A stretch of 64,000 nucleotides of DNA from the IMG/VR virus record IMGVR_UViG_3300025098_003626, positions 1 to 64,000 of that record, one strand, 5' to 3'. The notes beneath the pieces are model-generated. The model did no database searches and was not told the DNA's origin. It saw only the letters and a list, made by a program, of their open reading frames with translations. Position numbers and translations under genes: made by a program. This document shows positions 1-64,000 of the stretch, in pieces (positions within the stretch are counted from its first letter, which is position 1; each line of letters begins with the position of its first letter). This DNA comes from a virus.

Positions 1-1375
1 CAGAATAGTTAAGTTGAAACTTACTAACGTCAATACTGCCATCAGGTTCTACCATTGCAGAAATTCTTTTCTTCCAATTACTAACTTTTTTCCAACCATT
101 AATAATACTTTTAAATGTTGCATCTAAAAGTTCTACAGTATCTTCAGGTTTGCCGTTTGGAATAAGAACTTCATTGTTTAAAACTTTTAACCCACTAGCA
201 TTAAAATTATACCTACTCGAAAGTTTCTTAGATACTTTACCTTTTGAAGTCATTACGTTAAATGCACTCATGTAGCCTGGTTCTTTCATTGCACCTTTTT
301 CGTCGTTTGGATTAATTTCTTTTATTTTAGGATTAATTCTTTTAACTTGTTTATTTAATTCTTGCCAACCAGAAGTACCAGCACCAATTCCTTTTGAATT
401 TAACCTTGCTCCGTATAAACTACCTGGAGTCATTTGCTTACTATTGTATCCACTTCCTTTTAGTTCAAAGGCAACACCGTCTACTATTAGATCGCCTTTG
501 TCATCTGCTTTTTTAGCAGGGTTACCTAATATTGCTAAACCTACTTCAGCAGGTCCATAATTTCCTGATGTTGTTCCGCCAGGAATAAACCCAAAGAATG
601 CTGTTTTAATTTCTTCGTCAAATAAGTCTTTTACGTCTTGATCTAGATTTTGATTAATATGATCATCAATCTTACCTTTCTTAGCCGCAACTAAACCTTT
701 CATATCAATTACTTGACCTGCAATAGCATAATCTAAAAACTTATTAATTGTTTCTGGAGAAATATCTCTGTCCTCAACTGTGTTAATAATAGCTGTCATA
801 TGATTTAAAATACTTTTTTGTACAGCACTCATATTAGTCTTATCTAATTGGCTTTCAGGAGTTAAACCTTCTGCTTTTTTAACAAGTAACTTTAATTTAT
901 TTCTTAATTCTCTTTTAAAGGTTTTTAGATCTTTTATAGTTTGCGTTCTTTCTTCGCCTCTTTCCTGTTTAATTTGTTCAGGAATTGCTTGTTCTAATGC
1001 TGAAATATCTTTTTGTAATTTCATAGCATCAGGATTTTTACATACGTTTATTGGTTGCCCGCCACACATAGCATCAATGGTTTGCTTTATATTTGCAATA
1101 AGCATTTCTATTGGTGAAGTTGCTACAGCAACGTCTTCTTCAACAGACTCTTCTTTACCTTGATTAGCAAGAAGTTGTTTTGCTTTTTGTTGTAGTTTCT
1201 CTAACTGACTCTGAATTTTCTTATATATGCTAGGATTTTCTTCTTTAGCATTATCTGCGGCAGTTGCAATGATGTCTAAGTTTTGATCTACATCGTCTTC
1301 AACTTTAGTAGGGCTAACAGCAGGTCTTAGAGCCTGTATTTCATCTTCACTTAATTTAAACTGACCGTAACGCAT
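1..1375 (-). CDS. Partial protein with a possible PD-(D/E)XK nuclease-like motif
   Basis: The frame is open from the ATG at 1375 to the left window edge, so the C-terminus is missing; about 458 residues are visible. It overlaps the upstream gene by one base (TAATG). The N-terminal half is charged, Lys/Gln-rich and probably helical or coiled coil, with a short CGGQ...C pair. A central segment reads GPAEVGLAILG, then DLIVDGVAFELKGSG: a Glu in a helix, an Asp, then ExK, which is the order seen in PD-(D/E)XK nuclease folds. This is pattern recognition only; a structural role cannot be excluded. The assignment as a real gene is secure, the function is not. Confidence 0.6.
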   Translation of the reverse strand, partial: MRYGQFKLSEDEIQALRPAVSPTKVEDDVDQNLDIIATAADNAKEENPSIYKKIQSQLEKLQQKAKQLLANQGKEESVEEDVAVATSPIEMLIANIKQTIDAMCGGQPINVCKNPDAMKLQKDISALEQAIPEQIKQERGEERTQTIKDLKTFKRELRNKLKLLVKKAEGLTPESQLDKTNMSAVQKSILNHMTAIINTVEDRDISPETINKFLDYAIAGQVIDMKGLVAAKKGKIDDHINQNLDQDVKDLFDEEIKTAFFGFIPGGTTSGNYGPAEVGLAILGNPAKKADDKGDLIVDGVAFELKGSGYNSKQMTPGSLYGARLNSKGIGAGTSGWQELNKQVKRINPKIKEINPNDEKGAMKEPGYMSAFNVMTSKGKVSKKLSSRYNFNASGLKVLNNEVLIPNGKPEDTVELLDATFKSIINGWKKVSNWKKRISAMVEPDGSIDVSKFQLNYS

Positions 1376-1641
1376 TATACACTTACCTCAATATCAAAGT
1401 TATCATATCCTAAATCAAATAATTTGTTTGCTATATCTTCAGCAACTAAATCTGATTCTTCTTCGTCTAATTGTGCATGTGTTTCTACAGTAAGCACAGT
1501 TTTTCCATCTTCGCTTTCATTAAGACTATAATTTGTTTCACTTTCAAGCAATGCAGGTGAAGCCATAGTAGCTACTTCTGATACTACAATATCATCTAGT
1601 TCTTCTTTGTTATCAAAAATAACATTAATAAAATTTTCCAT
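1375..1641 (-). CDS. Small acidic hypothetical protein
   Basis: An 88-residue, strongly acidic protein (runs such as NKEELDD and LDEEESD) with no Cys and no membrane segment. It lies between two genes on the same strand, 8 bases after the stop of the upstream one, and its stop overlaps the next start by one base, so it is probably co-transcribed and translationally coupled. I do not recognise the family. The position next to small structural-type genes suggests a virion or assembly role, but that is inference. Confidence 0.6.
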   Translation of the reverse strand: MENFINVIFDNKEELDDIVVSEVATMASPALLESETNYSLNESEDGKTVLTVETHAQLDEEESDLVAEDIANKLFDLGYDNFDIEVSV

Positions 1642-1649
1642 ACTACTTC

Positions 1650-1991
1650 CTAGTGATTAAGTCTAATGCTGTTTACAGTACCATCTGTGTATACTAGTTT
1701 TGCTCTAATATAAACAAAGTTACCTGTAAAGTTAGCATATTTAACGTCTGTTTGATTAGCAACGGTTACAGTATCTACGTCAAACCAGTCAGCGTCTGCT
1801 GGTGTAGTGGCTAGTGTTGCTTGTATAGTGATCGAACCTGTAAGACCTGCATAATCATACTGTACAGTATGAATACCATCTGATCTTCCATAGTATCCGT
1901 CACCCTTAAAATTACTTCCGGTTACAGTTTCAGTCGTACTGTCCCCTGGATGTGTGTTTGCTGATAAAATTATTTCGCTTGTGCTTGGCAT
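1650..1991 (-). CDS. Small beta-rich putative structural protein
   Basis: The protein is 113 residues from the ATG at 1991 (starts MPSTSEIILS). A longer frame begins at 2024 but would run into the upstream gene, so 1991 is preferred. The sequence is rich in Thr, Val, Gly and aromatic residues in alternating patterns (TGSITIQATLATTP, VYIRAKLVYTDGTV), as in small beta-sandwich virion decoration or fibre proteins. A CATAAATA octamer ends exactly 5 bases before the ATG and no Shine-Dalgarno is visible, so the mRNA may be leaderless. The function is not recognised. Confidence 0.6.
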   Translation of the reverse strand: MPSTSEIILSANTHPGDSTTETVTGSNFKGDGYYGRSDGIHTVQYDYAGLTGSITIQATLATTPADADWFDVDTVTVANQTDVKYANFTGNFVYIRAKLVYTDGTVNSIRLNH

Positions 1992-1995
1992 AATA

Positions 1996-2682
1996 CTATT
2001 TATGCAAATCGTTGCGTGAAACATATTTTATCACACGACGGATTTGACCTCCTAATGCTATTTTTGCTAACATAAGGTAACGTTCATTTTTAGCATAGAA
2101 GTAAAACCCTTCAGCAAAATGATTGTTACGTACAACACGTTTAGCAACATTGCCTATTTTAAAGCCGTCTGGATTATTTTCACAGTAGTCTGCAAAATTA
2201 GGGTCAACTTTTTTACCTAGTAATGCTTTATATTGCCATACAACTTCCCCATCAACTAGTTCTGTGTTTGCATTTTGTAAAAGGTAATCAAATACATAAT
2301 CATTTTCAGGCTCATACCATTGTGTAGCATCAACTTGTTTTTGTAATTTTTCTAACCATTCAGGTTCGTTTGAATACATATCTAATGTGTATCCTTCGCA
2401 ACGTACCATAGCATGTCTTTTATTTTTTTCTAGTGCATTGTATAAAACACAAGCATCCATAAATGTTTCTAATGTAACAGTTGTATTATGTTTACGCAAC
2501 ACATGATTAAAAGGACTTTGTATAGGTAATTCTGCTTCAGCATCTCTCTGCATAGCATCTAGTTTTGATTTAACATAACCTAAGTTAAGTCCTCGAAAGA
2601 GCGATGCAATACCGCTCTTTACACGAAGTTTGTATAGGTACTTGTTATAGAATAACTTAGTTGTGTATAGCTTCTGTAACAT
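1996..2682 (-). CDS. Conserved-type phage hypothetical protein, 228 residues
   Basis: The protein is basic and largely helical, with many aromatic residues and no recognisable catalytic motif; the C-terminal third contains GNVAKRVVRNNHFAEG and ends in a basic tail. The ATG at 2682 has an AAAGGT-type ribosome site and overlaps the end of clpA by 26 bases, suggesting coupling to it. I do not recognise the family. It could be a DNA- or RNA-binding accessory protein, but nothing in the sequence proves that. Confidence 0.6.
   Translation of the reverse strand: MLQKLYTTKLFYNKYLYKLRVKSGIASLFRGLNLGYVKSKLDAMQRDAEAELPIQSPFNHVLRKHNTTVTLETFMDACVLYNALEKNKRHAMVRCEGYTLDMYSNEPEWLEKLQKQVDATQWYEPENDYVFDYLLQNANTELVDGEVVWQYKALLGKKVDPNFADYCENNPDGFKIGNVAKRVVRNNHFAEGFYFYAKNERYLMLAKIALGGQIRRVIKYVSRNDLHK
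1997..2004 (-). promoter_or_regulatory. Late promoter octamer CATAAATA
   Basis: CATAAATA on the minus strand matches the T4-like late consensus NATAAATA. It ends 5 bases before the ATG at 1991, placing the expected +1 on the start codon. Confidence 0.6.
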
Positions 2683-4915
2683 CTTTTACCTTTTCTTTGA
2701 TAGGTTCTAGATGCAATTTATTATCAGCAACATCAATCTTTAAAGTACCGCCATCTTTGAGATCGCCAAATAATAGCATCTTACTTAGTGGACGTTTGAT
2801 TTCTTTATCAATATATCTGTGCATTGGTCTTGCACCCATCTTACTATCAAACCCATTTTCTACAAGATGATCAAGAGCATCGTCACTAATTTGACAAACA
2901 ACATTTTTATCATCAAGCATTGTTCTAAGTTCAAGTAAGAACTTACCAACAATTTTTAACATAATAGGTTTTTCTAATTTACCAAATGTAACTACACCAT
3001 CAAGTCTATTTCTAAATTCTGGAGCAAAGAAACGTTTGAATTCTTCATCGCCATAGTCTCCAGCAAAGTCTTGACTAAATCCAATAGTGTTTTTCTCAGC
3101 TTGTTCTGCACCTAAGTTAGTTGTAAGGATTAAGATACAATTACGTGCATCAGCCTCTTTACCGTCACTTCCAGTAATCTTACCATTGTCCATAATCTGT
3201 AAAAGAATTTGTGCAATGTCTGGGTGTGCTTTTTCAATCTCATCAAGCAATAGAACACAGTTAGGATGTTCTTGTAGTTGATTAATCAACTGTCCTGAAT
3301 GCTCGTCGTGTCCAACGTAGCCTGGAGGAGAACCAATTAATTTACTTACACTATGCTTTTCTTGATATTCTGACATATCAAAACGTGCAAGATGTATACT
3401 TAGATTCTTTGCAAGTTGTTTAGCAAGTTCAGTCTTACCAACACCTGTTGGACCCATGAATACAAATGATCCAATTGGCTTTTCTTCTGACTTAAGGCCT
3501 GCTTGTGCAACAAGAATCTTATCAACAATTTCTTCAATAGCATCATCTTGTCCGTAAACATTAAGTTTAAGATTATGGTCAAGACTTGCTAAATTATTAG
3601 TTTCTTTTTGTTGTATTTGTTCTGGAGGAAGATTTACAAACTTAGCAAGTTCAAATTTAATCTCTTCAGGACCAACAACACGATCTCCTGTAGCATTGTT
3701 TACTTTGAAACGTGAACATGCTAGGTCAATCAAGTCAATTGCTTTGTCAGGCAATTTCTTATCAGTAATATATTTTATTGAAAGTTTAACTGCTTCGTCA
3801 ATTGCTTCTTCTGTAATAATTGTTTCGTGAAATTCTTCGTAGTACTTCTTAATACCATGTAAGATATCTGTTGTTGTTTTCTTATCAGGCTCGTCAACAC
3901 TTACACGTTGGAATCTACGCATCAATGCACGATCCTTTTCAAAGTATTTACGATACTCGTCCCATGTAGTTGATGCAACAACTTTAATATCGCCTTTACC
4001 TAGTGCAGGCTTTAACATATTTGCTAGATCATTACTACTGTTTGATCCGCCAGCACCAGCACCATTCATCATGTGTGCTTCGTCAATGAATACAATCGTT
4101 TTGCCTTGACGTTTAATAGCGGCCATAACTAATTTAAAACGTTCTTCAAAGTCTCCGCGGTATTTACTACCTGCTAACATAGCACCAATGTCTAAGTTGT
4201 ATACTGAATACTCCTCAAGGAACGTTGGAACATCTTTATTAACAATACGATATGCTAGTCCTTCTGCAATAGCAGTTTTACCAACACCCGGATCACCTAC
4301 TAATAGTACGTTGTTCTTTCCTCGACGTCCTAATGACAAACAAATGCTTTCAATCTCGTCTTTGCGTCCAATAACAGGATCAATCTTACCATCTACAACT
4401 TCTTGATTTAAATTTGATGTAAATGCTTTAAGAGCCCGTTGTGCATGTCCTGCCATTTCTTCATCTTCAGCAGAGCCTACAAATTCGTTGTTAATATATG
4501 TGTTAAATGCTTCTTTTTCAACACCTGCTTTTGTAAGTGTATATGTTGAAAAACTTTTCTTTTCGTTTAGTAACGAAACAAATACATCACAAATATCAAT
4601 ATGCTGTCTACCACTAAACAATACTTGCGTAAATGCTCTATTCATTACACGTTCTACTGTTTGTGTTTTCTTTGGCTTATATTTTGTGCCTGCAGGAACT
4701 TTAATATCATCAAGTTTTGTTTGAAGATAAGTTAAGATATCATTCTGCAAAGGTTGAACATCAATACCAAAACCTTTTAAGATATTTGTAAAATTTTCTG
4801 TGCATAGCATTGCAAACAACAGATGTTCTAATGTAACATATTCATGTTCCAATCTTTTAGCATCTTTAATTGCTTTGTCAAATACTACCTGTAACTCTTC
4901 GCTCGGTTCAACCAT
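2657..4915 (-). CDS. clpA: ClpA-like AAA+ unfoldase
   Basis: At 752 residues it is about the length of bacterial ClpA. An N-domain (about 1-145) starts with the typical LEHEYVTLEHLLFAML. D1 carries Walker A GDPGVGKT (207-214) and Walker B IVFIDEAH; D2 (from about residue 490) carries GPTGVGKTELAK and VLLLDEIEKAHPD. The IGF tripeptide in KNTIGFSQDF sits where ClpA and ClpX have the loop that docks on ClpP, and the phage encodes its own ClpP at 51.5 kb. ClpA feeds unfolded substrates to ClpP in the cytoplasm. The start has an AAGGA ribosome site and a strong sigma70-type promoter upstream, so expression is probably early. Viral targets are unknown. Confidence 0.95.
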   Translation of the reverse strand: MVEPSEELQVVFDKAIKDAKRLEHEYVTLEHLLFAMLCTENFTNILKGFGIDVQPLQNDILTYLQTKLDDIKVPAGTKYKPKKTQTVERVMNRAFTQVLFSGRQHIDICDVFVSLLNEKKSFSTYTLTKAGVEKEAFNTYINNEFVGSAEDEEMAGHAQRALKAFTSNLNQEVVDGKIDPVIGRKDEIESICLSLGRRGKNNVLLVGDPGVGKTAIAEGLAYRIVNKDVPTFLEEYSVYNLDIGAMLAGSKYRGDFEERFKLVMAAIKRQGKTIVFIDEAHMMNGAGAGGSNSSNDLANMLKPALGKGDIKVVASTTWDEYRKYFEKDRALMRRFQRVSVDEPDKKTTTDILHGIKKYYEEFHETIITEEAIDEAVKLSIKYITDKKLPDKAIDLIDLACSRFKVNNATGDRVVGPEEIKFELAKFVNLPPEQIQQKETNNLASLDHNLKLNVYGQDDAIEEIVDKILVAQAGLKSEEKPIGSFVFMGPTGVGKTELAKQLAKNLSIHLARFDMSEYQEKHSVSKLIGSPPGYVGHDEHSGQLINQLQEHPNCVLLLDEIEKAHPDIAQILLQIMDNGKITGSDGKEADARNCILILTTNLGAEQAEKNTIGFSQDFAGDYGDEEFKRFFAPEFRNRLDGVVTFGKLEKPIMLKIVGKFLLELRTMLDDKNVVCQISDDALDHLVENGFDSKMGARPMHRYIDKEIKRPLSKMLLFGDLKDGGTLKIDVADNKLHLEPIKEKVKDVTEAIHN

Positions 4916-4948
4916 AAATCATTATTCCTTTTCTATAACTGTATTTAC

Positions 4949-4977
4949 ATTATACGATATCATAGTATTAAAGTCAA
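4949..4977 (-). promoter_or_regulatory. Sigma70-type promoter for clpA
   Basis: On the minus strand: TTGACT, 17-base spacer, TATAAT. It lies 34 bases before the clpA start and overlaps the stop of the upstream dnaJ-like gene. Confidence 0.75.
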
Positions 4978-5786
4978 CTATATTTTTTGCCAATTTGCTC
5001 AATAAGTCTCTTGTCCATTTCACTGAGCCCTGACGGTGTTTGACCTATAATTTTAACTAAGATATTTCCTGGGTTGCCTTGTCTGTTTGGTAAGCCTTTG
5101 CCTGTAATTTTTAATATTGTGCCTGGTTGAGTTCCTCCGGGTATATTTAGATTAACTTTAGCACCACCCGGAACACTAATTGTAGTATATAAACCAGTAA
5201 TTAGTTTTAAAACGTTCAATCTCTTCGTAGTAATTAAATCTAATCCATGCACTTCAAACTCATTTGTGGATTGTACTACTACTTGTACAAATAAGTCTCC
5301 CGGCGGTACTTGCTGAATGTCTTGTTGACCCATTGCTGAGTATCTTACTTTGTCACCATTCCGCACACCTACAGGTATTTTAATATCAACAGTTTGTTCT
5401 AATCCGTTATTAAGCCTGTATGTAGCAAGAACATTTTTACCAGTGTAAACTTCACCAATACTAATGTTACAACCTATCGTAATATCTTGATTACGCATTT
5501 GCCTACCACCAAATCCAAATTGGCCCATTAGATCATTAATGTCAAAGCCGCCTTGAAATCCCCCTTGGTTAAAATGTTGTGAATTAAACTGTGGTTGTGG
5601 ATTATCGTATGCTTGTCGTTTTTGTGGATCTTTTAGTGTGCTGTATGCTTCGTTAACTTGCTTAAACTTTTCGTCACTACCACCTGTACGATCAGGGTGG
5701 TGTTGCATACTTAATTTCTTATATGCTTGTTTAAGTTCTTTGTCCGAAGCGTTTCGATTAACACCTAATATATTGTAATAGTCCAT
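4974..5786 (-). CDS. Class-B J-domain co-chaperone (DnaJ/CbpA-like)
   Basis: The 270-residue protein begins with a J-domain (MDYYNILGVNRNASDKEL) holding the HPD tripeptide at residues 30-32, which stimulates Hsp70 ATPase. A Gly/Phe-rich linker (about 70-100) follows, then two beta-barrel substrate-binding domains (PVGVRNGDKVRYSAMG, GGTQPGTILKITGKGLPN). The CxxCxGxG zinc repeats of DnaJ are absent, so it is CbpA/DnaJB-like. No phage Hsp70 is seen in the window, so it presumably redirects host DnaK or HscA. Its neighbours are clpA and the lysis genes. It could help virion assembly or the phage IscU; the latter is speculation. Confidence 0.93.
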   Translation of the reverse strand: MDYYNILGVNRNASDKELKQAYKKLSMQHHPDRTGGSDEKFKQVNEAYSTLKDPQKRQAYDNPQPQFNSQHFNQGGFQGGFDINDLMGQFGFGGRQMRNQDITIGCNISIGEVYTGKNVLATYRLNNGLEQTVDIKIPVGVRNGDKVRYSAMGQQDIQQVPPGDLFVQVVVQSTNEFEVHGLDLITTKRLNVLKLITGLYTTISVPGGAKVNLNIPGGTQPGTILKITGKGLPNRQGNPGNILVKIIGQTPSGLSEMDKRLIEQIGKKYS

Positions 5787-5803
5787 ACTATTACTTATAG
5801 AAA

Positions 5804-6190
5804 CTATTTCTTAGATTTACTAGATCCGGTGTATAGTCCAAACCATGCCGCACCGGCACCTACAACAATACTAACAAGTCCGCTTTGTTCAAAACTTGGA
5901 GCATCTAAATTCATAAACCATATTACTACTTTATATAATAGTACAATGTAAACAGTTAAGAATGCTCTTGGAAAAATTCTCCAAGCATCAATTGCTCTTG
6001 CTAAATGTATTAACCTAGCATATGGATTAGGACCTAAGTCTTTTACACTTGTATCTACTTCTAAGTCTAGTTTGACTTTGCGTGTTGTACTATCTTGTGT
6101 AGCAACTACTACCGCGTCTGGCTTTGTTTCTGCTACTGGAGCAGGAGCCGCCTCTGGTTTATTCAAATCTTCTGGCTTCTTTCTTGGCAT
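5804..6190 (-). CDS. Putative holin-like membrane protein
   Basis: The 128-residue protein has a charged, Pro/Ala-rich cytoplasmic-type N-terminus (about 1-65) and two hydrophobic segments (about 75-92 and 103-120). The last contains VVGAGAAWFGLYTG, a pattern I associate with phage holin-type proteins, and the chain ends in a Ser/Lys tail. It is the last gene of a cluster holding endolysin and spanin-like genes, and its ATG overlaps the stop of the preceding small membrane gene. A holin would form the inner-membrane hole that triggers lysis. The role rests on topology, the motif and context. Confidence 0.6.
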   Translation of the reverse strand: MPRKKPEDLNKPEAAPAPVAETKPDAVVVATQDSTTRKVKLDLEVDTSVKDLGPNPYARLIHLARAIDAWRIFPRAFLTVYIVLLYKVVIWFMNLDAPSFEQSGLVSIVVGAGAAWFGLYTGSSKSKK

Positions 6191-6471
6191 TATCTTTTCC
6201 CCTCAAGATGTTTGATACGCTTTTCAAGCTCATCTATTTTAGATGTAATTTTTGGATATTTCACACGCCAAGCATTTGGATCATTTTGTAACCATGTCCA
6301 ACCCCAACGTATTGCTAGGTATTCTAGTGTGGCATCAAACTTTGTTACAGCCCATGTTGCCATTTTTGTATCTTTGAACCAGAATAAAAATCCTGCACCA
6401 AATACTGATCCAGCTAATGCTGTATAAATCCATAAGCGATTGCTCGCCATTTGTTCAATCATTTCCCACAT
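6190..6471 (-). CDS. Small membrane protein in lysis cluster
   Basis: The 93-residue protein has one N-terminal membrane segment (about 12-32, YTALAGSVFGAGFLFWF) followed by a Trp-rich amphipathic part and a basic coiled-coil tail (KIDELEKRIKHLEGKR). It sits between a small lipoprotein and the holin-like gene, with a GAGGG ribosome site and a CATAAATA late octamer upstream. It could be an antiholin or a second holin component; the sequence alone does not decide. Confidence 0.6.
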   Translation of the reverse strand: MWEMIEQMASNRLWIYTALAGSVFGAGFLFWFKDTKMATWAVTKFDATLEYLAIRWGWTWLQNDPNAWRVKYPKITSKIDELEKRIKHLEGKR

Positions 6472-6495
6472 AGTATTCCCTCATTATTATGTATG

Positions 6496-6503
6496 TATTT
6501 ATG
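6496..6503 (-). promoter_or_regulatory. Late promoter octamer CATAAATA
   Basis: CATAAATA on the minus strand lies 24 bases before the small membrane gene that starts at 6471 and directly after the stop of the 52-residue lipoprotein. Confidence 0.55.
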
Positions 6504-6662
6504 TCAAAAATCACAGGCTAAAGTCGCACCGGGCGTCACTTCGATATTACGTTTACCGTCTATGGTTACTTTTGGATTTGGTTTGGCTTCGCAATCCATT
6601 TGTTTTGCACATCCACTAGTCAGTATTAATGACAGTAGGGCAACAACAAATAATTTATTCAT
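6504..6662 (-). CDS. Small lipoprotein, possible outer spanin
   Basis: The 52-residue protein starts MNKLFVVALLSLILTSGC, a signal peptide with a lipobox ending at Cys18, followed by a short polar, Pro-containing tail with two further Cys. Its ATG overlaps the stop of the upstream gene (TAATG). Small lipoproteins beside a coiled-coil inner-membrane protein and an endolysin are typical outer spanins (Rz1-like), which fuse outer and inner membranes at lysis. The larger lipoprotein next door is an equally good candidate for this role. Confidence 0.6.
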   Translation of the reverse strand: MNKLFVVALLSLILTSGCAKQMDCEAKPNPKVTIDGKRNIEVTPGATLACDF

Positions 6663-7138
6663 TATTTGAATGGATTGATCTTATTTAAAATAGAGTCTTC
6701 TGGAGTAGAATTTTGCTTGTCGACTTCTTCTTTAGCACCTTGGATTTCACTGTTTGCATCTTCTAGTGCCTGTTCTGATTCTTCGTAGTAATTTTGGTAA
6801 GCGGCAATGATTGCTTTTTGCTGTTGTAACAGTTTCATAATATCGCTTATGTTCATTGCTAGTATTTCGTAGCCATCATCAGTTAAGCCAATTAGTACAG
6901 GATCTTTTTTATCTTTTTTTAGTCTTTCCCAAACTTCTTGAGCATTTTCTTCGTTAATAACTACCCATTCTAAATCTTTTAAGCGTAATTCATCTGCTGG
7001 TGGTAAAACTAATTTAGGTTTTTCAATTGGCTTTGCACTTATTTCAATTTGTCTTGGAGTTGATGTACAACTAGATAAAACAAACGCCGCCAATAATATA
7101 ACTAAAACTATTACACCTCTGCCTACATGTCTGTTCAT
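6662..7138 (-). CDS. Lipoprotein with coiled coil, spanin-like
   Basis: From the ATG at 7138 (chosen because a GGAAG ribosome site precedes it and the start overlaps the upstream stop as ATGA) the protein has 158 residues. A basic N-terminus and hydrophobic stretch end in LSSC, a lipobox. The mature part begins Pro-rich, has a DGYEIL segment and then a long coiled coil (about 100-145). It follows the inner-spanin-like gene, so it is a candidate outer-membrane partner. The family is familiar from phage lysis regions but I cannot name it exactly. Confidence 0.6.
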   Translation of the reverse strand: MNRHVGRGVIVLVILLAAFVLSSCTSTPRQIEISAKPIEKPKLVLPPADELRLKDLEWVVINEENAQEVWERLKKDKKDPVLIGLTDDGYEILAMNISDIMKLLQQQKAIIAAYQNYYEESEQALEDANSEIQGAKEEVDKQNSTPEDSILNKINPFK

Positions 7139-7632
7139 AAGTTCTTCCTTTTCCATGCATCTGATTGTATGTTAGGATCAAAGTTTGGATTTGCTGTGCG
7201 CCAACATTCGTTGTTTATTTCACTAGGCTTAGTTGCACTAAGTTCTTTTTCAGTCAATGCACTACCACTAAAAATTTCTAAACAACGCTGTGCATTTTTA
7301 GTTGCATTGTTTAAAACCTTTTCAGTTAAACCAGGCTTAGCAACTCCACTTGCGCCAATGTCGTGTCTAGAAAGTCTATTTTCTAGTGAACGATTTCTGT
7401 TGTTTATTTCTTTAAACTGTTCTTGTAGTTTATTGTTTTCTACAACCATTGCTTCAAAAGAAGCCCTTTGCGATGCTAGAGCTTCTTCATTTGTTTGGAC
7501 TGCTGTTTCTAGTTTTGCGTTATTTTCGTTTAAGATAGCAATACGTTCTTGTGTGTCATTATAATACCAATAGGCGCCACCGCTCATGGCACACATTAAA
7601 ACAAACATTACTAATGCTAACTTTGCACCCAT
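7135..7632 (-). CDS. Inner spanin-like (Rz-like) membrane protein
   Basis: The 165-residue protein has a short N-terminal membrane anchor (about 4-24) and then a long coiled coil (about 28-90, with NENNAKLE and NRNRSLENRL), followed by a globular C-terminal part with two Cys. This is the topology of an inner spanin, anchored in the inner membrane and spanning the periplasm. It is directly downstream of the endolysin (5-base gap) and overlaps the lipoprotein gene after it. Sequence similarity to Rz itself is not obvious; topology and context carry the call. Confidence 0.65.
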   Translation of the reverse strand: MGAKLALVMFVLMCAMSGGAYWYYNDTQERIAILNENNAKLETAVQTNEEALASQRASFEAMVVENNKLQEQFKEINNRNRSLENRLSRHDIGASGVAKPGLTEKVLNNATKNAQRCLEIFSGSALTEKELSATKPSEINNECWRTANPNFDPNIQSDAWKRKNL

Positions 7633-7637
7633 ACCGC

Positions 7638-8486
7638 CTACCCTAGTAACTTTCCCAATGTTTTTGGTCCTACAATACCGTCAGCAGTAAGTCCGTTTGA
7701 ACTCTGCCATTCTTTAACAATACGTGCAGTGCCTGGACCAAAGATTCCATCAGCAGGTGAAATATCAAGTTTCTCTTGTACTTCTGCTACTAGTGGACCA
7801 CGTGATCCTTGCCTAATTGTTTGATTGTAATCTACCTCTGGCTCTTCAAAGTCGCCACCTAGTACATCCATTGCATGTAGGTAATGTTTCTTGCGATCAT
7901 CTAAACCAATAGTTCCGCCGTTAATACGTTTTGTTGCGCCTACAATATCCATAGCATCACAATACTTGTTTAAGTTGTTTGTATCCCAGAACCAACATGC
8001 TGAGTCTAGTGCGCCTTTCTTAGTGCGTACATAATCAGTTGCTTCTTCCGGAGTCATTTCCATTTCTTTAGCAAACTGTGTATAATTGTAACGTCCAGTT
8101 AACTGAAGTATACCACCACCGCGAAAGCGCCAGCCGTCACCACTAGCAGTATCGCCGTTGTCCATACGTGAAGCGTAAATAACGTTTGCGATTTTTTCAG
8201 GTTGTCTATGATATTCATTTGCATCTCTATTTGCTCTCCTAAAATATTTAGGAAAAATTGTATTCAATGCTTTGGCGCTATAGTTCAAGTTTTCACTTAG
8301 TACTCTAAAGCCGCCACTCTCGTGTCCACATTGTGCTACAAACATTGCTACACGCTCTGCTGTATTCACTTCCCATAATGGTAAGATCTCGCACATTGCG
8401 TTGTACCAATCTTTCCAATCGTCTCTATGAATAAGCTCTTCAGCCATCCATTCTTCGAAATCAAATTTAAAGTGTTCTTTAGCCAT
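7638..8486 (-). CDS. Endolysin: GH19 domain plus peptidoglycan-binding domain
   Basis: The 282-residue protein has an N-terminal GH19 (chitinase/lysozyme-like) domain: AQCGHESGGF gives the catalytic Glu56, and FRGGGILQLTGRYNY is the conserved substrate-cleft motif. A C-terminal PG_binding_1 domain (about 215-282) contains DGIFGPGTARIVKEWQ and DGIVGPKT. It cleaves the peptidoglycan glycan strand at the end of infection. It has no signal peptide, so release by a holin is expected. Its start overlaps the end of a tiny Cys-rich gene, and a perfect TATAAATA late octamer lies 58 bases upstream. Confidence 0.93.
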   Translation of the reverse strand: MAKEHFKFDFEEWMAEELIHRDDWKDWYNAMCEILPLWEVNTAERVAMFVAQCGHESGGFRVLSENLNYSAKALNTIFPKYFRRANRDANEYHRQPEKIANVIYASRMDNGDTASGDGWRFRGGGILQLTGRYNYTQFAKEMEMTPEEATDYVRTKKGALDSACWFWDTNNLNKYCDAMDIVGATKRINGGTIGLDDRKKHYLHAMDVLGGDFEEPEVDYNQTIRQGSRGPLVAEVQEKLDISPADGIFGPGTARIVKEWQSSNGLTADGIVGPKTLGKLLG

Positions 8487-8634
8487 TTTCTTTTGTATCC
8501 TTTATTTGGCATGCCATACATCGACATTGCTCACATACTTTGATATTTATAGTTTGATTGTCGCCGTCTTTATGATCTTTGAATAAACTTGTTCCACAAT
8601 GTGATTCGTGTCCGCAATTTTGACAGTTATTCAT
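8479..8634 (-). CDS. Small Cys-rich zinc-binding-type protein
   Basis: The 51-residue protein has an N-terminal CQNCGHESHC cluster and a second CEQCRCMAC cluster, giving enough Cys/His for one zinc ribbon. The start directly follows the stop of the upstream gene (TAA then ATG) and the stop overlaps the endolysin start. The close packing supports a real gene. The function is unknown; small zinc ribbons are common in T4-like phages. Confidence 0.6.
   Translation of the reverse strand: MNNCQNCGHESHCGTSLFKDHKDGDNQTINIKVCEQCRCMACQIKDTKENG
8544..8551 (-). promoter_or_regulatory. Late promoter octamer TATAAATA for endolysin
   Basis: A perfect TATAAATA on the minus strand lies inside the small Cys-rich gene, 58 bases before the endolysin start. 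It would drive the lysis cassette late in infection. Confidence 0.65.
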
Positions 8635-9333
8635 TTAGATCCTTTTTAAATGTAAACTATAACCTTCGTTAGTTAGTATAACATTTTCACCATACTTAGT
8701 AATATTATAGTCTCCTAGTACTTTAGTAAGGAAAATAACTTCACTCATGTCTTTCATGTTAATAGTTTCATTAATTACTGTATCTTTACCAAAGTCTGTT
8801 ACTTCAAATCTTAGTGGCTGTGCATAAGTGTTTTTAACAATTAGTGTTTCACCTAGCATATCAATAGATTCGGCATAACTTTTAGTAAAGAAGTTTTTAT
8901 AGTTTTCATACTGTGTTTCGTTAACAGCAATATCGTAACTTTCTTTATCAACAGGTATAGTTGCTAAATTTTCTTCGTCAAGTTCTTTACTTCTAAAGTT
9001 CTTGTAATATCTAAACTTCATTTTTTCTAAATCAGCTAGTTTACTTACACCGTCAGCAATTTCTATAATTTGCATTGGTATATCTTTGTTACGTTCCATT
9101 TCAACAAATACTTTGTACGTACCATCTGACTGTTCTCCTGAAGTAACATCAGCATCAAGCACAAACGGATAACCTTTTTCAATAAAGTTTTCTAAATCTT
9201 TTGCAGGTTCTTGTCCGTGTACACTAAATGCTAGTGTAACAATATCAGAATCTTCACCCATTTTTGATTTATAAGAATCAATTTCGATAATCTTATCTAC
9301 TAAATGTCCTAGATCGTTTTTAAGTAAACCCAT
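8635..9333 (-). CDS. Hypothetical protein, probable virion or assembly protein
   Basis: The 232-residue acidic protein has mixed alpha/beta character and no Cys, signal or membrane segment. Its start overlaps the stop of the upstream gene by one base, so the two are coupled, and a late octamer precedes the pair at 9898. I recall similar proteins among T4-like marine phage structural regions but cannot name the family. A role in the virion is inferred from the late promoter and the neighbours. Confidence 0.6.
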   Translation of the reverse strand: MGLLKNDLGHLVDKIIEIDSYKSKMGEDSDIVTLAFSVHGQEPAKDLENFIEKGYPFVLDADVTSGEQSDGTYKVFVEMERNKDIPMQIIEIADGVSKLADLEKMKFRYYKNFRSKELDEENLATIPVDKESYDIAVNETQYENYKNFFTKSYAESIDMLGETLIVKNTYAQPLRFEVTDFGKDTVINETINMKDMSEVIFLTKVLGDYNITKYGENVILTNEGYSLHLKRI

Positions 9334-9869
9334 TATACTGTCTCTAACTCTTCGCCGCCAGCATCAGCACTTGCTTGTGCTCCTAAATCAGCTTCTTGTG
9401 TTTCTGCAGGAACAGTAGGTTGTGATCCAGCATCTACTTCGTAATTTTGCATTGCTTTCATGCCACCATAAATGTCTGCAATTAATTTTTTAGGCATCAT
9501 AATCTCTACGACCCAAATTGGTAATGTATCTAACTTACCTTTTTTAGTACCAGGACGAATATCATCTGGTTTACGTATTTTACGTGGTTTTATAATTTTA
9601 TCTTTTTTATAGGTAACCTTACAGTCATAGTCTAACAAACGTTTTCCGCCCATTGGATCAGGCATTTCGTCAATTGGCCACATAAACGCACAAGTTACCC
9701 AATGTCTGCTAATTTTAGGACCGTGTACTATTTCGCCTTCAGCCCAGTTTTCATACACATATATGTCTAAATCATCTAGCACTCTTTCAAAGTCTTTTAA
9801 TACAGTGAATGCTACATCGCTGTCATATATCTCTGATATGTTTTTTACTACGTCTGTGATATCTCTCAT
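9333..9869 (-). CDS. Hypothetical protein, probable virion or assembly protein
   Basis: The 178-residue protein has a folded N-terminal part (Trp-rich, VTCAFMWPIDEMPDP), a basic central stretch (KKDKIIKPRKIRKP) and a low-complexity acidic Ala/Gly/Glu C-terminal tail (about 145-178). It is first in a two-gene late unit behind GATAAATA. No enzymatic motif is visible. The flexible tail suggests a protein-protein contact, possibly in tail or neck assembly; this is inference. Confidence 0.6.
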   Translation of the reverse strand: MRDITDVVKNISEIYDSDVAFTVLKDFERVLDDLDIYVYENWAEGEIVHGPKISRHWVTCAFMWPIDEMPDPMGGKRLLDYDCKVTYKKDKIIKPRKIRKPDDIRPGTKKGKLDTLPIWVVEIMMPKKLIADIYGGMKAMQNYEVDAGSQPTVPAETQEADLGAQASADAGGEELETV

Positions 9870-9897
9870 TATATCGCCACCTATTCTATTATATAGT

Positions 9898-9905
9898 TAT
9901 TTATC
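9898..9905 (-). promoter_or_regulatory. Late promoter octamer GATAAATA
   Basis: GATAAATA on the minus strand lies 28 bases before the gene starting at 9869, in the divergent region shared with phoH. Confidence 0.6.
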
Positions 9906-9931
9906 ACATAAGTTGTGTTAGCACTTAACAG

Positions 9932-9961
9932 TTGACAAACCTAGATAAATATTTTTGTAAA
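9932..9961 (+). promoter_or_regulatory. Possible phoH promoter
   Basis: TTGACA at 9932-9937 is followed, after about 17 bases, by a poor -10 (TTGTAA-like). A GATAAATA octamer also lies on the plus strand at 9944-9951. Either could start the phoH transcript; the choice is open. Confidence 0.4.
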
Positions 9962-10004
9962 CAAAGTAAGAGTTTATAGAAGTCACATTAAAGGAGGACA
10001 CTTC

Positions 10005-10727
10005 ATGAGTGCAAAGCGAGCTCGCAAGAGTAAGAACTTTCACAATAATGTTGTTCAAATTAATAACTACCTTCCTGAAAAGCACAAAAATGTTAAAATT
10101 GTGCCTCGTAATAGGGCACAGGAATCTTACATGCTAACTCTGGCTGATGCAAAGAAAGACGTTGTCTTTGGCATTGGTCCGGCTGGTACTGGTAAGACTC
10201 TGATCGCAGTTTTAACAGCAATTAAACTTTTCAAAGAAGGTGTTGTGGACAAAATTATTGTTACAAGACCGGCTGTTTCAGTTGACGAGGATCTAGGTTT
10301 TTTACCTGGCACCTTAGAACAAAAAATGGCCCCCTGGACAAGACCTATATTTGACGTATTAAGAGATTATTTTACGGCAAAAGATATCGAAGGCATGATT
10401 GCAGAAGGTGTATTAGAAATAGCACCGTTAGCATATATGCGTGGTCGAACGTTTAAAAAGGCATATATCATTGCTGACGAGATGCAAAACTCAACAGCTA
10501 ATCAAATGAAGATGCTACTAACACGTTTAGGGGAAGGTTCCAAGATGGCCGTGACAGGAGACTTAAATCAAGCAGACAGAATGAAAGATAATGGCTTAAT
10601 TGACTTTATTGATCATTTAGGTAAGTTTGGTTATGCGTCACACCTAGCATGTATAGAATTTGGTCACCAAGACATTGAAAGGCATGAAGCAGTGAAGGAG
10701 ATATTAGAAGTATACGGAGACGAATAA
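10005..10727 (+). CDS. phoH: PhoH-like ATPase
   Basis: The 240-residue protein has an N-terminal basic extension and a PhoH domain with Walker A GIGPAGTGKT (56-65), the VTRPAVSVDEDLGFLPG stretch and Walker B IIADEMQN, then the MTGD-type AVTGDLNQAD sensor. PhoH proteins are cytoplasmic ATPases related to RNA helicase/RNase partners and are very common in marine T4-like phages; their exact role there is unsettled. The start has a strong AAAGGAGG site. It is one of few plus-strand genes here, divergent from the late genes on its left and convergent with the early operon on its right, with a shared hairpin terminator. Confidence 0.95.
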   Translation: MSAKRARKSKNFHNNVVQINNYLPEKHKNVKIVPRNRAQESYMLTLADAKKDVVFGIGPAGTGKTLIAVLTAIKLFKEGVVDKIIVTRPAVSVDEDLGFLPGTLEQKMAPWTRPIFDVLRDYFTAKDIEGMIAEGVLEIAPLAYMRGRTFKKAYIIADEMQNSTANQMKMLLTRLGEGSKMAVTGDLNQADRMKDNGLIDFIDHLGKFGYASHLACIEFGHQDIERHEAVKEILEVYGDE

Positions 10728-10728
10728 A

Positions 10729-10750
10729 GAAAGGGGTTTAGGCCCCTTTC
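10729..10750. terminator. Bidirectional hairpin between convergent genes
   Basis: GAAAGGGG and CCCCTTTC form a perfect 8-bp stem with a 6-base loop. It starts one base after the phoH stop and covers the last codons of the convergent gene. No long T-run follows on either strand, so efficiency is uncertain. Confidence 0.65.
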
Positions 10751-10962
10751 AATACTTGAATTAAATATTCATTTTCTGTGTAGGTATATTCCCAACTTGA
10801 ACACTTGATAGGTGGTTTACCCATATCATCATAGTGTGTGTATTTGATATAGTAGTGTGCTAACCACACACGTTTATTACTATTGGTTACTACAGGTAGC
10901 CAAGCAAACTTCTTTACAACAGAATGTTGTTGTACGTCACGTTGCCAGTTAGCACCCATCAT
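10738..10962 (-). CDS. Hypothetical protein, 74 residues
   Basis: A small protein rich in aromatic and Lys residues (WLAHYYIKYTHYDDMG), with no membrane segment. It begins with two consecutive ATG codons and overlaps the thyX stop by 4 bases. It is the last gene of the early operon running from about 15.9 kb, with its stop inside the shared terminator hairpin. I do not recognise it. Confidence 0.55.
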   Translation of the reverse strand: MMGANWQRDVQQHSVVKKFAWLPVVTNSNKRVWLAHYYIKYTHYDDMGKPPIKCSSWEYTYTENEYLIQVLKGA

Positions 10963-11624
10963 AGAGTTTTCATTAGTGGGAAAATCTCTGCAATAATTTT
11001 AGCACATTCATGAGCAATGTCCATGTGTTCTTTTTGTGTACCATTAGCACCACGTAGTTCAATGTAGTGTACCCAACTACGTAGAGTACCATTCATATAC
11101 AATCTTGTTTTTGTATTACCTTCAGGTAGCACTACACGAGCTTGCTCTTTAGCAATACCAGACTCAATAGCCCAATCATATACTTCACGAGCTTTATCGA
11201 TTACTTCTTGTTGCTTAGACGCCCAAGCATAGTGAATGTCAGATTCACTGTCAACTTCTACACTGTTTTGTCTATTTGTATTATCTTGTAATCTTGCTTC
11301 TCTAGTAATAAACATTTCACCCATTTCTGCCGGATTAGCATAACGCTGACTAAACTCTTGAAACGCAAAACTTCTGTGTCTTACAATCTGATGTGCAATA
11401 TCACGTGTAGTATTAATTTCTAATACTGCATTAACCATTTCTAAAGGTGACCAATGTTGATGTTTGATCAAATACTTAATTAAACGTTCACTTGTTTCCA
11501 TATTAATTTGTGCTGTAGGATTTGATACTTTGGCACAAAATGCAATAAGATCTTGAACGTTTTCAAGTCCTTCTTTTAAAAACTCGTCTGCTGGTTTACT
11601 ATAACTTACTAATTTAACGTTCAC
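10959..11624 (-). CDS. thyX: Flavin-dependent thymidylate synthase ThyX
   Basis: The 221-residue protein contains the ThyX signature RHR(X)7S: RHRSFAFQEFSQRY with RHR at 82-84 and Ser92. ThyX makes dTMP from dUMP using methylene-tetrahydrofolate, FAD and NADPH and acts as a tetramer. Length and motif agree with the family. It sits near the end of an early operon with replication and nucleotide genes, so its job is to supply dTTP for phage DNA synthesis. ThyX is widespread in marine phages whose hosts also use ThyX. Confidence 0.96.
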   Translation of the reverse strand: MNVKLVSYSKPADEFLKEGLENVQDLIAFCAKVSNPTAQINMETSERLIKYLIKHQHWSPLEMVNAVLEINTTRDIAHQIVRHRSFAFQEFSQRYANPAEMGEMFITREARLQDNTNRQNSVEVDSESDIHYAWASKQQEVIDKAREVYDWAIESGIAKEQARVVLPEGNTKTRLYMNGTLRSWVHYIELRGANGTQKEHMDIAHECAKIIAEIFPLMKTL

Positions 11625-12158
11625 TTAAAACTCCATATCTGCCGCTACAATATAGCGGTCTTGTTGTGATTGTACTATGCCTGGACGATGCCATACCTTT
11701 CCAGGATATATCATCCAGTGTCCTGTTTTCCAAGGTACAAAAAAGTTACCTTCACCTTCTGGACTAATAGGTGCTAATTCTGTTCCTGCTTTTTCTAAAT
11801 CTTTTACATCATCAGGTAACTGCATATAGTATACACCGCTTACTGTAGTTGTTTCAGGATTGTGATTGTGATGGTGCCAAAGTGTATCTCTATCCTCAGC
11901 ATGTTTTAAACTTGTACGAAAACTCCAACTTTGTACGTTTTTAATTTGTACTTCTCTTCCTAAGTATCTAAAGCAACTCCAAAGGAAACTCATCTTTAGA
12001 TCTGTAAAATCTTGAAACACGTTCCAATTTGTTTGATACTTTGGACTGTTAGTCCAAAACCTACCAGAGTCTATACCTGTTGATACAGTACGACACATTC
12101 TTTGTCTGTCGTCTTCCGTAAGCAAGTTATTCCAATCGTAATATTCATACTCAACCAT
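11625..12158 (-). CDS. 2-oxoglutarate/Fe(II)-dependent oxygenase-like protein
   Basis: In this 177-residue protein the segment LWHHHNHNPETTTVSGVYYM matches the first metal-binding motif of phage 2OG-Fe(II) oxygenases, and WHRPGIVQSQQDRYIVAADM gives the distal His and the Arg that binds 2-oxoglutarate, on a jelly-roll (GHWMIYPGKVWH). Such proteins are abundant in T4-like marine phages, and their substrates are mostly unknown (protein, nucleic acid or sugar hydroxylation). It is packed between thyX and an FkbM methyltransferase in the early operon. Confidence 0.85.
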   Translation of the reverse strand: MVEYEYYDWNNLLTEDDRQRMCRTVSTGIDSGRFWTNSPKYQTNWNVFQDFTDLKMSFLWSCFRYLGREVQIKNVQSWSFRTSLKHAEDRDTLWHHHNHNPETTTVSGVYYMQLPDDVKDLEKAGTELAPISPEGEGNFFVPWKTGHWMIYPGKVWHRPGIVQSQQDRYIVAADMEF

Positions 12159-12789
12159 TCTTTATATACCTATCTTCTGTACACTGTTGATCAAAGTCAA
12201 CTCTTTCATAATTATTCCTAGACATGATCCAATCTATCTTTGCTCTATTTTCTTCATTTTCATATTCTATGCTAAACATTTTAATATCATATTTAGAAAA
12301 GTCAAGGCCTGTTAAAACTTCAATTTCGCTTCCTTCAACATCAATGCTTATGTAATCAATCTTATTAGGTGCATTGTAAAGTTCTAACAAATCTGTAAGT
12401 GTAATTGTAAACACTTTATGATCGTTCATTTTAACGGGCATATCGTTGCTTACAAGACCATCTATACCACTTCTAAGATTCCAACCATAAAACTCTGATT
12501 GATCACCTAAATATTTGAAGGGTAGTATTTTTCCTGATTCTTTATATACACACAGGTCGCTAACTATTGTATCTCTAGCACCACACATACTTTTTAATGT
12601 AACAGGATTTGGATCTACACAAATACCTTGCCATTTATAAAACTTTTCAAGTAAGTATGTATTACTAGCAGTAACTCCGTCACTAGCACCAATGTCAACA
12701 AAGAAACCACTTCTGTAATAACTTTTTTCTAACGCCCAGAAGTCACACCCGTTTTCACTAAATTTTAAATTTGAACCTTCAGGACCCAT
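12151..12789 (-). CDS. FkbM-family methyltransferase
   Basis: The 212-residue protein has FVDIGASDGVTASNTYLLEK (SAM-binding motif I) and IDYISIDVEGSEIEVLTGLD, the second FkbM signature. FkbM enzymes O-methylate small molecules or sugars. The gene overlaps the next one by 8 bases and abuts the parvulin gene. In phages these enzymes are thought to modify glycans or other small substrates; the substrate here is unknown. A second, longer FkbM protein is encoded at 17978-19036. Confidence 0.88.
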   Translation of the reverse strand: MGPEGSNLKFSENGCDFWALEKSYYRSGFFVDIGASDGVTASNTYLLEKFYKWQGICVDPNPVTLKSMCGARDTIVSDLCVYKESGKILPFKYLGDQSEFYGWNLRSGIDGLVSNDMPVKMNDHKVFTITLTDLLELYNAPNKIDYISIDVEGSEIEVLTGLDFSKYDIKMFSIEYENEENRAKIDWIMSRNNYERVDFDQQCTEDRYIKNG

Positions 12790-13109
12790 TAACCTTGCCT
12801 ATACACAATATGTACACCCCAAGGTGATATGACTGGTGGACCAATATCGTCAACTTGAATTACTTTTACAGCATTACTAAAGTCAGGGTGCATCTTTTCT
12901 TCTTCAAACCATCCTAGCTCTCCGCCGTGTCTTGGACCACTTGCACATGCACTATGTTTTCCTGCCGCTTCGGCAAAACTAATTTTACTACTTTTAATAT
13001 CTTTTATTAATTGTTCAGCATCAGCAACAGCAACACCTAAGGGTCTATCGTGCGAACTGTTTGGTGATTTATCAAAACTTAACAAGATATGTTTACATTT
13101 TAATTTCAT
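12789..13109 (-). CDS. Parvulin-type (PpiC) peptidyl-prolyl isomerase
   Basis: The 106-residue protein is essentially one PpiC rotamase domain: KCKHILLSF at the N-terminus, FAEAAGKHSACASGPRHGG, GELGWF and the C-terminal GVHIVYRQG. It would catalyse cis-trans isomerisation of prolyl bonds in the cytoplasm, as there is no signal peptide. It is translationally coupled to the FkbM gene (one-base overlap). A stand-alone parvulin in an early phage operon may aid folding of phage proteins; this role is inferred. Confidence 0.9.
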   Translation of the reverse strand: MKLKCKHILLSFDKSPNSSHDRPLGVAVADAEQLIKDIKSSKISFAEAAGKHSACASGPRHGGELGWFEEEKMHPDFSNAVKVIQVDDIGPPVISPWGVHIVYRQG

Positions 13110-13451
13110 TTAATCTCCTCGTCCAGGTTTTTCTGAAAAATGCTCCATTTTATTTTCTACGCCTGCCCATTCCTCTGCATCTTTAGGAACATCCTCTTTA
13201 CGCATCTGAGTAATATTAGGCCAAGTATTTGACCATTTGTGATTAAGCTCATAAAATTTATTATCAGTATCTTGGAAGTCTGTAATAATAGCATCTACTG
13301 GACATTCAGGTTCACACACTCCACAGTCAATACATTCGTCCGGATTAATTACAAGCATGTTTTCACCTTCGTAGAAACAATCTACAGGACAAACTTCTAC
13401 GCAATCCATGTGTTTACATTTAATACAGTTGTCGTTGACTAAGTATGTCAT
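13110..13451 (-). CDS. fdxA: 7Fe (3Fe-4S/4Fe-4S) ferredoxin, FdxA type
   Basis: The 113-residue protein has Cys9, 12, 17, 21 and 25 in the first cluster region and Cys40, 43, 46 and 50 ([12 protein letters not shown]) in the second. This is the arrangement of Azotobacter FdI-like FdxA, with the usual C-terminal extension. The sequence is very close in style to alphaproteobacterial FdxA (MTYLV...NCIKCK...[14 protein letters not shown]). It carries electrons in the cytoplasm. It overlaps the nucleotidyltransferase gene by 4 bases and shares the early operon with thyX and nucleotide genes. It may supply reducing power to an oxygenase or other phage enzyme; the partner is unknown. Confidence 0.95.
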
Positions 13452-13864
13452 AGATCTCCTTTATCTCGCATTTCTGCACGTATTTTTGTAGCACTAATAT
13501 TATGTATCTCTTTTCCTAAGTCATGCTCTGTAAAAGTGTAACCTACACCTCTACCATAACTAATGTCTACAATATTAGGTACTTTCATAATAGTATATTC
13601 TTTTTTATAAGTATAGCCTGCTTTGTTTAGTCCTTCGATAATACCGTCCATTACATCTATATGTGTAAAAGGATTATCTGTTTGTGCTACAGTTCTTCCG
13701 GCTCCTGCATCGTCACCGACTATACCAAATACATCACGTATTTGAATACACACTTGGCCTGTTTCTGCTAATGCACGTTTGAACAGTTCTGTATGTCCAT
13801 CATGCCAAGGTTGCCATCTTCCTAGCATTTGTGTTGTAGGCTTTTGCCAATCAAAGTCCGTCAT
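13448..13864 (-). CDS. Cytidylyltransferase-like / NMN adenylyltransferase-like protein
   Basis: The 138-residue protein has [10 protein letters not shown] near the N-terminus, an HxGH-type nucleotide-binding motif, and [10 protein letters not shown] near the C-terminus, the ISxTxxR motif of the nucleotidyltransferase superfamily. The size is short, as in NadM-like or pantetheine-phosphate adenylyltransferase-like enzymes. The substrate cannot be told; NAD synthesis or sulfate/sugar activation are both possible, given the CysC-like kinase whose gene overlaps it by 14 bases. Confidence 0.8.
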
Positions 13865-14282
13865 ATTGTTTCCCCATAAATCTATTTACTACAGGCAACA
13901 ATGCTGATGCAGTATCCTCAAACCATTTACCTACATGATAATCGCAACTAGGCGGAGTTTCAAACATTTTATTAGTATCTTCAAAACGTCCTTCTTCGAT
14001 AGTATCCATCCAAACTGTATAGTCTGGTGCAAACTCTGTACGTGCTTGTTCAGTGGGGCACACAAAGTCGGCAACTGCAATTTTGCCGGCCATGACTACT
14101 CCATCAGCTAAGTGACGCATACGTTGTGCTTGTCTAATACGTCCTTCGGGTGTAAAATCCCAATCATTGTATTGTGTACGTACTGCATCAGCATTGATAT
14201 GTACTGCTCCAATTAACTCTGAAAAGGGTTTTGCAAGTGTAGTTTTCCCACTACCGGGTAGTCCAAATATTAAAATCTTCAT
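13851..14282 (-). CDS. Adenylylsulfate-kinase-like (CysC-like) P-loop kinase
   Basis: The 143-residue protein starts with Walker A FGLPGSGKTTLA (about 6-17), followed by AVHINADAVRTQYNDWDFTPEGR, which resembles the APS-kinase DGDxxR...F..EDR region, and VADFVCPTEQAR. APS kinase makes PAPS from adenylylsulfate. The protein is shorter than cellular CysC and could phosphorylate another small substrate. It overlaps the nucleotidyltransferase and abuts the clamp loader, all in one operon. Confidence 0.75.
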   Translation of the reverse strand: MKILIFGLPGSGKTTLAKPFSELIGAVHINADAVRTQYNDWDFTPEGRIRQAQRMRHLADGVVMAGKIAVADFVCPTEQARTEFAPDYTVWMDTIEEGRFEDTNKMFETPPSCDYHVGKWFEDTASALLPVVNRFMGKQYDGL

Positions 14283-15200
14283 TTACAATCTCGCTAATCT
14301 AATTAACGTTGCAGACAAGTTAATCTCTGGGTCAGAAACTAATGTATGATCTACAAGACCTTGCTTAATAATTAAAATTGCACTTTCTTGTCTTTCTTCA
14401 TCTTCACCAAACAATTCAATATTGTCATACAACCATTTATATATGTCTTCAATTTCTTCTGGTCTTACTTGACTACAGACTAGTTTACGTGCATCTCTAA
14501 TCTTGCCTTGCTTAAATAGTTCAACCATTTGAATCTTATAATCAGCATCACCTGCATCTGCTTTAGCTGGCGGAACTAATACGCCGTCAACACAATTCAT
14601 TTGCACCATGTTAATACATTTACGCAAATCAGGATACGTTGCTTTTACATAAGTGTCTAAGATATCCAAGTCTGGAGTGACACCTTCTGTAAGAACAATT
14701 TCTGCTACACGAGCAGTAAATTCTGTTTGGTCAATACGTTCAATATGAAAGCCTTGACACCTACTATGTAATGCAGGAATAATTCTGTTTGGATAGTTAC
14801 AAGTTAAAATAAATCTTGCTGTTGTATGATACTCTTCCATTACGCCACGCAACGCCGCTTGTGCGTTTGGACTTAGATAATCAGCCTCATCAAGTAGTAC
14901 ACATTTAAACTCACCAAATGGAATCATTTGTACAAAGTTTACAATCTTGTCACGTACATCTTCTACTGAGTTTGTACGACTAGCATTAATCTCTAGTATA
15001 TCAAGGTCACCTACTTCTAGTTGATTAAGAAGAATCTTTGCAAGTGTTGTCTTACCAATACCTGCGTTACCACTAAACAATAAATGCGGAATAGTACCAT
15101 CTTTTATCCATTGGTTGACTTGTTGCTTTTGTGCATCATCTCTAAATACATATCCATCAACTGTGCTTGGACGATATTTTTCTACCCATAATTCTTTCAT
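14283..15200 (-). CDS. Sliding-clamp loader large subunit (T4 gp44-like)
   Basis: The 305-residue AAA+ protein has WVEKYRPSTVDGY at the N-terminus, Walker A GNAGIGKTT (44-52), Walker B LLDEAD, the SRC arginine-finger motif (HSRCQGF) and an RFC-like helical C-terminal collar. It loads the gp45-type clamp at primer ends using ATP; in T4 the clamp also activates late transcription. The small partner gp62 is not visible in this window. It overlaps the DexA-like gene by 4 bases. Confidence 0.92.
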   Translation of the reverse strand: MKELWVEKYRPSTVDGYVFRDDAQKQQVNQWIKDGTIPHLLFSGNAGIGKTTLAKILLNQLEVGDLDILEINASRTNSVEDVRDKIVNFVQMIPFGEFKCVLLDEADYLSPNAQAALRGVMEEYHTTARFILTCNYPNRIIPALHSRCQGFHIERIDQTEFTARVAEIVLTEGVTPDLDILDTYVKATYPDLRKCINMVQMNCVDGVLVPPAKADAGDADYKIQMVELFKQGKIRDARKLVCSQVRPEEIEDIYKWLYDNIELFGEDEERQESAILIIKQGLVDHTLVSDPEINLSATLIRLARL

Positions 15201-15736
15201 CTAGTAACTCCAAAGTGTTTGTATGTTTGCTGTAGGCATTTTGCTTGATAATAACAATCTGCTAGAGCATTGTGTAGTTGTTCTTGTATTGCTTTACGTG
15301 GATCACTTGGCATCATTGCAAACACCGTTCTGCTATCTCTAATTTGCCAGTAGTTCCACGGACATGGCTTGCCAATGTTCTTGTATAAGTTTTGTAATAT
15401 TGCATAATCAAATAACGGACCTTGACACCATAGATAGTCAACTCCAACACACCATTTGTTGAGTTGCTTTGTTAAGTTATCCATATTTACTCGCTCATGA
15501 TCTCCAAAGGCTTCGTCTTGGATTTCTTGCTTTTGTTTGCCCCACCATTCTAGTGTGTTATTATCAATACTACGACCATACTTCTCTGATTGTTCTTCTA
15601 CATCACAACGTAGGTACAATCCATGATTGGGTTCAGCATCACTGAACGGATCAAACTTAACTGCACCTAAAGTGATTATAACACTATCAGGCTCAACGCC
15701 TAGTGTTTCTAAATCAATCATTCCATGTATTGCCAT
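15197..15736 (-). CDS. DexA-like 3'-5' exonuclease
   Basis: The start at 15736 is preferred: an AGGAAAG site precedes it and it overlaps the preceding stop as TAATG, while the longer frame would lie inside the neighbouring gene. The product has 179 residues. MIDLETLG gives the DEDD exonuclease first Asp-Glu pair; WCQGPLFDYAIL and NALADCYYQA give the later Asp residues. It resembles T4 DexA and related 3'-5' exo(ribo)nucleases. It would trim single-stranded nucleic acid during replication or host-DNA breakdown. Confidence 0.85.
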   Translation of the reverse strand: MAIHGMIDLETLGVEPDSVIITLGAVKFDPFSDAEPNHGLYLRCDVEEQSEKYGRSIDNNTLEWWGKQKQEIQDEAFGDHERVNMDNLTKQLNKWCVGVDYLWCQGPLFDYAILQNLYKNIGKPCPWNYWQIRDSRTVFAMMPSDPRKAIQEQLHNALADCYYQAKCLQQTYKHFGVTR

Positions 15737-15897
15737 TAGTCTTTCCTGTTTTCTTGGCCAATACCCATTAAAATAAGCGATACATAAAGTATGGGCCAAG
15801 CCCAGCCTGTTAGTTCATTTGTAATATGAAGGTACATAAGAGCAATGCCAGTTAAGCCTGTTGTTCCTAAACCTGTAAATTGTGTTGGTAATTTCAT
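15736..15897 (-). CDS. Small membrane protein, 53 residues
   Basis: The ORF has two hydrophobic stretches (about 8-24 and 32-47, separated by HITNELTG) and a charged C-terminus ending RKD. A sigma70-type promoter lies just upstream and the stop overlaps the exonuclease start (TAATG), so it is the first gene of the early operon. The function is unknown. Confidence 0.6.
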   Translation of the reverse strand: MKLPTQFTGLGTTGLTGIALMYLHITNELTGWAWPILYVSLILMGIGQENRKD

Positions 15898-15917
15898 ATA
15901 TAATTCCTCATTGTCTT

Positions 15918-15946
15918 ATTGTAACATTAACTATAGTAAATGTCAA
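15918..15946 (-). promoter_or_regulatory. Sigma70-type promoter for the 15.9-10.7 kb early operon
   Basis: On the minus strand: TTGACA, 17-base spacer, TACAAT, 20 bases before the first small gene. It overlaps the 3' end of the HNH-like gene. Confidence 0.75.
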
Positions 15947-16388
15947 CCATTCCTTTGTAAAATGTATCCAATTCCATCTTAGAACCCATGTCACTTTTAA
16001 ACTGATTTGCTTTACGGCTTACAATAACATAATTACTAATTTCATCTTTTCCTCCCATAGACCTTGCTATTTTATGATCTACAGTAGGCTGAAAGAATCC
16101 GTCATAGTTATCAATGTTTGGATTTGTTACTTTATTTTTTCCACGTCCGTAGTCTAACGGTGTACCAAAAATAGGACACAAGTCTGGAGCAATTTTTGCA
16201 AGCTCAAACGGATCGCCTTCCCACTTAACTGTGTGAGCCCAAATAAGTTTTAAAAACTGATCTTGCTTTGTAGACTTTTTAAACATTTCAAAAAATGTTG
16301 CATATGTACTAGCATCGTCTAAAGAATGAAACTTACGTGAGGAGAGAGCCCGAAGGCCCTCTTCTCTAATTTTTATTAAGTCTGCCAT
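15927..16388 (-). CDS. HNH-endonuclease-like protein
   Basis: In this 153-residue protein the C-terminal half has CPIFGTPLDYG, then TVDHKIARSMGGKDEISNYVIVSRKAN: a DH pair, a Gly-Gly turn, an Asn and a basic helix in the order of an HNH/beta-beta-alpha-metal nuclease, although only one Cys of a zinc pair is visible. The ATG abuts the stop of the 484-residue gene. A stable C(UUCG)G hairpin lies inside the first codons. It could be a homing-type or processing nuclease; no split gene is obvious nearby. Confidence 0.65.
   Translation of the reverse strand: MADLIKIREEGLRALSSRKFHSLDDASTYATFFEMFKKSTKQDQFLKLIWAHTVKWEGDPFELAKIAPDLCPIFGTPLDYGRGKNKVTNPNIDNYDGFFQPTVDHKIARSMGGKDEISNYVIVSRKANQFKSDMGSKMELDTFYKGMVDIYYS
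16343..16362 (-). other. C(UUCG)G tetraloop hairpin near start of HNH-like gene
   Basis: On the minus strand an 8-bp stem (one G-U pair) closes a UUCG loop with the stabilising C-G pair. It lies about 27 bases after the ATG at 16388. CUUCGG hairpins are well known in T4 mRNAs. No T-run follows. Confidence 0.55.
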
Positions 16389-17843
16389 TTACATAAACTC
16401 CGCAAACTTATCATCTTCTTGCTTCTGTGCTTTATTGTTAAAAGCATCAACATCAATGAGAGTTGAATACTCTGCAACGTTGCCGTTTGTATCTGTATAT
16501 ACATAAGGTACATCAATTGTAAAGTCAGAACCACCTTTTACAACAGTAGGAATAACTAAATCATAACCTTTTTGTTTACCAGGCTGTGCTTGTATATGTT
16601 GCTCACGATTATCAATTAATGATTTAATTGCCGCGGCAATCATTAGTCCACGATTTGATCCTGATGTAAATCGATGATCTTTCCACTCTGTGTATTTGCC
16701 TGATTTTGTTTTTTCAGGATACTGTGAACGAATACCTTTAAGTACGTCTGACCATACCTTACTACTCGAACTCCAACGTTCACTCATAACCTGTCCAATC
16801 TTAATAAGCAGATCATCAGTTACTGACTTCTTAGGCATCTGTGTAAACAGCTCTGTCAACCCCCATACTGGCGCATGATCGATTGCAGAGAAATGCCATG
16901 CATTGCGTACACATTTAAGTGCCATTTCAAATGCAAATCTATTTGAGTAATTGTCTTTACAAAACTCTTTAAAGTGTTTTTGCATATGAGCAGTATGTTT
17001 TGTTTCGCCAGCACCTGGTGTTGCACTTTCTGGCACAGGTGTAATATTAACGTTATCAAAAACTCGCATAAGATTGTATGCTGGTTGATCTTCTAACTTT
17101 ACATCAAGTCCTGCTTGAAGCATTGCTCTCGCTCTGTTGTTACGAACTTTAACAAAGTCATAGTCAGTAATAGGAACAACATCTGCGTTACAAGCCAAGA
17201 ACTGATTAAAGTCAATGTATGGCATATCTTTCATACTAAAGCCTACAATAAGAGTCTTTACTCCGTGTAGTGCTAGTGCCATTGAACCCTGCATACCATC
17301 ATTTAAAAATACACGTTCTTCGTCTGCGGCATAACGTCCTTTAGCACCAAATACAAGACTGCTATCAAAGTTCATTGCAATCTCAAACATACGCCACAAG
17401 TAAATTACTCGTTGTGCTTTCATGTTCATAGCAACAAGACTTTGATCAACAGCAAGTCCATTCATTACTGCTTCGTCTAAATTATATGATTGTAGTTGTA
17501 CACCGTACAATACAGGCTTGCCTGTTTCAGGATCAACAACAGCATTAAGTGCATCTAGTGCCATTTTAAATGCAGTAACAAAGTCTACTGTACCCATTGA
17601 CTCTAAGTTAAGGGCACCTTTGCTTACATTCAACTTAGGCAAGTTTGCACGTTTGATTAATTGTAGTTTTCGTTGATAGTCTTCAGGTTCTAAAAATTTG
17701 ATAGGTGTCCGTTCTTCTTTTGGACCAAAGAAGATTGATAAGTCTTCTCCATAGGCAGATTGTATGCTGTCTGCATACCCGTTTACAATTGATTTCTTCC
17801 AATTGTCTACATAATTAAATAGGCTTACGTATGGCTCTTTCAT
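16389..17843 (-). CDS. Large early protein of unknown function, 484 residues
   Basis: I do not recognise this family. The protein is soluble, mixed alpha/beta, with no Walker, zinc or catalytic motif that I can identify; a central Pro/Gly-rich linker (about 276-285, ESATPGAGET) separates an N-terminal domain from a helical C-terminal region, and the tail is acidic and Gln-rich. A clean sigma70-type promoter about 100 bases upstream suggests early expression, and the HNH-like gene follows without a gap. Its size and own promoter make it a good target for structure prediction. Confidence 0.7.
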   Translation of the reverse strand: MKEPYVSLFNYVDNWKKSIVNGYADSIQSAYGEDLSIFFGPKEERTPIKFLEPEDYQRKLQLIKRANLPKLNVSKGALNLESMGTVDFVTAFKMALDALNAVVDPETGKPVLYGVQLQSYNLDEAVMNGLAVDQSLVAMNMKAQRVIYLWRMFEIAMNFDSSLVFGAKGRYAADEERVFLNDGMQGSMALALHGVKTLIVGFSMKDMPYIDFNQFLACNADVVPITDYDFVKVRNNRARAMLQAGLDVKLEDQPAYNLMRVFDNVNITPVPESATPGAGETKHTAHMQKHFKEFCKDNYSNRFAFEMALKCVRNAWHFSAIDHAPVWGLTELFTQMPKKSVTDDLLIKIGQVMSERWSSSSKVWSDVLKGIRSQYPEKTKSGKYTEWKDHRFTSGSNRGLMIAAAIKSLIDNREQHIQAQPGKQKGYDLVIPTVVKGGSDFTIDVPYVYTDTNGNVAEYSTLIDVDAFNNKAQKQEDDKFAEFM

Positions 17844-17940
17844 AGTGTGTCTCCTCGACTGTTAAATTATTGGAACGTTTCTATGTTCCCTATTGTACAA
17901 TAAGCTCATCATTACTGACTTTTTGCTTCATTGTCTATAC

Positions 17941-17969
17941 AGTATACTATAATATTGTTCTAATGTCAA
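17941..17969 (-). promoter_or_regulatory. Sigma70-type promoter for the 484-residue gene
   Basis: On the minus strand: TTGACA, 17-base spacer, TATACT. The 5' leader to the ATG at 17843 would be about 90 bases. Confidence 0.75.
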
Positions 17970-17977
17970 CAGTTAAT

Positions 17978-19036
17978 TTAACCAAAATCAAATAAACTTG
18001 CCGCACTAGGATCTATGTTTGCTTGCGCCATAGTTCCATAATCAGTTGCTTCATGTACTTCTCGTGGTACAAACAATCTGTCCATGTACTTTTTAATTTG
18101 TCTGTGTTTCATGCCAATGTTCTTACCCCAATACAAATCTCTTTGTTCTTTGTTCATTGGTCTGCGAACTGCACTTACACATACATAATCACGTTCTGCA
18201 AAGAAGTCATATAAGTCTTGTGGTTCGTATCCAAACAATGTACATTGCTTAGGCACAATCTCAACTTGTACACTAGGACGACATCTATCGATTGTATCTT
18301 TTGCACCTTGCATAACTAATAGCTCACTGCCTTCAACATCAATCTTGATACAGTCTACATCTTCAAAGTTATAACTGTCAATAGTACGTGCTGGTACAGG
18401 TACTAAGTTTTGACTATCACGTAGTTTAACATTATCACTATCTAATACAACATGATTATGCCCTCCGTGATCAGTATGATCTAAAATATCAATAGTACCT
18501 TCATTACGATTAGTTGCGGCAACTTCATGTACTGTAATGTTTGCAGTAATGTTCATACTTTGGTGTACACCTTTATGTATGTACCAACCTGCTTTTGCAT
18601 ATTCATCTCGCCACATATCGCCTTCTTGATCTGTACCTTTCCAATACACTCCTTTTAGATCTTGATGCTTTGCAATATTAATATTTGCAAGTAACATTTT
18701 AAGTGTAGTTGGTGTAGGTTCAAAAGACTCTACATTCTCTGCCCATTCTCCATAAGCAATAGTATTATTGCCTACGTTAGCACCAACGTCTATAATACGT
18801 TTTGCATTAGGATAAATTGTACGGATTAGTCTTGAGTTGTTGCCTTGATAATATACGTTGTTTCCGCTAAATCGAGGCCCTTGTAGGTTATCGTGTGCAA
18901 GTAACCAGTAACACCGTCCAAACTTGTTTACTACAAGTCTAAACAATGGATCACTGTATAGTCCACTTGCTTCTTTAAAATTAAAATTTTCTTCAAATTG
19001 TTCTGCTGAGATTTCAGCTGTGATTTTTACTGCCAT
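17978..19036 (-). CDS. FkbM-family methyltransferase, long form
   Basis: The 352-residue protein has IIDVGANVGNNTIAYGEWAE as SAM-binding motif I, ESFEPTPTTLKMLLANI, and VDCIKIDVEGSELLVMQGA. An N-terminal extension of about 85 residues and a C-terminal basic region distinguish it from the shorter FkbM at 12.2 kb. It has an AGGAGG ribosome site and its own promoter at 19.1 kb. O-methylation of a sugar or small molecule is the likely chemistry; the target is unknown. Confidence 0.87.
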   Translation of the reverse strand: MAVKITAEISAEQFEENFNFKEASGLYSDPLFRLVVNKFGRCYWLLAHDNLQGPRFSGNNVYYQGNNSRLIRTIYPNAKRIIDVGANVGNNTIAYGEWAENVESFEPTPTTLKMLLANINIAKHQDLKGVYWKGTDQEGDMWRDEYAKAGWYIHKGVHQSMNITANITVHEVAATNRNEGTIDILDHTDHGGHNHVVLDSDNVKLRDSQNLVPVPARTIDSYNFEDVDCIKIDVEGSELLVMQGAKDTIDRCRPSVQVEIVPKQCTLFGYEPQDLYDFFAERDYVCVSAVRRPMNKEQRDLYWGKNIGMKHRQIKKYMDRLFVPREVHEATDYGTMAQANIDPSAASLFDFG

Positions 19037-19077
19037 CGTAACCTCCTATATTGTGTTATCTATAATAGCGTTTTGTA

Positions 19078-19107
19078 ATAGTATATATTCTTTTACTTAA
19101 TTGTCAA
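19078..19107 (-). promoter_or_regulatory. Sigma70-type promoter for the long FkbM gene
   Basis: On the minus strand: TTGACA, 18-base spacer, TACTAT. It overlaps the end of the HAD gene. Confidence 0.65.
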
Positions 19108-19672
19108 CCTCAATAATGATATTAAGTATATCTTCCCAAGTATCTGCTCTTAATACACCTTCATGTTCAAAATCTTTGTTGTATTCATGTGTAATTAGAA
19201 TAGGTTTGTGTCCTGCATTAAGTCCTGCAATAGCATTTTCAGGCTTATCTTCAATCCACCAATGTCCTGGTTTCCATTGTTTTAAGTGTTCGTCCTTATC
19301 AGCACCTGTAGCAATACAAGTACAGTCTACAATTACTTCATCTCCAAACACTTGTTCTAAATTATATCTACGAATATCACCAGCACATTTATCTTCGCTT
19401 TGACTAGTAAGACATTCAAAAGTATAACCTCGTCTACCCAATCGTTGAACAGCATCAACAGCACCAGGCATGGGATCTAAATATCCCATCCAAGCACTTT
19501 CGTTAAATTGACATACTAACTTATCTGCTAGGTCTTGTTCTAGTCCGTAGCGTGTTGATTGTTTGTATACGTTTGGAGTTTTTACAGTGTAGCCTTTAGA
19601 AGCCATCCACTTACTAAAGGATGCCTCCCATACTAGAAGTACACCGTCTACGTCAGTTAATATTGGTAACAA
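19097..19672 (-). CDS. HAD-superfamily hydrolase
   Basis: The 191-residue protein opens LPILTDVDGVLLVWE, the HAD motif I DxDG near the N-terminus; LTSQ is motif II and WWIEDKPENAIAG supplies the motif III/IV acidic residues. Because motif I is so close to the start, the TTG at 19672 is the likely start codon. It probably dephosphorylates a nucleotide or sugar phosphate. It follows the MazG-like gene by one base, so nucleotide metabolism is plausible. Confidence 0.8.
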   Translation of the reverse strand: MLPILTDVDGVLLVWEASFSKWMASKGYTVKTPNVYKQSTRYGLEQDLADKLVCQFNESAWMGYLDPMPGAVDAVQRLGRRGYTFECLTSQSEDKCAGDIRRYNLEQVFGDEVIVDCTCIATGADKDEHLKQWKPGHWWIEDKPENAIAGLNAGHKPILITHEYNKDFEHEGVLRADTWEDILNIIIEVDN

Positions 19673-19673
19673 A

Positions 19674-20093
19674 CTAGATGTCGCCTTCTTGTCTATTTTC
19701 TGAATAGTAAGGATCGAATGATCCTCCCGGATAACGCTTTTCTAATTTTTTAACATTCTCAGCAATAACATCATTTGGGTCAATACCTAATGCAGTACAA
19801 CTATTCATCCAGTACCACATAATATCACCAAGCTCACGCATTGCATGATATTGTGTATCTTTATCCATAGGCTTACCTTGGAATACACACTTCTTAATAA
19901 TTTCCATAAACTCACCACCTTCTGCACTAATGCCAATAGCACCAGTCATTAGCAATGACATGTTTACGCCCATCTTACTTTCAGTTGTTTCAATATCAAC
20001 TATACGATTATACATCTGCATACTTGATAGTGATTCACCACTAGTAACTTCTCGCACGAAATCTTTATACTTGTTTAAGTCTACGTTCTTCAA
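19674..20093 (-). CDS. MazG-like nucleotide pyrophosphohydrolase
   Basis: In this 139-residue protein EGGEFMEIIKK gives the ExxE(12-28)ExxD-type metal motif with the later RELGDIMWYW, typical of the all-alpha MazG/dUTPase-like fold. MazG enzymes hydrolyse NTPs or dNTPs, and in marine phages they are proposed to adjust host nucleotide or alarmone pools. It is in a co-directed run with the co-chaperonin and HAD genes. Confidence 0.88.
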   Translation of the reverse strand: MKNVDLNKYKDFVREVTSGESLSSMQMYNRIVDIETTESKMGVNMSLLMTGAIGISAEGGEFMEIIKKCVFQGKPMDKDTQYHAMRELGDIMWYWMNSCTALGIDPNDVIAENVKKLEKRYPGGSFDPYYSENRQEGDI

Positions 20094-20107
20094 TTTATTT
20101 ACTTTCT

Positions 20108-20566
20108 CTATTGATTCATTTGCCCATGGGCATTTGTAAAGTCTTCTGGTCTTGCTTGATCGCCAGTTAGATCTTGTTCTAGTCCGATACGTAAATCATT
20201 TGATGGTGCTTCTTCGCTCCATCCAATAATACTTTCAGATTCAACCATTCTAATAGTAACAGGCTCTCCTGCTAAATGAAGTTCAAGTCCTCTTGTCCAA
20301 CGTCCATGTTCAACTAAGATCCAATCTCCTTCTTGGTATGGATCTTTGTTTTCTGGGCCTTTAGCATATACTTGTCCCCAACGTGGGTAAATGCCTCTAG
20401 TCTCGCCGTCGTCACTTCGAATAATAATTCCACCTTTAGTAGTTTGTTCACCAAAGTGCATATTATGTACTAGTACTCTATTCCTAATTGGGCGAATACT
20501 TTCTGCCTCAATTTTAGATTGAATACCTTTTCGGCCTTGGGCCATTGCTTGATAATCAATTGACAT
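20108..20566 (-). CDS. GroES-like co-chaperonin (gp31-like role)
   Basis: The 152-residue protein has SIRPIRNRVLVHNMHFG, then a mobile-loop-like EQTTKGGIIIRSDDGE, then RWGQVYAKGPENKD and EGDWILVEHGRWT, following GroES order (xPLxDRVLV, GGIxL, GxVxAVG, GDxVLF). GroES caps GroEL in the cytoplasm; T4 gp31 replaces it for capsid protein folding. N- and C-terminal extensions are longer than in cellular GroES. It overlaps the upstream gene by one base. Confidence 0.85.
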   Translation of the reverse strand: MSIDYQAMAQGRKGIQSKIEAESIRPIRNRVLVHNMHFGEQTTKGGIIIRSDDGETRGIYPRWGQVYAKGPENKDPYQEGDWILVEHGRWTRGLELHLAGEPVTIRMVESESIIGWSEEAPSNDLRIGLEQDLTGDQARPEDFTNAHGQMNQ

Positions 20567-20961
20567 TAATCACCTCTTTTTACAAAGTTACCGTCTGCAT
20601 CTTCTACCCATTCATCAGCTTCTTCTTTTGCTTCAGCTTTTGTTTGACCAGCTTTTGCTTTAGTAGAACGTGCCTTAGGTGCTTCAACTTCTGTTGCTTC
20701 AACTGCTGGCTCTTCTACTACCGGTGCTTTTTCAGATGCTTCAAACTGTGTAGGCTCAACATTATCTTCATAGAAATCACGTAAAACGTCTTCACGCTTT
20801 TTAATAATCTTTCCGCCTGGACCTAGTTCGTCGCCTCTAGCATTAACACGAACATTACCAACTGCTGGTGTTAGTTCGTTTCTTTGTCTAAGCAAATCCA
20901 TATCAACAGGTTTACCCTGCATTGATCTGTATTGTTTTCGACCTGTTTGTTTTACTGCCAT
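20566..20961 (-). CDS. Low-complexity hypothetical protein
   Basis: The 131-residue protein has a basic, ordered-looking N-terminal half (RKQYRSMQGKPVDMDLLRQR) and an Ala/Glu/Lys-rich, probably disordered C-terminal half ending in DEWVEDADGNFVKRGD. I recall similar small proteins in marine T4-like phages but not a function. It has a strong AGGAGAAG site and overlaps the co-chaperonin start, so the two are coupled. Confidence 0.6.
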   Translation of the reverse strand: MAVKQTGRKQYRSMQGKPVDMDLLRQRNELTPAVGNVRVNARGDELGPGGKIIKKREDVLRDFYEDNVEPTQFEASEKAPVVEEPAVEATEVEAPKARSTKAKAGQTKAEAKEEADEWVEDADGNFVKRGD

Positions 20962-20986
20962 CTTCTTCTCCTGGTTATATACTTAC

Positions 20987-21508
20987 TTATCTCAAGAACT
21001 CTCTCCAATCCAGGTCAAACTGGATTGAATTAATTTTGTGTATACCTATTAAGTATAACACATATGATGCTACAGAGCTACCTCTACCTACTCCCCAAAC
21101 AATATTGTTCTCACGCATGAAGTCTACAAGGTAGATCATATACTGTAACAGTGGCATCATTCCTCTGCCTTCAAACTGTGCAAGTTCTTCTGCACATCTT
21201 GCTGTTTCGTCTTGTGTAGTACATTTTGTTAGAATATAGTTATGTACGTTTATCTTTTTATATTCATCAGGCATAAACCATTCACCTTGACATACACCGT
21301 CAAAAGTCTTTTGATCTACATCTAAAGGAATATATTTTTGTAGTTTATCAAAGCCTTGTTCTTCCATTGCTTTGTTAAACATATCTACATCATCAGATTC
21401 ATCACACAGAACTACATGACATTTATCAGCGTGTCCGCTATAAATCATGTCGACAAGGTCTTTATTGTTAAATCTCGGAATGCCGAGTGAGTCTGTTTTC
21501 ATAAGCAT
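20987..21508 (-). CDS. DnaE-like (DNA polymerase III alpha) fragment
   Basis: The 173-residue protein's C-terminal segment reads VWGVGRGSSVASYVLYLIGI followed by FDLDWREFLR. This matches the C-family polymerase GxGRGSxxGSLVAYLLGI...LLFERFLN region, but the protein stops just before the catalytic PDxDxDF motif, so it cannot be a polymerase. The N-terminal 110 residues are not recognisable. The -10 of its promoter ends about 7 bases before the ATG, so the mRNA may be leaderless or start at the second ATG (residue 3). It might bind DNA or a polymerase partner. Confidence 0.7.
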   Translation of the reverse strand: MLMKTDSLGIPRFNNKDLVDMIYSGHADKCHVVLCDESDDVDMFNKAMEEQGFDKLQKYIPLDVDQKTFDGVCQGEWFMPDEYKKINVHNYILTKCTTQDETARCAEELAQFEGRGMMPLLQYMIYLVDFMRENNIVWGVGRGSSVASYVLYLIGIHKINSIQFDLDWREFLR

Positions 21509-21514
21509 ACATGT

Positions 21515-21543
21515 ATTTTAACTGATATTAATCAGTTTGTCAA
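21515..21543 (-). promoter_or_regulatory. Sigma70-type promoter with dyad in spacer
   Basis: On the minus strand: TTGACA, 17-base spacer, TAAAAT. The spacer holds an inverted repeat (ACTGAT, 4 bases, ATCAGT; 21521-21536) that could be an operator. Confidence 0.7.
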
Positions 21544-21757
21544 GATCTAAATCGCCATTTTGTTGATTTTCTGCATCTTGAGTTCGGATTTTGGCTTCTT
21601 TTATAAGAGCTTCTTGCTTGTAGTATTCAATAAACGTTGTAATTTGTTCTTGAACTTGAGGATTATTAGTTGCAAAATACTTTGAAGTTAGTTCTGCAAC
21701 TTTATCGTATAATTGAGATACTGTCATATCTGATGTATCTTCTGCAAACGGATGCAT
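21518..21757 (-). CDS. Small helical hypothetical protein
   Basis: A 79-residue acidic, helical, Gln/Glu-rich protein (QVQEQITTFIEYYKQEALIKEAK) ending LDLDKLINIS. It directly follows the fibre-type gene and may be an assembly accessory. Its end overlaps the promoter of the DnaE-like fragment, so it is the last gene of the late fibre cluster. The family is not recognised. Confidence 0.55.
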   Translation of the reverse strand: MHPFAEDTSDMTVSQLYDKVAELTSKYFATNNPQVQEQITTFIEYYKQEALIKEAKIRTQDAENQQNGDLDLDKLINIS

Positions 21758-21758
21758 C

Positions 21759-22364
21759 TTACTGATATATACCTAAGTATTCAGCCCATACAGTTGCACC
21801 ACTGTCGTAACTTACAAATTCAAATGCAAAGTACTTAGATTCTTCACCAGCACCTGGAGCACCAATTACTGCTGTAAGATCACCAGTTGGCCAGTTAGCA
21901 TTTTTCTTAATAGTTCCACCACCTGCATTACTTGCAAATGTAACAGTTCTATTAGTAGCACTACCTGCCGCTTGATCACTTTTAATATGCAAACGTATTT
22001 TACCTGTTCTTGCTAGTTCACTTGACCAGTTAGACAGTGTAAGTGTAATGTCTGCACCTACTGTAAACTCTTGATATGCGCCGTTGTCGAGGTTAATGTT
22101 TTGACTAGTATTAATAGTTGCACCAGCAATATATCCTGTTTCGGTAGTATTTTGAAAGTTTGCATTATTAATAGTATTTCCTAAGAAATTATTCTCTGCA
22201 TTCTTAACTGCACCGTTAGTTTGTATTGCTTCAATCTCTGTCTTAGCCGCTACAAAGTTTGCTTTAATTGTTGTGAAATTATCACGAAATCCTTGCGAGT
22301 CGTTATCTTGTCCCGCTATAGGAAAATCACTGTTAATTCCTGTATCACTAATATTACTTGCCAT
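21759..22364 (-). CDS. Fibre-type virion protein, 201 residues
   Basis: The N-terminus (NISDTGINSDFPIAGQDNDS, then GFRDNFTTIKANF) is the short module seen at the start of several marine T4-like fibre proteins, and the rest is Thr/Asn/Gly-rich beta sequence ending with an aromatic C-terminus (VWAEYLGIYQ). A GATAAATA late octamer and a GAGAGG site precede it. It is probably a structural protein of tail fibres or tail tip. Confidence 0.7.
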   Translation of the reverse strand: MASNISDTGINSDFPIAGQDNDSQGFRDNFTTIKANFVAAKTEIEAIQTNGAVKNAENNFLGNTINNANFQNTTETGYIAGATINTSQNINLDNGAYQEFTVGADITLTLSNWSSELARTGKIRLHIKSDQAAGSATNRTVTFASNAGGGTIKKNANWPTGDLTAVIGAPGAGEESKYFAFEFVSYDSGATVWAEYLGIYQ

Positions 22365-22385
22365 AGTTTATCCTCTCGTTGCTAT

Positions 22386-22393
22386 TATTTATC
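22386..22393 (-). promoter_or_regulatory. Late promoter octamer GATAAATA
   Basis: GATAAATA on the minus strand lies 21 bases before the 201-residue fibre-type gene, overlapping the 3' region of the adjacent adhesin gene spacing. Confidence 0.6.
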
Positions 22394-22397
22394 AGCA

Positions 22398-25355
22398 TTA
22401 TACATTGAATTGGTAATTTGCGAACGGAACATATTGTTCGTTACTATTACCATCTGTACTGTCGATATTGTATCTTTCGATCTCAATATCTAGTTGTTTA
22501 AAGTTAAAATTACTATTGTTAATGTTAAGTATTATACTATCAGCTTCACCTGGTTTACAGTAACATAGTGGTATTGCTAGTTTAAAGCCTAGTTCTGCTT
22601 GTCCTGCTGTTTGTGAAGTACGCATCCATAAAGGGTAAAACTCTCTAAGATTTTTACCAATAGCTCTTATTCTATCTCTCATATTAGTAATGTTACTAAT
22701 ATACTTTCTTTGATCATTACTATCACTAATCTTAATTGCATCACTATCAATTTTAATTGTATTTGTTATTGGACGCAATCTTAATGGATCTGAACTAATA
22801 CTATCATCAATACTTTGACTACTAATAGTTGTACCATCTTGTAGTTCAACTGTAATACTACCGCCTGAAGCAAATGATATAGGTCCTACTCTAGTAAAGA
22901 ATGAAATTGTTCCTGTATTTGCAGGACTAAGTCCGTCACCGCCACGTAGGCCTAAGTCAAAAAATCCTTGTCCTGTACCTACACCAGTATTATCATCTGT
23001 AACAGCATATTGAATTTGATCTGTTGTAATTTTATTTTGTGTTGCAATAGTAAAGTTAGTATTTGTTTTTCCTTTACCTTCATCAGGTTCGGAAGGATCA
23101 ATTACATCTACATATATTACTTCGTATACAGAATCATTGTCTCCTGGATTTTTTGCTATTGCTTTTTTAACAGCACCTAATTTATATTGTTTACGCTTAT
23201 GATTTTTAGCAACCGCCGCAACAAATTCTCCAATAGACTTTGTTTCAATACCTGCATAAGCCAACATTTTTATTTGTGGTTGTAGACCAAACGAATCATC
23301 ATTTGGTCTGTATATACTTGCTGGTGTAAAGATAGTAGGATCAGATATAAAGTTTCTAAATGTATTTCTTTGTGTTTGTTTCAACAACGGCACCATTGAT
23401 ATACTACTATAAAGAGTATCGTCTGGATCAGTTGTTGTAATAGTAAACGTTCTTGTTGTTGCACTAAATTGGAATTGGTCTTGTGCTTTAACTGTAAATG
23501 TATAACTTCTATCAATAGTTGTTGTAGCACCGTCAAATGTTGTTTGTGTTGTTGCTTTGTCTATTGTAGTCAATCCTGGATTACCCGGCTCACCAAATTG
23601 ATTAATTTTACCTTGTAACTGTCCGTCAATAGCAAGAGTAAGTCCTGGCGGAAGTTTACCTGAATCTAATGTGTATAATACAACAGCATTAGGTACACTA
23701 CTTGTAGCACTAACATTTAGTGTACTAACAAAGTTAGCTCTTAAGTTTCCTAGTGATGTTAGCGTGTTCCATGTAATAGCACTTTCAATTTCACCTAATA
23801 GTTTAACTGTAAATTGTTTGTCTTTAGATACTGTTGGATTAAATAATGATGTTGTTCTTTTATCAAAACTATAAAACGACATAGTAACAACTTTGTTTGC
23901 AACAGTTGCTCCAAATGCATCATAAGTTTTATAACCTATGTTTGCAATAGTTCCTAAGAACGATCCTCTTAAATAGTCTACACTTCCTACTTCAATTTTT
24001 GTTACTGACTTATCAGCTGATGTAGATGTTACTCTACCATTTTCTATTGTCCAAACAGATTTATCTATAATATCGATTGCTTTATAACTTTTGTTATCAC
24101 CTGAGTCTGCTTCTGTTACAGGAACTTCGTTAAATACTATCCAACCTGTTGCTCCTAATCCGTTAAACAAACTATCAGCAAAATCAGTAAATGCTACATT
24201 ATCGTCGCCACTCCAAGTTTCACCAACACCAATGTTGTTTGCAAATGGTTCTGTAGATGTAGTTTCTTTAGATCCAATTTGTCTTAGTGCTTCAATAGTA
24301 AATTTGTATTCTGTAGTAACTGCTGGTTGATAAGGAATACGTCCAGCAATCTCACCAGTTGTACTATCAATAGACATACCTGGCGGTAATGCACTTACAC
24401 TACCATCTTCGTTAGAATCTTTAACTGTAAAACTAATAATACCAGTGTTGCTAGTAGGATCGTATACATCAAGGAATAATGTTACATAATTATTTGCTCT
24501 ACGGTATCCTAAGTCACTTGGGGTTAACCAAACAGGAGCTCTTAAGTACGTATTGTCTGCTGTAAACAATCCAGTACCGAGTTGCATAATAGTATTATCT
24601 GTTCTTAGGAAGTCGTCACCTACAAGATAAATTTGAAATTTACGTTTTGCAATTACAACACCGTCGCTTGCACTTACTGTAAATTCGTAGTATCTATTTA
24701 ATTTTTTAGGACTTTGTGTAGGAATATTATAATCATAGAATGTTGTATCGTAGTAATAACTTTCAAAACCGTTTGCACTCTTTACACCAAAATCAAACGG
24801 AGAATTACCATATACATTACTATCAAAGAAGCCACTGCTTGCTCTTTTTTCTAATGCTAGTATTGGTTCAACAACACCAGTAAGTTTACCAGTTGTTATA
24901 CCTAGTTCAATGCCTGGAGGTAGTTCGCCATCATTATCAGCAATAAAATATTCAATATTATCGCCTGCTGGTAAATCAGGATCTATAACTTGTAGTTGAA
25001 AGTCTACAGGACTACTATCTAGTATATAAAACTTATTATTAGGACCAATAGGTAAAGAACCTTCTTCTGTGACCCAAACTGGAGCATCAGCTCCGTCAAT
25101 AGTTAGTCTTAATGTTATATCTTCTTTGTCATTTCCTTTTACTGCACGAATAACAAATCTAAATAACTTTAGTCTTTTAACTTCGAACGGAGTACCTAAT
25201 AAGTTGTCTCCTTCAATTCTTAACCCACCTGGCAACTTTCCGCTAATAAGTGAAAGTGTACAACCAGCTACAACAGGTAATGCAATAGTCTGCGTAATAC
25301 TTTCTTGGTATGTACCTAAGTTGTGTCCTGGTTTAACAGTCCATAATTGCGCCAT
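22398..25355 (-). CDS. Large Ig/cadherin-like tail or fibre protein
   Basis: The product has 985 residues from the ATG at 25355, which has a GGGAG site; a longer frame to 25436 overlaps the upstream gene. It holds repeated beta-sandwich units with the putative-Ig pattern LPPGM/LTLxxTGEIxG (for example LPPGIELGITTGKLTG, LPPGMSIDSTTGEIAG, LPPGLTLAIDGQLQG), as in phage and bacterial surface proteins. It probably projects from the tail and contacts the cell surface. There is no signal peptide, consistent with a virion protein. Confidence 0.8.
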   Translation of the reverse strand: MAQLWTVKPGHNLGTYQESITQTIALPVVAGCTLSLISGKLPGGLRIEGDNLLGTPFEVKRLKLFRFVIRAVKGNDKEDITLRLTIDGADAPVWVTEEGSLPIGPNNKFYILDSSPVDFQLQVIDPDLPAGDNIEYFIADNDGELPPGIELGITTGKLTGVVEPILALEKRASSGFFDSNVYGNSPFDFGVKSANGFESYYYDTTFYDYNIPTQSPKKLNRYYEFTVSASDGVVIAKRKFQIYLVGDDFLRTDNTIMQLGTGLFTADNTYLRAPVWLTPSDLGYRRANNYVTLFLDVYDPTSNTGIISFTVKDSNEDGSVSALPPGMSIDSTTGEIAGRIPYQPAVTTEYKFTIEALRQIGSKETTSTEPFANNIGVGETWSGDDNVAFTDFADSLFNGLGATGWIVFNEVPVTEADSGDNKSYKAIDIIDKSVWTIENGRVTSTSADKSVTKIEVGSVDYLRGSFLGTIANIGYKTYDAFGATVANKVVTMSFYSFDKRTTSLFNPTVSKDKQFTVKLLGEIESAITWNTLTSLGNLRANFVSTLNVSATSSVPNAVVLYTLDSGKLPPGLTLAIDGQLQGKINQFGEPGNPGLTTIDKATTQTTFDGATTTIDRSYTFTVKAQDQFQFSATTRTFTITTTDPDDTLYSSISMVPLLKQTQRNTFRNFISDPTIFTPASIYRPNDDSFGLQPQIKMLAYAGIETKSIGEFVAAVAKNHKRKQYKLGAVKKAIAKNPGDNDSVYEVIYVDVIDPSEPDEGKGKTNTNFTIATQNKITTDQIQYAVTDDNTGVGTGQGFFDLGLRGGDGLSPANTGTISFFTRVGPISFASGGSITVELQDGTTISSQSIDDSISSDPLRLRPITNTIKIDSDAIKISDSNDQRKYISNITNMRDRIRAIGKNLREFYPLWMRTSQTAGQAELGFKLAIPLCYCKPGEADSIILNINNSNFNFKQLDIEIERYNIDSTDGNSNEQYVPFANYQFNV

Positions 25356-25365
25356 GCAAAACTCC

Positions 25366-26055
25366 CTATAGCGTTCCCATATCTGCTTCAACTGCTGTTG
25401 ACCCTGTGAACGTTTCAGTTCCGTTATCATAGTCAACTGTTAAATTATGTGCTAGATATTCTAATGTACTAGTAAACACTGTGGGAACTGCTTCGCCCAT
25501 ATCTAGTGTTAGATATTGTTGTAGTCCGTCAAACGTTCTAATATCTAATCCATGTACATTACCAGTCATGTTACCTACGTTAGTAATGTCATTAGTTTGT
25601 GCGTTTAGTGTTGCTGTAAGTTTAGGATCTGTATCAGTCTGTACAGAAGTTACACTACTAATTGTAAGTGTATTTCCACTTAAATTTGTTGTAGTAGTTC
25701 CACCGCCTGCAAGTGTTAAAGAATTACCGTTAGAATCTAATGTAATATTATTGTTATCTGCAAATACTTGTACGCTAGGAAGTCCTGTTGCTGTGCTATT
25801 AATTGTAATAGCGTTAGCATCAGCCGCTAGTGATATTGCTGTACCTGCTACAATCTTTTTAAACTGTAGGTCAGTTCCACTTATTTGACCAAACACACCT
25901 TCACCTGCACTACCTAAGTTAGATACAGTAGTTGATTCTGTACTTCTAGCATTTAGTTCTGCAAAGTTATTGTTTACTTTTACAAATGCTTCACGTAGAT
26001 CATCACCTGTGCCGTCGTTTGCAATATTACCTATATTTACTATTTGAATTGCCAT
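25366..26055 (-). CDS. Fibre-type protein with NDGTGDxxREAF module
   Basis: The 229-residue protein has N-terminal MAIQIVNIGNIANDGTGDD then REAFVKVNNNFAEL, the short attachment-like module shared with the genes at 29.6 and 30.0 kb. The remainder is Thr/Asn/Val-rich repetitive beta sequence. It lies between the Ig-like protein and the protease with nearly no gaps. It is a probable tail-fibre subunit. Confidence 0.75.
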   Translation of the reverse strand: MAIQIVNIGNIANDGTGDDLREAFVKVNNNFAELNARSTESTTVSNLGSAGEGVFGQISGTDLQFKKIVAGTAISLAADANAITINSTATGLPSVQVFADNNNITLDSNGNSLTLAGGGTTTTNLSGNTLTISSVTSVQTDTDPKLTATLNAQTNDITNVGNMTGNVHGLDIRTFDGLQQYLTLDMGEAVPTVFTSTLEYLAHNLTVDYDNGTETFTGSTAVEADMGTL

Positions 26056-27627
26056 CTATATTCCCCTGTTACTGTATTTACCTGATATAGATGATGAGTA
26101 AGGTATACGCTTATTGTATCTAGATACCATTACTCTGCGTGGGCCACCCATAGCATCATCTGTGTCACCATATCCTGTAAGTGTTCCTGCTTCTAAAGTT
26201 TCACTTGAATCTTTGTGCATCATATCTTTTAGTTGTGCTGGTGTAAGCATAGGATTTGCTTGTAGGTATAATGCTCCTACACCACATGCTTGCGGACTAG
26301 CCATACTAGTACCACTAATGTTACACTGTCTAAAGCCACCACCATCATAATATGCGGCATCTCCAAATTTATTTGTAGTACTTGTACAACTAACAATATT
26401 ATGTCCTGCGGCGTATATATCAACACCTGGTCCTGTTGTACTAAATCCTACTTTATTATCTTCTGTGTTTGACTGAGCATTTAGGCATCCAACCATAAAC
26501 GCATTTACGCTATACGGAGAACTGCCTCGGTGATAGTAATTACTACCGCCTCCACCAAAAAGTATATTATTATAATCATCTCCGCCATCTACATCTACTT
26601 TAAAACTATTATTACCTGCGGCAATACATACATGTACACCTTCATCAATTAATTCTTCTACATCTGCATCAACTGATGCTATTCGTACTGGAGCTCTATA
26701 TCCACTAAAAGTATTGTATGGATAAAGTCCGTAAGTATCTCTTAGATGTGTTCTTGAAGAAAAACTAGGATCATTACTACTACTATATGTTGTACCTCGA
26801 TATACAATACTTGTAGCAGTTCCGTATCCCGAACTGTAGCCCCAACTCATGTTTACTATAGTTGGACGTTTACGTCCTGTAGTTGGATCAATTGGTTTAT
26901 TTCTGTGCCATAATTTTATAACATCAAAACAATTACTAATACTAATACCACTACCACTATCGCCTGTGCCTTCTAGTCCGCTAACTTTAACACTATACAC
27001 TCTTGCATTTTTAGCCCAACCAAAATGTTTACCTGCGGCTGTACCTGCAACGTGTGTTCCATGTCCGTCATAGTCTCTATAATGATTAGAACTTTGCGAT
27101 CCGCTTAATCCACTTTCAGTATACCAATTAATCTGTTGTACTCTTGATACTCCGTTAGCATCTTGGAATTCTGGATGATCAACTTGTAGGCCGCTGTCTT
27201 GTATAACAACATCTACACCTGTACCATCTAACGCATAATTATATGAGCTATCTAAGTTTGTTGACCAAGTTGTATCTTCAGTAACTACACTGTGGCGTCT
27301 TTTACCCCAGTCGATATTTTTACTGCTAAGTTCTGAAGTTCCTTTATAAAAGTTACCTTGATATGTTGTTGTTAAACCAATTTCTAAGTTTTCATCTTGA
27401 TCCGGTGGAATAGCAACATCAACAACTCTATCGTCTTTTCTAAGTTCTGTTGCTTCTTCATATGTAAGAGCATAATGTGTATTGCGTTGAGATCCAGGTC
27501 TTGCATCCGCGACTGTTGCTGATCTACTTGGAATATTACCAGCGCCAGTTTCTTCAATCATTTCTTGATTAAATGATTCGTAGTCTACACCTTTTTTTAG
27601 TGTAACGATATATTCTCGTTCGCTCAT
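26056..27627 (-). CDS. Subtilisin-like (S8) serine protease in fibre cluster
   Basis: The 523-residue protein has Asp144 in VVIQDSGLQVDHPEF, His189 in DGHGTHVAGTAAG, and Ser in NISGTSMASPQACG (about residue 445), forming the full S8 catalytic triad. The first about 90 residues (REYIVTLKKGVDYESF...) resemble an I9-type inhibitor propeptide. It has no secretion signal. It sits inside the late fibre genes, so it may process fibres, help penetration, or act on host surface proteins. The intact triad argues for an active enzyme. Confidence 0.92.
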   Translation of the reverse strand: MSEREYIVTLKKGVDYESFNQEMIEETGAGNIPSRSATVADARPGSQRNTHYALTYEEATELRKDDRVVDVAIPPDQDENLEIGLTTTYQGNFYKGTSELSSKNIDWGKRRHSVVTEDTTWSTNLDSSYNYALDGTGVDVVIQDSGLQVDHPEFQDANGVSRVQQINWYTESGLSGSQSSNHYRDYDGHGTHVAGTAAGKHFGWAKNARVYSVKVSGLEGTGDSGSGISISNCFDVIKLWHRNKPIDPTTGRKRPTIVNMSWGYSSGYGTATSIVYRGTTYSSSNDPSFSSRTHLRDTYGLYPYNTFSGYRAPVRIASVDADVEELIDEGVHVCIAAGNNSFKVDVDGGDDYNNILFGGGGSNYYHRGSSPYSVNAFMVGCLNAQSNTEDNKVGFSTTGPGVDIYAAGHNIVSCTSTTNKFGDAAYYDGGGFRQCNISGTSMASPQACGVGALYLQANPMLTPAQLKDMMHKDSSETLEAGTLTGYGDTDDAMGGPRRVMVSRYNKRIPYSSSISGKYSNRGI

Positions 27628-27635
27628 TTAAACTC

Positions 27636-29549
27636 CTAGTGTAAATCGACCCAAGCACCATTAGCATAGCCTTGGAATTTATTTGTAGTAGTATTGTAGA
27701 TCATGTCACCATTAGTTGCTGTTAAATTATTACGATCATTAGTTGTAAAACTTGCTAAGTTAATAGGACTTTGTGTAACTGTAACTCTATCCGAAGCTGA
27801 TAAATTAATACTAGACGCACTTTCAATAGTTGGCACACCTGTACCTGTACTAACAATACTATCTGCTGTAATACTACCTTGTACTACTAAGTCGTTCTGT
27901 ACTGTAAGATCACTGCTTGTTGTTACTGCTGGAGTAATTGTAATACCACTTGAATCGTCTGTGTCAATAATACCAGAACTAAATGTAAAGTTACCAACTG
28001 ACTCACCGCCAGCGGCGTTAGTCCAAATGCCACCTACATATTTTATAACTTGGCTTTCTTGTGGACTGTTGATACTTACATCTGATAGTGTAGTAATACT
28101 AGTTGTTGATAGGTTTGCTAGATATCCTGCACCGTTTGTAAGTTGATTATTATTTGTTGGAATAGTAGGCTTGTTAGTAATTGTACTACCTGTGTAATCA
28201 ATACTAACACTTGTTAATGAACTAAACGGAATGTTTGTTAAGTTAGCACCGCTTCCATGAAAGTTAGTTGCATATACATTAGAATAAACATTGTTACTTG
28301 CACCTAAGTTATATGTTGCAGTAGTGTAAGGTGTTACATTACCAAAACTAACACTGTCACTTACTTCTGACCCGCCTGCTAGTATTTGGCTAAGTGTTAT
28401 TCCTGTTAGGCTTGCACCACTACCAATAAACGAAGTAGCATTTACATCGCCTGCTACTGTAAGTTTGTGTGATGGATTACTATCAAATATACCAACACGC
28501 TTTGTACCTGTGTCAATTTTTATTGCTGTTTCAACACCTGTTATTGGTTTTACTTTAATATCTAAATCTTGTTCATCTACTGTGCTTTCAATAATTACAG
28601 CATTGTCTACACGTAACTTAATATTATTATTCGTACCAACTGTAATTCCTGCATCACTATTAAATGTTACACTACCGTTTTGTGTATAACTTTGGTTTGC
28701 ACTAATAGAATCAGTAATTCCGTAACCTGATAGTGTAGTTGGTAATCCAACTATTGAAGTAAAGTTACCGTCAAACAAAGTAGGTCTATTGGTTAAGTTA
28801 TTATAATCTAAAAAGTAAGGACTATCAAATCCATCAAGTGTATCAGCGTTTAGTCCGCCACCACCTGATGTTGCATCATTTGCAGGAGCCCATTTAAGTC
28901 CGTCCCACTTTAATACTTGTCCTGGAGTTGGTGGTGTACCTTGTGTATCAACATCTGATAAATCACTAATGTCGTTGACTAAGTCTGGTTTGTTAGCTAA
29001 GTTATTGTAACTGCCAGTTGTTGCTACTGCGGCTAAACTAGGTGTACCAACAATTTCACTATAGTTAATAAAACTGTTTACCCATGCTCCATTATTATCT
29101 TGGCCTGCTGTTGTGTTCCATTTTAATACGTTACTTGATGCTAGTCCTGTTAGGTCAGTAACAAGTCCACTACCTCCGGCGCCACCGCCGCCACCACCTG
29201 TTGCGGCAATAGTAATAGTTCCGTTTAAGTCATCGTATGTAATATCAATTCCGCTACCTTCTCTAAGGATAGCATTTACTCTGTCATCAACTCTTTCGTT
29301 TGTAAAGTATTGATTAGTACCTTCTGTTAATTCTGTTGTAGTTGCGGCTACAGTAGGTTTATCTGCTAAGTCATTCCAACTGCCACTAAATGGATTATAG
29401 TTAACTCCAGCAAGTGTAAGTCCTGTTGCAGAAATCATTCCTGCTCCAGTAATACCTGATCCTGTTAAGTCTAAATTATCACCTATTGGCAATTCTTTAA
29501 GTTTGTTGCTATCGTCTCTGTCAACTATGAGTGGTATTCTATTTGCCAT
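27636..29549 (-). CDS. Tail-fibre-like protein, 637 residues
   Basis: The product is a repetitive fibre: several LANKPxL/LADKPTV and LSGYGITDSI-type motifs (typical of phage collar/fibre repeats), a Gly-run (GGGGGGAGG), and a C-terminus ending in FQGYANGAWVDLH, the common GxWxxL fibre end. There is no enzymatic motif. It is part of the late fibre operon, 9 bases from the protease gene. Confidence 0.8.
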   Translation of the reverse strand: MANRIPLIVDRDDSNKLKELPIGDNLDLTGSGITGAGMISATGLTLAGVNYNPFSGSWNDLADKPTVAATTTELTEGTNQYFTNERVDDRVNAILREGSGIDITYDDLNGTITIAATGGGGGGAGGSGLVTDLTGLASSNVLKWNTTAGQDNNGAWVNSFINYSEIVGTPSLAAVATTGSYNNLANKPDLVNDISDLSDVDTQGTPPTPGQVLKWDGLKWAPANDATSGGGGLNADTLDGFDSPYFLDYNNLTNRPTLFDGNFTSIVGLPTTLSGYGITDSISANQSYTQNGSVTFNSDAGITVGTNNNIKLRVDNAVIIESTVDEQDLDIKVKPITGVETAIKIDTGTKRVGIFDSNPSHKLTVAGDVNATSFIGSGASLTGITLSQILAGGSEVSDSVSFGNVTPYTTATYNLGASNNVYSNVYATNFHGSGANLTNIPFSSLTSVSIDYTGSTITNKPTIPTNNNQLTNGAGYLANLSTTSITTLSDVSINSPQESQVIKYVGGIWTNAAGGESVGNFTFSSGIIDTDDSSGITITPAVTTSSDLTVQNDLVVQGSITADSIVSTGTGVPTIESASSINLSASDRVTVTQSPINLASFTTNDRNNLTATNGDMIYNTTTNKFQGYANGAWVDLH

Positions 29550-29559
29550 ATTCTTTTCC

Positions 29560-30015
29560 TTATAATGCCGCTATTCTAGTTTGGAAGTCTGCAAAGTCAG
29601 CACTTGCCGCTACTTCTGCTTTTAATGTTGTTAGTGTAATTGTCTCTGCTTGTAACGCACTTGCCGCCAATGCACCTTGTGCAGACGTTGCCGCATCTGT
29701 GATTCCATAACCTGCTAATGTAGTTGGCTTACTTGTAAGTGAAGCAAACGTCTGTGCCGGGATAGTTAAGTTTGTTAATGCTGATCCATTTAATGCTGGA
29801 AGTGTACCAACTAATACTGCCGCTGTAATTGTTCCGTTAACAGCATCAACTAGTAACGTACTATCGTCAGCAAATACAGATCCGTTAATATCTCTGTTTT
29901 TGTTTGTTACATCTAATTCAGCAAAGTTATCATTTATCTTTTTAAAAGCTGTTCTTAATGGATCGCCATCACCTTTGTTTACACTAGACCCAATGTTAAT
30001 TATTTGTATAGCCAT
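29560..30015 (-). CDS. Short fibre-type protein with NNFAEL module
   Basis: The 151-residue protein's N-terminus MAIQIINIGSSVNKGDGDP then RTAFKKINDNFAEL repeats the module found at 25.4-26.1 and 30.0-37.2 kb. The middle has the SKPTTLAGYGITDAA motif typical of phage fibres, and the C-terminus is Ala-rich and helical. It overlaps the giant fibre stop by one base. It is a probable accessory fibre subunit. Confidence 0.75.
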   Translation of the reverse strand: MAIQIINIGSSVNKGDGDPLRTAFKKINDNFAELDVTNKNRDINGSVFADDSTLLVDAVNGTITAAVLVGTLPALNGSALTNLTIPAQTFASLTSKPTTLAGYGITDAATSAQGALAASALQAETITLTTLKAEVAASADFADFQTRIAAL

Positions 30016-33000
30016 TATACTCTCCCTACCACAACTTCAACGAACCCTGGTTCATCTCCGTCTTTAGTTCCAACTGCTTTACCAATAACAGTTCCTACTA
30101 GTGGATCGTTCTGTACCATACCATAACCTGGAATTGCACTAGATACAATTATGTCACCTTTCTCAACAACACCAATTACTTTACAAGGTACTCTACCCTG
30201 TAGTGCTAATGCTGTAACATAGTCTCCATGTAAATCACTATTCATTAAATGTGCTGGGTTAGTTGAAACAACGCCAGCAACTTTTCTATCGCCTTTGTAC
30301 ATAGTAGTTGTTATTTCATTCTCGCCGCCGAACACTAAAACAGTTCCTGCTTCATACTCTGCATCAGCTAAGTAATTCTCAGCCAAGTCAGCATATTGTG
30401 CCGCTGTAGCAGTTCCGTAGAATGTACCAAAACTTAATGAACCTGTACCTATATCGTATCCGCCGTTAGTTGCAGGAGTCATAGCCGCTTGTTTAAATAC
30501 TACTGCCGCTGTATTATTGTTAGCAACAATAGCAACTTCACCTGCACTACTAAATCCTGTACCAGCACCTATACCAATACCTGTACTTGATGTACTCTTT
30601 TCTCCTGGTGCTTCAATAAATGAACTATACATCCAGTCTGACGCAATACGTGAACTATTTTGTGTAGCATCACTTGGATCACCGTAACTACTGTTCTGTT
30701 GGAAGAACGAGGCTGTAACACTTGTACTACCTATTTGTAATGAACCTGGTAATGTTGTAGTAGTGTTACTTGGAACTGTACCAACTGTATCAAACACTGT
30801 TGCACCACCCGGTGTTTTCATTGTCATTGTTAAGTTAGTTTGATCTAAGATATCATAGTTATCTAATTTAAATTTCTGTCCATCAATACTTCCATCTGCA
30901 CCTGTTTTAACAATTCTATCAGCAACACCTGTTGTAGTAAATGAACCACCAGTTTCAACAATGTCTGCAAATGTTACTGCACTTGCATCACCTGTGCCTG
31001 TAGCACTTCTAGCAAATACTGTGTTTTGTGCAATGTCTGGTAAGTCAGCAAAGTCAACACTACTTGCTTTTAGTGTTACCCAACCATCTGTTACTGTAAA
31101 GTCATCTGCATCAAATGCTGAAAGTCCTAAATCTGATTGTGCAATACCTGTTGCGTCAGCTCTTGTAGTTGCGGCTTGCATTGCAAGTTTACTTTGTAGT
31201 ATTCCTGCTGTAGGACTTACATCACCATTTACAATTACTTCTGAACTAATTGCCGCTGTTGCAACATTACTACCGTTACTTGTAAACACAACATCACCTG
31301 TAACAGTATGATTATCATAAAGTCCTCCATGGAACATTAAGATATCATTGTTTACTCTGTTACCAATGTCTGCACCAATTGCTTCTGTATCAAATGGTGT
31401 TCTAGCATCCACATATGATTTTGTAGTTACATCTTGTGGGTTAGTTGGATCACTGTGGTTATAAATTTTATTACTACCAGCGTTGATATCACCTGTAATA
31501 CTTGTAGTACCATCTCTAGCAATAGCACCTGGACCAATAGTACCAGTTGCAATAATTACACCGTCTCTATCAAAGTGTAATCTCTTTTCAATAAATTTCT
31601 CTGTAGCAAATTCTGTAGGTACTGCCGCCGGATCACCATCTGCCATAGTATCATCATTACTAAATTCTTGAATTCTAACACCTTGTCTAAATCCTAATCC
31701 GTCTAAGTTACTAATAGCAATTGAAGCCGCAAATGTAACTGTACCTGTTCCTTGGTCTACACTAAAGAACTTACCAACACGGAAGAATCCATCTTGGTCT
31801 GTACTTGCAAAGAACACTCTACCTTTACCACGTTCGTTAACTTCTGCATCTTGGTTTGCACTTATAGTTGGCTCACCGTAAATAATACTTGGATAGTTAG
31901 TAGTATTAAATCCACCAGTACCAATTTTATCAAAGTCATGTCCGTTAGCTCTTAGTGTTGAAATACCAACTGTAATTGTACCAGCTTCGTTGTCTTGTAA
32001 TGATAATGGAATAGTTCTTGTTGCCGCAGGACTAAATCTTACATCTGCCGCAATACCTGAACCAGTATATAGTCCATTGTTACTGTTAATGTTTGAAGCC
32101 GCTAGATCGTTAAGTTCAACAGTAGCATAGGAGCCTCTGTCAGTGTAGTTTGCAACAATATGAGTCTTACCTGCAAAACTAAAGAGCATATCATTATTAT
32201 CAATACGAGCTTGTTGTGTTGATGTTAGTTTTTCAATAGCAAGTACTACGTCACCTGCTGTAGCACCCATTGTAGTACCAGTGCCTGCATATGTATTCAA
32301 TGCCGCTTCTGTATTTCTAAGTGTTAAGTTTAAGTGACTAAATGCTGAGTCCATTACAACTTGGAATCTATCACTTGCTAATGAAGTACCATCTGCGTCT
32401 TGATTGTTGAAACTAATTGTTCTATAAACCTGACTTGGATTTTCAGCATATATTAATGCTGTTGAAGGCCTTGTTGCTGTAACACCACTCAAGTCATCTA
32501 ACAAGTGGTTCTTGTTCATTCTAATTACTGCGTATGCACTTGTGTCATTTGATGCTGTAGGATTGTGTGCGCCTGTAATTGCTGTTTCTAATCCAGTACT
32601 ACCTGAAACACTTAATCTATATATAGGTCTATTTGCGCCTTTACGTCCTGTAGGACCAGTAGCACCTGTATAGCCTCCAATGTTACTTGTTGGTACTGTA
32701 ACAATACTTGTAGCTGTTACTTCGTATGTAGTTACACCTGTTGTTGTATAAATGTCAACTAAACTATTTGGATACGGCATGTAATCACAGTCATATACAA
32801 ATATACTAAATGATCCTGCTGTGTGTGCAAATGTGCCAAAGCCATAAACGTTTGTTTCGTCATTGAAAACCTTAGCAGGCTGTTGCATGTTTCTTAATGT
32901 TGTAATTGTATCAACAGTTTCGTTTGGATCTGATCCTGCCGCAACTAAACCAAAGTTACCATTTGCGTTAGAACAGTTAAGGGCTCTAATCTCTGAACCG

Positions 33001-36000
33001 TTGTTACTAAAGAACGCTGTGTGGTTGTAGTAAGTAAATGTCGAAACTTGCTCTGAAAGTGCCGCGTTGTTACAGAACAATCCGTAACCTAAATCGTTAA
33101 CCTGAGTATAGTCGTTTGCCAACATACTTCTGTTACCAGCAGTTTGAACATATATCTGTTGTGGGAATGTAGTATCAGTATAACCATTACCTTCGTTTGA
33201 AAGTTTGTTAATTAATAGTTTTGCTGTACCTGTTCCGCCATCGTATTCTGAAACAGCATCAACTTGATAACGTACACCGTTAATAAAGAACGGAGCAGGT
33301 GTCTGTGGTTTTCTAATTCTTAAACCTGTGCCTGCATCTGATTGTACATTAAGTGTATAGTTGTCGTCTTTGCTTGTAATCTTAGTTTCTAAGTTACCTG
33401 AGAAACCGTCAATATACATACCACCTCTAAAGGCTTGCTTGTTAACACTGCCTGAGAAACTACCACAAACCTGTGTGTATGGTGATTTAACTAATACTTG
33501 TCCTGCTGGATCTAGTACCTGTGCAAATCCTCCATGTCCTTGGAATGACATATTTGCTAGTCTAGTAGCATCGTTCATTAAGAACACATCCATTTGGTTG
33601 TTTAGTTTAGGTGTACTTGCAGAATTACTTGGATCAGTTAAGTAGTGATAACCATAATTTACTGTTTGTTTAATATGCCATTCACCACTTGAAATACCAC
33701 TTAGGTTTGGTAGTATATCAGTAGTTAGTGTAACGTCAAAATCACTTCCGCCATCAGCATTACTAATAAGTCCAACAGCACCACTGTCTGTATAGAACCA
33801 AGCACCATCCCATGATGTAGGTGCAATATTATCTGCTGGTGTTACAGTAATAACGCCGCCTGCTTGATTACTACCTGATATTGTAATTGCTTGTGGTGTC
33901 GCTAAGTCTGCACCTGTGTAGTCTGTAATTTTAAGATTGTCTAGTAACTTGTCTCTGTAGAAATAAGTGTTAACCCAAGGTGATTGTGAAATTCTTGGAG
34001 CTGGTCTAATTTGACAACGTCTAAAGTCTGAACCTTTAATTGAAACGTTAGCAGGGACTTTCAATGGATAATCTTCGTAGTAAATACCTGTTTCAACGTG
34101 TACAGTAATTTGTTTTTCTTTAGTTCCATTACCGTATTCTAATTCTTCACCAATTCTAAAATCTCTTGGTTCAACTAGTACAACTTCACATCTATCATAT
34201 GCTACGCCGCCTAAGTCTATGCCGCTTGTATATTTTACAATACGTCCTCTAGCACCTGATGTCTTACCAACAATAATTTTACCTGGAAGTATATCAACGT
34301 TAGTATTAATACCTTGGTCAGTACTGTCGTTACCTGCTCCGTTACCAAAGTCAATTGTGTATGTACTACCTTCAACTAGTGTGTAATTATTTCTTGCTTG
34401 GAATCCGTTTTCTAAAATATCAAGTATAATATCAAATTTAGCATTAAGAGCATCTTTAACTTGTGTGCTTACATCATTAATATTAGAATCAAACCATTGC
34501 GGAATAAGAGTTGTATAATCTGTAGGATAAAGTTTAGTACCTTCATAACCTGTACATTCAAATGTAATTGCATCAAGTACTACAACATCTCCTGCACCTA
34601 ACCCGTGTGCAGATGTAGTTGTAATAATACCTTTACCAGTTACATTGTCATAATTAAATCCGCTAATGTTATATGTATTACCGCCAAATGTAACTGTACC
34701 ACCACTTATATATGTGTGTACTACTGTAGACGTACCTACATCTACTTGGAATATGTTTGTTGCTAAATTATCTGATTCAACTGCAAATCGTTTACTCTGT
34801 GTTAACAAATCAATATTTTGTACTACACTATTAACAATAGCCTTAGCCTTTGTCATAGCCGCTCTAGTTTCTTGTCCTTGACTAATACGTGCTCTAGCAC
34901 CTGAACTTGTACTAAAGTAACGTGTAGCCGCTTGTATAGCGTTGTAGTTACTGTTTGTACCATTACCAATATCAATAATCATTCCATCGATAATAAGCCC
35001 AACGTCACGTTCACAAGTGTTGTCAACTATAGCTGGTTTCTCTGGTGCTACCAAAGAAGTAAGTCCGTTGGATATTACATCTGTAATAACACTTGTTAGT
35101 GTGCTTGCTCTGTTTGCAACATCATTAACACCTGTACCTGATTCACATGCAAGTGATGTAACAACTTGTGGTAAACTTTCTGGATATACTTTTGCTACTG
35201 TAGATCCTTCAAATGTACAAGTAACATTAATACCTGCTATTGTAACAACATCTGTTGCACTTAGTCCGTGATTACCAACTGTTGTAATACTAGCAATACC
35301 TGTTGCTTCATCGTAAGCAAATACACTTACTGGTAATACTGTAGTATCTGCTTTAGTTACTGTACCGCCGTTTACATAAGTGTTTGCGTAGCTACTTCTA
35401 CCAATATAGAATTGAAAACTGTTTGCTGATAGGTTTTGATCATCTACAACAAATGTTCCTTGTTTGGATGCATATGCTGAGTTAGATAATACATTGTTTA
35501 CAACAAGGTCTCTTGCAAATTCAATTGCCGCATTTGTTTGTGCTATTTGATCTACTGTACCTAATCCTGCAGATCCAACAGCATTTGTCATACCTGCTAA
35601 GTAACTTGAAGCCATTCTACGTGTTTCAATATTACCGCCTCTTGATAAGTCATTAATCCATGCATCAACAATATAACCTACGTCACGTTTACATTTCGCA
35701 CTACTGTAATCAAAGTTGTTCCATATACCAGCACCGCCAGCATTTCCAACATTGTGGTTAATCCAGTATGTAACTTCTTCTTGAATAAACTTTTTATTCT
35801 GTGCTAGAATTGCTTCTGCATTTGGATTTGAAACACTTGTTGAATTATATGATAGATTTGGAAATGTATCGTTTACATAATCAAGTACTGCTTTTTGAAT
35901 AAATCTTTTGTTTTCTCTTAGGTAAGTTTGTGCATGGTATGCTGATGTATTTTGTGTTGTTGGTCCTACACCAGTAACAAGCGAGATGTTCTTACCGTTA

Positions 36001-37217
36001 TTGTATGTAATTGTTTGTCTATAAGCACCTGGTTCAATTGGAGCACTTTCAATAACTTCTTCAGCTTTTAATAGTGCGGCTTTTAAACTGCCGTATGCAT
36101 AACCTAGTCCACGTCCTTCAAGTCCTACTGGAGTACGTGCTTGTGTGTCGTCACCTTGTTTAGTTACAAAGATATCTTCTGTTGAACTGTAACTATTGTT
36201 GTCGACATATAATTTTGTTGCCGCTTGTTTATCTTTAACATCACCTGTATCAATACCTGATAAGTCACCTGGATGATCATGCAAGTACAATGCACCTGTC
36301 ATATCATCACCTTGGCGTCTTACTGTTGCACTTCTTGGTAGTGTTTCATCTGTTTTGTAGAAGCCGTAATATGAATCATCGTATGCTGTGTCTCTTACAA
36401 CATCAACACCCGATACTGATGTTTGTGTACCTAGTGCAATGTTTATCTTAACACGAGTAGTATCGTTATTGTTTTGTGCTTCTGCTTTAGATGCATGTAG
36501 ACTTAGTTGATCTTCGTTTACCCATCTTACATAGTAATCTGTATTAGTTGTTAAACCGTTTGGTGCTGAACCTGTAGTTGAGTATTTCCATTTGGTTCCG
36601 TTAATACTCCAGTCAAACCCGTGATCACTAACTACAATATTACCTGCTCTATATTCTGCAATAGTTTTTGTATATTCGTTTGCGTTTGCAGGTTCTGCTC
36701 TAGCATAAACAGGCTTGGTTGGTTCAAATGTTGTGTTTGGTGCATAGTATTGATCTTGGAATTTTTTATCTGTAACAATATCATTAATTGTAATAGCACT
36801 ACCATGTGTAGTATTAAATTCTGCAATAGCTTGAGGTGATGTAGCAATTTTACCAATTGGATAAACTTGGTTACCGCTTAAAGGTCCACCTAGTATCGGA
36901 CTTGTATCAGCGTTAATATTAGCACCTGTGTTAGTAATTGTAATATTAGTTGCACTTGAGTTGTCAATACTAATACCTGTTCCTGCCGAAAGCGTTTTAG
37001 CTAGGATTTCAGTACCTGTTGTATTACCAATTAATACGCCGCCTGGTGTAATGCCTGCTGGTGTGTCATTGAGTGCTGTGAAACTAATTGTTCCGCCTTG
37101 CCCAAATACAGCATATAGTTCTGTGAAGTTCTCATTTGCTTTACGGAACGCTTCACGTATACTATCACCTGTACCGTCGTTACCTTCTACACCTAAATAA
37201 ATATCTTGTTTTGCCAT
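30015..37217 (-). CDS. Giant tail-fibre protein, 2400 residues, with autocleavage-type C-terminus
   Basis: The N-terminus carries the NDGTGD..REAFRKANENFTEL module. The long middle includes repeated helical segments around CKRDVGYIVDAWINDL and CERDVGLIIDGMI, and a beta-helix-like region with FRRCQIRPAPRIS and FSGNLETKI. The C-terminal 120 residues (YADLAENYLADAEYEAGTVL ... GYGMVQNDPLVGTVIGKA) match the peptidase G2/intramolecular-chaperone autoprocessing domain common on marine phage fibres. It is likely the main host-binding fibre or tailspike. No frameshift is seen over 7.2 kb. Confidence 0.85.
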   Translation of the reverse strand: MAKQDIYLGVEGNDGTGDSIREAFRKANENFTELYAVFGQGGTISFTALNDTPAGITPGGVLIGNTTGTEILAKTLSAGTGISIDNSSATNITITNTGANINADTSPILGGPLSGNQVYPIGKIATSPQAIAEFNTTHGSAITINDIVTDKKFQDQYYAPNTTFEPTKPVYARAEPANANEYTKTIAEYRAGNIVVSDHGFDWSINGTKWKYSTTGSAPNGLTTNTDYYVRWVNEDQLSLHASKAEAQNNNDTTRVKINIALGTQTSVSGVDVVRDTAYDDSYYGFYKTDETLPRSATVRRQGDDMTGALYLHDHPGDLSGIDTGDVKDKQAATKLYVDNNSYSSTEDIFVTKQGDDTQARTPVGLEGRGLGYAYGSLKAALLKAEEVIESAPIEPGAYRQTITYNNGKNISLVTGVGPTTQNTSAYHAQTYLRENKRFIQKAVLDYVNDTFPNLSYNSTSVSNPNAEAILAQNKKFIQEEVTYWINHNVGNAGGAGIWNNFDYSSAKCKRDVGYIVDAWINDLSRGGNIETRRMASSYLAGMTNAVGSAGLGTVDQIAQTNAAIEFARDLVVNNVLSNSAYASKQGTFVVDDQNLSANSFQFYIGRSSYANTYVNGGTVTKADTTVLPVSVFAYDEATGIASITTVGNHGLSATDVVTIAGINVTCTFEGSTVAKVYPESLPQVVTSLACESGTGVNDVANRASTLTSVITDVISNGLTSLVAPEKPAIVDNTCERDVGLIIDGMIIDIGNGTNSNYNAIQAATRYFSTSSGARARISQGQETRAAMTKAKAIVNSVVQNIDLLTQSKRFAVESDNLATNIFQVDVGTSTVVHTYISGGTVTFGGNTYNISGFNYDNVTGKGIITTTSAHGLGAGDVVVLDAITFECTGYEGTKLYPTDYTTLIPQWFDSNINDVSTQVKDALNAKFDIILDILENGFQARNNYTLVEGSTYTIDFGNGAGNDSTDQGINTNVDILPGKIIVGKTSGARGRIVKYTSGIDLGGVAYDRCEVVLVEPRDFRIGEELEYGNGTKEKQITVHVETGIYYEDYPLKVPANVSIKGSDFRRCQIRPAPRISQSPWVNTYFYRDKLLDNLKITDYTGADLATPQAITISGSNQAGGVITVTPADNIAPTSWDGAWFYTDSGAVGLISNADGGSDFDVTLTTDILPNLSGISSGEWHIKQTVNYGYHYLTDPSNSASTPKLNNQMDVFLMNDATRLANMSFQGHGGFAQVLDPAGQVLVKSPYTQVCGSFSGSVNKQAFRGGMYIDGFSGNLETKITSKDDNYTLNVQSDAGTGLRIRKPQTPAPFFINGVRYQVDAVSEYDGGTGTAKLLINKLSNEGNGYTDTTFPQQIYVQTAGNRSMLANDYTQVNDLGYGLFCNNAALSEQVSTFTYYNHTAFFSNNGSEIRALNCSNANGNFGLVAAGSDPNETVDTITTLRNMQQPAKVFNDETNVYGFGTFAHTAGSFSIFVYDCDYMPYPNSLVDIYTTTGVTTYEVTATSIVTVPTSNIGGYTGATGPTGRKGANRPIYRLSVSGSTGLETAITGAHNPTASNDTSAYAVIRMNKNHLLDDLSGVTATRPSTALIYAENPSQVYRTISFNNQDADGTSLASDRFQVVMDSAFSHLNLTLRNTEAALNTYAGTGTTMGATAGDVVLAIEKLTSTQQARIDNNDMLFSFAGKTHIVANYTDRGSYATVELNDLAASNINSNNGLYTGSGIAADVRFSPAATRTIPLSLQDNEAGTITVGISTLRANGHDFDKIGTGGFNTTNYPSIIYGEPTISANQDAEVNERGKGRVFFASTDQDGFFRVGKFFSVDQGTGTVTFAASIAISNLDGLGFRQGVRIQEFSNDDTMADGDPAAVPTEFATEKFIEKRLHFDRDGVIIATGTIGPGAIARDGTTSITGDINAGSNKIYNHSDPTNPQDVTTKSYVDARTPFDTEAIGADIGNRVNNDILMFHGGLYDNHTVTGDVVFTSNGSNVATAAISSEVIVNGDVSPTAGILQSKLAMQAATTRADATGIAQSDLGLSAFDADDFTVTDGWVTLKASSVDFADLPDIAQNTVFARSATGTGDASAVTFADIVETGGSFTTTGVADRIVKTGADGSIDGQKFKLDNYDILDQTNLTMTMKTPGGATVFDTVGTVPSNTTTTLPGSLQIGSTSVTASFFQQNSSYGDPSDATQNSSRIASDWMYSSFIEAPGEKSTSSTGIGIGAGTGFSSAGEVAIVANNNTAAVVFKQAAMTPATNGGYDIGTGSLSFGTFYGTATAAQYADLAENYLADAEYEAGTVLVFGGENEITTTMYKGDRKVAGVVSTNPAHLMNSDLHGDYVTALALQGRVPCKVIGVVEKGDIIVSSAIPGYGMVQNDPLVGTVIGKAVGTKDGDEPGFVEVVVGRV

Positions 37218-37220
37218 CTT

Positions 37221-37544
37221 TTAAAATCCTACGCTTTCACCGCAACCACAGCTACTTGTGCTTGCAGGGTTTCTAATATCAAAGTATGAACCGAATAGTT
37301 CTTTTTTGTAGTCTATAGTAGACCCTAATAGGTACATTACACTCATACTATCTATAATAAACTTACCATTTAGTAAGTCTATAACTTCATCGCCTTCTTC
37401 TGCACCATCTGTCATTACCCAATCATACTTAAATCCTGCACATCCACCACCTTGCATTTGTAGTTTAATTGCTGTTTTGTCGTTATCTTTGAGTAAATGT
37501 GTCATTTGTTCTTTAGCTGAATCAGTTAAAAATACTACGCTCAT
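37221..37544 (-). CDS. iscA: A-type iron-sulfur carrier (IscA/ErpA-like)
   Basis: The 107-residue protein contains the HesB/IscA fold with GGGCAGFKYDW (first Cys) and the C-terminal SSCGCGESVGF (CxC pair), the three conserved Cys of A-type carriers. It binds and hands over Fe-S clusters in the cytoplasm. It is transcribed from a CATAAATA late octamer together with the giant fibre gene (3-base gap), an odd pairing. The phage also encodes IscU (49.6 kb) and a ferredoxin. Confidence 0.93.
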   Translation of the reverse strand: MSVVFLTDSAKEQMTHLLKDNDKTAIKLQMQGGGCAGFKYDWVMTDGAEEGDEVIDLLNGKFIIDSMSVMYLLGSTIDYKKELFGSYFDIRNPASTSSCGCGESVGF

Positions 37545-37559
37545 GTCCTTCTCCTATTG

Positions 37560-37567
37560 TATTTATG
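37560..37567 (-). promoter_or_regulatory. Late promoter octamer CATAAATA for iscA and fibres
   Basis: CATAAATA on the minus strand lies 15 bases before the iscA ATG, with a GGAGAAGG site between. It is probably the main late promoter for iscA and the fibre operon. Confidence 0.65.
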
Positions 37568-37590
37568 CAATGCTTTATAATCCGAATGTA

Positions 37591-37598
37591 AATAAATA
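37591..37598 (+). promoter_or_regulatory. Late promoter octamer AATAAATA, divergent
   Basis: AATAAATA on the plus strand ends exactly 5 bases before the ATG at 37604, so the mRNA is probably leaderless. It diverges from the iscA promoter. Confidence 0.55.
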
Positions 37599-37603
37599 CA
37601 ATT

Positions 37604-37891
37604 ATGTTCAAAAGAATTGAAAAAGAAGTGCGTTTTTACGTTCGTAAAAGTAAGACTGGAAAAAGTCATACATACAAACGCATACGTAGTTATGCTCTAT
37701 TCCAATGTGACGAGTGTAAAGAAGACTTTAAGAGAGAAAAGGGCAAAGTAGACCCAAAGCGTTTAGATAACTTCTATGTCCACGTTTGCCCAGATTGTGA
37801 TCCTAAGCGTTTTGCTCAACGTAAAGGTGTTGAACAGCGTAAGATATTAAACTTACCTGCAGGATCTAATATAAGGATTGACGAAATTTAG
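37604..37891 (+). CDS. Small zinc-finger-type protein
   Basis: The 95-residue basic protein has two CxxC pairs, CDECKEDF and CPDCDPKRF, separated by about 28 residues, forming a likely zinc ribbon. The N-terminus is very basic (KRIEKEVRFYVRKSKTGK). It is an isolated plus-strand gene between minus-strand late genes, with no Shine-Dalgarno and a late octamer abutting the start. It is a putative nucleic-acid-binding protein; the exact family is not recognised. It ends overlapping the convergent small membrane gene by 4 bases. Confidence 0.65.
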   Translation: MFKRIEKEVRFYVRKSKTGKSHTYKRIRSYALFQCDECKEDFKREKGKVDPKRLDNFYVHVCPDCDPKRFAQRKGVEQRKILNLPAGSNIRIDEI

Positions 37892-38052
37892 TCTTCTTTT
37901 TTCCAAATAGTCCATGCACCGTATGCAATAGCCGCATAAGCCGCTAGTTTTGCAAATGGTCCTGCAATAAGGACTACTAGTCCTACTGCGATAAGAGCCG
38001 CTCCATCTAGTGATGTACGCTCTTCGATTCTTGCTTTAATCCAATTTTTCAT
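37888..38052 (-). CDS. Small membrane protein, 54 residues
   Basis: The ORF has a strong TAGGAGG site, a basic N-terminus (MKNWIKARIEERTS) and two Ala-rich hydrophobic segments (about 17-33 and 36-49) ending in WKKED. Similar short proteins occur in marine T4-like phages. It follows the 68-residue gene by 2 bases. The function is unknown. Confidence 0.65.
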   Translation of the reverse strand: MKNWIKARIEERTSLDGAALIAVGLVVLIAGPFAKLAAYAAIAYGAWTIWKKED

Positions 38053-38054
38053 AA

Positions 38055-38261
38055 TTATCCTCCTAAGATTTCTGTATGTTTGATAGAAGCAAAAGGTATA
38101 GGTTGACCGTTTTCGTCAACTACCATTTCGCCGTTTACTGATCCACATAGCATTTTACCTTTAGCACCATAATACATTGACGGTTTAATTTCTACGCCGT
38201 TAATAGCTCGTTTATAGTTTTTTGGTTTTTGTTTGCCTGCTGGTCCTCTTTGTCCTGCCAT
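38055..38261 (-). CDS. Small hypothetical protein, 68 residues
   Basis: A small basic protein with a beta-rich core (VEIKPSMYYGAKGKMLCGS) and no membrane segment. It overlaps the 3' end of uvdE by 70 bases in another frame, and a perfect TATAAATA late octamer 18 bases upstream supports separate late expression. I recall relatives in marine phages but no function. Confidence 0.6.
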   Translation of the reverse strand: MAGQRGPAGKQKPKNYKRAINGVEIKPSMYYGAKGKMLCGSVNGEMVVDENGQPIPFASIKHTEILGG

Positions 38262-39331
38262 ATATCTCCTTTGGTTAAGTATTTATATAGTGCAATACTG
38301 GCTAGGTTTTTGCATTTAGACTCGCACATAATATCTGCATAGTCTAAAAACTGTAAGGCCCAATCGTTAACTACATTGTTAGGATAGTAGTCACTGTGGG
38401 CTCGTAATTTTGCTTTCTTGTATCCTGCTTCTAGTAGTGCAGGCATGTTGGGTTTTGTGTTGTGTGCAAAGTCTGCAGGCAATGCTTCGTTGCGACTGTA
38501 TGAATAATGTATTGTAGGTCGCACACCACGCCAGCTGTCTATTACGCGAGCAAATCTATCGTCGGTGGGCAGTATGTATTCACCTTCACGGCACCAGTGA
38601 TGGTGTATGTCAAGAACCAATGCACATGTGTCGACGAGCTCGAGTGAGTGTTCGAGTCCCCATTTGTTTTCGTCGTTCTCGATCGTGATACAGTTTCTCG
38701 CCTCCGGAGAAAGTCTGTTGTTGACTGCGTGTTTGATACCGGCTGGACCTTGCCTACCGGATATATGGACGTTGCATTTAAAGTCTTGGAAGGTACGCCC
38801 GTATCCCATCCACCTGATGACATCGGTGTGATATTCAAATTCTTCTATGCTCCTCTCAACTATTTCTTCGTTGTCGCTCGCAAGTACAGTAAATTGGCCT
38901 GGGTGCATCGATAGTCGGACATCGAGGGCTCTTGCTCTCTTACCGACGTTTGCAAAGTTACTTTCACAGTAGGCACGTACATCGGGCTTCTGCCAAAAGT
39001 AAGACCAATCTGCTTGCGTATATACTGGTAACACATCGCTACCCAGTCTAAGCATACGTAGTTCATTTGGTAATCCTCCTACATAGGTAATAAGATTCAT
39101 ATACGATTGTATATTGTGAACCATGATATCCCACAACCGTTGTTCGGCAACTTCACGTGTTTGTCTGTTAAGCCACTGTACTGTTGTGCTACGTGTATTT
39201 AGTGGTCGTTGAATTTCTTCTAGTAGTTTCTTTTTTTGTTCTTGGTCTGGATGCATATACTTGCAAGCAAAGCCGATACGTTGCTGTTGTGATTTCACAT
39301 AGTCTCCTGCTGTTGTAAATTTAAGATCCAT
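38192..39331 (-). CDS. UV-damage endonuclease UvdE-like
   Basis: The 379-residue TIM-barrel protein has the UvdE family pattern: RIGFACKYMH at the N-terminus, LSMHPGQFTVLAS, ENDENKWGLE (metal-binding Glu), LVLDIHHHWC and KLRAHSDYYPN. UvdE nicks 5' to UV photoproducts and starts an alternative excision repair, useful for a surface-ocean phage. The middle of the gene (about 38580-38900) is clearly richer in G+C than its surroundings, suggesting mosaic origin. A perfect consensus sigma70 promoter lies upstream inside the preceding gene. Confidence 0.9.
   Translation of the reverse strand: MDLKFTTAGDYVKSQQQRIGFACKYMHPDQEQKKKLLEEIQRPLNTRSTTVQWLNRQTREVAEQRLWDIMVHNIQSYMNLITYVGGLPNELRMLRLGSDVLPVYTQADWSYFWQKPDVRAYCESNFANVGKRARALDVRLSMHPGQFTVLASDNEEIVERSIEEFEYHTDVIRWMGYGRTFQDFKCNVHISGRQGPAGIKHAVNNRLSPEARNCITIENDENKWGLEHSLELVDTCALVLDIHHHWCREGEYILPTDDRFARVIDSWRGVRPTIHYSYSRNEALPADFAHNTKPNMPALLEAGYKKAKLRAHSDYYPNNVVNDWALQFLDYADIMCESKCKNLASIALYKYLTKGDIWQDKEDQQANKNQKTINELLTA
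38280..38287 (-). promoter_or_regulatory. Late promoter octamer TATAAATA
   Basis: A perfect TATAAATA on the minus strand, inside the uvdE 3' end, lies 18 bases before the 68-residue gene, with AAGGAGA between as ribosome site. Confidence 0.65.
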
Positions 39332-39347
39332 AAGTTACCATTTTCTG

Positions 39348-40040
39348 TTATACATACGTTTTTAATATGTCCCAAGTTTCGTTATAATCCTTTACATTAT
39401 AGCATGTTCCCATATCGTTGTCAAGTATTATTTTCTTCAAAGGATAGTCGTTTCCTGCAGGATCCATACGATCACCAAAGAACACAAGTTCTTCGTCATC
39501 TATAAACTTAATTACTTGACTTTTATCTGATCCTTTTGGACCAATATCAATTCCTGTTTCACCACCTGCCATAGCAACAAGCTCAGGGAAGCGGAAGTTA
39601 AACTGTGCTACAATGTGTAGACGTTCTAAATTGTTTTCATCCCAATCAACATACTGTTTACGTTCATCCATTGTTGCATTACGTCCTACAACACTAAAGT
39701 TTATCATGCCAGGACGTTCTTCAATATGTTTACCTGTACGTAAATTAAAGTCACTTTGTTCTAATTTTTCTTCTAACCAATTTCTTGCTGTTACAGGTAA
39801 CGTCCAGTCATTAGTATGCGTCTGCCTGCCATAAAAATTTACATCATTCCCATTACAATTAAAACTATACTTTGCACCAACAAACATATCTAAACCAACT
39901 TGTTCGATAGTTTTATCTCTATCACTTCCTGTTACAAAACAGTAGTTCTGTATATTTTCTTGGAACCACCATTTAAAAACATTATTAATTTCTCTACGGC
40001 TTGGAGTAAGTGTGCCGTCTACATCAAATACAAACATCAT
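39348..40040 (-). CDS. Phosphomannomutase-like HAD protein
   Basis: The product has 230 residues from the ATG at 40040, which sits 8 bases after GGAG and overlaps the upstream stop. MMFVFDVDGTLTPSRREI is HAD motif I; CFVTGSDRDKTIEQVG, ERPGMINFSVVGRNA, GGETGIDIGPKGSDKS and VFFGDRMDPAGNDY follow the eukaryotic-type PMM (HAD-IIB) order closely. PMM converts mannose-6-P and mannose-1-P. It lies next to a glycosyltransferase-like gene, so phage-directed sugar metabolism or surface glycan change is plausible. It could also be a plain sugar phosphatase. Confidence 0.85.
   Translation of the reverse strand: MMFVFDVDGTLTPSRREINNVFKWWFQENIQNYCFVTGSDRDKTIEQVGLDMFVGAKYSFNCNGNDVNFYGRQTHTNDWTLPVTARNWLEEKLEQSDFNLRTGKHIEERPGMINFSVVGRNATMDERKQYVDWDENNLERLHIVAQFNFRFPELVAMAGGETGIDIGPKGSDKSQVIKFIDDEELVFFGDRMDPAGNDYPLKKIILDNDMGTCYNVKDYNETWDILKTYV
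39396..39424 (-). promoter_or_regulatory. Consensus sigma70 promoter for uvdE
   Basis: On the minus strand: TTGACA, 17-base spacer, TATAAT, a full consensus match. It lies inside the 3' end of the phosphomannomutase-like gene, 65 bases before uvdE. Confidence 0.75.
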
Positions 40041-40942
40041 TTCCAATTCTCCTTTACCCAATTATCTTCGCATTGGTGTGGGTGTGGTTCACCATGGAAT
40101 ACTGCTACACATGTCTTTGGTAGTACTTTAGGATCTTTCTTTTCTCTAAAGTTACGAGGTTGATTGTGTAATTTAACTAAATCGTTTCTATCACGCATTT
40201 CCCATTTGTAACTTAGAATCCATTCGTCTGGCCAAAATGCCCAGTCCTTTCTATTAGGTCCTACTTCAGCAAAAATCCAATCTTGGTCTCCGTGGAATCT
40301 ACGCATATTCATTGCATGATCTTTCATGAAGTTGTCAAATACATATCCCATTGAACATGATTTTAGTCTAAAGATACTGCTGTTCATTCTGCTCCAATCA
40401 GATCGTAATGAACGATTGAAGTCACGTATAATACAAAACTTATCAGGTTGATGTGTAAACAACTTATCAATATTTGCATTAATAACAATATCTAAATCCA
40501 TGTACAGTAAAGTACCATCAAGAGGAAAATTCTTGTCAAAGAACATAGGCTTGTACCACCAACCTGACACACCAATCTCCTTTAGTGTAATGGTTTTGAT
40601 ATTTGCATCAATACCACGTAGGTCGTCTGTAAAGCAAACAAATTCAAAAGGCACTGTTAAATGTCTTTTGCACATGTTGTGAAGTTTATTGACATACTCT
40701 GATGAGTACTTACTGCCATGTTTTAAACAAACTACATAATTTTTAGTATCTTGATTATGTACTTCGATAGTAGAGCTTACCGTTGGCTCTTGCGGAGGTA
40801 TTACGGCCTCAACCGGGGGACTGCTTTTTGCTAATTTTTCTTGTGCTTTCTCAGCTCGTCGTTGATCTTTTTCAGCTCTCCTAGCCGCACGAACAATATT
40901 CCATTGTGCTTTAGTGTACTGACTTTTATCAACCTTGGCCAA
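40037..40942 (-). CDS. Glycosyltransferase-like protein
   Basis: The product has 301 residues from a TTG start at 40942 (MAKVDKSQYTKAQWN). The first about 65 residues are a charged helical and Pro-rich linker. The catalytic-like part has YVVCLKHGSKYSSEYVNKL, FVCFTDD, WWYKPMFF and YMDLDIVIN (a DxD metal motif), then FHGDQDWIF, as in GT-A/GT8-like enzymes. Acceptor and donor are unknown. It overlaps the phosphomannomutase-like gene, supporting a shared sugar role. Confidence 0.78.
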   Translation of the reverse strand: MAKVDKSQYTKAQWNIVRAARRAEKDQRRAEKAQEKLAKSSPPVEAVIPPQEPTVSSTIEVHNQDTKNYVVCLKHGSKYSSEYVNKLHNMCKRHLTVPFEFVCFTDDLRGIDANIKTITLKEIGVSGWWYKPMFFDKNFPLDGTLLYMDLDIVINANIDKLFTHQPDKFCIIRDFNRSLRSDWSRMNSSIFRLKSCSMGYVFDNFMKDHAMNMRRFHGDQDWIFAEVGPNRKDWAFWPDEWILSYKWEMRDRNDLVKLHNQPRNFREKKDPKVLPKTCVAVFHGEPHPHQCEDNWVKENWK

Positions 40943-40944
40943 TT

Positions 40945-41394
40945 TTATGCCTCGTATATTGCCGAGTTAGCGCCGTGTTCTGCACATTCAACTCTTACAA
41001 CATAACAACGGTTATCACTTTGTTCTCTAATTAGTTTGTCTGCAAAGTTAAAAGCATGTTCTGCAAACTTCTCTGCACCAACACCATCAAAGACTCTAAT
41101 CTCTGCAAGGTCAAGTGCTTCAAGTTGCTCCATTACATCCATGTGCGGATCTTTTTTGTCAACTGCTACTTTATGATCAAAGTTATCTTCAAGCCATGCT
41201 TTGATTTGTTTTAGTCCACCAAAGTCTACTGCCCAGTTCTTGTTATCTAATTCATCACATCCAAAAGTAAATGTAAATGCTAGACTGTAACCATGTAACA
41301 AATGACAGTGTGAATGACCTGCGTTTGGTTGTCTAAAGACGGCACTCAACCCAATGTTGTGTCCGTAATGTTTTGTGCTATAATGTTTTCCCAT
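40945..41394 (-). CDS. QueD/6-pyruvoyl-tetrahydropterin-synthase-like protein
   Basis: The 149-residue protein has SHCHLLHGYS, VDFGGLKQIKAWLEDNFDHK and VECAEHGANSAIYE, aligning with the catalytic Cys, the DF..LK motif, the catalytic His and the substrate-binding Glu of QueD. Two of the usual zinc His positions appear as Phe and Tyr, as I recall for an alphaproteobacterial/cyanophage subgroup. QueD makes 6-carboxytetrahydropterin on the preQ0/queuosine path. Other pathway genes are not in the window. It has its own sigma70-type promoter and a short structured leader. Confidence 0.82.
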   Translation of the reverse strand: MGKHYSTKHYGHNIGLSAVFRQPNAGHSHCHLLHGYSLAFTFTFGCDELDNKNWAVDFGGLKQIKAWLEDNFDHKVAVDKKDPHMDVMEQLEALDLAEIRVFDGVGAEKFAEHAFNFADKLIREQSDNRCYVVRVECAEHGANSAIYEA

Positions 41395-41403
41395 TATGTT
41401 CTC

Positions 41404-41445
41404 CTATAAGTATAACGGCGGAGTATTTAAAGAGGGTCGACGCAT
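41404..41445 (-). other. Leader ORF (13 codons) and hairpin before queD-like gene
   Basis: In the about 70-base leader between promoter and start, an AGAGGA site precedes ATG at 41445, encoding MRRPSLNTPPLYL and stopping 9 bases before the main ATG. The site is also one arm of a 5-bp hairpin (41431-41435 with 41451-41455), so ribosome access may be controlled. Confidence 0.4.
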
Positions 41446-41469
41446 AAAGTCCTCTGTGTTAATGTACTT

Positions 41470-41498
41470 ATTATACTACAAATTGTTTAGCGTGTCAA
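41470..41498 (-). promoter_or_regulatory. Consensus sigma70 promoter for queD-like gene
   Basis: On the minus strand: TTGACA, 17-base spacer, TATAAT. It overlaps the last codons of the upstream gene. Confidence 0.75.
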
Positions 41499-42030
41499 GT
41501 GAAACATTATCCAATTTCCACTCTTTTGGCAGTTGCCAATCAGCTGTATTGTATATTCTAAATGTTGTCTTTGGAAACCATTCGAACACTTTGGCTATTT
41601 GATATATCCAATAACTGTGATCAACGGCATGTGAGTTAGCACTACTGTATCCTTCTGTGCCTTTGTATATATTATTAACTTTATTATTAGTACTATATAG
41701 ATCAAATCCTATAACATTAATTTTATTGTCAAGTGTTGCACCTAGAAGTAATGCGTAAGGTCCACTGCCCCAATGAAAGGGATCATCCATTCTTTGTGTA
41801 CCTTTTTCAATTAAACTAGGTAATGCTAATACACCTAATTCTTTGTTCCAACGTTGCCTAGTGTATATATTTTTGTGATGTGTTAGTGCTTGTTTAACCA
41901 TACGCTTGTCGCAACATACTAGATGCTGTACATAATGATCTCTAAAGATTGCATTACAGCCTATTTTTTCTTGATATATTTTGTCAAGAGGTATACTACT
42001 ACGGCTAGATCCGTTTCCAATTACTAACAT
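41476..42030 (-). CDS. Rossmann-type protein of a phage glycan-related family
   Basis: The 184-residue protein opens LVIGNGSSRSSIPLDKI, a glycine-rich nucleotide- or sugar-binding loop, followed by GCNAIFRDHYVQHLVCCD, a pattern known from phage and bacterial DUF115-like proteins near glycosyltransferases, and INVIGFDLYS. The function is unproven; proximity to PMM-like and GT-like genes fits glycan handling. A GCTAAATA late-like octamer ends 5 bases before the ATG with no clear ribosome site. Confidence 0.65.
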   Translation of the reverse strand: MLVIGNGSSRSSIPLDKIYQEKIGCNAIFRDHYVQHLVCCDKRMVKQALTHHKNIYTRQRWNKELGVLALPSLIEKGTQRMDDPFHWGSGPYALLLGATLDNKINVIGFDLYSTNNKVNNIYKGTEGYSSANSHAVDHSYWIYQIAKVFEWFPKTTFRIYNTADWQLPKEWKLDNVSLDTLNNL

Positions 42031-42035
42031 AAATT

Positions 42036-42043
42036 TATTTAGC
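42036..42043 (-). promoter_or_regulatory. Late-like octamer GCTAAATA
   Basis: GCTAAATA on the minus strand differs from NATAAATA at the second base. It ends exactly 5 bases before the ATG at 42030, the same spacing as other late starts here. Confidence 0.4.
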
Positions 42044-42518
42044 GGGGGTCTACTTTTAGATAGATGTTATCGAACTCTTGCTTTTTGTGTGTTTTAAATA
42101 TCAAGTGTACACATGTAAACTCGCCTGTCATACTAACACGATACTCGCCACCATGTACCATATCATCAGGCACTTTCATATGCCAACCATTTTCAACTCG
42201 CTCGCCTGGTGCTGTGTTTTGCACATAGCGTTTTGTAAATGTGTTTAGTTGATGTGAGTGTGAGCCGTCTGTTGCGTATGCTACACCATATGCGGCTGTG
42301 CTGTTGCATTCGTAACGCTTTGATCCTACCATGTAGAACTCTATGTCTTGGTCTGCTGTTACTGGATTGTTTGTTACGCTTATTTCTGTATCTGTAAACA
42401 CAAATGCATTGTCAAAGCTCATGTACATTATACCTAACGATATAATTGTTACCATACTAAGTCCGCTTATCAGATTTAGTATTGCTTTTTTTAATATAAA
42501 TTTTCTATTACTGTTCAT
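42039..42518 (-). CDS. Membrane-anchored hypothetical protein
   Basis: The 159-residue protein has a basic N-terminus (NSNRKFILKK), one membrane segment (about 12-33) and a soluble, probably periplasmic beta-rich domain with two Cys (RYECNST and GEFTCVH) that could pair. It overlaps the previous membrane gene by 11 bases. The domain might interact with the envelope, for example in superinfection exclusion, but nothing proves this. Confidence 0.6.
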   Translation of the reverse strand: MNSNRKFILKKAILNLISGLSMVTIISLGIMYMSFDNAFVFTDTEISVTNNPVTADQDIEFYMVGSKRYECNSTAAYGVAYATDGSHSHQLNTFTKRYVQNTAPGERVENGWHMKVPDDMVHGGEYRVSMTGEFTCVHLIFKTHKKQEFDNIYLKVDPR

Positions 42519-42825
42519 TTCTAAGTTCCTGTACTTCTCTAGAAACTGCTTTAAATTCGCTTCGTACTTCAGACAAGTTCTTACTAGCTCTATTTAGCGT
42601 CTTTACTAGTTGTCTTATCGTGTAAATTGTCCAGAACCACCACGTTACTGCTGTTACAGCAAATAGCCCTAACCCTACATAAAATGCTTGTTCAAAATTA
42701 ATTACACCTGTAGCAACTAAGATTCCGGCAACCACCAGAAAAATAGTAGGGACTATCCTTGCGAATGTATCCCATCTCTCGACTTGGGCTTCTATTTGTT
42801 TTTCGTTTAATTCCATAATCTTCAT
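42508..42825 (-). CDS. Two-span membrane protein with coiled-coil tail
   Basis: The 105-residue protein has an N-terminal amphipathic part, two membrane segments (about 24-42 and 46-68, rich in Val/Ala/Trp) and a C-terminal coiled coil (NRASKNLSEVRSEFKAV). Its 3' end overlaps the following membrane gene, so the two likely form a unit. An alternative start lies three codons in (42816). The function is unknown. Confidence 0.6.
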   Translation of the reverse strand: MKIMELNEKQIEAQVERWDTFARIVPTIFLVVAGILVATGVINFEQAFYVGLGLFAVTAVTWWFWTIYTIRQLVKTLNRASKNLSEVRSEFKAVSREVQELRNEQ

Positions 42826-42931
42826 TCTGCCTTTTGTTATCGGAGGCTCGTGGCGAACTCCGTGTTACTCATGACTTTAGTGTCATAACGCATACTATTT
42901 AATACTTTCTAAGGGTTGATTAAATTGGAAC
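42826..42931. other. Intergenic region with short inverted repeats
   Basis: No ORF is seen in these 106 bases. ATGAC and GTCAT flank a 6-base loop near 42870-42885, and CGGAG/CTCCG lie further left. No T-run follows, so a terminator is not supported; the region may be a structured leader for the membrane genes. Confidence 0.35.
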
Positions 42932-43351
42932 TTAACCTGATATTGCACCAAAAGATCTCCACTCACCTGGAGTACCAGTTCTAACACAAATCCAACCTAA
43001 GTTGCCGCCTGGGGTAGGTGCATCATGCCATACAATATCACCTTGATTGTAAAGACCAATAGTTGGGATACCGTCACCAACTTCCATCTTTTTGTTTTGA
43101 AACTTAACAGGTCCGTTAGTTTCTAATGCTACGCCATTTGATACTGCTGAAACACCAATTCCTACATTACCTTCAAATACTGTGTTTGAAGATCCTTGTA
43201 CTTTAAGTGTGCCGCCGCCATCAATAATAAGTCTTGATGTTGTATCGTCTCCAGCGATTTGATTGATTGATAGAAGTGCATTACCTAAACTGTTTAGACC
43301 TTCTTTAATTGCAAGAACGTTCTCTGCACTTATGTTTACTAATGCTGTCAT
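42932..43351 (-). CDS. Fibre-type protein, short paralogue
   Basis: The product has 139 residues from the ATG at 43351 (MTALVNISAENVLAIKEG), which overlaps the upstream stop; the longer frame runs into that gene. It has a helical N-terminus, a beta-rich middle (LIIDGGGTLKVQGSS) and a C-terminal module NQGDIVW...GWICVRTGTPGEW that is clearly related to the C-terminus of the adjacent upstream protein. It is a probable fibre or tail component made by duplication. Confidence 0.7.
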   Translation of the reverse strand: MTALVNISAENVLAIKEGLNSLGNALLSINQIAGDDTTSRLIIDGGGTLKVQGSSNTVFEGNVGIGVSAVSNGVALETNGPVKFQNKKMEVGDGIPTIGLYNQGDIVWHDAPTPGGNLGWICVRTGTPGEWRSFGAISG

Positions 43352-44415
43352 GCTTCTATCTTCCCAAATTGTTTCCATGTACCAGGTGCACCACTTTCTA
43401 CACATACCCAACCCATAAAGCCTCCTGCTTGTGGATTAGTATCGTATACAATATCACCTTGGTTGTTGTTTCCTGTAGTAGGCATTTCGTTACCTACTGC
43501 TAATCTTTTGTCTGCAAATCTAATTGCGCCTGCTACTTGTAAATCTACATCGTCACCTGGATACTGTACTTTAATACCTAGTGTGCCTTTTACTTCAACA
43601 CCGCCTTGTTCTTTAATAACAATACGTTCTTTGTTGTCTGTAATTAGACTCATTTTACTTGTAGTATATGCACCTACTCTAATATGATCAAACTCAGGAT
43701 CAACTACAAACTCTGCTTCGTTACTTGCTACACTTAATTGTGCATTAGGTGCTTCAGCACCAATAGCAAAACGCATTGTTCCACTATCGTATGTAACAAA
43801 TTCGTCAACACTTAGATCGCCTGCTATACGTAGACTGTTTAATGTTCCTACAGTTTCAAGTTCACTGTGCTTAACAGTAACACCTAACTTGTCTGCACTT
43901 AGTACAGGAATATTATCAATTTCAATTACTGCATTTCTATGTAGGTCAATTGTATTACTAATGTAGAATCTATCTCCACGCCATACAATTTGTTTAGTTG
44001 CTTCACCGTCTTGTCTCCATTGCATACCCATCATGTCAATGGTTCCGCCTTGAGCAGTAAAGTCAATATTTTGTGTAACTTTTTGTGTTGAACTTAGTTC
44101 TTCAACGTGTAGTTTGCCAGCAGTGAGAGTTCCCTGCACATTTAATGCTCCACTTACGTCAATGTCGCCTATTAGGCTATCAACGTCCATACTACCTACA
44201 GTAATCAAATCATCTTCTACAAGCAAACTAGTTCTAGTTGCTTTGTCATTGATACCTGTACTTCTAAGTAGTGTAATTTTACCGCCATGCACTGCATTAC
44301 CGCTAATACTGTTTACAGTTGCGGGTGGCATTTCTGCGGCTTGTGTGTTTGCTATGGTCTCAACAGTCGTTGCTAGACGTGCGAGGCCTTCTCTTATATT
44401 ATCTATCTGGCTCAT
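43348..44415 (-). CDS. Fibre-type protein, long paralogue
   Basis: The product has 355 residues from the ATG at 44415 (MSQIDNIREGLARLATTVET). A coiled-coil start is followed by repetitive beta sequence (GALNVQGTLTAGKLHVEEL) and a C-terminal module NQGDIVYDTN...GWVCVESGAPGTW shared with the next gene. A GATAAATA octamer ends exactly 5 bases before the ATG and there is no ribosome site, suggesting leaderless late expression. It is a likely virion fibre. Confidence 0.75.
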   Translation of the reverse strand: MSQIDNIREGLARLATTVETIANTQAAEMPPATVNSISGNAVHGGKITLLRSTGINDKATRTSLLVEDDLITVGSMDVDSLIGDIDVSGALNVQGTLTAGKLHVEELSSTQKVTQNIDFTAQGGTIDMMGMQWRQDGEATKQIVWRGDRFYISNTIDLHRNAVIEIDNIPVLSADKLGVTVKHSELETVGTLNSLRIAGDLSVDEFVTYDSGTMRFAIGAEAPNAQLSVASNEAEFVVDPEFDHIRVGAYTTSKMSLITDNKERIVIKEQGGVEVKGTLGIKVQYPGDDVDLQVAGAIRFADKRLAVGNEMPTTGNNNQGDIVYDTNPQAGGFMGWVCVESGAPGTWKQFGKIEA

Positions 44416-44420
44416 GTAAG

Positions 44421-44428
44421 TATTTATC
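44421..44428 (-). promoter_or_regulatory. Late promoter octamer GATAAATA
   Basis: GATAAATA on the minus strand overlaps the stop region of the 435-residue gene and ends 5 bases before the ATG at 44415. Confidence 0.6.
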
Positions 44429-45734
44429 AACTTACCTTCAGAAGCACTGTATCCGCATTTATCCTACCGTTAAGTTTAATGTCTACAGCATTGATATCTT
44501 CTAAGAATGTACGTAGTTTAACCTTGCCTGCCTCTTTAAACTCTTTAAGTTTTTCTTCAGGCTTACGCATTGTCTTTTGAATACTTTCTGTTTCATTAAA
44601 TCCAATAATAGTAGTACCTTTTACACTAAGTCCACTACCTTCACGTTGCATACCTTGCGGATCTATGTTCTTAGCAACATACTTACCAATCTTACGTGTC
44701 TTAACATTAAACACCCAAAGCTCATTTGCATAGATAATTTCTATTGGATTAATACTTGCAAGACTGTTCTTATTGTCCACTTTGCAATATTTTAACTTCT
44801 CAACTAGTTTCTCAGCACTCTTAGGCTTACGTTTTCTAGTCTTACGTGTTGCTTTACTTGTATCAACTACTAGTTGGCAAGCCATTTGTATATTGCCCAT
44901 TGCTTCTAATATTTTTTTAACATCATCTTTGTTAAGATGTGCATATGCTTCTTTGAGTTGTTCCAACATGTCTTGTGCATGTTCGTCCATCTTTGCAATT
45001 TTAGCCTTACTAGGATAGTTCAATAGTTCTGTGTACTCTGATATTTCATCATCATAGAAACTAGATATTCTACGTGCATGAGCTTGTGTTACACCAAAGT
45101 TTTGAAAGTGTTGTTTAAAATTAAACCCTTTAGGGTCAAATGACTTTGGGTCTGTTATCCACCCATCTAACCATTCTTCAATTTCTTCTGATTGAATATT
45201 TACTTGCTCACGTATACGTTCTTGTATAGTAGGTTGATGTACTTTTGCTTTTTCTTCTTCTACTTCTTTCTTTTGTGTAAGTAGATATTCGCCTTGTGAT
45301 ATTGCTTCTACAATACGTTTCTTTAAGAATACACTAGCAGGAGCAACATCGCCCATTGTTCCAGCAAGTGTTTGCCAGTAGTCGTCATGCTTCTTATTGT
45401 AGTCAGGCATTCCTGCCATTAATAGTTTAGCAGTAATGCTACCTGTAATGCTTAATGCATGTGTTGGTGCGGCCCTAACTGCTTTAATTTGTTCTTTTGT
45501 ATAACCTTCTTTAGTCATCCAACCTGAAACTGCTGGATATAAGTCTGCAGGTTTATAATTCTCGTAATACCATGCTCGTGCATGTTGACTGGCTTTGTGA
45601 AACTGCTCTCCAGTCCATTCTTCCCAACCGTCCCAACTAGGTTCAGTAAGTTTATTGCCTCGTTTAATACGTGGTGCACCACGGGGAGCCTTCTTTTTAA
45701 CAGCTCTACCTGTGATCTTATTTACTCTAGCCAT
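44427..45734 (-). CDS. Early hypothetical protein, 435 residues, basic N-terminus
   Basis: The protein starts with a very basic stretch (KKKAPRGAPRIKRGNK), then a Trp-rich helical domain, a long Glu/Lys helical middle with coiled-coil character, a basic patch (KATRKTRKRKPKSAEK) and a C-terminal beta domain (IEIIYANELWVFNVKTRKIG). Such layouts suggest nucleic-acid binding. A sigma70-type promoter precedes it, so expression is probably early. I do not recognise a named family. Confidence 0.65.
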   Translation of the reverse strand: MARVNKITGRAVKKKAPRGAPRIKRGNKLTEPSWDGWEEWTGEQFHKASQHARAWYYENYKPADLYPAVSGWMTKEGYTKEQIKAVRAAPTHALSITGSITAKLLMAGMPDYNKKHDDYWQTLAGTMGDVAPASVFLKKRIVEAISQGEYLLTQKKEVEEEKAKVHQPTIQERIREQVNIQSEEIEEWLDGWITDPKSFDPKGFNFKQHFQNFGVTQAHARRISSFYDDEISEYTELLNYPSKAKIAKMDEHAQDMLEQLKEAYAHLNKDDVKKILEAMGNIQMACQLVVDTSKATRKTRKRKPKSAEKLVEKLKYCKVDNKNSLASINPIEIIYANELWVFNVKTRKIGKYVAKNIDPQGMQREGSGLSVKGTTIIGFNETESIQKTMRKPEEKLKEFKEAGKVKLRTFLEDINAVDIKLNGRINADTVLLKVS

Positions 45735-45760
45735 GTGCCACTCCTCTAATGTGTATAAAC

Positions 45761-45789
45761 AGTATATAGCCGACTTAACAAAAAGTCAA
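45761..45789 (-). promoter_or_regulatory. Sigma70-type promoter for the 435-residue gene
   Basis: On the minus strand: TTGACT, 17-base spacer, TATACT, 26 bases before the start. Confidence 0.7.
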
Positions 45790-45792
45790 GCA

Positions 45793-46494
45793 TTATTGGA
45801 AATATTTTTTTTGATGAAATGCTCGTTTGTACATATTATGTAAGAACAAGTTCATTTTACTTCTAGTAGTTGGAGCCTCATATTTGAGTGTATGCTTCCA
45901 ATTTTCTCTTTTAAAAGGTATTACTTGTACCAACGGTTCGCCTGGCTTAATTAGTTTTACAGGATCAGTTAGGTAACAAGGAAAATTAAGATTGTTTAAA
46001 TCAAATTCATCAGTATCAATAATTGCAGGCATTATTACAAACTCTTGATCAAAATGCCAAAACGGTTGTACAAACAAACAACTATAACCTGGAGGAGTTT
46101 TGATCTTCCAAGGCACAGATACTTTAATAAAAGATTTCTTTTTGCCTTGTATGTGTACAGGACATTGTTGGTTTGAATGAAATGCACTTGGAGAAGTAAA
46201 CTTGTTTTGTACTTCCATAAACTCACCAATGCGTTCAACAGGATATACTCTTTCAAGTTCTTCTTCGCCTGTATCATGATTAGTTTGTGCTATAATTTCT
46301 TGTTCATATACATTAGGTATAATGTAACCTGCAGTTACCATATCTCTCACAGGCCAACAGCCTGCAATGGTTGGAACACCATTGTCGTCATTTGCTTTAA
46401 GACTGCTATACCAATCAGGCAAGCAATCTTTAGCAGGTACGATAGGAAAATTTGTTAAGACACTTTTGTCACCACAAATAAATTCGATATCCAT
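45793..46494 (-). CDS. Phage hypothetical protein (DUF6065-like)
   Basis: The 233-residue protein has PAKDCLPDWYSSLK near the start, a central CPVHIQGKKK, KTPPGYSCLFVQPFWH and a PGEPLVQVIPFKRE turn, a pattern I associate with the phage/alphaproteobacterial DUF6065 group. Its function is unknown. The fold may be a beta-barrel of the 2OG-oxygenase or dUTPase-like kind, but metal ligands are not evident. It overlaps the small upstream gene by one base. Confidence 0.6.
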   Translation of the reverse strand: MDIEFICGDKSVLTNFPIVPAKDCLPDWYSSLKANDDNGVPTIAGCWPVRDMVTAGYIIPNVYEQEIIAQTNHDTGEEELERVYPVERIGEFMEVQNKFTSPSAFHSNQQCPVHIQGKKKSFIKVSVPWKIKTPPGYSCLFVQPFWHFDQEFVIMPAIIDTDEFDLNNLNFPCYLTDPVKLIKPGEPLVQVIPFKRENWKHTLKYEAPTTRSKMNLFLHNMYKRAFHQKKYFQ

Positions 46495-46679
46495 TAAGTA
46501 CTTTCGTTCATGTTAATACAAATTGCTTGATGTCCTGCTTCAAAGTAACCATTACCTTTGCCATGTTCTACACTAAGAACATCTCTTGCTTGAAAGCATT
46601 CAGTCATTGTTGAATGAACACTAACAAGTTCTGCAAAAGGTGTTACTTCAAAAAAGTATACAAATACTAGAGTCCACAT
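46494..46679 (-). CDS. Small hypothetical protein, 61 residues
   Basis: The ATG at 46679 has GGAG six bases upstream; the longer frame starts with GTG. The chain is hydrophobic at the N-terminus (MWTLVFVYFFEV) and polar afterwards, with two Cys. It is packed between two co-directed genes. The function is unknown. Confidence 0.5.
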   Translation of the reverse strand: MWTLVFVYFFEVTPFAELVSVHSTMTECFQARDVLSVEHGKGNGYFEAGHQAICINMNEST

Positions 46680-46680
46680 A

Positions 46681-46914
46681 TTATTCTCCACCTCCAGAAA
46701 CTACGTATGTTCCTACTGTGCGATTATATGCTTCTATAAGCATTTCCCACATTTCGTTACTTAATAATAACATTTCGTCAACATCGATAGTTTCGTTGTA
46801 CTGCACAAGATACACACCCTCTTCATCAAAGTGTGCTTTTACATCTTCAAACTTTCCTGTTGTATCCATTACAGTTACAACAGATTCGTCAAAGTTTTCT
46901 TCTACAGTAAACAT
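46681..46914 (-). CDS. Small acidic hypothetical protein, 77 residues
   Basis: The protein is acidic and beta/alpha mixed (VTVMDTTGKFEDVKAHFDEEG, then DEMLLLSNEMWEMLIEAY) and ends SGGGE. The overlap with neighbours and the lack of gaps support a real gene. The family is not recognised; small acidic early proteins in T4-like phages often bind host enzymes, but that is only a general parallel. Confidence 0.55.
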   Translation of the reverse strand: MFTVEENFDESVVTVMDTTGKFEDVKAHFDEEGVYLVQYNETIDVDEMLLLSNEMWEMLIEAYNRTVGTYVVSGGGE

Positions 46915-46915
46915 T

Positions 46916-47056
46916 TTATAATCCTAGTATACCAAATAGGTTGAACCAACCCATTGATGTTCCAATAATTATAGGTACACCTAACATCATAAAAGCAATG
47001 ATGAAGAACGCTATGCCTACACCTTTGTTGTGATATGGTTCGTTTGGATTACTCAT
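46916..47056 (-). CDS. Small membrane protein, 46 residues
   Basis: The start at 47056 (MSNPNEPYHNKGVG) is preferred over 47131, which lies deep in the upstream gene. One membrane segment covers most of the rest (about 15-40). It overlaps the upstream gene end by 8 bases. The function is unknown. Confidence 0.5.
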   Translation of the reverse strand: MSNPNEPYHNKGVGIAFFIIAFMMLGVPIIIGTSMGWFNLFGILGL

Positions 47057-47489
47057 GTTCGCCACCATAACCACGTGAGTTAATTCCGTTGTCTCTACGG
47101 AACGCACTTGGATTACGTTTTGCGGTTTCAAATGTTGCTACTGTTACTGCAATCGCTCCTAGCAATAGTGCGTGTATAATCATACTAATTACACCTGCCC
47201 ACATACTACTTACAATAATTGCAAATACAATACACCACATCCATGCAAGTACTTGCATGATCATATGCCGTGTGCTAAAGTCTGGAATGTTACTCAACGG
47301 ATTCATATTATGATCCATTACTACATTCCAACAATTATAAATCCATTCTCTCATTGATATAACCTTTCTAAATGTTACCTTTACTGGATAATGTGCGTCG
47401 GCGACATCGCGCCAATCTATTGCGTCATACAGATCATGAAATGTCTGTGTAACTTTGTGATTCTTAAAATATGCTGTGACCTTATACAT
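47049..47489 (-). CDS. Membrane protein, 146 residues
   Basis: A soluble N-terminal half (YKVTAYFKNHKVTQTFHDL...) is followed by two hydrophobic segments (about 79-98 and 102-120) and a basic/Gly-rich tail. It overlaps the ligase stop by one base and the following small membrane gene by 8 bases, so it is probably part of the ligase operon. The function is unknown. Confidence 0.6.
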   Translation of the reverse strand: MYKVTAYFKNHKVTQTFHDLYDAIDWRDVADAHYPVKVTFRKVISMREWIYNCWNVVMDHNMNPLSNIPDFSTRHMIMQVLAWMWCIVFAIIVSSMWAGVISMIIHALLLGAIAVTVATFETAKRNPSAFRRDNGINSRGYGGEHE

Positions 47490-48811
47490 TAGATCTTCTC
47501 ACCAGCTTGAAATCCACGAAACGTTTTGAATCGTGGAAATCTCAAACTGTAAGTGTCACTGTCTTGTGATTGTGTTCGAGCATCTGCTCTAATTTCAATT
47601 AACTGACCAATGAGACTAGAACGTTCAGTCCAGTACTCATCACGTTGAGCGTCAGTGAAACCGCTCCCACAGTTAAGGCGATAATTGTATCCATCGTCTT
47701 CTCCTTCTACTATTACGGCACCTAGTCTTCCTTCGTTACGTCCTGTGCCTTCCTCAACGTCAACGACGGTTAGTGTAATTTCAATAAAAGGTTTTGCTTT
47801 GAGCCAAGCATGTGTACGTTTACATTCGTAGGGTGCATCAATGTCTTTTATCATAACCCCTTCATAGCCACCGTCTACAGCCGTCTTATTAAGCTCTACA
47901 AAGCGTCTATTGCCTTCATCAGTACTCAAGTCTACCTCTTCCCATTCACACGCTGTAACGTGCTCTAAGAGGTCTTGATTCTCCAGTACCCAATACTTGA
48001 CTAAGTTACTACGATATGTTTGTGGTTTATCCCAACCACCTTCTAAAAAGTCTTTCAATGGAATAAAGTCAAACAAGTGTAGTACACTATCAGTTGCGGC
48101 TTTACCATCTTTTCTATGTACTTGCTTCATAAGGTCTTGGAAGTCTTTGCTCATTACTTCGCCGTCAAGTACACAATCATATGGACTAGGCTTTGCGGCA
48201 AGTACTGCTTCAATCTCTGCGATGATGTGCGGAAAGTTATGAAACTGTTTTCCATTACGTGAGAACAATTCTACCTTACCACCTTTGCATACTGCTAGTA
48301 CACGAACACCGTCTAGTTTAACTTCAATTTGTTTTTTGCCTACCATCTTCTTTTCATGGTTAGCTGAGTCGTGTGCAAGTGAACAAGTAAATGTAGGAAT
48401 TGCATACTGTGGAAACTTTTTAGCAATCTTGTTTACAGTCTTTTCACTACAACCACAACGTAGGTCTTTGATTAAGATACGTCTATAAAATCCATTCCAC
48501 TGTTCAGTAGTAGCAACACCCATTGCTAATATGATAGCATCACGTGCCGCATGACCTGTAAGTTCTCTATTAATAAGTTGGTTAGCAAGGACTTTAAATG
48601 TATCCCAATCTAATCCTTGTCCTGTAAGCACATCTGTACGTTCAGGTACTTGCTTCACACCAAATGTAACAAGTGGATCAAGAGCCATACGTACACCTTC
48701 AAAGAACTCATCTAGTCCTTCTTCCATTGCTTCTAGTATTACTTGTTCCTTAGCAAGACGTGAATTATCTGCTTCTAACTTTTCTATAATAGCCTGTGGT
48801 TGCGTTCTCAT
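47489..48811 (-). CDS. ATP-dependent DNA ligase (T4 gp30-like)
   Basis: The 440-residue protein has an N-terminal helical domain, then the adenylation motif EVKLDGVRV (KxDG, Lys about 160), LFSRNGKQF (motif Ia/III region), DGEVMS, EGVMIKD (motif IV) and LTVVDVEEGTGRNEGRLG with WLKAKP (motif V), then an OB-fold. It seals nicks using ATP during replication and repair. It has a sigma70-type promoter and is the first gene of a minus-strand operon. Confidence 0.94.
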   Translation of the reverse strand: MRTQPQAIIEKLEADNSRLAKEQVILEAMEEGLDEFFEGVRMALDPLVTFGVKQVPERTDVLTGQGLDWDTFKVLANQLINRELTGHAARDAIILAMGVATTEQWNGFYRRILIKDLRCGCSEKTVNKIAKKFPQYAIPTFTCSLAHDSANHEKKMVGKKQIEVKLDGVRVLAVCKGGKVELFSRNGKQFHNFPHIIAEIEAVLAAKPSPYDCVLDGEVMSKDFQDLMKQVHRKDGKAATDSVLHLFDFIPLKDFLEGGWDKPQTYRSNLVKYWVLENQDLLEHVTACEWEEVDLSTDEGNRRFVELNKTAVDGGYEGVMIKDIDAPYECKRTHAWLKAKPFIEITLTVVDVEEGTGRNEGRLGAVIVEGEDDGYNYRLNCGSGFTDAQRDEYWTERSSLIGQLIEIRADARTQSQDSDTYSLRFPRFKTFRGFQAGEKI

Positions 48812-48839
48812 GTGTGCCTCATTAATTAATTATGTTACT

Positions 48840-48868
48840 ATAATAGCATCAGTATATACAAATGTCAA
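48840..48868 (-). promoter_or_regulatory. Sigma70-type promoter for DNA ligase
   Basis: On the minus strand: TTGACA, 17-base spacer, TATTAT, about 28 bases before the ligase ATG, immediately after tRNA-Trp. Confidence 0.72.
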
Positions 48869-48888
48869 CCTCTTTTGGACAATAAAAT

Positions 48889-48962
48889 TGGCATAGGTGG
48901 AGGGAATCGAACCCCCATTAACTGGTTTGGAATCAGTTGTGTTACCATTACACCACACCCAT
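48889..48962 (-). tRNA. tRNA-Trp (CCA anticodon)
   Basis: The cloverleaf folds with acceptor ATGGGTG/CACCTAT, discriminator G73 and encoded CCA. The loop TTCCAAA gives anticodon CCA. The T-arm GGGGG/CCCTC closes with TTCGATT. One A-C mismatch sits at the base of the anticodon loop (31-39). It lies directly after a terminator and before the ligase promoter. Confidence 0.85.
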
Positions 48963-48963
48963 A

Positions 48964-49000
48964 AAAAAAGCCCCTAATAAAATTAATTACTAGGGGCTTA
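48964..49000 (-). terminator. Rho-independent terminator
   Basis: On the minus strand AAGCCCCTA pairs with TAGGGGCTT (9 bp, AT-rich loop), followed by a run of T residues. It ends the short transcript from the promoter at 49120-49148, just before tRNA-Trp. Confidence 0.8.
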
Positions 49001-49028
49001 CTGAAATAACTTTTTTTACAAAGTCATG

Positions 49029-49088
49029 TCAAGACATACCCCCGGATGGTGGCCAACAAGTAATATATGTTGTATTAGTCTGTGACAT
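49029..49088 (-). CDS. Micro-ORF of 19 codons
   Basis: The ATG at 49088 is preceded by AAGGA (9-base spacing) and encodes MSQTNTTYITCWPPSGGMS. It lies between a good promoter and a terminator with no other ORF, so either this micropeptide or a small RNA is the product. Confidence 0.4.
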   Translation of the reverse strand: MSQTNTTYITCWPPSGGMS

Positions 49089-49119
49089 GTTAGTATTCCT
49101 TATTTCTTATTATGTATTT

Positions 49120-49148
49120 AATATACACTCTTTATTTTAGTTTGTCAA
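49120..49148 (-). promoter_or_regulatory. Sigma70-type promoter for a short transcript
   Basis: On the minus strand: TTGACA, 17-base spacer, TATATT. The predicted transcript is about 150 bases, ending at the 48964-49000 terminator. The promoter overlaps the end of the small zinc-ribbon gene. Confidence 0.7.
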
Positions 49149-49305
49149 CATCTTTTTTGTCTGCTCTACCTTTTTTTCCGCAGTGTGGACAATGAAATGT
49201 TGTTCGTTCAATGCAATACTTGTCTTCCATAGTAGCGAATGTAAACCAGCCCTTACATTGAGTGCAGGTTAAATGCCATATGATTTCTTTTACCGCATTG
49301 AACAT
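49132..49305 (-). CDS. Small zinc-ribbon protein, 57 residues
   Basis: The protein has CTQCKGWF and, 24 residues on, CPHCGKKG: two CxxC pairs of a zinc ribbon, followed by a basic tail (RADKKDVDKLK). A GCTAAATA late-like octamer lies 8 bases before the ATG. Small zinc ribbons of this kind are frequent in marine T4-like phages; the role is unknown but nucleic-acid binding is plausible. Confidence 0.65.
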   Translation of the reverse strand: MFNAVKEIIWHLTCTQCKGWFTFATMEDKYCIERTTFHCPHCGKKGRADKKDVDKLK

Positions 49306-49332
49306 TGTAAAAGTATTTAGCTTACCTATCTT

Positions 49333-49485
49333 TTAGATTTTTTGTAATCTTGGATCTGAACTTAGTATGTTCTTTTCAGCTCTTGGTCTAGACAAACGAT
49401 TCTCAGCCATTTTGCGTATTATTGCTTTATGTGCTAGTTCTGTTTTTCTTTTCTTACGAGCTAGTTCGAAGTCTTTGTGATTCAT
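49333..49485 (-). CDS. Small basic protein, 50 residues
   Basis: The ORF has a GGGAGAG site and encodes a highly basic helical protein (ELARKKRKTELAHKAIIRKM...). It lies between iscU and the zinc-ribbon gene, on the same strand. The 74 bases between its start and the iscU stop hold no ORF. It is possibly nucleic-acid binding; the family is not recognised. Confidence 0.5.
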   Translation of the reverse strand: MNHKDFELARKKRKTELAHKAIIRKMAENRLSRPRAEKNILSSDPRLQKI

Positions 49486-49559
49486 AACACTCTCCCTTTT
49501 ACAGTTAAGTGCGTTCCTTCGCTTAGTGCTACTTCCGGGCTTATTGCCTGAACGTAATA

Positions 49560-49937
49560 TTATTTAGCTCTAGATTGGTAGTCTTTTATTGCTGATTTGA
49601 TTGCATCTTCGGCAAGTACACTGCAATGTATCTTAACTGGCGGTAGTGCAAGTTCTTCTACAATGTCCATATTCTTAACTGCTGATGCTTCGTCTAGTGT
49701 CATTCCTTTTACCATTTCAGTTACTAAACTTGAACTTGCTATTGCACTACCGCAACCGTAAGTTTTGAATTTAGCATCTACAATAACGTTATCTTCTACT
49801 TCTATCTGTAGACGCATAACATCACCGCAGGCAGGTGCTCCTACCATTCCTGTTCCGATGTTATCTTTACTAGGATCAAACTTTCCAACGTTGCGGGGGT
49901 TTTCGTAATGGTCCATTACTTTTTCTGAGTAGGCCAT
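49560..49937 (-). CDS. iscU: Iron-sulfur scaffold IscU
   Basis: The 125-residue protein is full length for IscU. Cys37, Cys62 and Cys105 are the cluster ligands, Asp39 is conserved, and LPPVK (98-102) is the HscA-recognition motif. IscU assembles 2Fe-2S clusters on sulfur from IscS and hands them on. No IscS is in the window, so host IscS must supply sulfur. A CATAAATA late octamer lies upstream, as for iscA. The phage DnaJ-like protein could act as co-chaperone, which is speculation. Confidence 0.96.
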   Translation of the reverse strand: MAYSEKVMDHYENPRNVGKFDPSKDNIGTGMVGAPACGDVMRLQIEVEDNVIVDAKFKTYGCGSAIASSSLVTEMVKGMTLDEASAVKNMDIVEELALPPVKIHCSVLAEDAIKSAIKDYQSRAK

Positions 49938-49965
49938 ATAATAGTCTCTGTAGTTATACTACATT

Positions 49966-49973
49966 TATTTATG
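49966..49973 (-). promoter_or_regulatory. Late promoter octamer CATAAATA for iscU
   Basis: CATAAATA on the minus strand lies 28 bases before the iscU ATG, just after the tRNA-Glu gene. Confidence 0.6.
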
Positions 49974-49982
49974 ACCATTAGT

Positions 49983-50057
49983 TGGTAGTCCCAAGGGGAA
50001 TCGAACCCCTCTTTTCAGGATGAAAACCTGATGTCCTAACCGATAGACGATGGGACC
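49983..50057 (-). tRNA. tRNA-Glu (TTC anticodon)
   Basis: The acceptor GGTCCCA/TGGGACT pairs with one G-T end pair; CCA is encoded. The anticodon stem TCAGG/CCTGA encloses TTTTCAT, giving TTC. The T-arm GAGGGG-TTCGATT-CCCCTT is regular. Confidence 0.9.
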
Positions 50058-50067
50058 ATATCTTACT

Positions 50068-50142
50068 TGGCTGGAACGATAGGACTCGAACCTATAATCA
50101 CTTGTACCAAAAACAAGGGCATTACCATTATGCTACGTTCCA
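50068..50142 (-). tRNA. tRNA-Gln (TTG anticodon)
   Basis: The acceptor TGGAACG/CGTTCCA is perfect, G73, CCA encoded. The anticodon stem CTTGT/ACAAG encloses TTTTGGT, giving TTG. Confidence 0.9.
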
Positions 50143-50155
50143 TTACCAGTTAAAC

Positions 50156-50231
50156 TGGTGCCGGCACACGGACTCGAACCGCGGACCTACTGATTACAAA
50201 TCAGTTGCTCTACCAACTGAGCTATGCCGGC
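50156..50231 (-). tRNA. tRNA-Thr (TGT anticodon)
   Basis: The acceptor GCCGGCA/TGCCGGC is perfect, A73, CCA encoded. The anticodon stem ACTGA/TCAGT encloses TTTGTAA, giving TGT. The D-arm is canonical (TAGCTCAGTTGGTAGAGCA). Confidence 0.92.
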
Positions 50232-50233
50232 AT

Positions 50234-50323
50234 TGGCGGAAGATGTAGGATTCGAACCCACGGTAGAGTCACCCCTACGACGGTTTAGTAAACCGCTCCT
50301 TTAAACCACTCAGGCAATCTTCC
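50234..50323 (-). tRNA. tRNA-Ser with ACT anticodon (class II)
   Basis: The acceptor GGAAGAT/ATCTTCC is perfect, G73, CCA encoded. A long variable arm (GTAG/CTAC stem) marks Ser. The anticodon stem GCGGT/ACCGT encloses TTACTAA, giving anticodon ACT where tRNA-Ser(GCT) is usual. A34 is rare in bacterial tRNAs. Confidence 0.85.
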
Positions 50324-50330
50324 AGTTTGT

Positions 50331-50338
50331 TATTTATT
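50331..50338 (-). promoter_or_regulatory. Late octamer AATAAATA before the tRNA cluster
   Basis: AATAAATA on the minus strand ends 7 bases before the 5' end of tRNA-Ser and overlaps the end of the glycine-zipper gene. It could start a tRNA precursor transcript. Confidence 0.45.
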
Positions 50339-50744
50339 TTGTAAACTTTAGTCTTTGTTGTTTACCGTTATACATAAAAGTTACAACCGAATGACTATAA
50401 ACTTCACGCTGTGATTCTTCATATCTAGTTTCAATTTGACACTCTCGACGTGTACCACTTGGTTTCTTTTGTGCTTTATCTGCACCAATAACTCCTCCAA
50501 GTATTGCACCTGCCGCGGCACCTTTATCATTACCACCTAGTACTTTACCTAGTACACCGCCAATAATCATTCCGCCCAAGGCACCTTCTCCTGCATTAGA
50601 TCCTTGAACAGTTACATCTTTACACACTTCAACTCTGTAAGGTGTTTGCTCAATAACTATTTTATATTGATCTGTTACAGTTTCAGCTATTGCTGATGTA
50701 GACATCAAAGTAAAAATTCCTGCTGTAATAAATTTATTCATCAT
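50334..50744 (-). CDS. Exported glycine-zipper protein (17-kDa antigen-like)
   Basis: The 136-residue protein has a signal peptide of about 20 residues ending in AIAE. The central GMIIGGVLGKVLGGN...GAAAGAILGGVIGAD is a glycine-zipper double hairpin as in Rick_17kDa_Anti/OmpA-like lipoprotein families; there is no lipobox Cys. A C-terminal basic region with a CQIETRYEESQREV segment follows. It probably inserts into or sits at the outer membrane. A phage copy may alter the host envelope. It starts with two ATG codons and an AAAGGAG site. Confidence 0.75.
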   Translation of the reverse strand: MMNKFITAGIFTLMSTSAIAETVTDQYKIVIEQTPYRVEVCKDVTVQGSNAGEGALGGMIIGGVLGKVLGGNDKGAAAGAILGGVIGADKAQKKPSGTRRECQIETRYEESQREVYSHSVVTFMYNGKQQRLKFTK

Positions 50745-50907
50745 TGTCTCCTTTTAATTGTTTAATTCTATCTTTCATCCAACCAATTGCGGTATGTATA
50801 TGTCCTGTGTCATGTTCTTGTAACTGACTCTGTGCATATTTAACTTCATCTTCTAAGTACTTGACTCGGATAAGGTTTCCGCTAAAGTCTTTTAATTTTC
50901 CTTCCAA
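50734..50907 (-). CDS. Small coiled-coil protein, TTG start
   Basis: A 57-residue ORF is open from TTG at 50907 (AGGTGAG upstream) through a helical, charged sequence (YLEDEVKYAQSQLQEHDTG...) to a stop that overlaps the glycine-zipper start. It overlaps the preceding gene end by 16 bases. The non-ATG start lowers certainty, but the frame and spacing fit the operon. Confidence 0.5.
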   Translation of the reverse strand: MEGKLKDFSGNLIRVKYLEDEVKYAQSQLQEHDTGHIHTAIGWMKDRIKQLKGDNDE

Positions 50908-51242
50908 AACTCACCTAACCTTACTTTGTAATCTTCTTTAGCAATAACTTCAATGTTAGTTACTCGGTCGTATCTAAAACTACGAAAGCCTTTTGATTCA
51001 ACTGCCCACACTGCACAGACTTTGTCCGATATCTCTCGAACTTTCTTTTGGGTGATTGCATCATCTTTTTTAGCTGGAGGAAGAAAGTCTGCAATAAGTG
51101 TACAAGGCATTTTGCGTTCATCACCATTTAATTTTTTAAATGTAACTACTGCTACTTCTTTCTTTAACAACTCCATAAGTGCATCTCTTGTTGGGATGCC
51201 TTTTAAACTTGCTACTGTTTCTTCTACAGTTGTATCTACCAT
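50892..51242 (-). CDS. DUF2693-like small protein
   Basis: The product has 116 residues from the ATG at 51242, six bases after GGAG (the longer frame starts with GTG). The middle reads VAVVTFKKLNGDERKMPCTL and the end VCAVWAVESKGFRSFRYDRV, the order of the DUF2693/SH3-like proteins of T4-like phages. The function is unknown; binding to nucleic acid or protein is possible. It is in a run of small early-type genes. Confidence 0.7.
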   Translation of the reverse strand: MVDTTVEETVASLKGIPTRDALMELLKKEVAVVTFKKLNGDERKMPCTLIADFLPPAKKDDAITQKKVREISDKVCAVWAVESKGFRSFRYDRVTNIEVIAKEDYKVRLGEFWKEN

Positions 51243-51260
51243 ATTATTCTCCACTTTTTA

Positions 51261-51368
51261 TTATTGCTGTGTACTGTAAAATTGACACTGAGAACAGTTA
51301 GTATAAATTACTGTTAGGACAGTTGCTAACATAAACAGTACAATGAAAATTTGTTTACCCATGCTCAT
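51261..51368 (-). CDS. Very small membrane protein, 35 residues
   Basis: The ORF MSMGKQIFIVLFMLATVLTV is a single membrane segment with a short Cys-containing tail (TNCSQC). It lies between genes of the same strand with only 4 bases to the next stop. It is short, so it may be chance, but the hydrophobic design and spacing favour a gene. Confidence 0.45.
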   Translation of the reverse strand: MSMGKQIFIVLFMLATVLTVIYTNCSQCQFYSTQQ

Positions 51369-51372
51369 GGAA

Positions 51373-51537
51373 CTATAACTCCTCTACAATACCAAGTATT
51401 TCTGCAACAAGAAATCCTACGGCTAACCAGCCCCAACTATATGTAACTAATGCAACTACACAACCTGCAATACGTACTGCACTTTTTACAAGACTAATAT
51501 AAAAATGTTTCTTACTTACGTCTACTGGTTCAGCCAT
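51373..51537 (-). CDS. Small membrane protein, 54 residues
   Basis: A basic-acidic N-terminus (MAEPVDVSKKHF) is followed by two hydrophobic segments (about 14-32 and 35-50). Its ATG overlaps the clpP stop as TAATG, indicating coupling to clpP. The function is unknown. Confidence 0.6.
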   Translation of the reverse strand: MAEPVDVSKKHFYISLVKSAVRIAGCVVALVTYSWGWLAVGFLVAEILGIVEEL

Positions 51538-52127
51538 TACATTTTCTCCACAATGCGATCAATAAGTCCGTACTCAAGAGCTTGCTGTGCAGACATAAAT
51601 GTATCTCTATCCATGTCTCTAGTAAAGTCCTCAAATGTTTTACCTTTAGTGTTGTGCTTTACATACAAATTAGTAAGCATTTCTTTATAGTGCATAATCT
51701 CTTTGTATGAGATTTCAATATCACTAGCCATACCTCTTGCTCCGCCACTAGGCTGATGAATCATGTGCCTTGCGTGTGGTAACATCATTCTATGTCCTGC
51801 TTCTCCTGCCTGTGCTAGGAAACTACCCATTGAACATGCTTGACCCATTACAATAGTATGTACTGGTGACTTAATAAATTGCATTGTATCGTAAATGCTT
51901 AGACCGTCACTGATAACACCGCCTGGACTATTAATATAAAAACTAATAGGCTTACCTGGTGCTTGTGATTCTAAGAATAATAATTGTGATACAATTAGAC
52001 TTGCTGACATTGAATTAACATCAGTGTCCATAATTATAATACGGTCCTTTAGTAGTCGACTATAAATGTCATAACTACGTTCACCTTTAGATTCTTTTTC
52101 AACAACAACTGGTACTAAATTAGGCAT
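51537..52127 (-). CDS. clpP: ClpP protease
   Basis: The 196-residue protein is full length, with Ser99 (GQACSMGS), His124 (HMIHQPSGG) and Asp175 (DMDRDTF) forming the catalytic triad, and INSPGGVISDGLSIYD conserved. ClpP forms the tetradecameric proteolytic chamber fed by ClpA or ClpX. The phage also has ClpA with an IGF loop at 2.7-4.9 kb, so a complete phage ClpAP is possible. It overlaps both neighbours slightly. Confidence 0.96.
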   Translation of the reverse strand: MPNLVPVVVEKESKGERSYDIYSRLLKDRIIIMDTDVNSMSASLIVSQLLFLESQAPGKPISFYINSPGGVISDGLSIYDTMQFIKSPVHTIVMGQACSMGSFLAQAGEAGHRMMLPHARHMIHQPSGGARGMASDIEISYKEIMHYKEMLTNLYVKHNTKGKTFEDFTRDMDRDTFMSAQQALEYGLIDRIVEKM

Positions 52128-52320
52128 CTTTCCACTCCATTAACGGATCAACTGATTGCGAGTCGTGCCAGTCAGTTTGATCTTTATTAAATTTACGTGA
52201 TGTTATTTCTTTACGTAGCATACCGTCTTTGATTCGATATGTAATTAGTTCTTGTTTAACAACACCTGTAGGTTCAGTTTGAAAAGCACTTACAAGTGGG
52301 CCATCGTATTTTTCGTTCAT
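52120..52320 (-). CDS. Small hypothetical protein, 66 residues
   Basis: The soluble, charged protein (LVSAFQTEPTGVVKQELITYRIKDG) has no Cys and overlaps the clpP start by 8 bases and the upstream stop by one base. I recall related small proteins next to early genes of marine T4-like phages, without function. Tight packing supports reality. Confidence 0.6.
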   Translation of the reverse strand: MNEKYDGPLVSAFQTEPTGVVKQELITYRIKDGMLRKEITSRKFNKDQTDWHDSQSVDPLMEWKDA

Positions 52321-52541
52321 TATCGTCCTTCCTTTACATTATATGATTCTGGTCCTGGTGTAGTAAATTCGTATCCAAACGCATTACCTACATACACTCT
52401 TCCGTTATATTTCATATGGATTTTGTTAGTAGCCATAAACACATTCATAGACTCTTTAGTTCTAAAGTTATCTACTTCTGCTTCTACAATCTTATCGTTG
52501 TTTGTACATGTTACCATGCATTTGTTTTCAAATACTTCCAT
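52320..52541 (-). CDS. Small hypothetical protein, 73 residues
   Basis: The start at 52541 (MEVFENKCMVTC) has AAGGTG upstream and follows the preceding stop; the longer frame overlaps that gene. It is predicted beta-rich with two Cys near the N-terminus and ends GPESYNVKEGR. The family is not recognised. Confidence 0.55.
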   Translation of the reverse strand: MEVFENKCMVTCTNNDKIVEAEVDNFRTKESMNVFMATNKIHMKYNGRVYVGNAFGYEFTTPGPESYNVKEGR

Positions 52542-52542
52542 T

Positions 52543-53262
52543 TTACACCTTATAAAGTTTAACGTAGTTAAGTCTAGTTTCGTTTGCACTAAACAATTTG
52601 TTTTTTGTTTGAGCTTTTACTTTGCCTTTTACACGTAGCATACGGCCTACGTCATATGGAAACTTATTCATAAAGCTCACTAAGTTTCCATCTATAACTG
52701 CTGTGTAGTTATAGCTCTCCCAATGTTCGCTGTAACGCTTGTCGAGAATCTTTATAACACCTTCAACAATATCTTTTTCTTTGCCTAGGTATTGGCTGTC
52801 ACGATACTCAATACGGATTTCTTTTGTAAGTCCTGTTTCGTGTTTGTCACGTTTTACAAACTCTGGTACAAATGCAATAAGTCCTAGTCTAGTAACAGGT
52901 ACATTGTTTTCTGCTACTGCGTTAATTATATCACGTTTGAAATTATCTAGGTCAGCAAGTCCTAACATTACATAACGTTTCATCCATTTATGTATTTCTG
53001 CTACTTCTTCGTAGTCTTGTGCTGTTAGTGTAGGCTTTACATAATCGGTTGGCGCATGAAAATCAAAGAAGAATCTAACAATCTCTTTGTTACTAAACTG
53101 TGTTTTGTTTTCTGGTTCTGAAAAGCGTCTGGTATCTTTGATATAATTACCATTAATACGTTGTGCCGCTACTGCAATAGCAAGTGCATCTTGTATAGGT
53201 ACTGTCTTCAATGGTAAAACGTTTTCATTCTTTACGTATCCGTCTTTAACTTGTGTCAACAT
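52543..53262 (-). CDS. Early hypothetical protein, possible OB-fold C-terminus
   Basis: The 239-residue protein has a helical N-terminal part and a C-terminal beta region (YTAVIDGNLVSFMNKFP...MLRVKGKVKAQTKNKLF...ETRLNYVKLYKV) that resembles an OB-fold-like barrel. No metal or catalytic motif is evident. A consensus sigma70 promoter lies 30 bases upstream. It may bind single-stranded nucleic acid; I do not recognise a named family. Confidence 0.6.
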   Translation of the reverse strand: MLTQVKDGYVKNENVLPLKTVPIQDALAIAVAAQRINGNYIKDTRRFSEPENKTQFSNKEIVRFFFDFHAPTDYVKPTLTAQDYEEVAEIHKWMKRYVMLGLADLDNFKRDIINAVAENNVPVTRLGLIAFVPEFVKRDKHETGLTKEIRIEYRDSQYLGKEKDIVEGVIKILDKRYSEHWESYNYTAVIDGNLVSFMNKFPYDVGRMLRVKGKVKAQTKNKLFSANETRLNYVKLYKV

Positions 53263-53291
53263 TTTAAGCCTTTAATTAATTTTACTTGTAT

Positions 53292-53320
53292 ATTATAGCA
53301 TCTACTAATACACTTGTCAA
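53292..53320 (-). promoter_or_regulatory. Consensus sigma70 promoter
   Basis: On the minus strand: TTGACA, 17-base spacer, TATAAT. It drives the 53262-50334 run that includes clpP. Confidence 0.75.
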
Positions 53321-53323
53321 GTA

Positions 53324-53791
53324 TTAATCTTCCAAAACCCAATGTTTTTTTGCAAGTCCTTCTGCTTCACAGTAACGTATAAACAATCCTATTTCACGTC
53401 CGTGTGCTTCTATTTCCCAAGGTTGATCCCAGTAAGTAGGTTCTTTAGGTAACCACTTACCTTTCCAGCGATGCTTGTTAGTACGCCCGCTTTCGTAAAG
53501 TTCTCCACGTGCAAATTGCTTTACGTGTACAAATTCATGTGCTACAGTTTCTAATAGTCTACGTAATTTGATTTTCTTATTAATATCTATATCAAATTCT
53601 CTTGGACGAGCCGCATCTGCATAGTCAGTAGGTATGCAATAACCATAGCTCTCGTCTTTGCCAAAGTCACGAAGTCTTATATTAAGTTCAAGACTATGCA
53701 TACGTGGCATTAGTTTAGATTTACAGAAACGTAAAATCTTTTCAGTATGCTTGCGTTGAGACTTCGAGCCGCCTGTAAAGTTAATCTGCAT
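53324..53791 (-). CDS. SprT-like zinc metallopeptidase
   Basis: The 155-residue protein's ETVAHEFVHVKQFARGEL holds the HExxH zinc motif (HEFVH) and the later EIEAHGREIG gives a third ligand candidate. The rest (DIDINKKIKLRRLLETVAHE) fits SprT/WSS1-like minimal proteases linked to DNA-protein repair. It has its own sigma70-type promoter, so it is early. The target is unknown; release of DNA-bound proteins or degradation of a host factor are options. Confidence 0.8.
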   Translation of the reverse strand: MQINFTGGSKSQRKHTEKILRFCKSKLMPRMHSLELNIRLRDFGKDESYGYCIPTDYADAARPREFDIDINKKIKLRRLLETVAHEFVHVKQFARGELYESGRTNKHRWKGKWLPKEPTYWDQPWEIEAHGREIGLFIRYCEAEGLAKKHWVLED

Positions 53792-53818
53792 CTATCGTTC
53801 CTCTGTTAGTATCTTATT

Positions 53819-53847
53819 ATTATACTACTATTTACGACAAATGTCAA
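53819..53847 (-). promoter_or_regulatory. Consensus sigma70 promoter for SprT-like gene
   Basis: On the minus strand: TTGACA, 17-base spacer, TATAAT, 27 bases before the start. Confidence 0.75.
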
Positions 53848-53856
53848 GTTTTTTGG

Positions 53857-54330
53857 CTATAACATATACTCAAAGTTTTGGCAAGAATCGTGCTTTGCGA
53901 CTAGTTTAGCGCCGTTGCGTAGATGAAAACGCTCTGCCATCTCAGTTAAAGGGCTCAAAGTTACGAATCTTTTGGCTTTTTTGACACGTTTTAGCTCACG
54001 AGCAACATCAAATACTATCTCACGGCCAGCACCTTTTGAGTAACTCCATACAGTATAAAACACTGCAATGTCGCCTTTTTGTCCGTCTTGACATGCTTGT
54101 TGACTATACAAATCTAGCTCATATTCGTCCTTAGGAACTTCATTAGTATAGGCTACACATATAATTGCACGTATATCATCATCTGGATAATGTTCTACTG
54201 CATACTTACTTTCATATAATGCATATACTTCTCTGTCTGCATCTAACCTAAAGTCAGATGTTAAGTGTGGACGTACAGGATCGTCCTTTAAAATAATTTT
54301 TACTTTGTCTTTACCAATACTCGTTATCAC
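53857..54330 (-). CDS. GNAT-like acetyltransferase fold, uncertain
   Basis: The 157-residue protein has a beta-rich middle (IRAIICVAYTNEVP, DIAVFYTVWSYSKGAGREIV) and a C-terminal VTLSPLTEMAERFHLRNGAKLV resembling GNAT motif B, where a helix precedes the acyl-CoA site. A clear Q/RxxGxG/A loop is only partly kept (SKGAGREI). The call is fold-level; the substrate is unknown. It overlaps the upstream gene by 20 bases. Confidence 0.55.
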   Translation of the reverse strand: MITSIGKDKVKIILKDDPVRPHLTSDFRLDADREVYALYESKYAVEHYPDDDIRAIICVAYTNEVPKDEYELDLYSQQACQDGQKGDIAVFYTVWSYSKGAGREIVFDVARELKRVKKAKRFVTLSPLTEMAERFHLRNGAKLVAKHDSCQNFEYML

Positions 54331-54616
54331 GTTGTCCTCTTTTCACTAGTAGTGCTTTGTTATATTTAAGTGCAAATAAAGTTGCTTGTTTTGAGTCTTC
54401 TACATCTACATATATATCACAACGACAGTATGTAGCTCCAGGTAGTATTTGACTGTCACTTCTAACATAGACTAAATCAAATCCTGGTTGATTGCATTGT
54501 AGGAATAGTTCGTCGCCTAGTTCGCGCCTTACCCATATGTCTTCCATTTCCATGCGGGCGTGGTTCCATTTATATTCACACTGGGATAGAAAAAATCTCA
54601 ATTGGTTTGTTTCCAT
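54311..54616 (-). CDS. Hypothetical protein, 101 residues
   Basis: The soluble protein has an aromatic, charged N-terminus (QLRFFLSQCEYKWNHARMEM), a beta-like middle (FDLVYVRSDSQ) and three further Cys (CNQP, YCRCDI). It overlaps both neighbours, indicating tight coupling in the early run from the peroxiredoxin promoter. The family is not recognised. Confidence 0.55.
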   Translation of the reverse strand: METNQLRFFLSQCEYKWNHARMEMEDIWVRRELGDELFLQCNQPGFDLVYVRSDSQILPGATYCRCDIYVDVEDSKQATLFALKYNKALLVKRGQRDNEYW

Positions 54617-54783
54617 TTTTCATATGCTTCTTCAAATCCTTCTAACGCATATTGAGATCTTTCATGATTACCCCATAGTCTTTTAAAGTAACCGTTATAA
54701 GAATCTTTCATAGTTTCAAATTCTACTAAATGTCCTTTAACCATATAAAAGATTCTTGCAATTTCTTTTTCGTCTATGTCCAT
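54598..54783 (-). CDS. Small hypothetical protein, 61 residues
   Basis: The start at 54783 (MDIDEKEIARIFYM) overlaps the upstream stop as TAATG; a start at 54792 is also possible. The protein is helical and charged, with many aromatic residues (YNGYFKRLWGNHERSQYAL). The function is unknown. Confidence 0.5.
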   Translation of the reverse strand: MDIDEKEIARIFYMVKGHLVEFETMKDSYNGYFKRLWGNHERSQYALEGFEEAYEKWKQTN

Positions 54784-54992
54784 TACCACCATCCTATAGT
54801 TTTAGAATTACCTGCTATAATCATAAGACAAGTAGTAACATGCAACACAATCCAAAAGGTACGAAAGGCCAGTGCCTTCTTTACATCTGATTGTGTAATA
54901 GGAAGGAACTCTGGCTTATCGTTGTCATCAATGCCAACTGGCATGCCAACGGTTCTAGCCCATACTCTAAGCCATCGCCGTTGTCCGCTCAT
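54783..54992 (-). CDS. Small membrane-associated protein, 69 residues
   Basis: The basic N-terminus (SGQRRWLRVWARTVGMPVG) is followed by an acidic linker and one C-terminal hydrophobic segment (about 45-62). I recall similar proteins in marine T4-like phages. Its ATG overlaps the peroxiredoxin stop as TAATG, so the two are coupled. The role is unknown. Confidence 0.6.
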   Translation of the reverse strand: MSGQRRWLRVWARTVGMPVGIDDNDKPEFLPITQSDVKKALAFRTFWIVLHVTTCLMIIAGNSKTIGWW

Positions 54993-55513
54993 TAGTGATT
55001 ACCTTTGAGGTAGTCTAAACAATTCTTTGGAGTTGATTGCTCATACGGATCATCATCAGCACCTTCGTTGTTGATGCCAGGTTCTTGCCACCATTGCTCA
55101 ACTACGCCGTCATTGACAATACACATAAAACGCCAACTACGTAACCCAAAGCCTAGATGGTTTTTACCAATAAGCATTCCTAAGAAACGTGTCATATTAC
55201 CACTACCGTCTGGAATAACTTTTACGTGTTTGATACCCTGGTCTTTTGACCAAGCGTTCATTACAAATGCATCGTTAACACTCATACAATAAACTTCGTC
55301 AATATCATTATTACGAATGTTATCGTAGCTTTCTTCAAACCCTGGTAGTTGGTATTCACTACACGTAGGTGTAAAGGCACCCGGTAGGCTGAATAATACT
55401 ACTCGCTTGCCTTTGAAGTAATCTTCTGTTGTTTTATCTTCCCAACGATAATCTTCACCATCGCGGACTCTTGTTTTAAATGTTACATGCGGTAACTTAA
55501 AACCTTCAATCAT
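54992..55513 (-). CDS. Peroxiredoxin (Prx5/redoxin-like)
   Basis: The 173-residue protein contains VVLFSLPGAFTPTCSEYQLP with the peroxidatic Cys in the Prx5 motif P-x3-T-x2-C, then DEVYCMSVNDAFVMNAW and FLGMLIGKNHLGFGLRSWRF. It reduces peroxides in the cytoplasm using host thiols. It has a sigma70-type promoter with a perfect 12-bp palindrome in the spacer, so it may be regulated and early. It would protect infected cells against oxidative stress. Confidence 0.93.
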   Translation of the reverse strand: MIEGFKLPHVTFKTRVRDGEDYRWEDKTTEDYFKGKRVVLFSLPGAFTPTCSEYQLPGFEESYDNIRNNDIDEVYCMSVNDAFVMNAWSKDQGIKHVKVIPDGSGNMTRFLGMLIGKNHLGFGLRSWRFMCIVNDGVVEQWWQEPGINNEGADDDPYEQSTPKNCLDYLKGNH

Positions 55514-55545
55514 AGTCTTTAATCTCCATTGTTAGTATTAGTGTA

Positions 55546-55574
55546 ATATTAACACCTATAGGTGCAAAAGTCAA
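55546..55574 (-). promoter_or_regulatory. Peroxiredoxin promoter with palindromic spacer
   Basis: On the minus strand: TTGACT, 17-base spacer, TAATAT. The spacer carries the perfect palindrome CACCTATAGGTG (55553-55564), a likely operator. A TATAAATA octamer lies further upstream on the same strand (55595-55602). Confidence 0.7.
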
Positions 55575-55615
55575 CCTATATTTTCTTACTCAAATATTTA
55601 TAAATTGCATAATAA

Positions 55616-55643
55616 TTGCATTGCAAACATGGCTAAATATAAT
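55616..55643 (+). promoter_or_regulatory. Probable promoter of plus-strand small operon
   Basis: TTGCAT, 16-base spacer, TATAAT on the plus strand, 33 bases before the first ORF at 55677. It diverges from the peroxiredoxin promoter. Confidence 0.5.
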
Positions 55644-55676
55644 TAGGGTCAACGAAGTATAGAGGGCAAAGTAAAT

Positions 55677-55955
55677 ATGGATTTTTTAACAATAGCAAAA
55701 GATTTAGGATTCCCAATCGCAGGGGCACTTGGTGCTGGCGGCTTTGTATTTTTAACACTTAAATTTATCCTAGCAGGTGTTACTGACTCTGTGACTACAC
55801 TCAAAGGAATTATTGGATCTCTTGACAATCGTGTTCAAACTATGAACAACGACTTAGTTAAGATTGATGCACTACTGAGTCACGCATTACATATTAAACC
55901 AAACGTAGACAGAATTGCCGCTAACGAAGGCAAGGATGACGCAAGACGAGATTAA
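55677..55955 (+). CDS. Small membrane protein with coiled coil (paralogue A)
   Basis: The 92-residue protein starts FLTIAKDLGFPIAGALGAGG, continuing into one membrane segment (about 11-33), then a coiled coil (GIIGSLDNRVQTMNNDLVKI). A second gene 220 bases on has the same KDLGFPV..ALG start and layout. The topology is like small holin or hemolysin-type phage proteins, but a lysis role is only a suggestion. Confidence 0.65.
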   Translation: MDFLTIAKDLGFPIAGALGAGGFVFLTLKFILAGVTDSVTTLKGIIGSLDNRVQTMNNDLVKIDALLSHALHIKPNVDRIAANEGKDDARRD

Positions 55956-55968
55956 AGGAGAAACTAAA

Positions 55969-56172
55969 ATGATGTGGTTAGATTACACAATTAACCAAGC
56001 ACCAGGAAGAGGCTTTAAAGTCGAAGGTGACACTCCAACAGAAGTAATGGACAAAGGCTTGTATAAGCCAGGCGATGTGTTTATTGTTAATGAAAGCGGC
56101 TGGCTAGTTAAGTCAGACGAATTATCATCAATGATAATCAAACACGAAGCAAAGAAAAAGGAACCAGCATAA
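55969..56172 (+). CDS. Small hypothetical protein, 67 residues
   Basis: The start at 55969 (MMWLDYTINQAPGRGFKVEG) has a strong AAAGGAG site; the longer frame overlaps the previous gene. It has a compact beta-type sequence (LYKPGDVFIVNESGWLVKSDE) with a basic tail (KHEAKKKEPA). It is part of the plus-strand small operon, 3 bases before paralogue B. The function is unknown. Confidence 0.6.
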   Translation: MMWLDYTINQAPGRGFKVEGDTPTEVMDKGLYKPGDVFIVNESGWLVKSDELSSMIIKHEAKKKEPA

Positions 56173-56175
56173 TCT

Positions 56176-56505
56176 ATGGAGTCAGAACTAACAAACGTAA
56201 TTAAAGACTTAGGATTTCCAGTAGTTGCCGCTCTAGGTCTTGGTTACTTCATTTACTTTATTTGGAAATGGGTTACAGAAGTTATTGATCCTGTTATAGG
56301 TCAAACTATGGGTACACTAATTAAATTAGTTGACCGTGTGCGTATGTTAGATAATGATATTATTCGCTTAAACACAAAGTTAAGCATGGTATTAGAAAAC
56401 GAAGCCAAACTAGATAAAAAACGTAGAGCTGAACTAGAAGAAATAGTTTCAAAATATACAGACATAACAAACGACCCATTTAATACAACGGGTACAAAAG
56501 ATTGA
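56176..56505 (+). CDS. Small membrane protein with coiled coil (paralogue B)
   Basis: The 109-residue protein repeats the layout of paralogue A: KDLGFPVVAALGLGYF and a membrane segment (about 12-34), then an amphipathic helix and a coiled coil with Asn/Lys-rich heptads, ending in a polar tail. Duplication followed by divergence is likely. It overlaps the Cys-rich ORF after it by 4 bases. Confidence 0.65.
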   Translation: MESELTNVIKDLGFPVVAALGLGYFIYFIWKWVTEVIDPVIGQTMGTLIKLVDRVRMLDNDIIRLNTKLSMVLENEAKLDKKRRAELEEIVSKYTDITNDPFNTTGTKD

Positions 56506-56666
56506 TAGGGCCAGTTCGCTACTGTGAGAGTTGCGGACATAGATGTCACTGTTACCAACCAGACTGCAAGGAGTGTGTGAATGATGTATGCACAAACTGC
56601 AAATGTAAAGATTCCAATGGAACACTACATAGCAAAACTAAAGGAACACGAAGCAAAGAGACTTAG
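56502..56666 (+). CDS. Cys-rich small protein, TTG start
   Basis: The 54-residue frame from TTG at 56502 has ten Cys within about 28 residues (CESCGHRCHCYQPDCKEC, then CTNCKC), enough for two zinc sites or a metallothionein-like cluster. It overlaps another small ORF in a different frame over 86 bases. The Cys density is hard to explain by chance in AT-rich DNA, so the frame is probably real. Confidence 0.55.
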   Translation: MIGPVRYCESCGHRCHCYQPDCKECVNDVCTNCKCKDSNGTLHSKTKGTRSKET

Positions 56667-56718
56667 TACTAACGAGCGTAATGCTTATTGGAAAGCGTAC
56701 TTACTTACTTCGAAGTAG
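56581..56718 (+). CDS. Small basic helical ORF, 45 residues
   Basis: The ATG at 56581 has GGAG upstream and encodes a helical, Lys/Glu-rich protein (YAQTANVKIPMEHYIAKLKE...). It overlaps the Cys-rich frame by 86 bases and the convergent cyclase stop by 14 bases. Either or both small frames may be used; this one has the better start signal. Confidence 0.45.
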   Translation: MMYAQTANVKIPMEHYIAKLKEHEAKRLSTNERNAYWKAYLLTSK

Positions 56719-58753
56719 CAATAAACACACCGGACCAGTCTTTAGGAAGGTCTTGTGTTTTCTGGAATTCACAACGTTCAATCCACATGTCATAGTATGC
56801 ACTCATTTTGCCATCAAAGTGGCTGTGTAGTGTATTACATAATTCTATTGCTTTGTCAAAGTCTTGTGCTAGATATGCTTTGTGCATTTCTTCATGCTTA
56901 CGTTGTGCTGTACGCCAAGCAGGGCGTCTATTATCTAACACTGTCCATATTGTAATACCTACAGTTTTACCTTTAACTGCTAAATCGTCGATTTTTAAAT
57001 AGAAAAAGTCGGTTTTAGTACGTTGGTATGTCGCATCTCCAACAAGTAATACACATCCGTATTCTTTACACTTGCTTTCAATACGAGCGGCTGTACTGAC
57101 TGAGTCTCCAAGGACGTCATAACTGTGTCGGGCTGTTGAACCCATCTCGCCAAGATAGCCAAGCCCAGTATTAATACCAGCCCCCATACCCACTGGGGGT
57201 CTTCCTTCTTTGGTAATCTTATCATTAAATATCTCCACTGCTTTTAACATATCCAATCCGCATTGTACTGCTGTCTTTGGATGTTGCGGATCTTCAATTG
57301 GTGCATTGTGTACGTGCATACTTGCATCGCCAATGTACTTAATAACCATACCGTCTGCGTCAAGTATAGGTTGTGTGATGGCATCCATGTAACCATTCAT
57401 AATTTTTGTTAGACCTTTTACATCATCACCAAATGATTCACCTAATGGTGTAAAGCCTCTTAGGTCTGAGAAACAAATTGAAACTTCTTTCTTCATACCA
57501 TCTTTTATAAGTGCAGGATTCTCTTGTAGCATACGTACTACTGTTGGTGATGCATATCCTGCAAACTGTTTTTTGATTGCTTGTTTCTGTGCATACTCAC
57601 TTACAAATCTATTAAAGATTGCATGTAAGCCTACTACAAATACAGTTACCATAGGCATTGTACCATCTAACAAGTACAAATAATTAACCCATGCATAATG
57701 TACACTATAGGTGAGTCCTCCCACAAACGCAACTAATATTCCTCCAGCCAACCAGTAAGGGGCAAACCTTCCAACGCACACCAGTGCTATGCCTAGTAGT
57801 CCGGTTGTGATAAGCTCTGCTAAGAATGCCCAATAGGGACGCTCAATTTGATCGCCATCTATCACAGTTTGAAGTGTTACTGCGGCCGGTATATAGTTGT
57901 GTTGTGGTCCAGTCGGACTAGCGATTAAACCACCTATGCCTTCTGCGGTTACTCCTATAATAACAGTCTTCCCTTCAAACGATCTATAATCATCTGAGGC
58001 CGCACTAATAGTTTCAAATTGTTTATTCCATCTCAACCATATCTGTGCATTAGGATCTGTTTTTATAATTGGGTAACCAGGAACTCGTACTGCTTCTATT
58101 CCACCACCAGCTTCTTTAACTTGGTAACTAGGGTTTCCTGTTGCTACACGAATAACTTCAATTGCTAAAGCGGGATACGTGTCTTCGCCGACACGCATTA
58201 GGAGTGGTACTCGTCTTACAACACCGTCGATTTCTGGGTTAGTGTTCAACACGCCCACACCGTCAGCATTATCTCCTAGCAATTGGATTGGTCCTAACAT
58301 TCCTGGCCATTCAAACATATATGGCACAGGATCACCAATTTTCGCAATGCCTCGAGGGACCGCATTACGATTGGCTTGGGTACTTCCTACTTGTGCTATT
58401 ACAACACCGTTACCCGCAAGTGCTTCAGCTAATTGAATATCACCACCTAGTCTATCTGTCTCAGACATGATAACAGGAATTACGATGATACCAGCACCTG
58501 CTTCGCGAAGTTTCCAGATTATATCTGCAATTATATCACGCTTCCAGGGCCATTGCCCGTACTTTTCAATGGCGGCTTCGTCAATGGTCACGATGCCGAC
58601 GTCCTGGGATAATGTTGCCTTATCAGTTTGTTGAAGTAAGTCGAATTGCTTAAGGCGAGCAGTCTGCACTAATTGACCATCTGTGTAATGCAGACCTATC
58701 ATAATGAACGCTGTGACAAACGCCACAGTCCAATGTGTAATATACTTCGTCAT
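56705..58753 (-). CDS. CHASE2-domain adenylate cyclase
   Basis: The 682-residue protein has an N-terminal membrane segment (about 8-23), a periplasmic CHASE2 sensor domain (about 28-290, with VGIVTIDEAAIEKYGQWPW and GKTVIIGVTAEGIGG), then three hydrophobic segments (about 305-375) and a cytoplasmic class III cyclase domain (about 425-610). Metal Asp residues are in FSDLRGFT and KYIGDASM; Lys in IKYIGD and Asp in YDVLGD fit adenylate rather than guanylate specificity. The usual Asn in GDxVN is Ser (GDSVSTAAR). A TPR-like tail follows. It would make cAMP in response to an envelope signal. A late octamer ends 4 bases before the ATG. Confidence 0.92.
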   Translation of the reverse strand: MTKYITHWTVAFVTAFIMIGLHYTDGQLVQTARLKQFDLLQQTDKATLSQDVGIVTIDEAAIEKYGQWPWKRDIIADIIWKLREAGAGIIVIPVIMSETDRLGGDIQLAEALAGNGVVIAQVGSTQANRNAVPRGIAKIGDPVPYMFEWPGMLGPIQLLGDNADGVGVLNTNPEIDGVVRRVPLLMRVGEDTYPALAIEVIRVATGNPSYQVKEAGGGIEAVRVPGYPIIKTDPNAQIWLRWNKQFETISAASDDYRSFEGKTVIIGVTAEGIGGLIASPTGPQHNYIPAAVTLQTVIDGDQIERPYWAFLAELITTGLLGIALVCVGRFAPYWLAGGILVAFVGGLTYSVHYAWVNYLYLLDGTMPMVTVFVVGLHAIFNRFVSEYAQKQAIKKQFAGYASPTVVRMLQENPALIKDGMKKEVSICFSDLRGFTPLGESFGDDVKGLTKIMNGYMDAITQPILDADGMVIKYIGDASMHVHNAPIEDPQHPKTAVQCGLDMLKAVEIFNDKITKEGRPPVGMGAGINTGLGYLGEMGSTARHSYDVLGDSVSTAARIESKCKEYGCVLLVGDATYQRTKTDFFYLKIDDLAVKGKTVGITIWTVLDNRRPAWRTAQRKHEEMHKAYLAQDFDKAIELCNTLHSHFDGKMSAYYDMWIERCEFQKTQDLPKDWSGVFIATSK

Positions 58754-58757
58754 ACTG

Positions 58758-58765
58758 TATTTATG
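58758..58765 (-). promoter_or_regulatory. Late promoter octamer CATAAATA before cyclase
   Basis: CATAAATA on the minus strand ends 4 bases before the cyclase ATG, so any transcript from it would be leaderless or start within the first codon. Confidence 0.5.
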
Positions 58766-58978
58766 TTACTTTGTGAGGTGTGAAGATTTTATTATTTCAC
58801 GCTGTTCTAGTTGTTGTTTGAACATTGCTCGAACTTCAGGTGCGTTGTCTGTTGCTTCTAAGAACTGTAATATACCGCTCCAACTGTTGCCCATAAACAG
58901 TATCCAACCGTCCTTGTATAATACGCTACGGCTGTTTAAATTTTTGAAGTAGAAGTTTTTATAGTGATATTCGTTCAT
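58766..58978 (-). CDS. Small hypothetical protein in curli module
   Basis: The product has 70 residues from the ATG at 58978 (a GTG one codon earlier also keeps the frame). It is soluble and aromatic-rich at the start (NEYHYKNFYFKNL), with a helical basic C-terminus. It lies between the second curlin-repeat gene (9-base gap) and the cyclase (12-base gap), so it is probably part of the operon. The function is unknown; it may be a small regulator or chaperone. Confidence 0.55.
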   Translation of the reverse strand: MNEYHYKNFYFKNLNSRSVLYKDGWILFMGNSWSGILQFLEATDNAPEVRAMFKQQLEQREIIKSSHLTK

Positions 58979-58987
58979 CACTAATAT

Positions 58988-60418
58988 TTAGTTTTGGGTA
59001 ATAGTAGTTGTGCCACAACCATTTGCGTTTACACAATTTTGATTTATTGAATATACTTGTCCTGTTGAACTATCTTGTGTAAGATCAAGTCCTGAGTCAT
59101 AACCTGACATTGAGATACTAGCATTGTGATTGCCACTTCCGTCTTGTGTTATGTCAACTGTTTGATCGTTACCTACTGCTATTTCTGTATAGTGAGATCC
59201 TGATCCCCATTGGTTAACATCTATATCGTTGTCATCACCTTGTACAGAAATAAATGCTTTTTTATCACTGTCATTTAACTGGCTGGTATTAACATTATTA
59301 ATATCTCCATCTATATCTACTGCAATATAGTGTCCGTTGTTACCTACAGTATTATTATGATTTTGTGTAATACTTAATATATTAGAGTCACCGTCAATAT
59401 CAAACTCAACTCTATTATCATCTGCACCTGTTGTAACTCCTTGGTCAACTGTTGTTGTATTAGAGTTGCCAGTAATCCCAAACAATATAACATTGTTTTC
59501 ACCTTTTTGTTTGAGTGTAGTGTTGTTATTATCTCCAACTATCTCTGCTTTTGCTAAACTGCCGTTACCTGCAATAAGATTGTCATCGCCGTCTTGTACG
59601 ATAGTAAGTGTATTGCTGTCTCCTATTTGTTCAATGTATACACCGTTGCCACTGTGTGTTACACCTCTGGCTGTTGAGATCTGATTAGTTTGTGCATTGC
59701 TTATACTTGAAGTATATGTTGTCGTTGTTGCAACTAATCCTGCTTCTGTCATTGCACGAGTTAGGAAGTCTACCATGTTATTACTATATTGATGTGTTGA
59801 TAGTAATTGTCCATAACCAAATGAAACTGTAATTGATCCACCATTACTACCATACTCCCAATTATACCAAGTGTTCCAACTACTGCCTGTACTATTTTTT
59901 GCCATTGCTGTACCGCCACTTGCTGTAAACAGTTTGTCTGGTCCTGGCAATGTGTTTTCACTTGATGTGCTTGAAGCATAATCGCCTACCGCATATGAAC
60001 CCCAACAGGTATTACAACTACCTGCTATATACATACTTCCTACACTTAATTTACTTTCAACCAACGATTCAATGCTACCTATTCTATTGGTTGCTCCGTT
60101 GGGTGCAAGAATGACTACGTGTCCTCCGTTGCCTATAAAACTTTCATAGTTTGTTTTACACGTACTGCCACAGTTTGAAGTTCCTGCTATATCAATTACA
60201 AGTTCTTTGCCTGATAGATCATTTGAACTTACTGTGCCACTTGTACTTCCTGTCACAGTAAAACCTAAATCTTCAAGTTCACTTTTTAAATGATTGTAGT
60301 GTGAACTTGTGTTTGTTCCACCTGTGCTGTAATATATTAAGGCATCATTTGCCCAACTAGTTGTTGGACTGAATAATAGTAATACTATTAGTGCCTTCGC
60401 TACCCAATCTATAGTCAT
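58988..60418 (-). CDS. Secreted curlin-repeat protein with large N-terminal domain
   Basis: The start at 60418 (MTIDWVAKALIVLLLFSP...TTSWA, signal peptide) is chosen; a TTG start further up is less likely. The product has 476 residues. Residues about 25-240 form a Gly/Ser-rich alpha/beta domain (ALIYYSTGG, KELVIDIAG, GGHVVILAP) with four Cys in two CxxxC-like pairs, reminiscent of a class-I amidotransferase-like fold. The rest has curlin-type repeats (YIEQIGDSNTLTIVQDG, DNNNTTLKQKGENNVI, GDSNILSITQNHNN). It overlaps the fecR-like gene by 62 bases. It is probably exported through CsgG. Confidence 0.85.
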   Translation of the reverse strand: MTIDWVAKALIVLLLFSPTTSWANDALIYYSTGGTNTSSHYNHLKSELEDLGFTVTGSTSGTVSSNDLSGKELVIDIAGTSNCGSTCKTNYESFIGNGGHVVILAPNGATNRIGSIESLVESKLSVGSMYIAGSCNTCWGSYAVGDYASSTSSENTLPGPDKLFTASGGTAMAKNSTGSSWNTWYNWEYGSNGGSITVSFGYGQLLSTHQYSNNMVDFLTRAMTEAGLVATTTTYTSSISNAQTNQISTARGVTHSGNGVYIEQIGDSNTLTIVQDGDDNLIAGNGSLAKAEIVGDNNNTTLKQKGENNVILFGITGNSNTTTVDQGVTTGADDNRVEFDIDGDSNILSITQNHNNTVGNNGHYIAVDIDGDINNVNTSQLNDSDKKAFISVQGDDNDIDVNQWGSGSHYTEIAVGNDQTVDITQDGSGNHNASISMSGYDSGLDLTQDSSTGQVYSINQNCVNANGCGTTTITQN

Positions 60419-61511
60419 ATAGGAAGAAATCTCCTTGTTCAATATCTAGTGTGTAATCGTGTCTAGTATTTAATCTTAATCTAATAAAACCGCCTTGTTC
60501 AAAGTCTTCACGTTGCCATACCCAGTGCGGTTCTATTTTGTCTAATCTAATTTGTGTTTTAGGATCAAACCCTACCTTAGGAACATTTGATAATAGTCTT
60601 GCGTTTTGTCTTTTTAATTCATCTTGGAACAATGCCGCTAGTGCTTCATTAAGTTTGTCTAGCATGTCATGTAGCATGTCAGCTAACATGTAATCAGTTT
60701 CGTCTAGTGCTGTTTTCCAAATACCTTCAATGCTATCTTTGAGTGCATCGCCTTCTAAGCCGTCAAACTCTAAAAAGTCAACACCTAAGAAGTCTGCTAG
60801 TTTTCTACGTCTTTGCATTTCTGCTTCTGAGTATTCATCAATAGGTGTACGCTTACGCAATAGTAATAGGTTGTTGATTTGGTCTTCGCTTAGATCTAAC
60901 AGTACTGGCGGTGTTGGCTTACGCATACCATGTACTGTTGCTGTTGCCTGGAACGCTTGATTCATAATAACCATACCAGCATCTGTTTCTACAGTAATTT
61001 CTCCTACGTAGCACATGCCTGCTGTATCACAACTAGGCAATAGTGTAATCATTGACCCGCCCACTTCATCTACGACCATTACGAAGTCTGTACCACGAAC
61101 ACCAATAGTAGCACTAGGTGTTCTTATCTTTACATTCTGTTTGTATTTTTTTGCAATTTGGCCACTTGCATAACGCACTGTGCCTAAACTTGCTTTGAGG
61201 GAAAGTGACCCTACATCGTTTGCTGGGTCGTATACAAACTCGTCAATTACTAGTCTTGATTGTTCTGTAAGTTCAACTCTTGTTTCGTCAACAAAGTCAA
61301 TACGCATAGTACCGTTTGCTGTAACAGCAGAGTCCATGCTTTGAACACCAACACCTGCGTCTCCTTCAATAACAACATCGCCGTCTCTTTCAAGTACACC
61401 TGATCCTTTGATCTGTCCGATCTCTCCTACATTACCATATGCAGGTCTAGCTATAATAGCTATTACTATCAAACCTAGGAGCAGAAACCATGTATACTTG
61501 TTCGGCGCCAT
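60357..61511 (-). CDS. FecR-domain periplasmic protein
   Basis: The product has 384 residues from the ATG at 61511, which has AAGGA at correct spacing. A signal peptide (about 1-25) precedes a FecR domain (about 45-180: GTMRIDFVDETRVELTEQSR, LSLKASLGTVRYASGQIAKK, VKIRTPSATIGVRGTDF). The C-terminal half is charged and helical, ending in a beta segment. In bacteria such FecR-domain proteins are often next to CHASE2 cyclase genes. It lies between two curlin-type genes in the operon and may sense or organise the envelope. Confidence 0.85.
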   Translation of the reverse strand: MAPNKYTWFLLLGLIVIAIIARPAYGNVGEIGQIKGSGVLERDGDVVIEGDAGVGVQSMDSAVTANGTMRIDFVDETRVELTEQSRLVIDEFVYDPANDVGSLSLKASLGTVRYASGQIAKKYKQNVKIRTPSATIGVRGTDFVMVVDEVGGSMITLLPSCDTAGMCYVGEITVETDAGMVIMNQAFQATATVHGMRKPTPPVLLDLSEDQINNLLLLRKRTPIDEYSEAEMQRRRKLADFLGVDFLEFDGLEGDALKDSIEGIWKTALDETDYMLADMLHDMLDKLNEALAALFQDELKRQNARLLSNVPKVGFDPKTQIRLDKIEPHWVWQREDFEQGGFIRLRLNTRHDYTLDIEQGDFFLYDYRLGSEGTNSITIIQSNN

Positions 61512-61520
61512 TGTCATTCC

Positions 61521-62270
61521 TTAGTCGCTTTGTGTTATATCAACGTCTTGATCATCACCAGCAAAATCAGCGTCAACCATATTATCGTTGACTCCACTTT
61601 GTGTAACTGTATAACTACTTGCACCGCCTGTAGCATCAATTTTAACTGTGTGTCCTGCACTGTCGCCGTCACCACTTATGTTAATATCAACTACATTACC
61701 TGCACCACTTGATGTTAAATTGTTTCCACTAGCCGCACCGCCACTTGCTGTGCTTGAACTATTGTTTACAGTAACCGCAACCAATGCACTTTTGCCGTCA
61801 ACGTTTGAGTTAATAACGTTTCCGTCTCCAGTGATTGTGAATCCAATTGTAGATCCATCTGCATCAGCTGTATCGCCAATGTCAAATGTAAATGCGTTTG
61901 AATCACCTGTTGCTGTAATATTTAAAGTTATGTTTTCACAATTGGTTCCACTTGTACTATCACAACTTAAATCCACTGTGTTACTATCTCCTGTAAACAC
62001 CCATGTACCAGTATAAGTGTCACCTTGGATATCTGCTACGATTGTGTTTAAGCTACCTGTTTGTGTTATAGCAAATGTCATCGAGTCACCATCTAAGTTT
62101 ACGTCTGTTGTTGATGTACCGATTACGTTATTTGCTCCGTCTTGCACAATATCTAAATCTAATGTATCACCCACTTGCTCAATGTATATGTCGTTAGCCA
62201 AAGCAGGAGCCACACTAAAGATTAGTAGTACTAATGCTGTTAAGCTATTTGAAATGTACTTTCTTGTCAT
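61521..62270 (-). CDS. Secreted curlin-repeat protein, CsgA-like
   Basis: The 249-residue protein has a signal peptide (about 1-25, ending APALA). The mature part starts NDIYIEQVGDTLDLDIVQDG and continues with Gly/Asp/Thr/Asn-rich repeats containing Q-x-G and N-x-I patterns (ITQTGSLNTIVADIQG, TVTQSGVNDNMVDADF), like CsgA/CsgB beta-arcade repeats but more acidic. Two Cys are near the middle. It shares its first repeat with the larger protein. It is likely an amyloid-forming subunit. It overlaps the csgG gene by 26 bases and has GAGGGA upstream. Confidence 0.85.
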   Translation of the reverse strand: MTRKYISNSLTALVLLIFSVAPALANDIYIEQVGDTLDLDIVQDGANNVIGTSTTDVNLDGDSMTFAITQTGSLNTIVADIQGDTYTGTWVFTGDSNTVDLSCDSTSGTNCENITLNITATGDSNAFTFDIGDTADADGSTIGFTITGDGNVINSNVDGKSALVAVTVNNSSSTASGGAASGNNLTSSGAGNVVDINISGDGDSAGHTVKIDATGGASSYTVTQSGVNDNMVDADFAGDDQDVDITQSD

Positions 62271-63237
62271 TGTTGTCCCTCGTTGTATTTGTTATTATTT
62301 TTTCTTCAGCTTCTATAGGCCAACATAAATCTTTCTCGCTACAGTACAATCTAGCTTTAGGCCATTTTTCCAATGCATCTTTTAATGGTAATGGTCTCAG
62401 CTTAGGCACCTCGCCTTTGTATTTTGTACTGACCTCTTTAAACTTCCAAAGTCCTTCCTTTTCACCTTCATATACCAGTTGCACTACACCTGCTTCAATT
62501 GCCGCCCTTACAGCATAATTTACTGGCTCGTTAACAGAGTAACCTGTCTCCGACTCTATCAATTTAGTTCCCATATCTAAGAACTTAAATACGTCTGCTC
62601 CAGACCTTGAACTTGCAATAGTTTTTTCTGTTGCAATACTCAATAACACCTTTCCAGTGCTAACTGATACAATTCTCATCACTACTGTGACTGTATCAAC
62701 TCTATACTCAGTTTGTGCGCCTACTCCAAGATATCTTGCACCAGCACCTCCAATAGCTACATTGCTATCGTAACCAATAATGCCGCCTTCAAGTATCAGT
62801 CCTGCAAATACCATTGGCTTTAATGCTCTTGGACCGTTCGGTAAGTTTTTCTCGTATACTTCTCTAGTGTTACGGATCAACTGTCTTTCTTTAATCAAGT
62901 TATCCATACCTATACGTTCAACAACTTCGAACCATGTTTTGTTGCCTATATCTTGCAGAGCTTTTATAACCCAAACCTCTGAACCTTGCGTTACTGCACT
63001 AGATAGATTAGCAATATTATCTGCAGGTTTACGTTGTCCAGTTTTATCTGAAAAACTATAAACTGCAATAGTAATTTTCTGCCCGTCTAACTCAGGAACT
63101 GCAATCATCCTGTCTGCTAATGGAGCCGGCTGTATCCTTGGTGGACCAGCATTTTCCTTTATAGCCAGTGACTGTTGCATTGTTCCACTGCATCCAGTTA
63201 GTAACAATAAGCCTATGATAGTTAAGATCTTGTTCAA
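62245..63237 (-). CDS. csgG: CsgG-like outer-membrane curli secretion lipoprotein
   Basis: The 330-residue protein has a lipoprotein signal with lipobox LTGC (Cys16). Conserved CsgG segments are KITIAVYSFSDKTGQRKPAD, FEVVERIGMDNLIKERQLIR and GGIIGYDSNVAIGGAGARY with the transmembrane hairpins. It forms the nonameric pore that exports curlins across the outer membrane. A TTG start overlaps the csgF stop by 4 bases. A C-terminal extension (about 280-330) with two Cys is longer than in E. coli. Confidence 0.94.
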   Translation of the reverse strand: MNKILTIIGLLLLTGCSGTMQQSLAIKENAGPPRIQPAPLADRMIAVPELDGQKITIAVYSFSDKTGQRKPADNIANLSSAVTQGSEVWVIKALQDIGNKTWFEVVERIGMDNLIKERQLIRNTREVYEKNLPNGPRALKPMVFAGLILEGGIIGYDSNVAIGGAGARYLGVGAQTEYRVDTVTVVMRIVSVSTGKVLLSIATEKTIASSRSGADVFKFLDMGTKLIESETGYSVNEPVNYAVRAAIEAGVVQLVYEGEKEGLWKFKEVSTKYKGEVPKLRPLPLKDALEKWPKARLYCSEKDLCWPIEAEEKIITNTTRDNNDKKVHFK

Positions 63238-63704
63238 AAGTTAAAATTCCCTGAGCCTGGTATTTCAATAGTAGTAGTGCTTCCATCTTCTTCAACAATG
63301 GTTAGCGTAATTGCTCCTGTTGTTGTGTCTTTAGCCCACGATATTTGCGAACCTTCGATTTCTGCTGATCCACTGTTTGCACAACTATTACCACAATCAG
63401 CGAACATACTATCTACCATTTGCTTACTTAACGTTGCGTAAATTCTTGACTCAACGTTCTTAATAAACTTATTCAGGGTAGTATTTTCTAACTCTCGTTC
63501 TAATCTTTTAGCCTCTGCGTTTGCCTCATCTTGTAAATCTTTCTTTCTATTAAATTGTAGTTGCTCAACACTTAAAACATGTGACGAGTAACCATTTCCA
63601 TAATGGAAAGCTGGAGATTTAAAACCCCAAGTAAGTTCGGCGGCCACTGGCTTGCTGATTAATAACATAATTGTAACGCCTATGTATATAATACTTTTGT
63701 ACAT
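63234..63704 (-). CDS. csgF: CsgF-like curli assembly factor
   Basis: The 156-residue protein has a signal peptide (about 1-22, ending VAAE), then LTWGFKSPAFHYGNGYSSHV, corresponding to the N-terminal CsgF segment that plugs into the CsgG pore, a coiled-coil middle (QLQFNRKKDLQDEANAEAKR) and a C-terminal beta domain ending GSGNFNF. CsgF helps nucleate fibres at the cell surface. It is the first gene of the module, with a GATAAATA late octamer and a TAGGAG site upstream. Confidence 0.85.
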   Translation of the reverse strand: MYKSIIYIGVTIMLLISKPVAAELTWGFKSPAFHYGNGYSSHVLSVEQLQFNRKKDLQDEANAEAKRLERELENTTLNKFIKNVESRIYATLSKQMVDSMFADCGNSCANSGSAEIEGSQISWAKDTTTGAITLTIVEEDGSTTTIEIPGSGNFNF

Positions 63705-63725
63705 TTGTCAGACTCCTATATATGA

Positions 63726-63733
63726 TATTTATC
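63726..63733 (-). promoter_or_regulatory. Late promoter octamer GATAAATA for the curli module
   Basis: GATAAATA on the minus strand lies 21 bases before the csgF ATG. A perfect TATAAATA lies further upstream at 63773-63780. Confidence 0.65.
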
Positions 63734-63762
63734 AGATCGTAATAGTGTTGCCTCCCTCACGC

Positions 63763-63804
63763 TTTACACATCTATTTATATATAGGTGTAAATAATTTTA
63801 CACC
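63763..63804. promoter_or_regulatory. Repeated TTTACAC/GTGTAAA elements upstream of curli module
   Basis: TTTACAC (63763), GGTGTAAA (63785) and TTTACACC (63797) form nested inverted repeats; the last two make an 8-bp dyad with a 4-base loop. They lie between the curli module and the divergent plus-strand gene. Confidence 0.55.
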
Positions 63805-63847
63805 AATATAACATACTTACGTATAGATAAGCATACTAAATACTTTT

Positions 63848-64000
63848 ATGACAACATATAAAGAAGAACAAGATGGATTATGGGCCGCATTAGACGAAGC
63901 ATTTCCTATCAACACTAAATTACAAACAAATCTCAATGATGAAGTTACTAAACTTGAAATGAGTCGTATAAGTGAAGCACTAAGAGAACATGATGGTAAT
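63848..64000 (+). CDS. Partial plus-strand gene at right edge
   Basis: Open from the ATG at 63848 to the window end; 51 residues are visible (MTTYKEEQDGLWAALDEAFP...), charged and helical. An ACTAAATA late-like octamer ends exactly 5 bases before the ATG and no ribosome site is visible. It is divergent from the curli module. Too little is seen to assign a function. Confidence 0.5.
   Translation, partial: MTTYKEEQDGLWAALDEAFPINTKLQTNLNDEVTKLEMSRISEALREHDGN

Follow-up and report, generated by a model that had tools for sequence, protein, structure and literature searches.

The question raised by this locus is where transcription begins when an octamer of the T4 late type ends only a few bases upstream of a start codon. 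In the window, i.e., the 64,000 nucleotides analysed here from a viral record of 67,277 bases, direct inspection of the sequence identifies six ATG codons preceded by the motif [AC]TAAATA (Table 1). An earlier sequence-only reading had located these octamers exactly five bases ahead of the ATGs at 1991, 37604, 42030, 44415 and 63848, and four bases ahead of that at 58753, and all six distances proved exact upon re-reading. The variant NCTAAATA, with CTAAATA, occurs at two of the six sites (42030 and 63848). The same reading had described these starts as devoid of a Shine-Dalgarno (SD) sequence, which agrees with the occurrence of an SD-like motif ahead of none of the six ATGs (0/6), and had regarded downstream in-frame starts provided with ribosome sites as the opposite outcome; within 40 codons after the six ATGs, no further in-frame start preceded by an SD-like motif was found.

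Table 1. Predicted late and sigma70-type promoters of the window and the open reading frames (ORFs) associated with them (gap, number of nucleotides between octamer and ATG).
Feature	Position	Strand	Remarks
Late octamer CATAAATA	1997..2004	-	spacer GTATT then ATG, gap 5
ORF 113 aa, start A at 1991, predicted leaderless	1650..1991	-	head/virion-like (phrog_13657, phrog_14467)
Late octamer AATAAATA	37591..37598	+	spacer CAATT then ATG, gap 5
ORF 95 aa, predicted leaderless	37604..37891	+	homologues in 5 relatives with gap 4/5
Late octamer variant GCTAAATA	42036..42043	-	spacer AATTT then ATG, gap 5
ORF 184 aa (phrog_30607), predicted leaderless	41476..42030	-	
Late octamer GATAAATA	44421..44428	-	spacer CTTAC then ATG, gap 5
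Tail-fibre-like ORF 355 aa, predicted leaderless	43348..44415	-	
Late octamer CATAAATA	58758..58765	-	spacer CAGT then ATG, gap 4
Adenylate/guanylate-cyclase-like ORF 682 aa, predicted leaderless	56705..58753	-	
Late octamer variant ACTAAATA	63835..63842	+	spacer CTTTT then ATG, gap 5
Small ORF, 51 codons to window edge, predicted leaderless	63848..64000	+	gap 5 in homologues of 4 relatives
Contrast: late octamer CATAAATA with leader and SD (AGGAGAAGGACATG)	37560..37567	-	
Contrast: late octamer TATAAATA with leader and SD	38280..38287	-	
Sigma70-type promoter TTGACA-N17-TAAAAT, 6 nt before ATG	21515..21543	-	similar layout recurs in relatives
ORF 173 aa, predicted leaderless from sigma70-type promoter	20987..21508	-	

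The window has 487 ATGs at the head of ORFs of at least 50 codons; [AC]TAAATA starts at -12 of five of them (Poisson P ~8e-7), compared to a mean of 0.16 and a maximum of 2 at the other offsets. The octamer is not over-represented in the window, where 4 occurrences of TATAAATA were counted for 8.65 expected; the signal consists of the position of the octamer, not of its number. Exact NATAAATA words also occur elsewhere in the window, several of them located farther upstream of SD-led ATGs (37567, 38287 and 63733, on the minus strand), and two classes of late genes, leadered and apparently leaderless, can thus be recognized at the sequence level. In addition, the +1 predicted from a late octamer AATAAATA (50323-50338, minus strand) precedes tRNA-Ser(act) by about 2 nt, and the tRNA cluster would then be transcribed with hardly any 5' extension.

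The register of the late promoters of T4 provides the key to the five-base gap. The first base of the T4 late octamer occupies position -13 (PMC2988020), and the structure of gp55 places the adenines of the octamer at -12, -9 and -8 (PMC7892883). With an octamer running from -13 to -6 in T4, a gap of five nucleotides makes the A of the ATG the predicted +1 position. Downstream of leadered octamers, the sixth base is predominantly a purine (76% in T4, 84% in cyanophages and 73% in the clade of the window), which marks this base as +1. A pyrimidine (C or T) stands just before the ATG in 77 of 79 cases, compared to 43% at SD-led ATGs (Fisher 2.5e-24, with counts that take in homologous sites of related phages and thus lack full independence), and represents the sequence signature expected of initiation on A. 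The sites with a gap of four nucleotides, the prevailing gap in some members of the cyclase family, with the spacers CAGT, CTGT and CGTT, do not fit the strict T4 register and would need initiation one base earlier to bring +1 onto the A.

According to the mechanism proposed here, these late promoters would be read by the RNA polymerase of the host, associated with a gp55-type sigma factor, and transcription from a -10-like octamer lying five, sometimes four, nucleotides upstream of the ATG would start on the A, to give an mRNA with 5'-AUG. Such leaderless mRNAs would probably be translated by ribosomes recognizing the 5' AUG directly, in the absence of SD pairing. An ordinary leadered late class, with an SD and an octamer at an upstream distance exceeding about 14 nt, is also present in these genomes. 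It is very probable that gp55-type late promoters in this marine phage of the T4 superfamily yield leaderless mRNAs starting at AUG, the 5' ends being predicted from the position, spacing and conservation of the octamer, the initiator context, the dependence on both ATG and ORF, and the missing SD.

The window is best called a fragment of an uncultured marine T4-superfamily phage. It contains a T4-type gp44 clamp loader, tail-fibre-like proteins, tRNAs and a weak gp9/10-like match, and its cyclase-like gene (682 aa) shares 65% identity with a gene of phage Melnitz and 45% with one of phage HTVC008M, while other genes match PA5oct-like, rhizobial or cyanophage proteins. Megablast of the window against phage records gave no match. 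A close relationship with Melnitz, suggested by the Kyanoviridae-like cyclase match, was dropped, as gp55, gp33, gp45 and gp23 of HTVC008M had no tblastn match in the window or in the fragments. No gp55 was found in the window fragment. Genes for gp55-type sigmas occur in the relatives G007, G008, G009 and G011 as well as in Melnitz and HTVC008M (by HMM for the large relatives), and G007, of 307 kb, possesses both gp23 and a gp55-type sigma. Since gp23 and gp55-type sigmas were found, by HMM, only in the large relatives, the clade of the window is considered a separate branch of the T4 superfamily, possibly composed of jumbo-sized phages. The gp33 co-activator, present in Melnitz, HTVC008M, T4 and DLP6, was not detected in the close relatives or in the clade of the window. 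The gp55-type sigma of G007 (248229-249008, minus strand), G008 (107936-108760) and G011 (114675-115454, minus strand) is a long protein (phrog_12791, about 285 aa) which carries additional N-terminal sequence relative to T4 gp55, in phages where gp33 was not detected. Five bS21-like ORFs (L159, L171, L178, L181 and L188) in the relatives G001-G005 display 37-49% identity with bS21 of HTVC008M, and a link with an unusual translation initiation is possible.

The count of octamer-to-ATG distances over related genomes, which had been proposed as a check, was carried out over the clade (13 related genomes or contigs) and yielded a sharp peak at five, a smaller one at four, a trough, and a broad SD-led class. 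Of 413 octamer-to-ORF pairs, which include homologous sites and are not fully independent, 73 have a gap of five and 19 a gap of four (92/413 together), 43 have another gap below 12, and 278 have a gap of 12 to 45. An SD-like motif accompanies 8 of the 92 starts at gap 4 or 5 compared to 216 of the 278 leadered starts. With ATAAATA followed by the ATG of a long ORF, the relatives show 59 cases at gap 5 and 23 at gap 4, for 0 to 5 at gaps 6-13, and 20 permutations of this word did not reproduce the peak. The excess at gap 5 is restricted to ATGs opening long ORFs: with ORFs of at least 50 codons, 73 ATG, 2 GTG and 2 TTG starts were counted, for 6 with short ORFs, and the gaps 6-13 before long-ORF ATGs account for 1 to 10 cases each, all these counts being subject to the same non-independence. 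A positional 7-mer scan without preset motif, also based on partly homologous sites, ranked ATAAATA at -12 among the strongest signals together with the SD (34 versus 4.4, and 11 versus 0.7 in Melnitz and HTVC008M); this signal was absent in T4. The non-independence of the counts is addressed by the conservation among orthologues and by the distribution of the 117 gap-4/5 sites, from 21 genomes or contigs compared, over 70 protein families. For comparison, octamers at gap 4 or 5 number 1/35 in T4, 1, 2 and 0 in the cyanophages S-PM2, P-SSM4 and Syn9, 0 in phiM12 and 4 in Rhizobium phage RHph_I1_18. The class of leaderless late mRNAs announced by the sequence-only reading is supported, as a prediction, but does not extend to T4 late promoters in general. 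In the distant contig G009 (L351-L362), 15 octamers without SD were counted at gap 4 or 5, which suggests that this placement is wider than the clade of the window.

Conservation among orthologues follows the same pattern. In the family of the 1991 gene, the gap of five occurs in 19 of 20 distinct orthologous upstream regions, with an identity of 0.97 for the octamer compared to 0.39 for the flanks. The cyclase family exhibits the octamer at gap 4 or 5 in 23/23 distinct upstream regions of relatives, the tail-fibre family (44415) a gap of five in 7/7 distinct orthologues, and the 42030 family [AC]TAAATA at gap 5 in about half of its members, the others having GTAAATA or TTAAATA at the same gap. 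As regards a -35 element, orthologues diverge upstream of the octamer, with an identity of 0.28-0.39 from -40 to -14. Protein conservation begins at the ATG in two families, with an identity of 0.40-0.50 for codons 2-11 versus 0.14-0.28 for the upstream frame. A subclade of the 1991 family (L236, L240 and L245) has CTAAATA seven nucleotides before the ATG instead of five, and no octamer was found in distant freshwater homologues of the 1991 gene.

In the isolate HTVC008M, all 12 gap-5 sites (12/12) coincide with deposited CDS starts and represent 12 of the 26 assignable octamers. They are located at 6280, 7562, 11972, 16007 (minus strand), 18916 (minus strand), 18943, 19456, 31132, 49760, 75559, 75830 and 142360. 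The corresponding genes include those for the DNA end protector, head closure, tail tube cap, tape measure, baseplate wedge subunit, tail completion, CsgF and cyclase. The divergent DNA-end-protector and head-closure genes (L007, 18914-18945) lie only 26 bp apart, and two abutting late octamers, each five nucleotides from its own ATG, fill this space, so that a leader of either gene would have to lie within the coding sequence of the other. This arrangement bears on the possibility that the octamer does give a leaderless mRNA but that translational coupling on polycistronic read-through mRNA supplies most of the protein. Read-through from upstream promoters could indeed yield leadered copies of these mRNAs as well. 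Some octamers reach into the 3' end of a co-directional gene located upstream, and that of 1991 overlaps the stop of the ORF at 1996-2682. However, the same layout is found at divergent genes without any adjoining upstream co-directional gene, both at 37604 and in the 26-bp region of HTVC008M, and a predominant contribution of coupling is considered unlikely.

A leaderless organization is also predicted beyond the octamers of the late type. The TTGACA/TATAAT-type promoters of the clade (G001-G012) have a -10 hexamer that peaks six nucleotides (5-7) before the ATG of long ORFs, and an SD accompanies 1 of the 39 sites at gaps 5-7 compared to 132 of 204 at gaps of at least 14. Because these sigma70-type promoters share the same peak, leaderless expression is probably a trait of the phages rather than of gp55 promoters alone, and it is probably not confined to late genes. 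A dedicated leaderless programme, operating via early (sigma70) and late (gp55) promoters, possibly tuned by ribosome changes such as a phage bS21, and allowing a subset of phage genes to escape SD-dependent translation control, is conceivable but rather doubtful.

A/U-rich leaders can support SD-independent initiation, and ATAAATA could accordingly be read as an A/U-rich RNA element recruiting the ribosome (e.g., by S1 or standby binding) within longer transcripts, as these starts have no SD. The permuted A/T words are not enriched, though, and the word is the gp55 octamer, which is found at a long distance ahead of SD-led genes as well; a spacing fixed to the single base and a pyrimidine at -1 correspond to what promoters would be expected to show, and sigma70-type promoters, with a different -10 word, adopt the same placement relative to the ATG, all of which makes an RNA element very improbable. 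Very improbable, too, is the view that the octamers are promoters but that the true start codon lies downstream, to give short leaders. Later in-frame ATG or GTG codons do occur in some ORFs, but all those within 40 codons lack an SD-like motif, two genes possess no later start within this distance, protein conservation begins at the ATG, and the gap of five is enriched only for ATGs with a long ORF. Both readings were rejected on this evidence, including the SD search and the permutations. Finally, that octamer-like words of AT-rich DNA fall five nucleotides before ATGs by chance, in a window of 63% AT where the plain TATAAATA count does not exceed expectation, is refuted, with hardly any residual probability, by the positional enrichment in the window, the peak across relatives that permuted words do not give, the octamer kept while its flanks diverge, and the ORF dependence.

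The preferred reading thus remains that of late promoters directing leaderless transcripts, predicted from the register, the gap peak, the initiator context and the conserved spacing, all of which support the original proposal of a start on the A of the ATG. The authors of the article describing Melnitz (MZ577095; PMC9004378) list 15 late promoters found with TATAAAT, and PMC7029224 reports that attempts to predict the middle and late promoters of pelagimyophages did not succeed; leaderless transcription is not discussed in the passages found in these two articles on Melnitz and HTVC008M (NC_020484). No 5'-end mapping for these phages was found in the literature searched. Leaderless T4-type late transcripts were likewise not encountered in this literature, which did not reach most subscription papers, and their novelty is thus only weakly supported. 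With gp55-type promoters placed on the start codon, this marine branch would represent a natural, conserved and large set of leaderless phage genes, useful for studying the competition of leaderless mRNAs for ribosomes during infection. It would also improve the annotation of start sites and promoters in an abundant group of ocean phages, where late-promoter prediction has reportedly failed (PMC7029224). The leaderless reading is open to testing in existing isolates.

In the textbook system of T4 late transcription, the late genes are provided with leaders and SD sites. Leaderless mRNAs are known from archaea and from the cI gene of phage lambda transcribed from PRM. They also occur in mycobacteria and corynebacteria (PMC4633059, PMC3890552). 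The likeness to these known cases lies in a promoter placed so that the transcript would begin with AUG, in the lack of SD and in the use of AUG only. However, lambda cI corresponds to one gene and one promoter state, whereas a recurrent class is predicted here within a T4-type programme, from both gp55-type and sigma70-type promoters. With the T4 late promoters (TATAAATA, gp55/gp33/gp45; PMC2988020, PMC7892883), the clade of the window shares the -10-like octamer and the register of +1. In contrast, 34 of the 35 octamer-to-ATG gaps of T4 are of at least 12 nt and mostly SD-led, whereas about a fifth of the assignable octamers of the clade, in which NCTAAATA is common, would give a +1 that coincides with the A of the ATG or is one base off.
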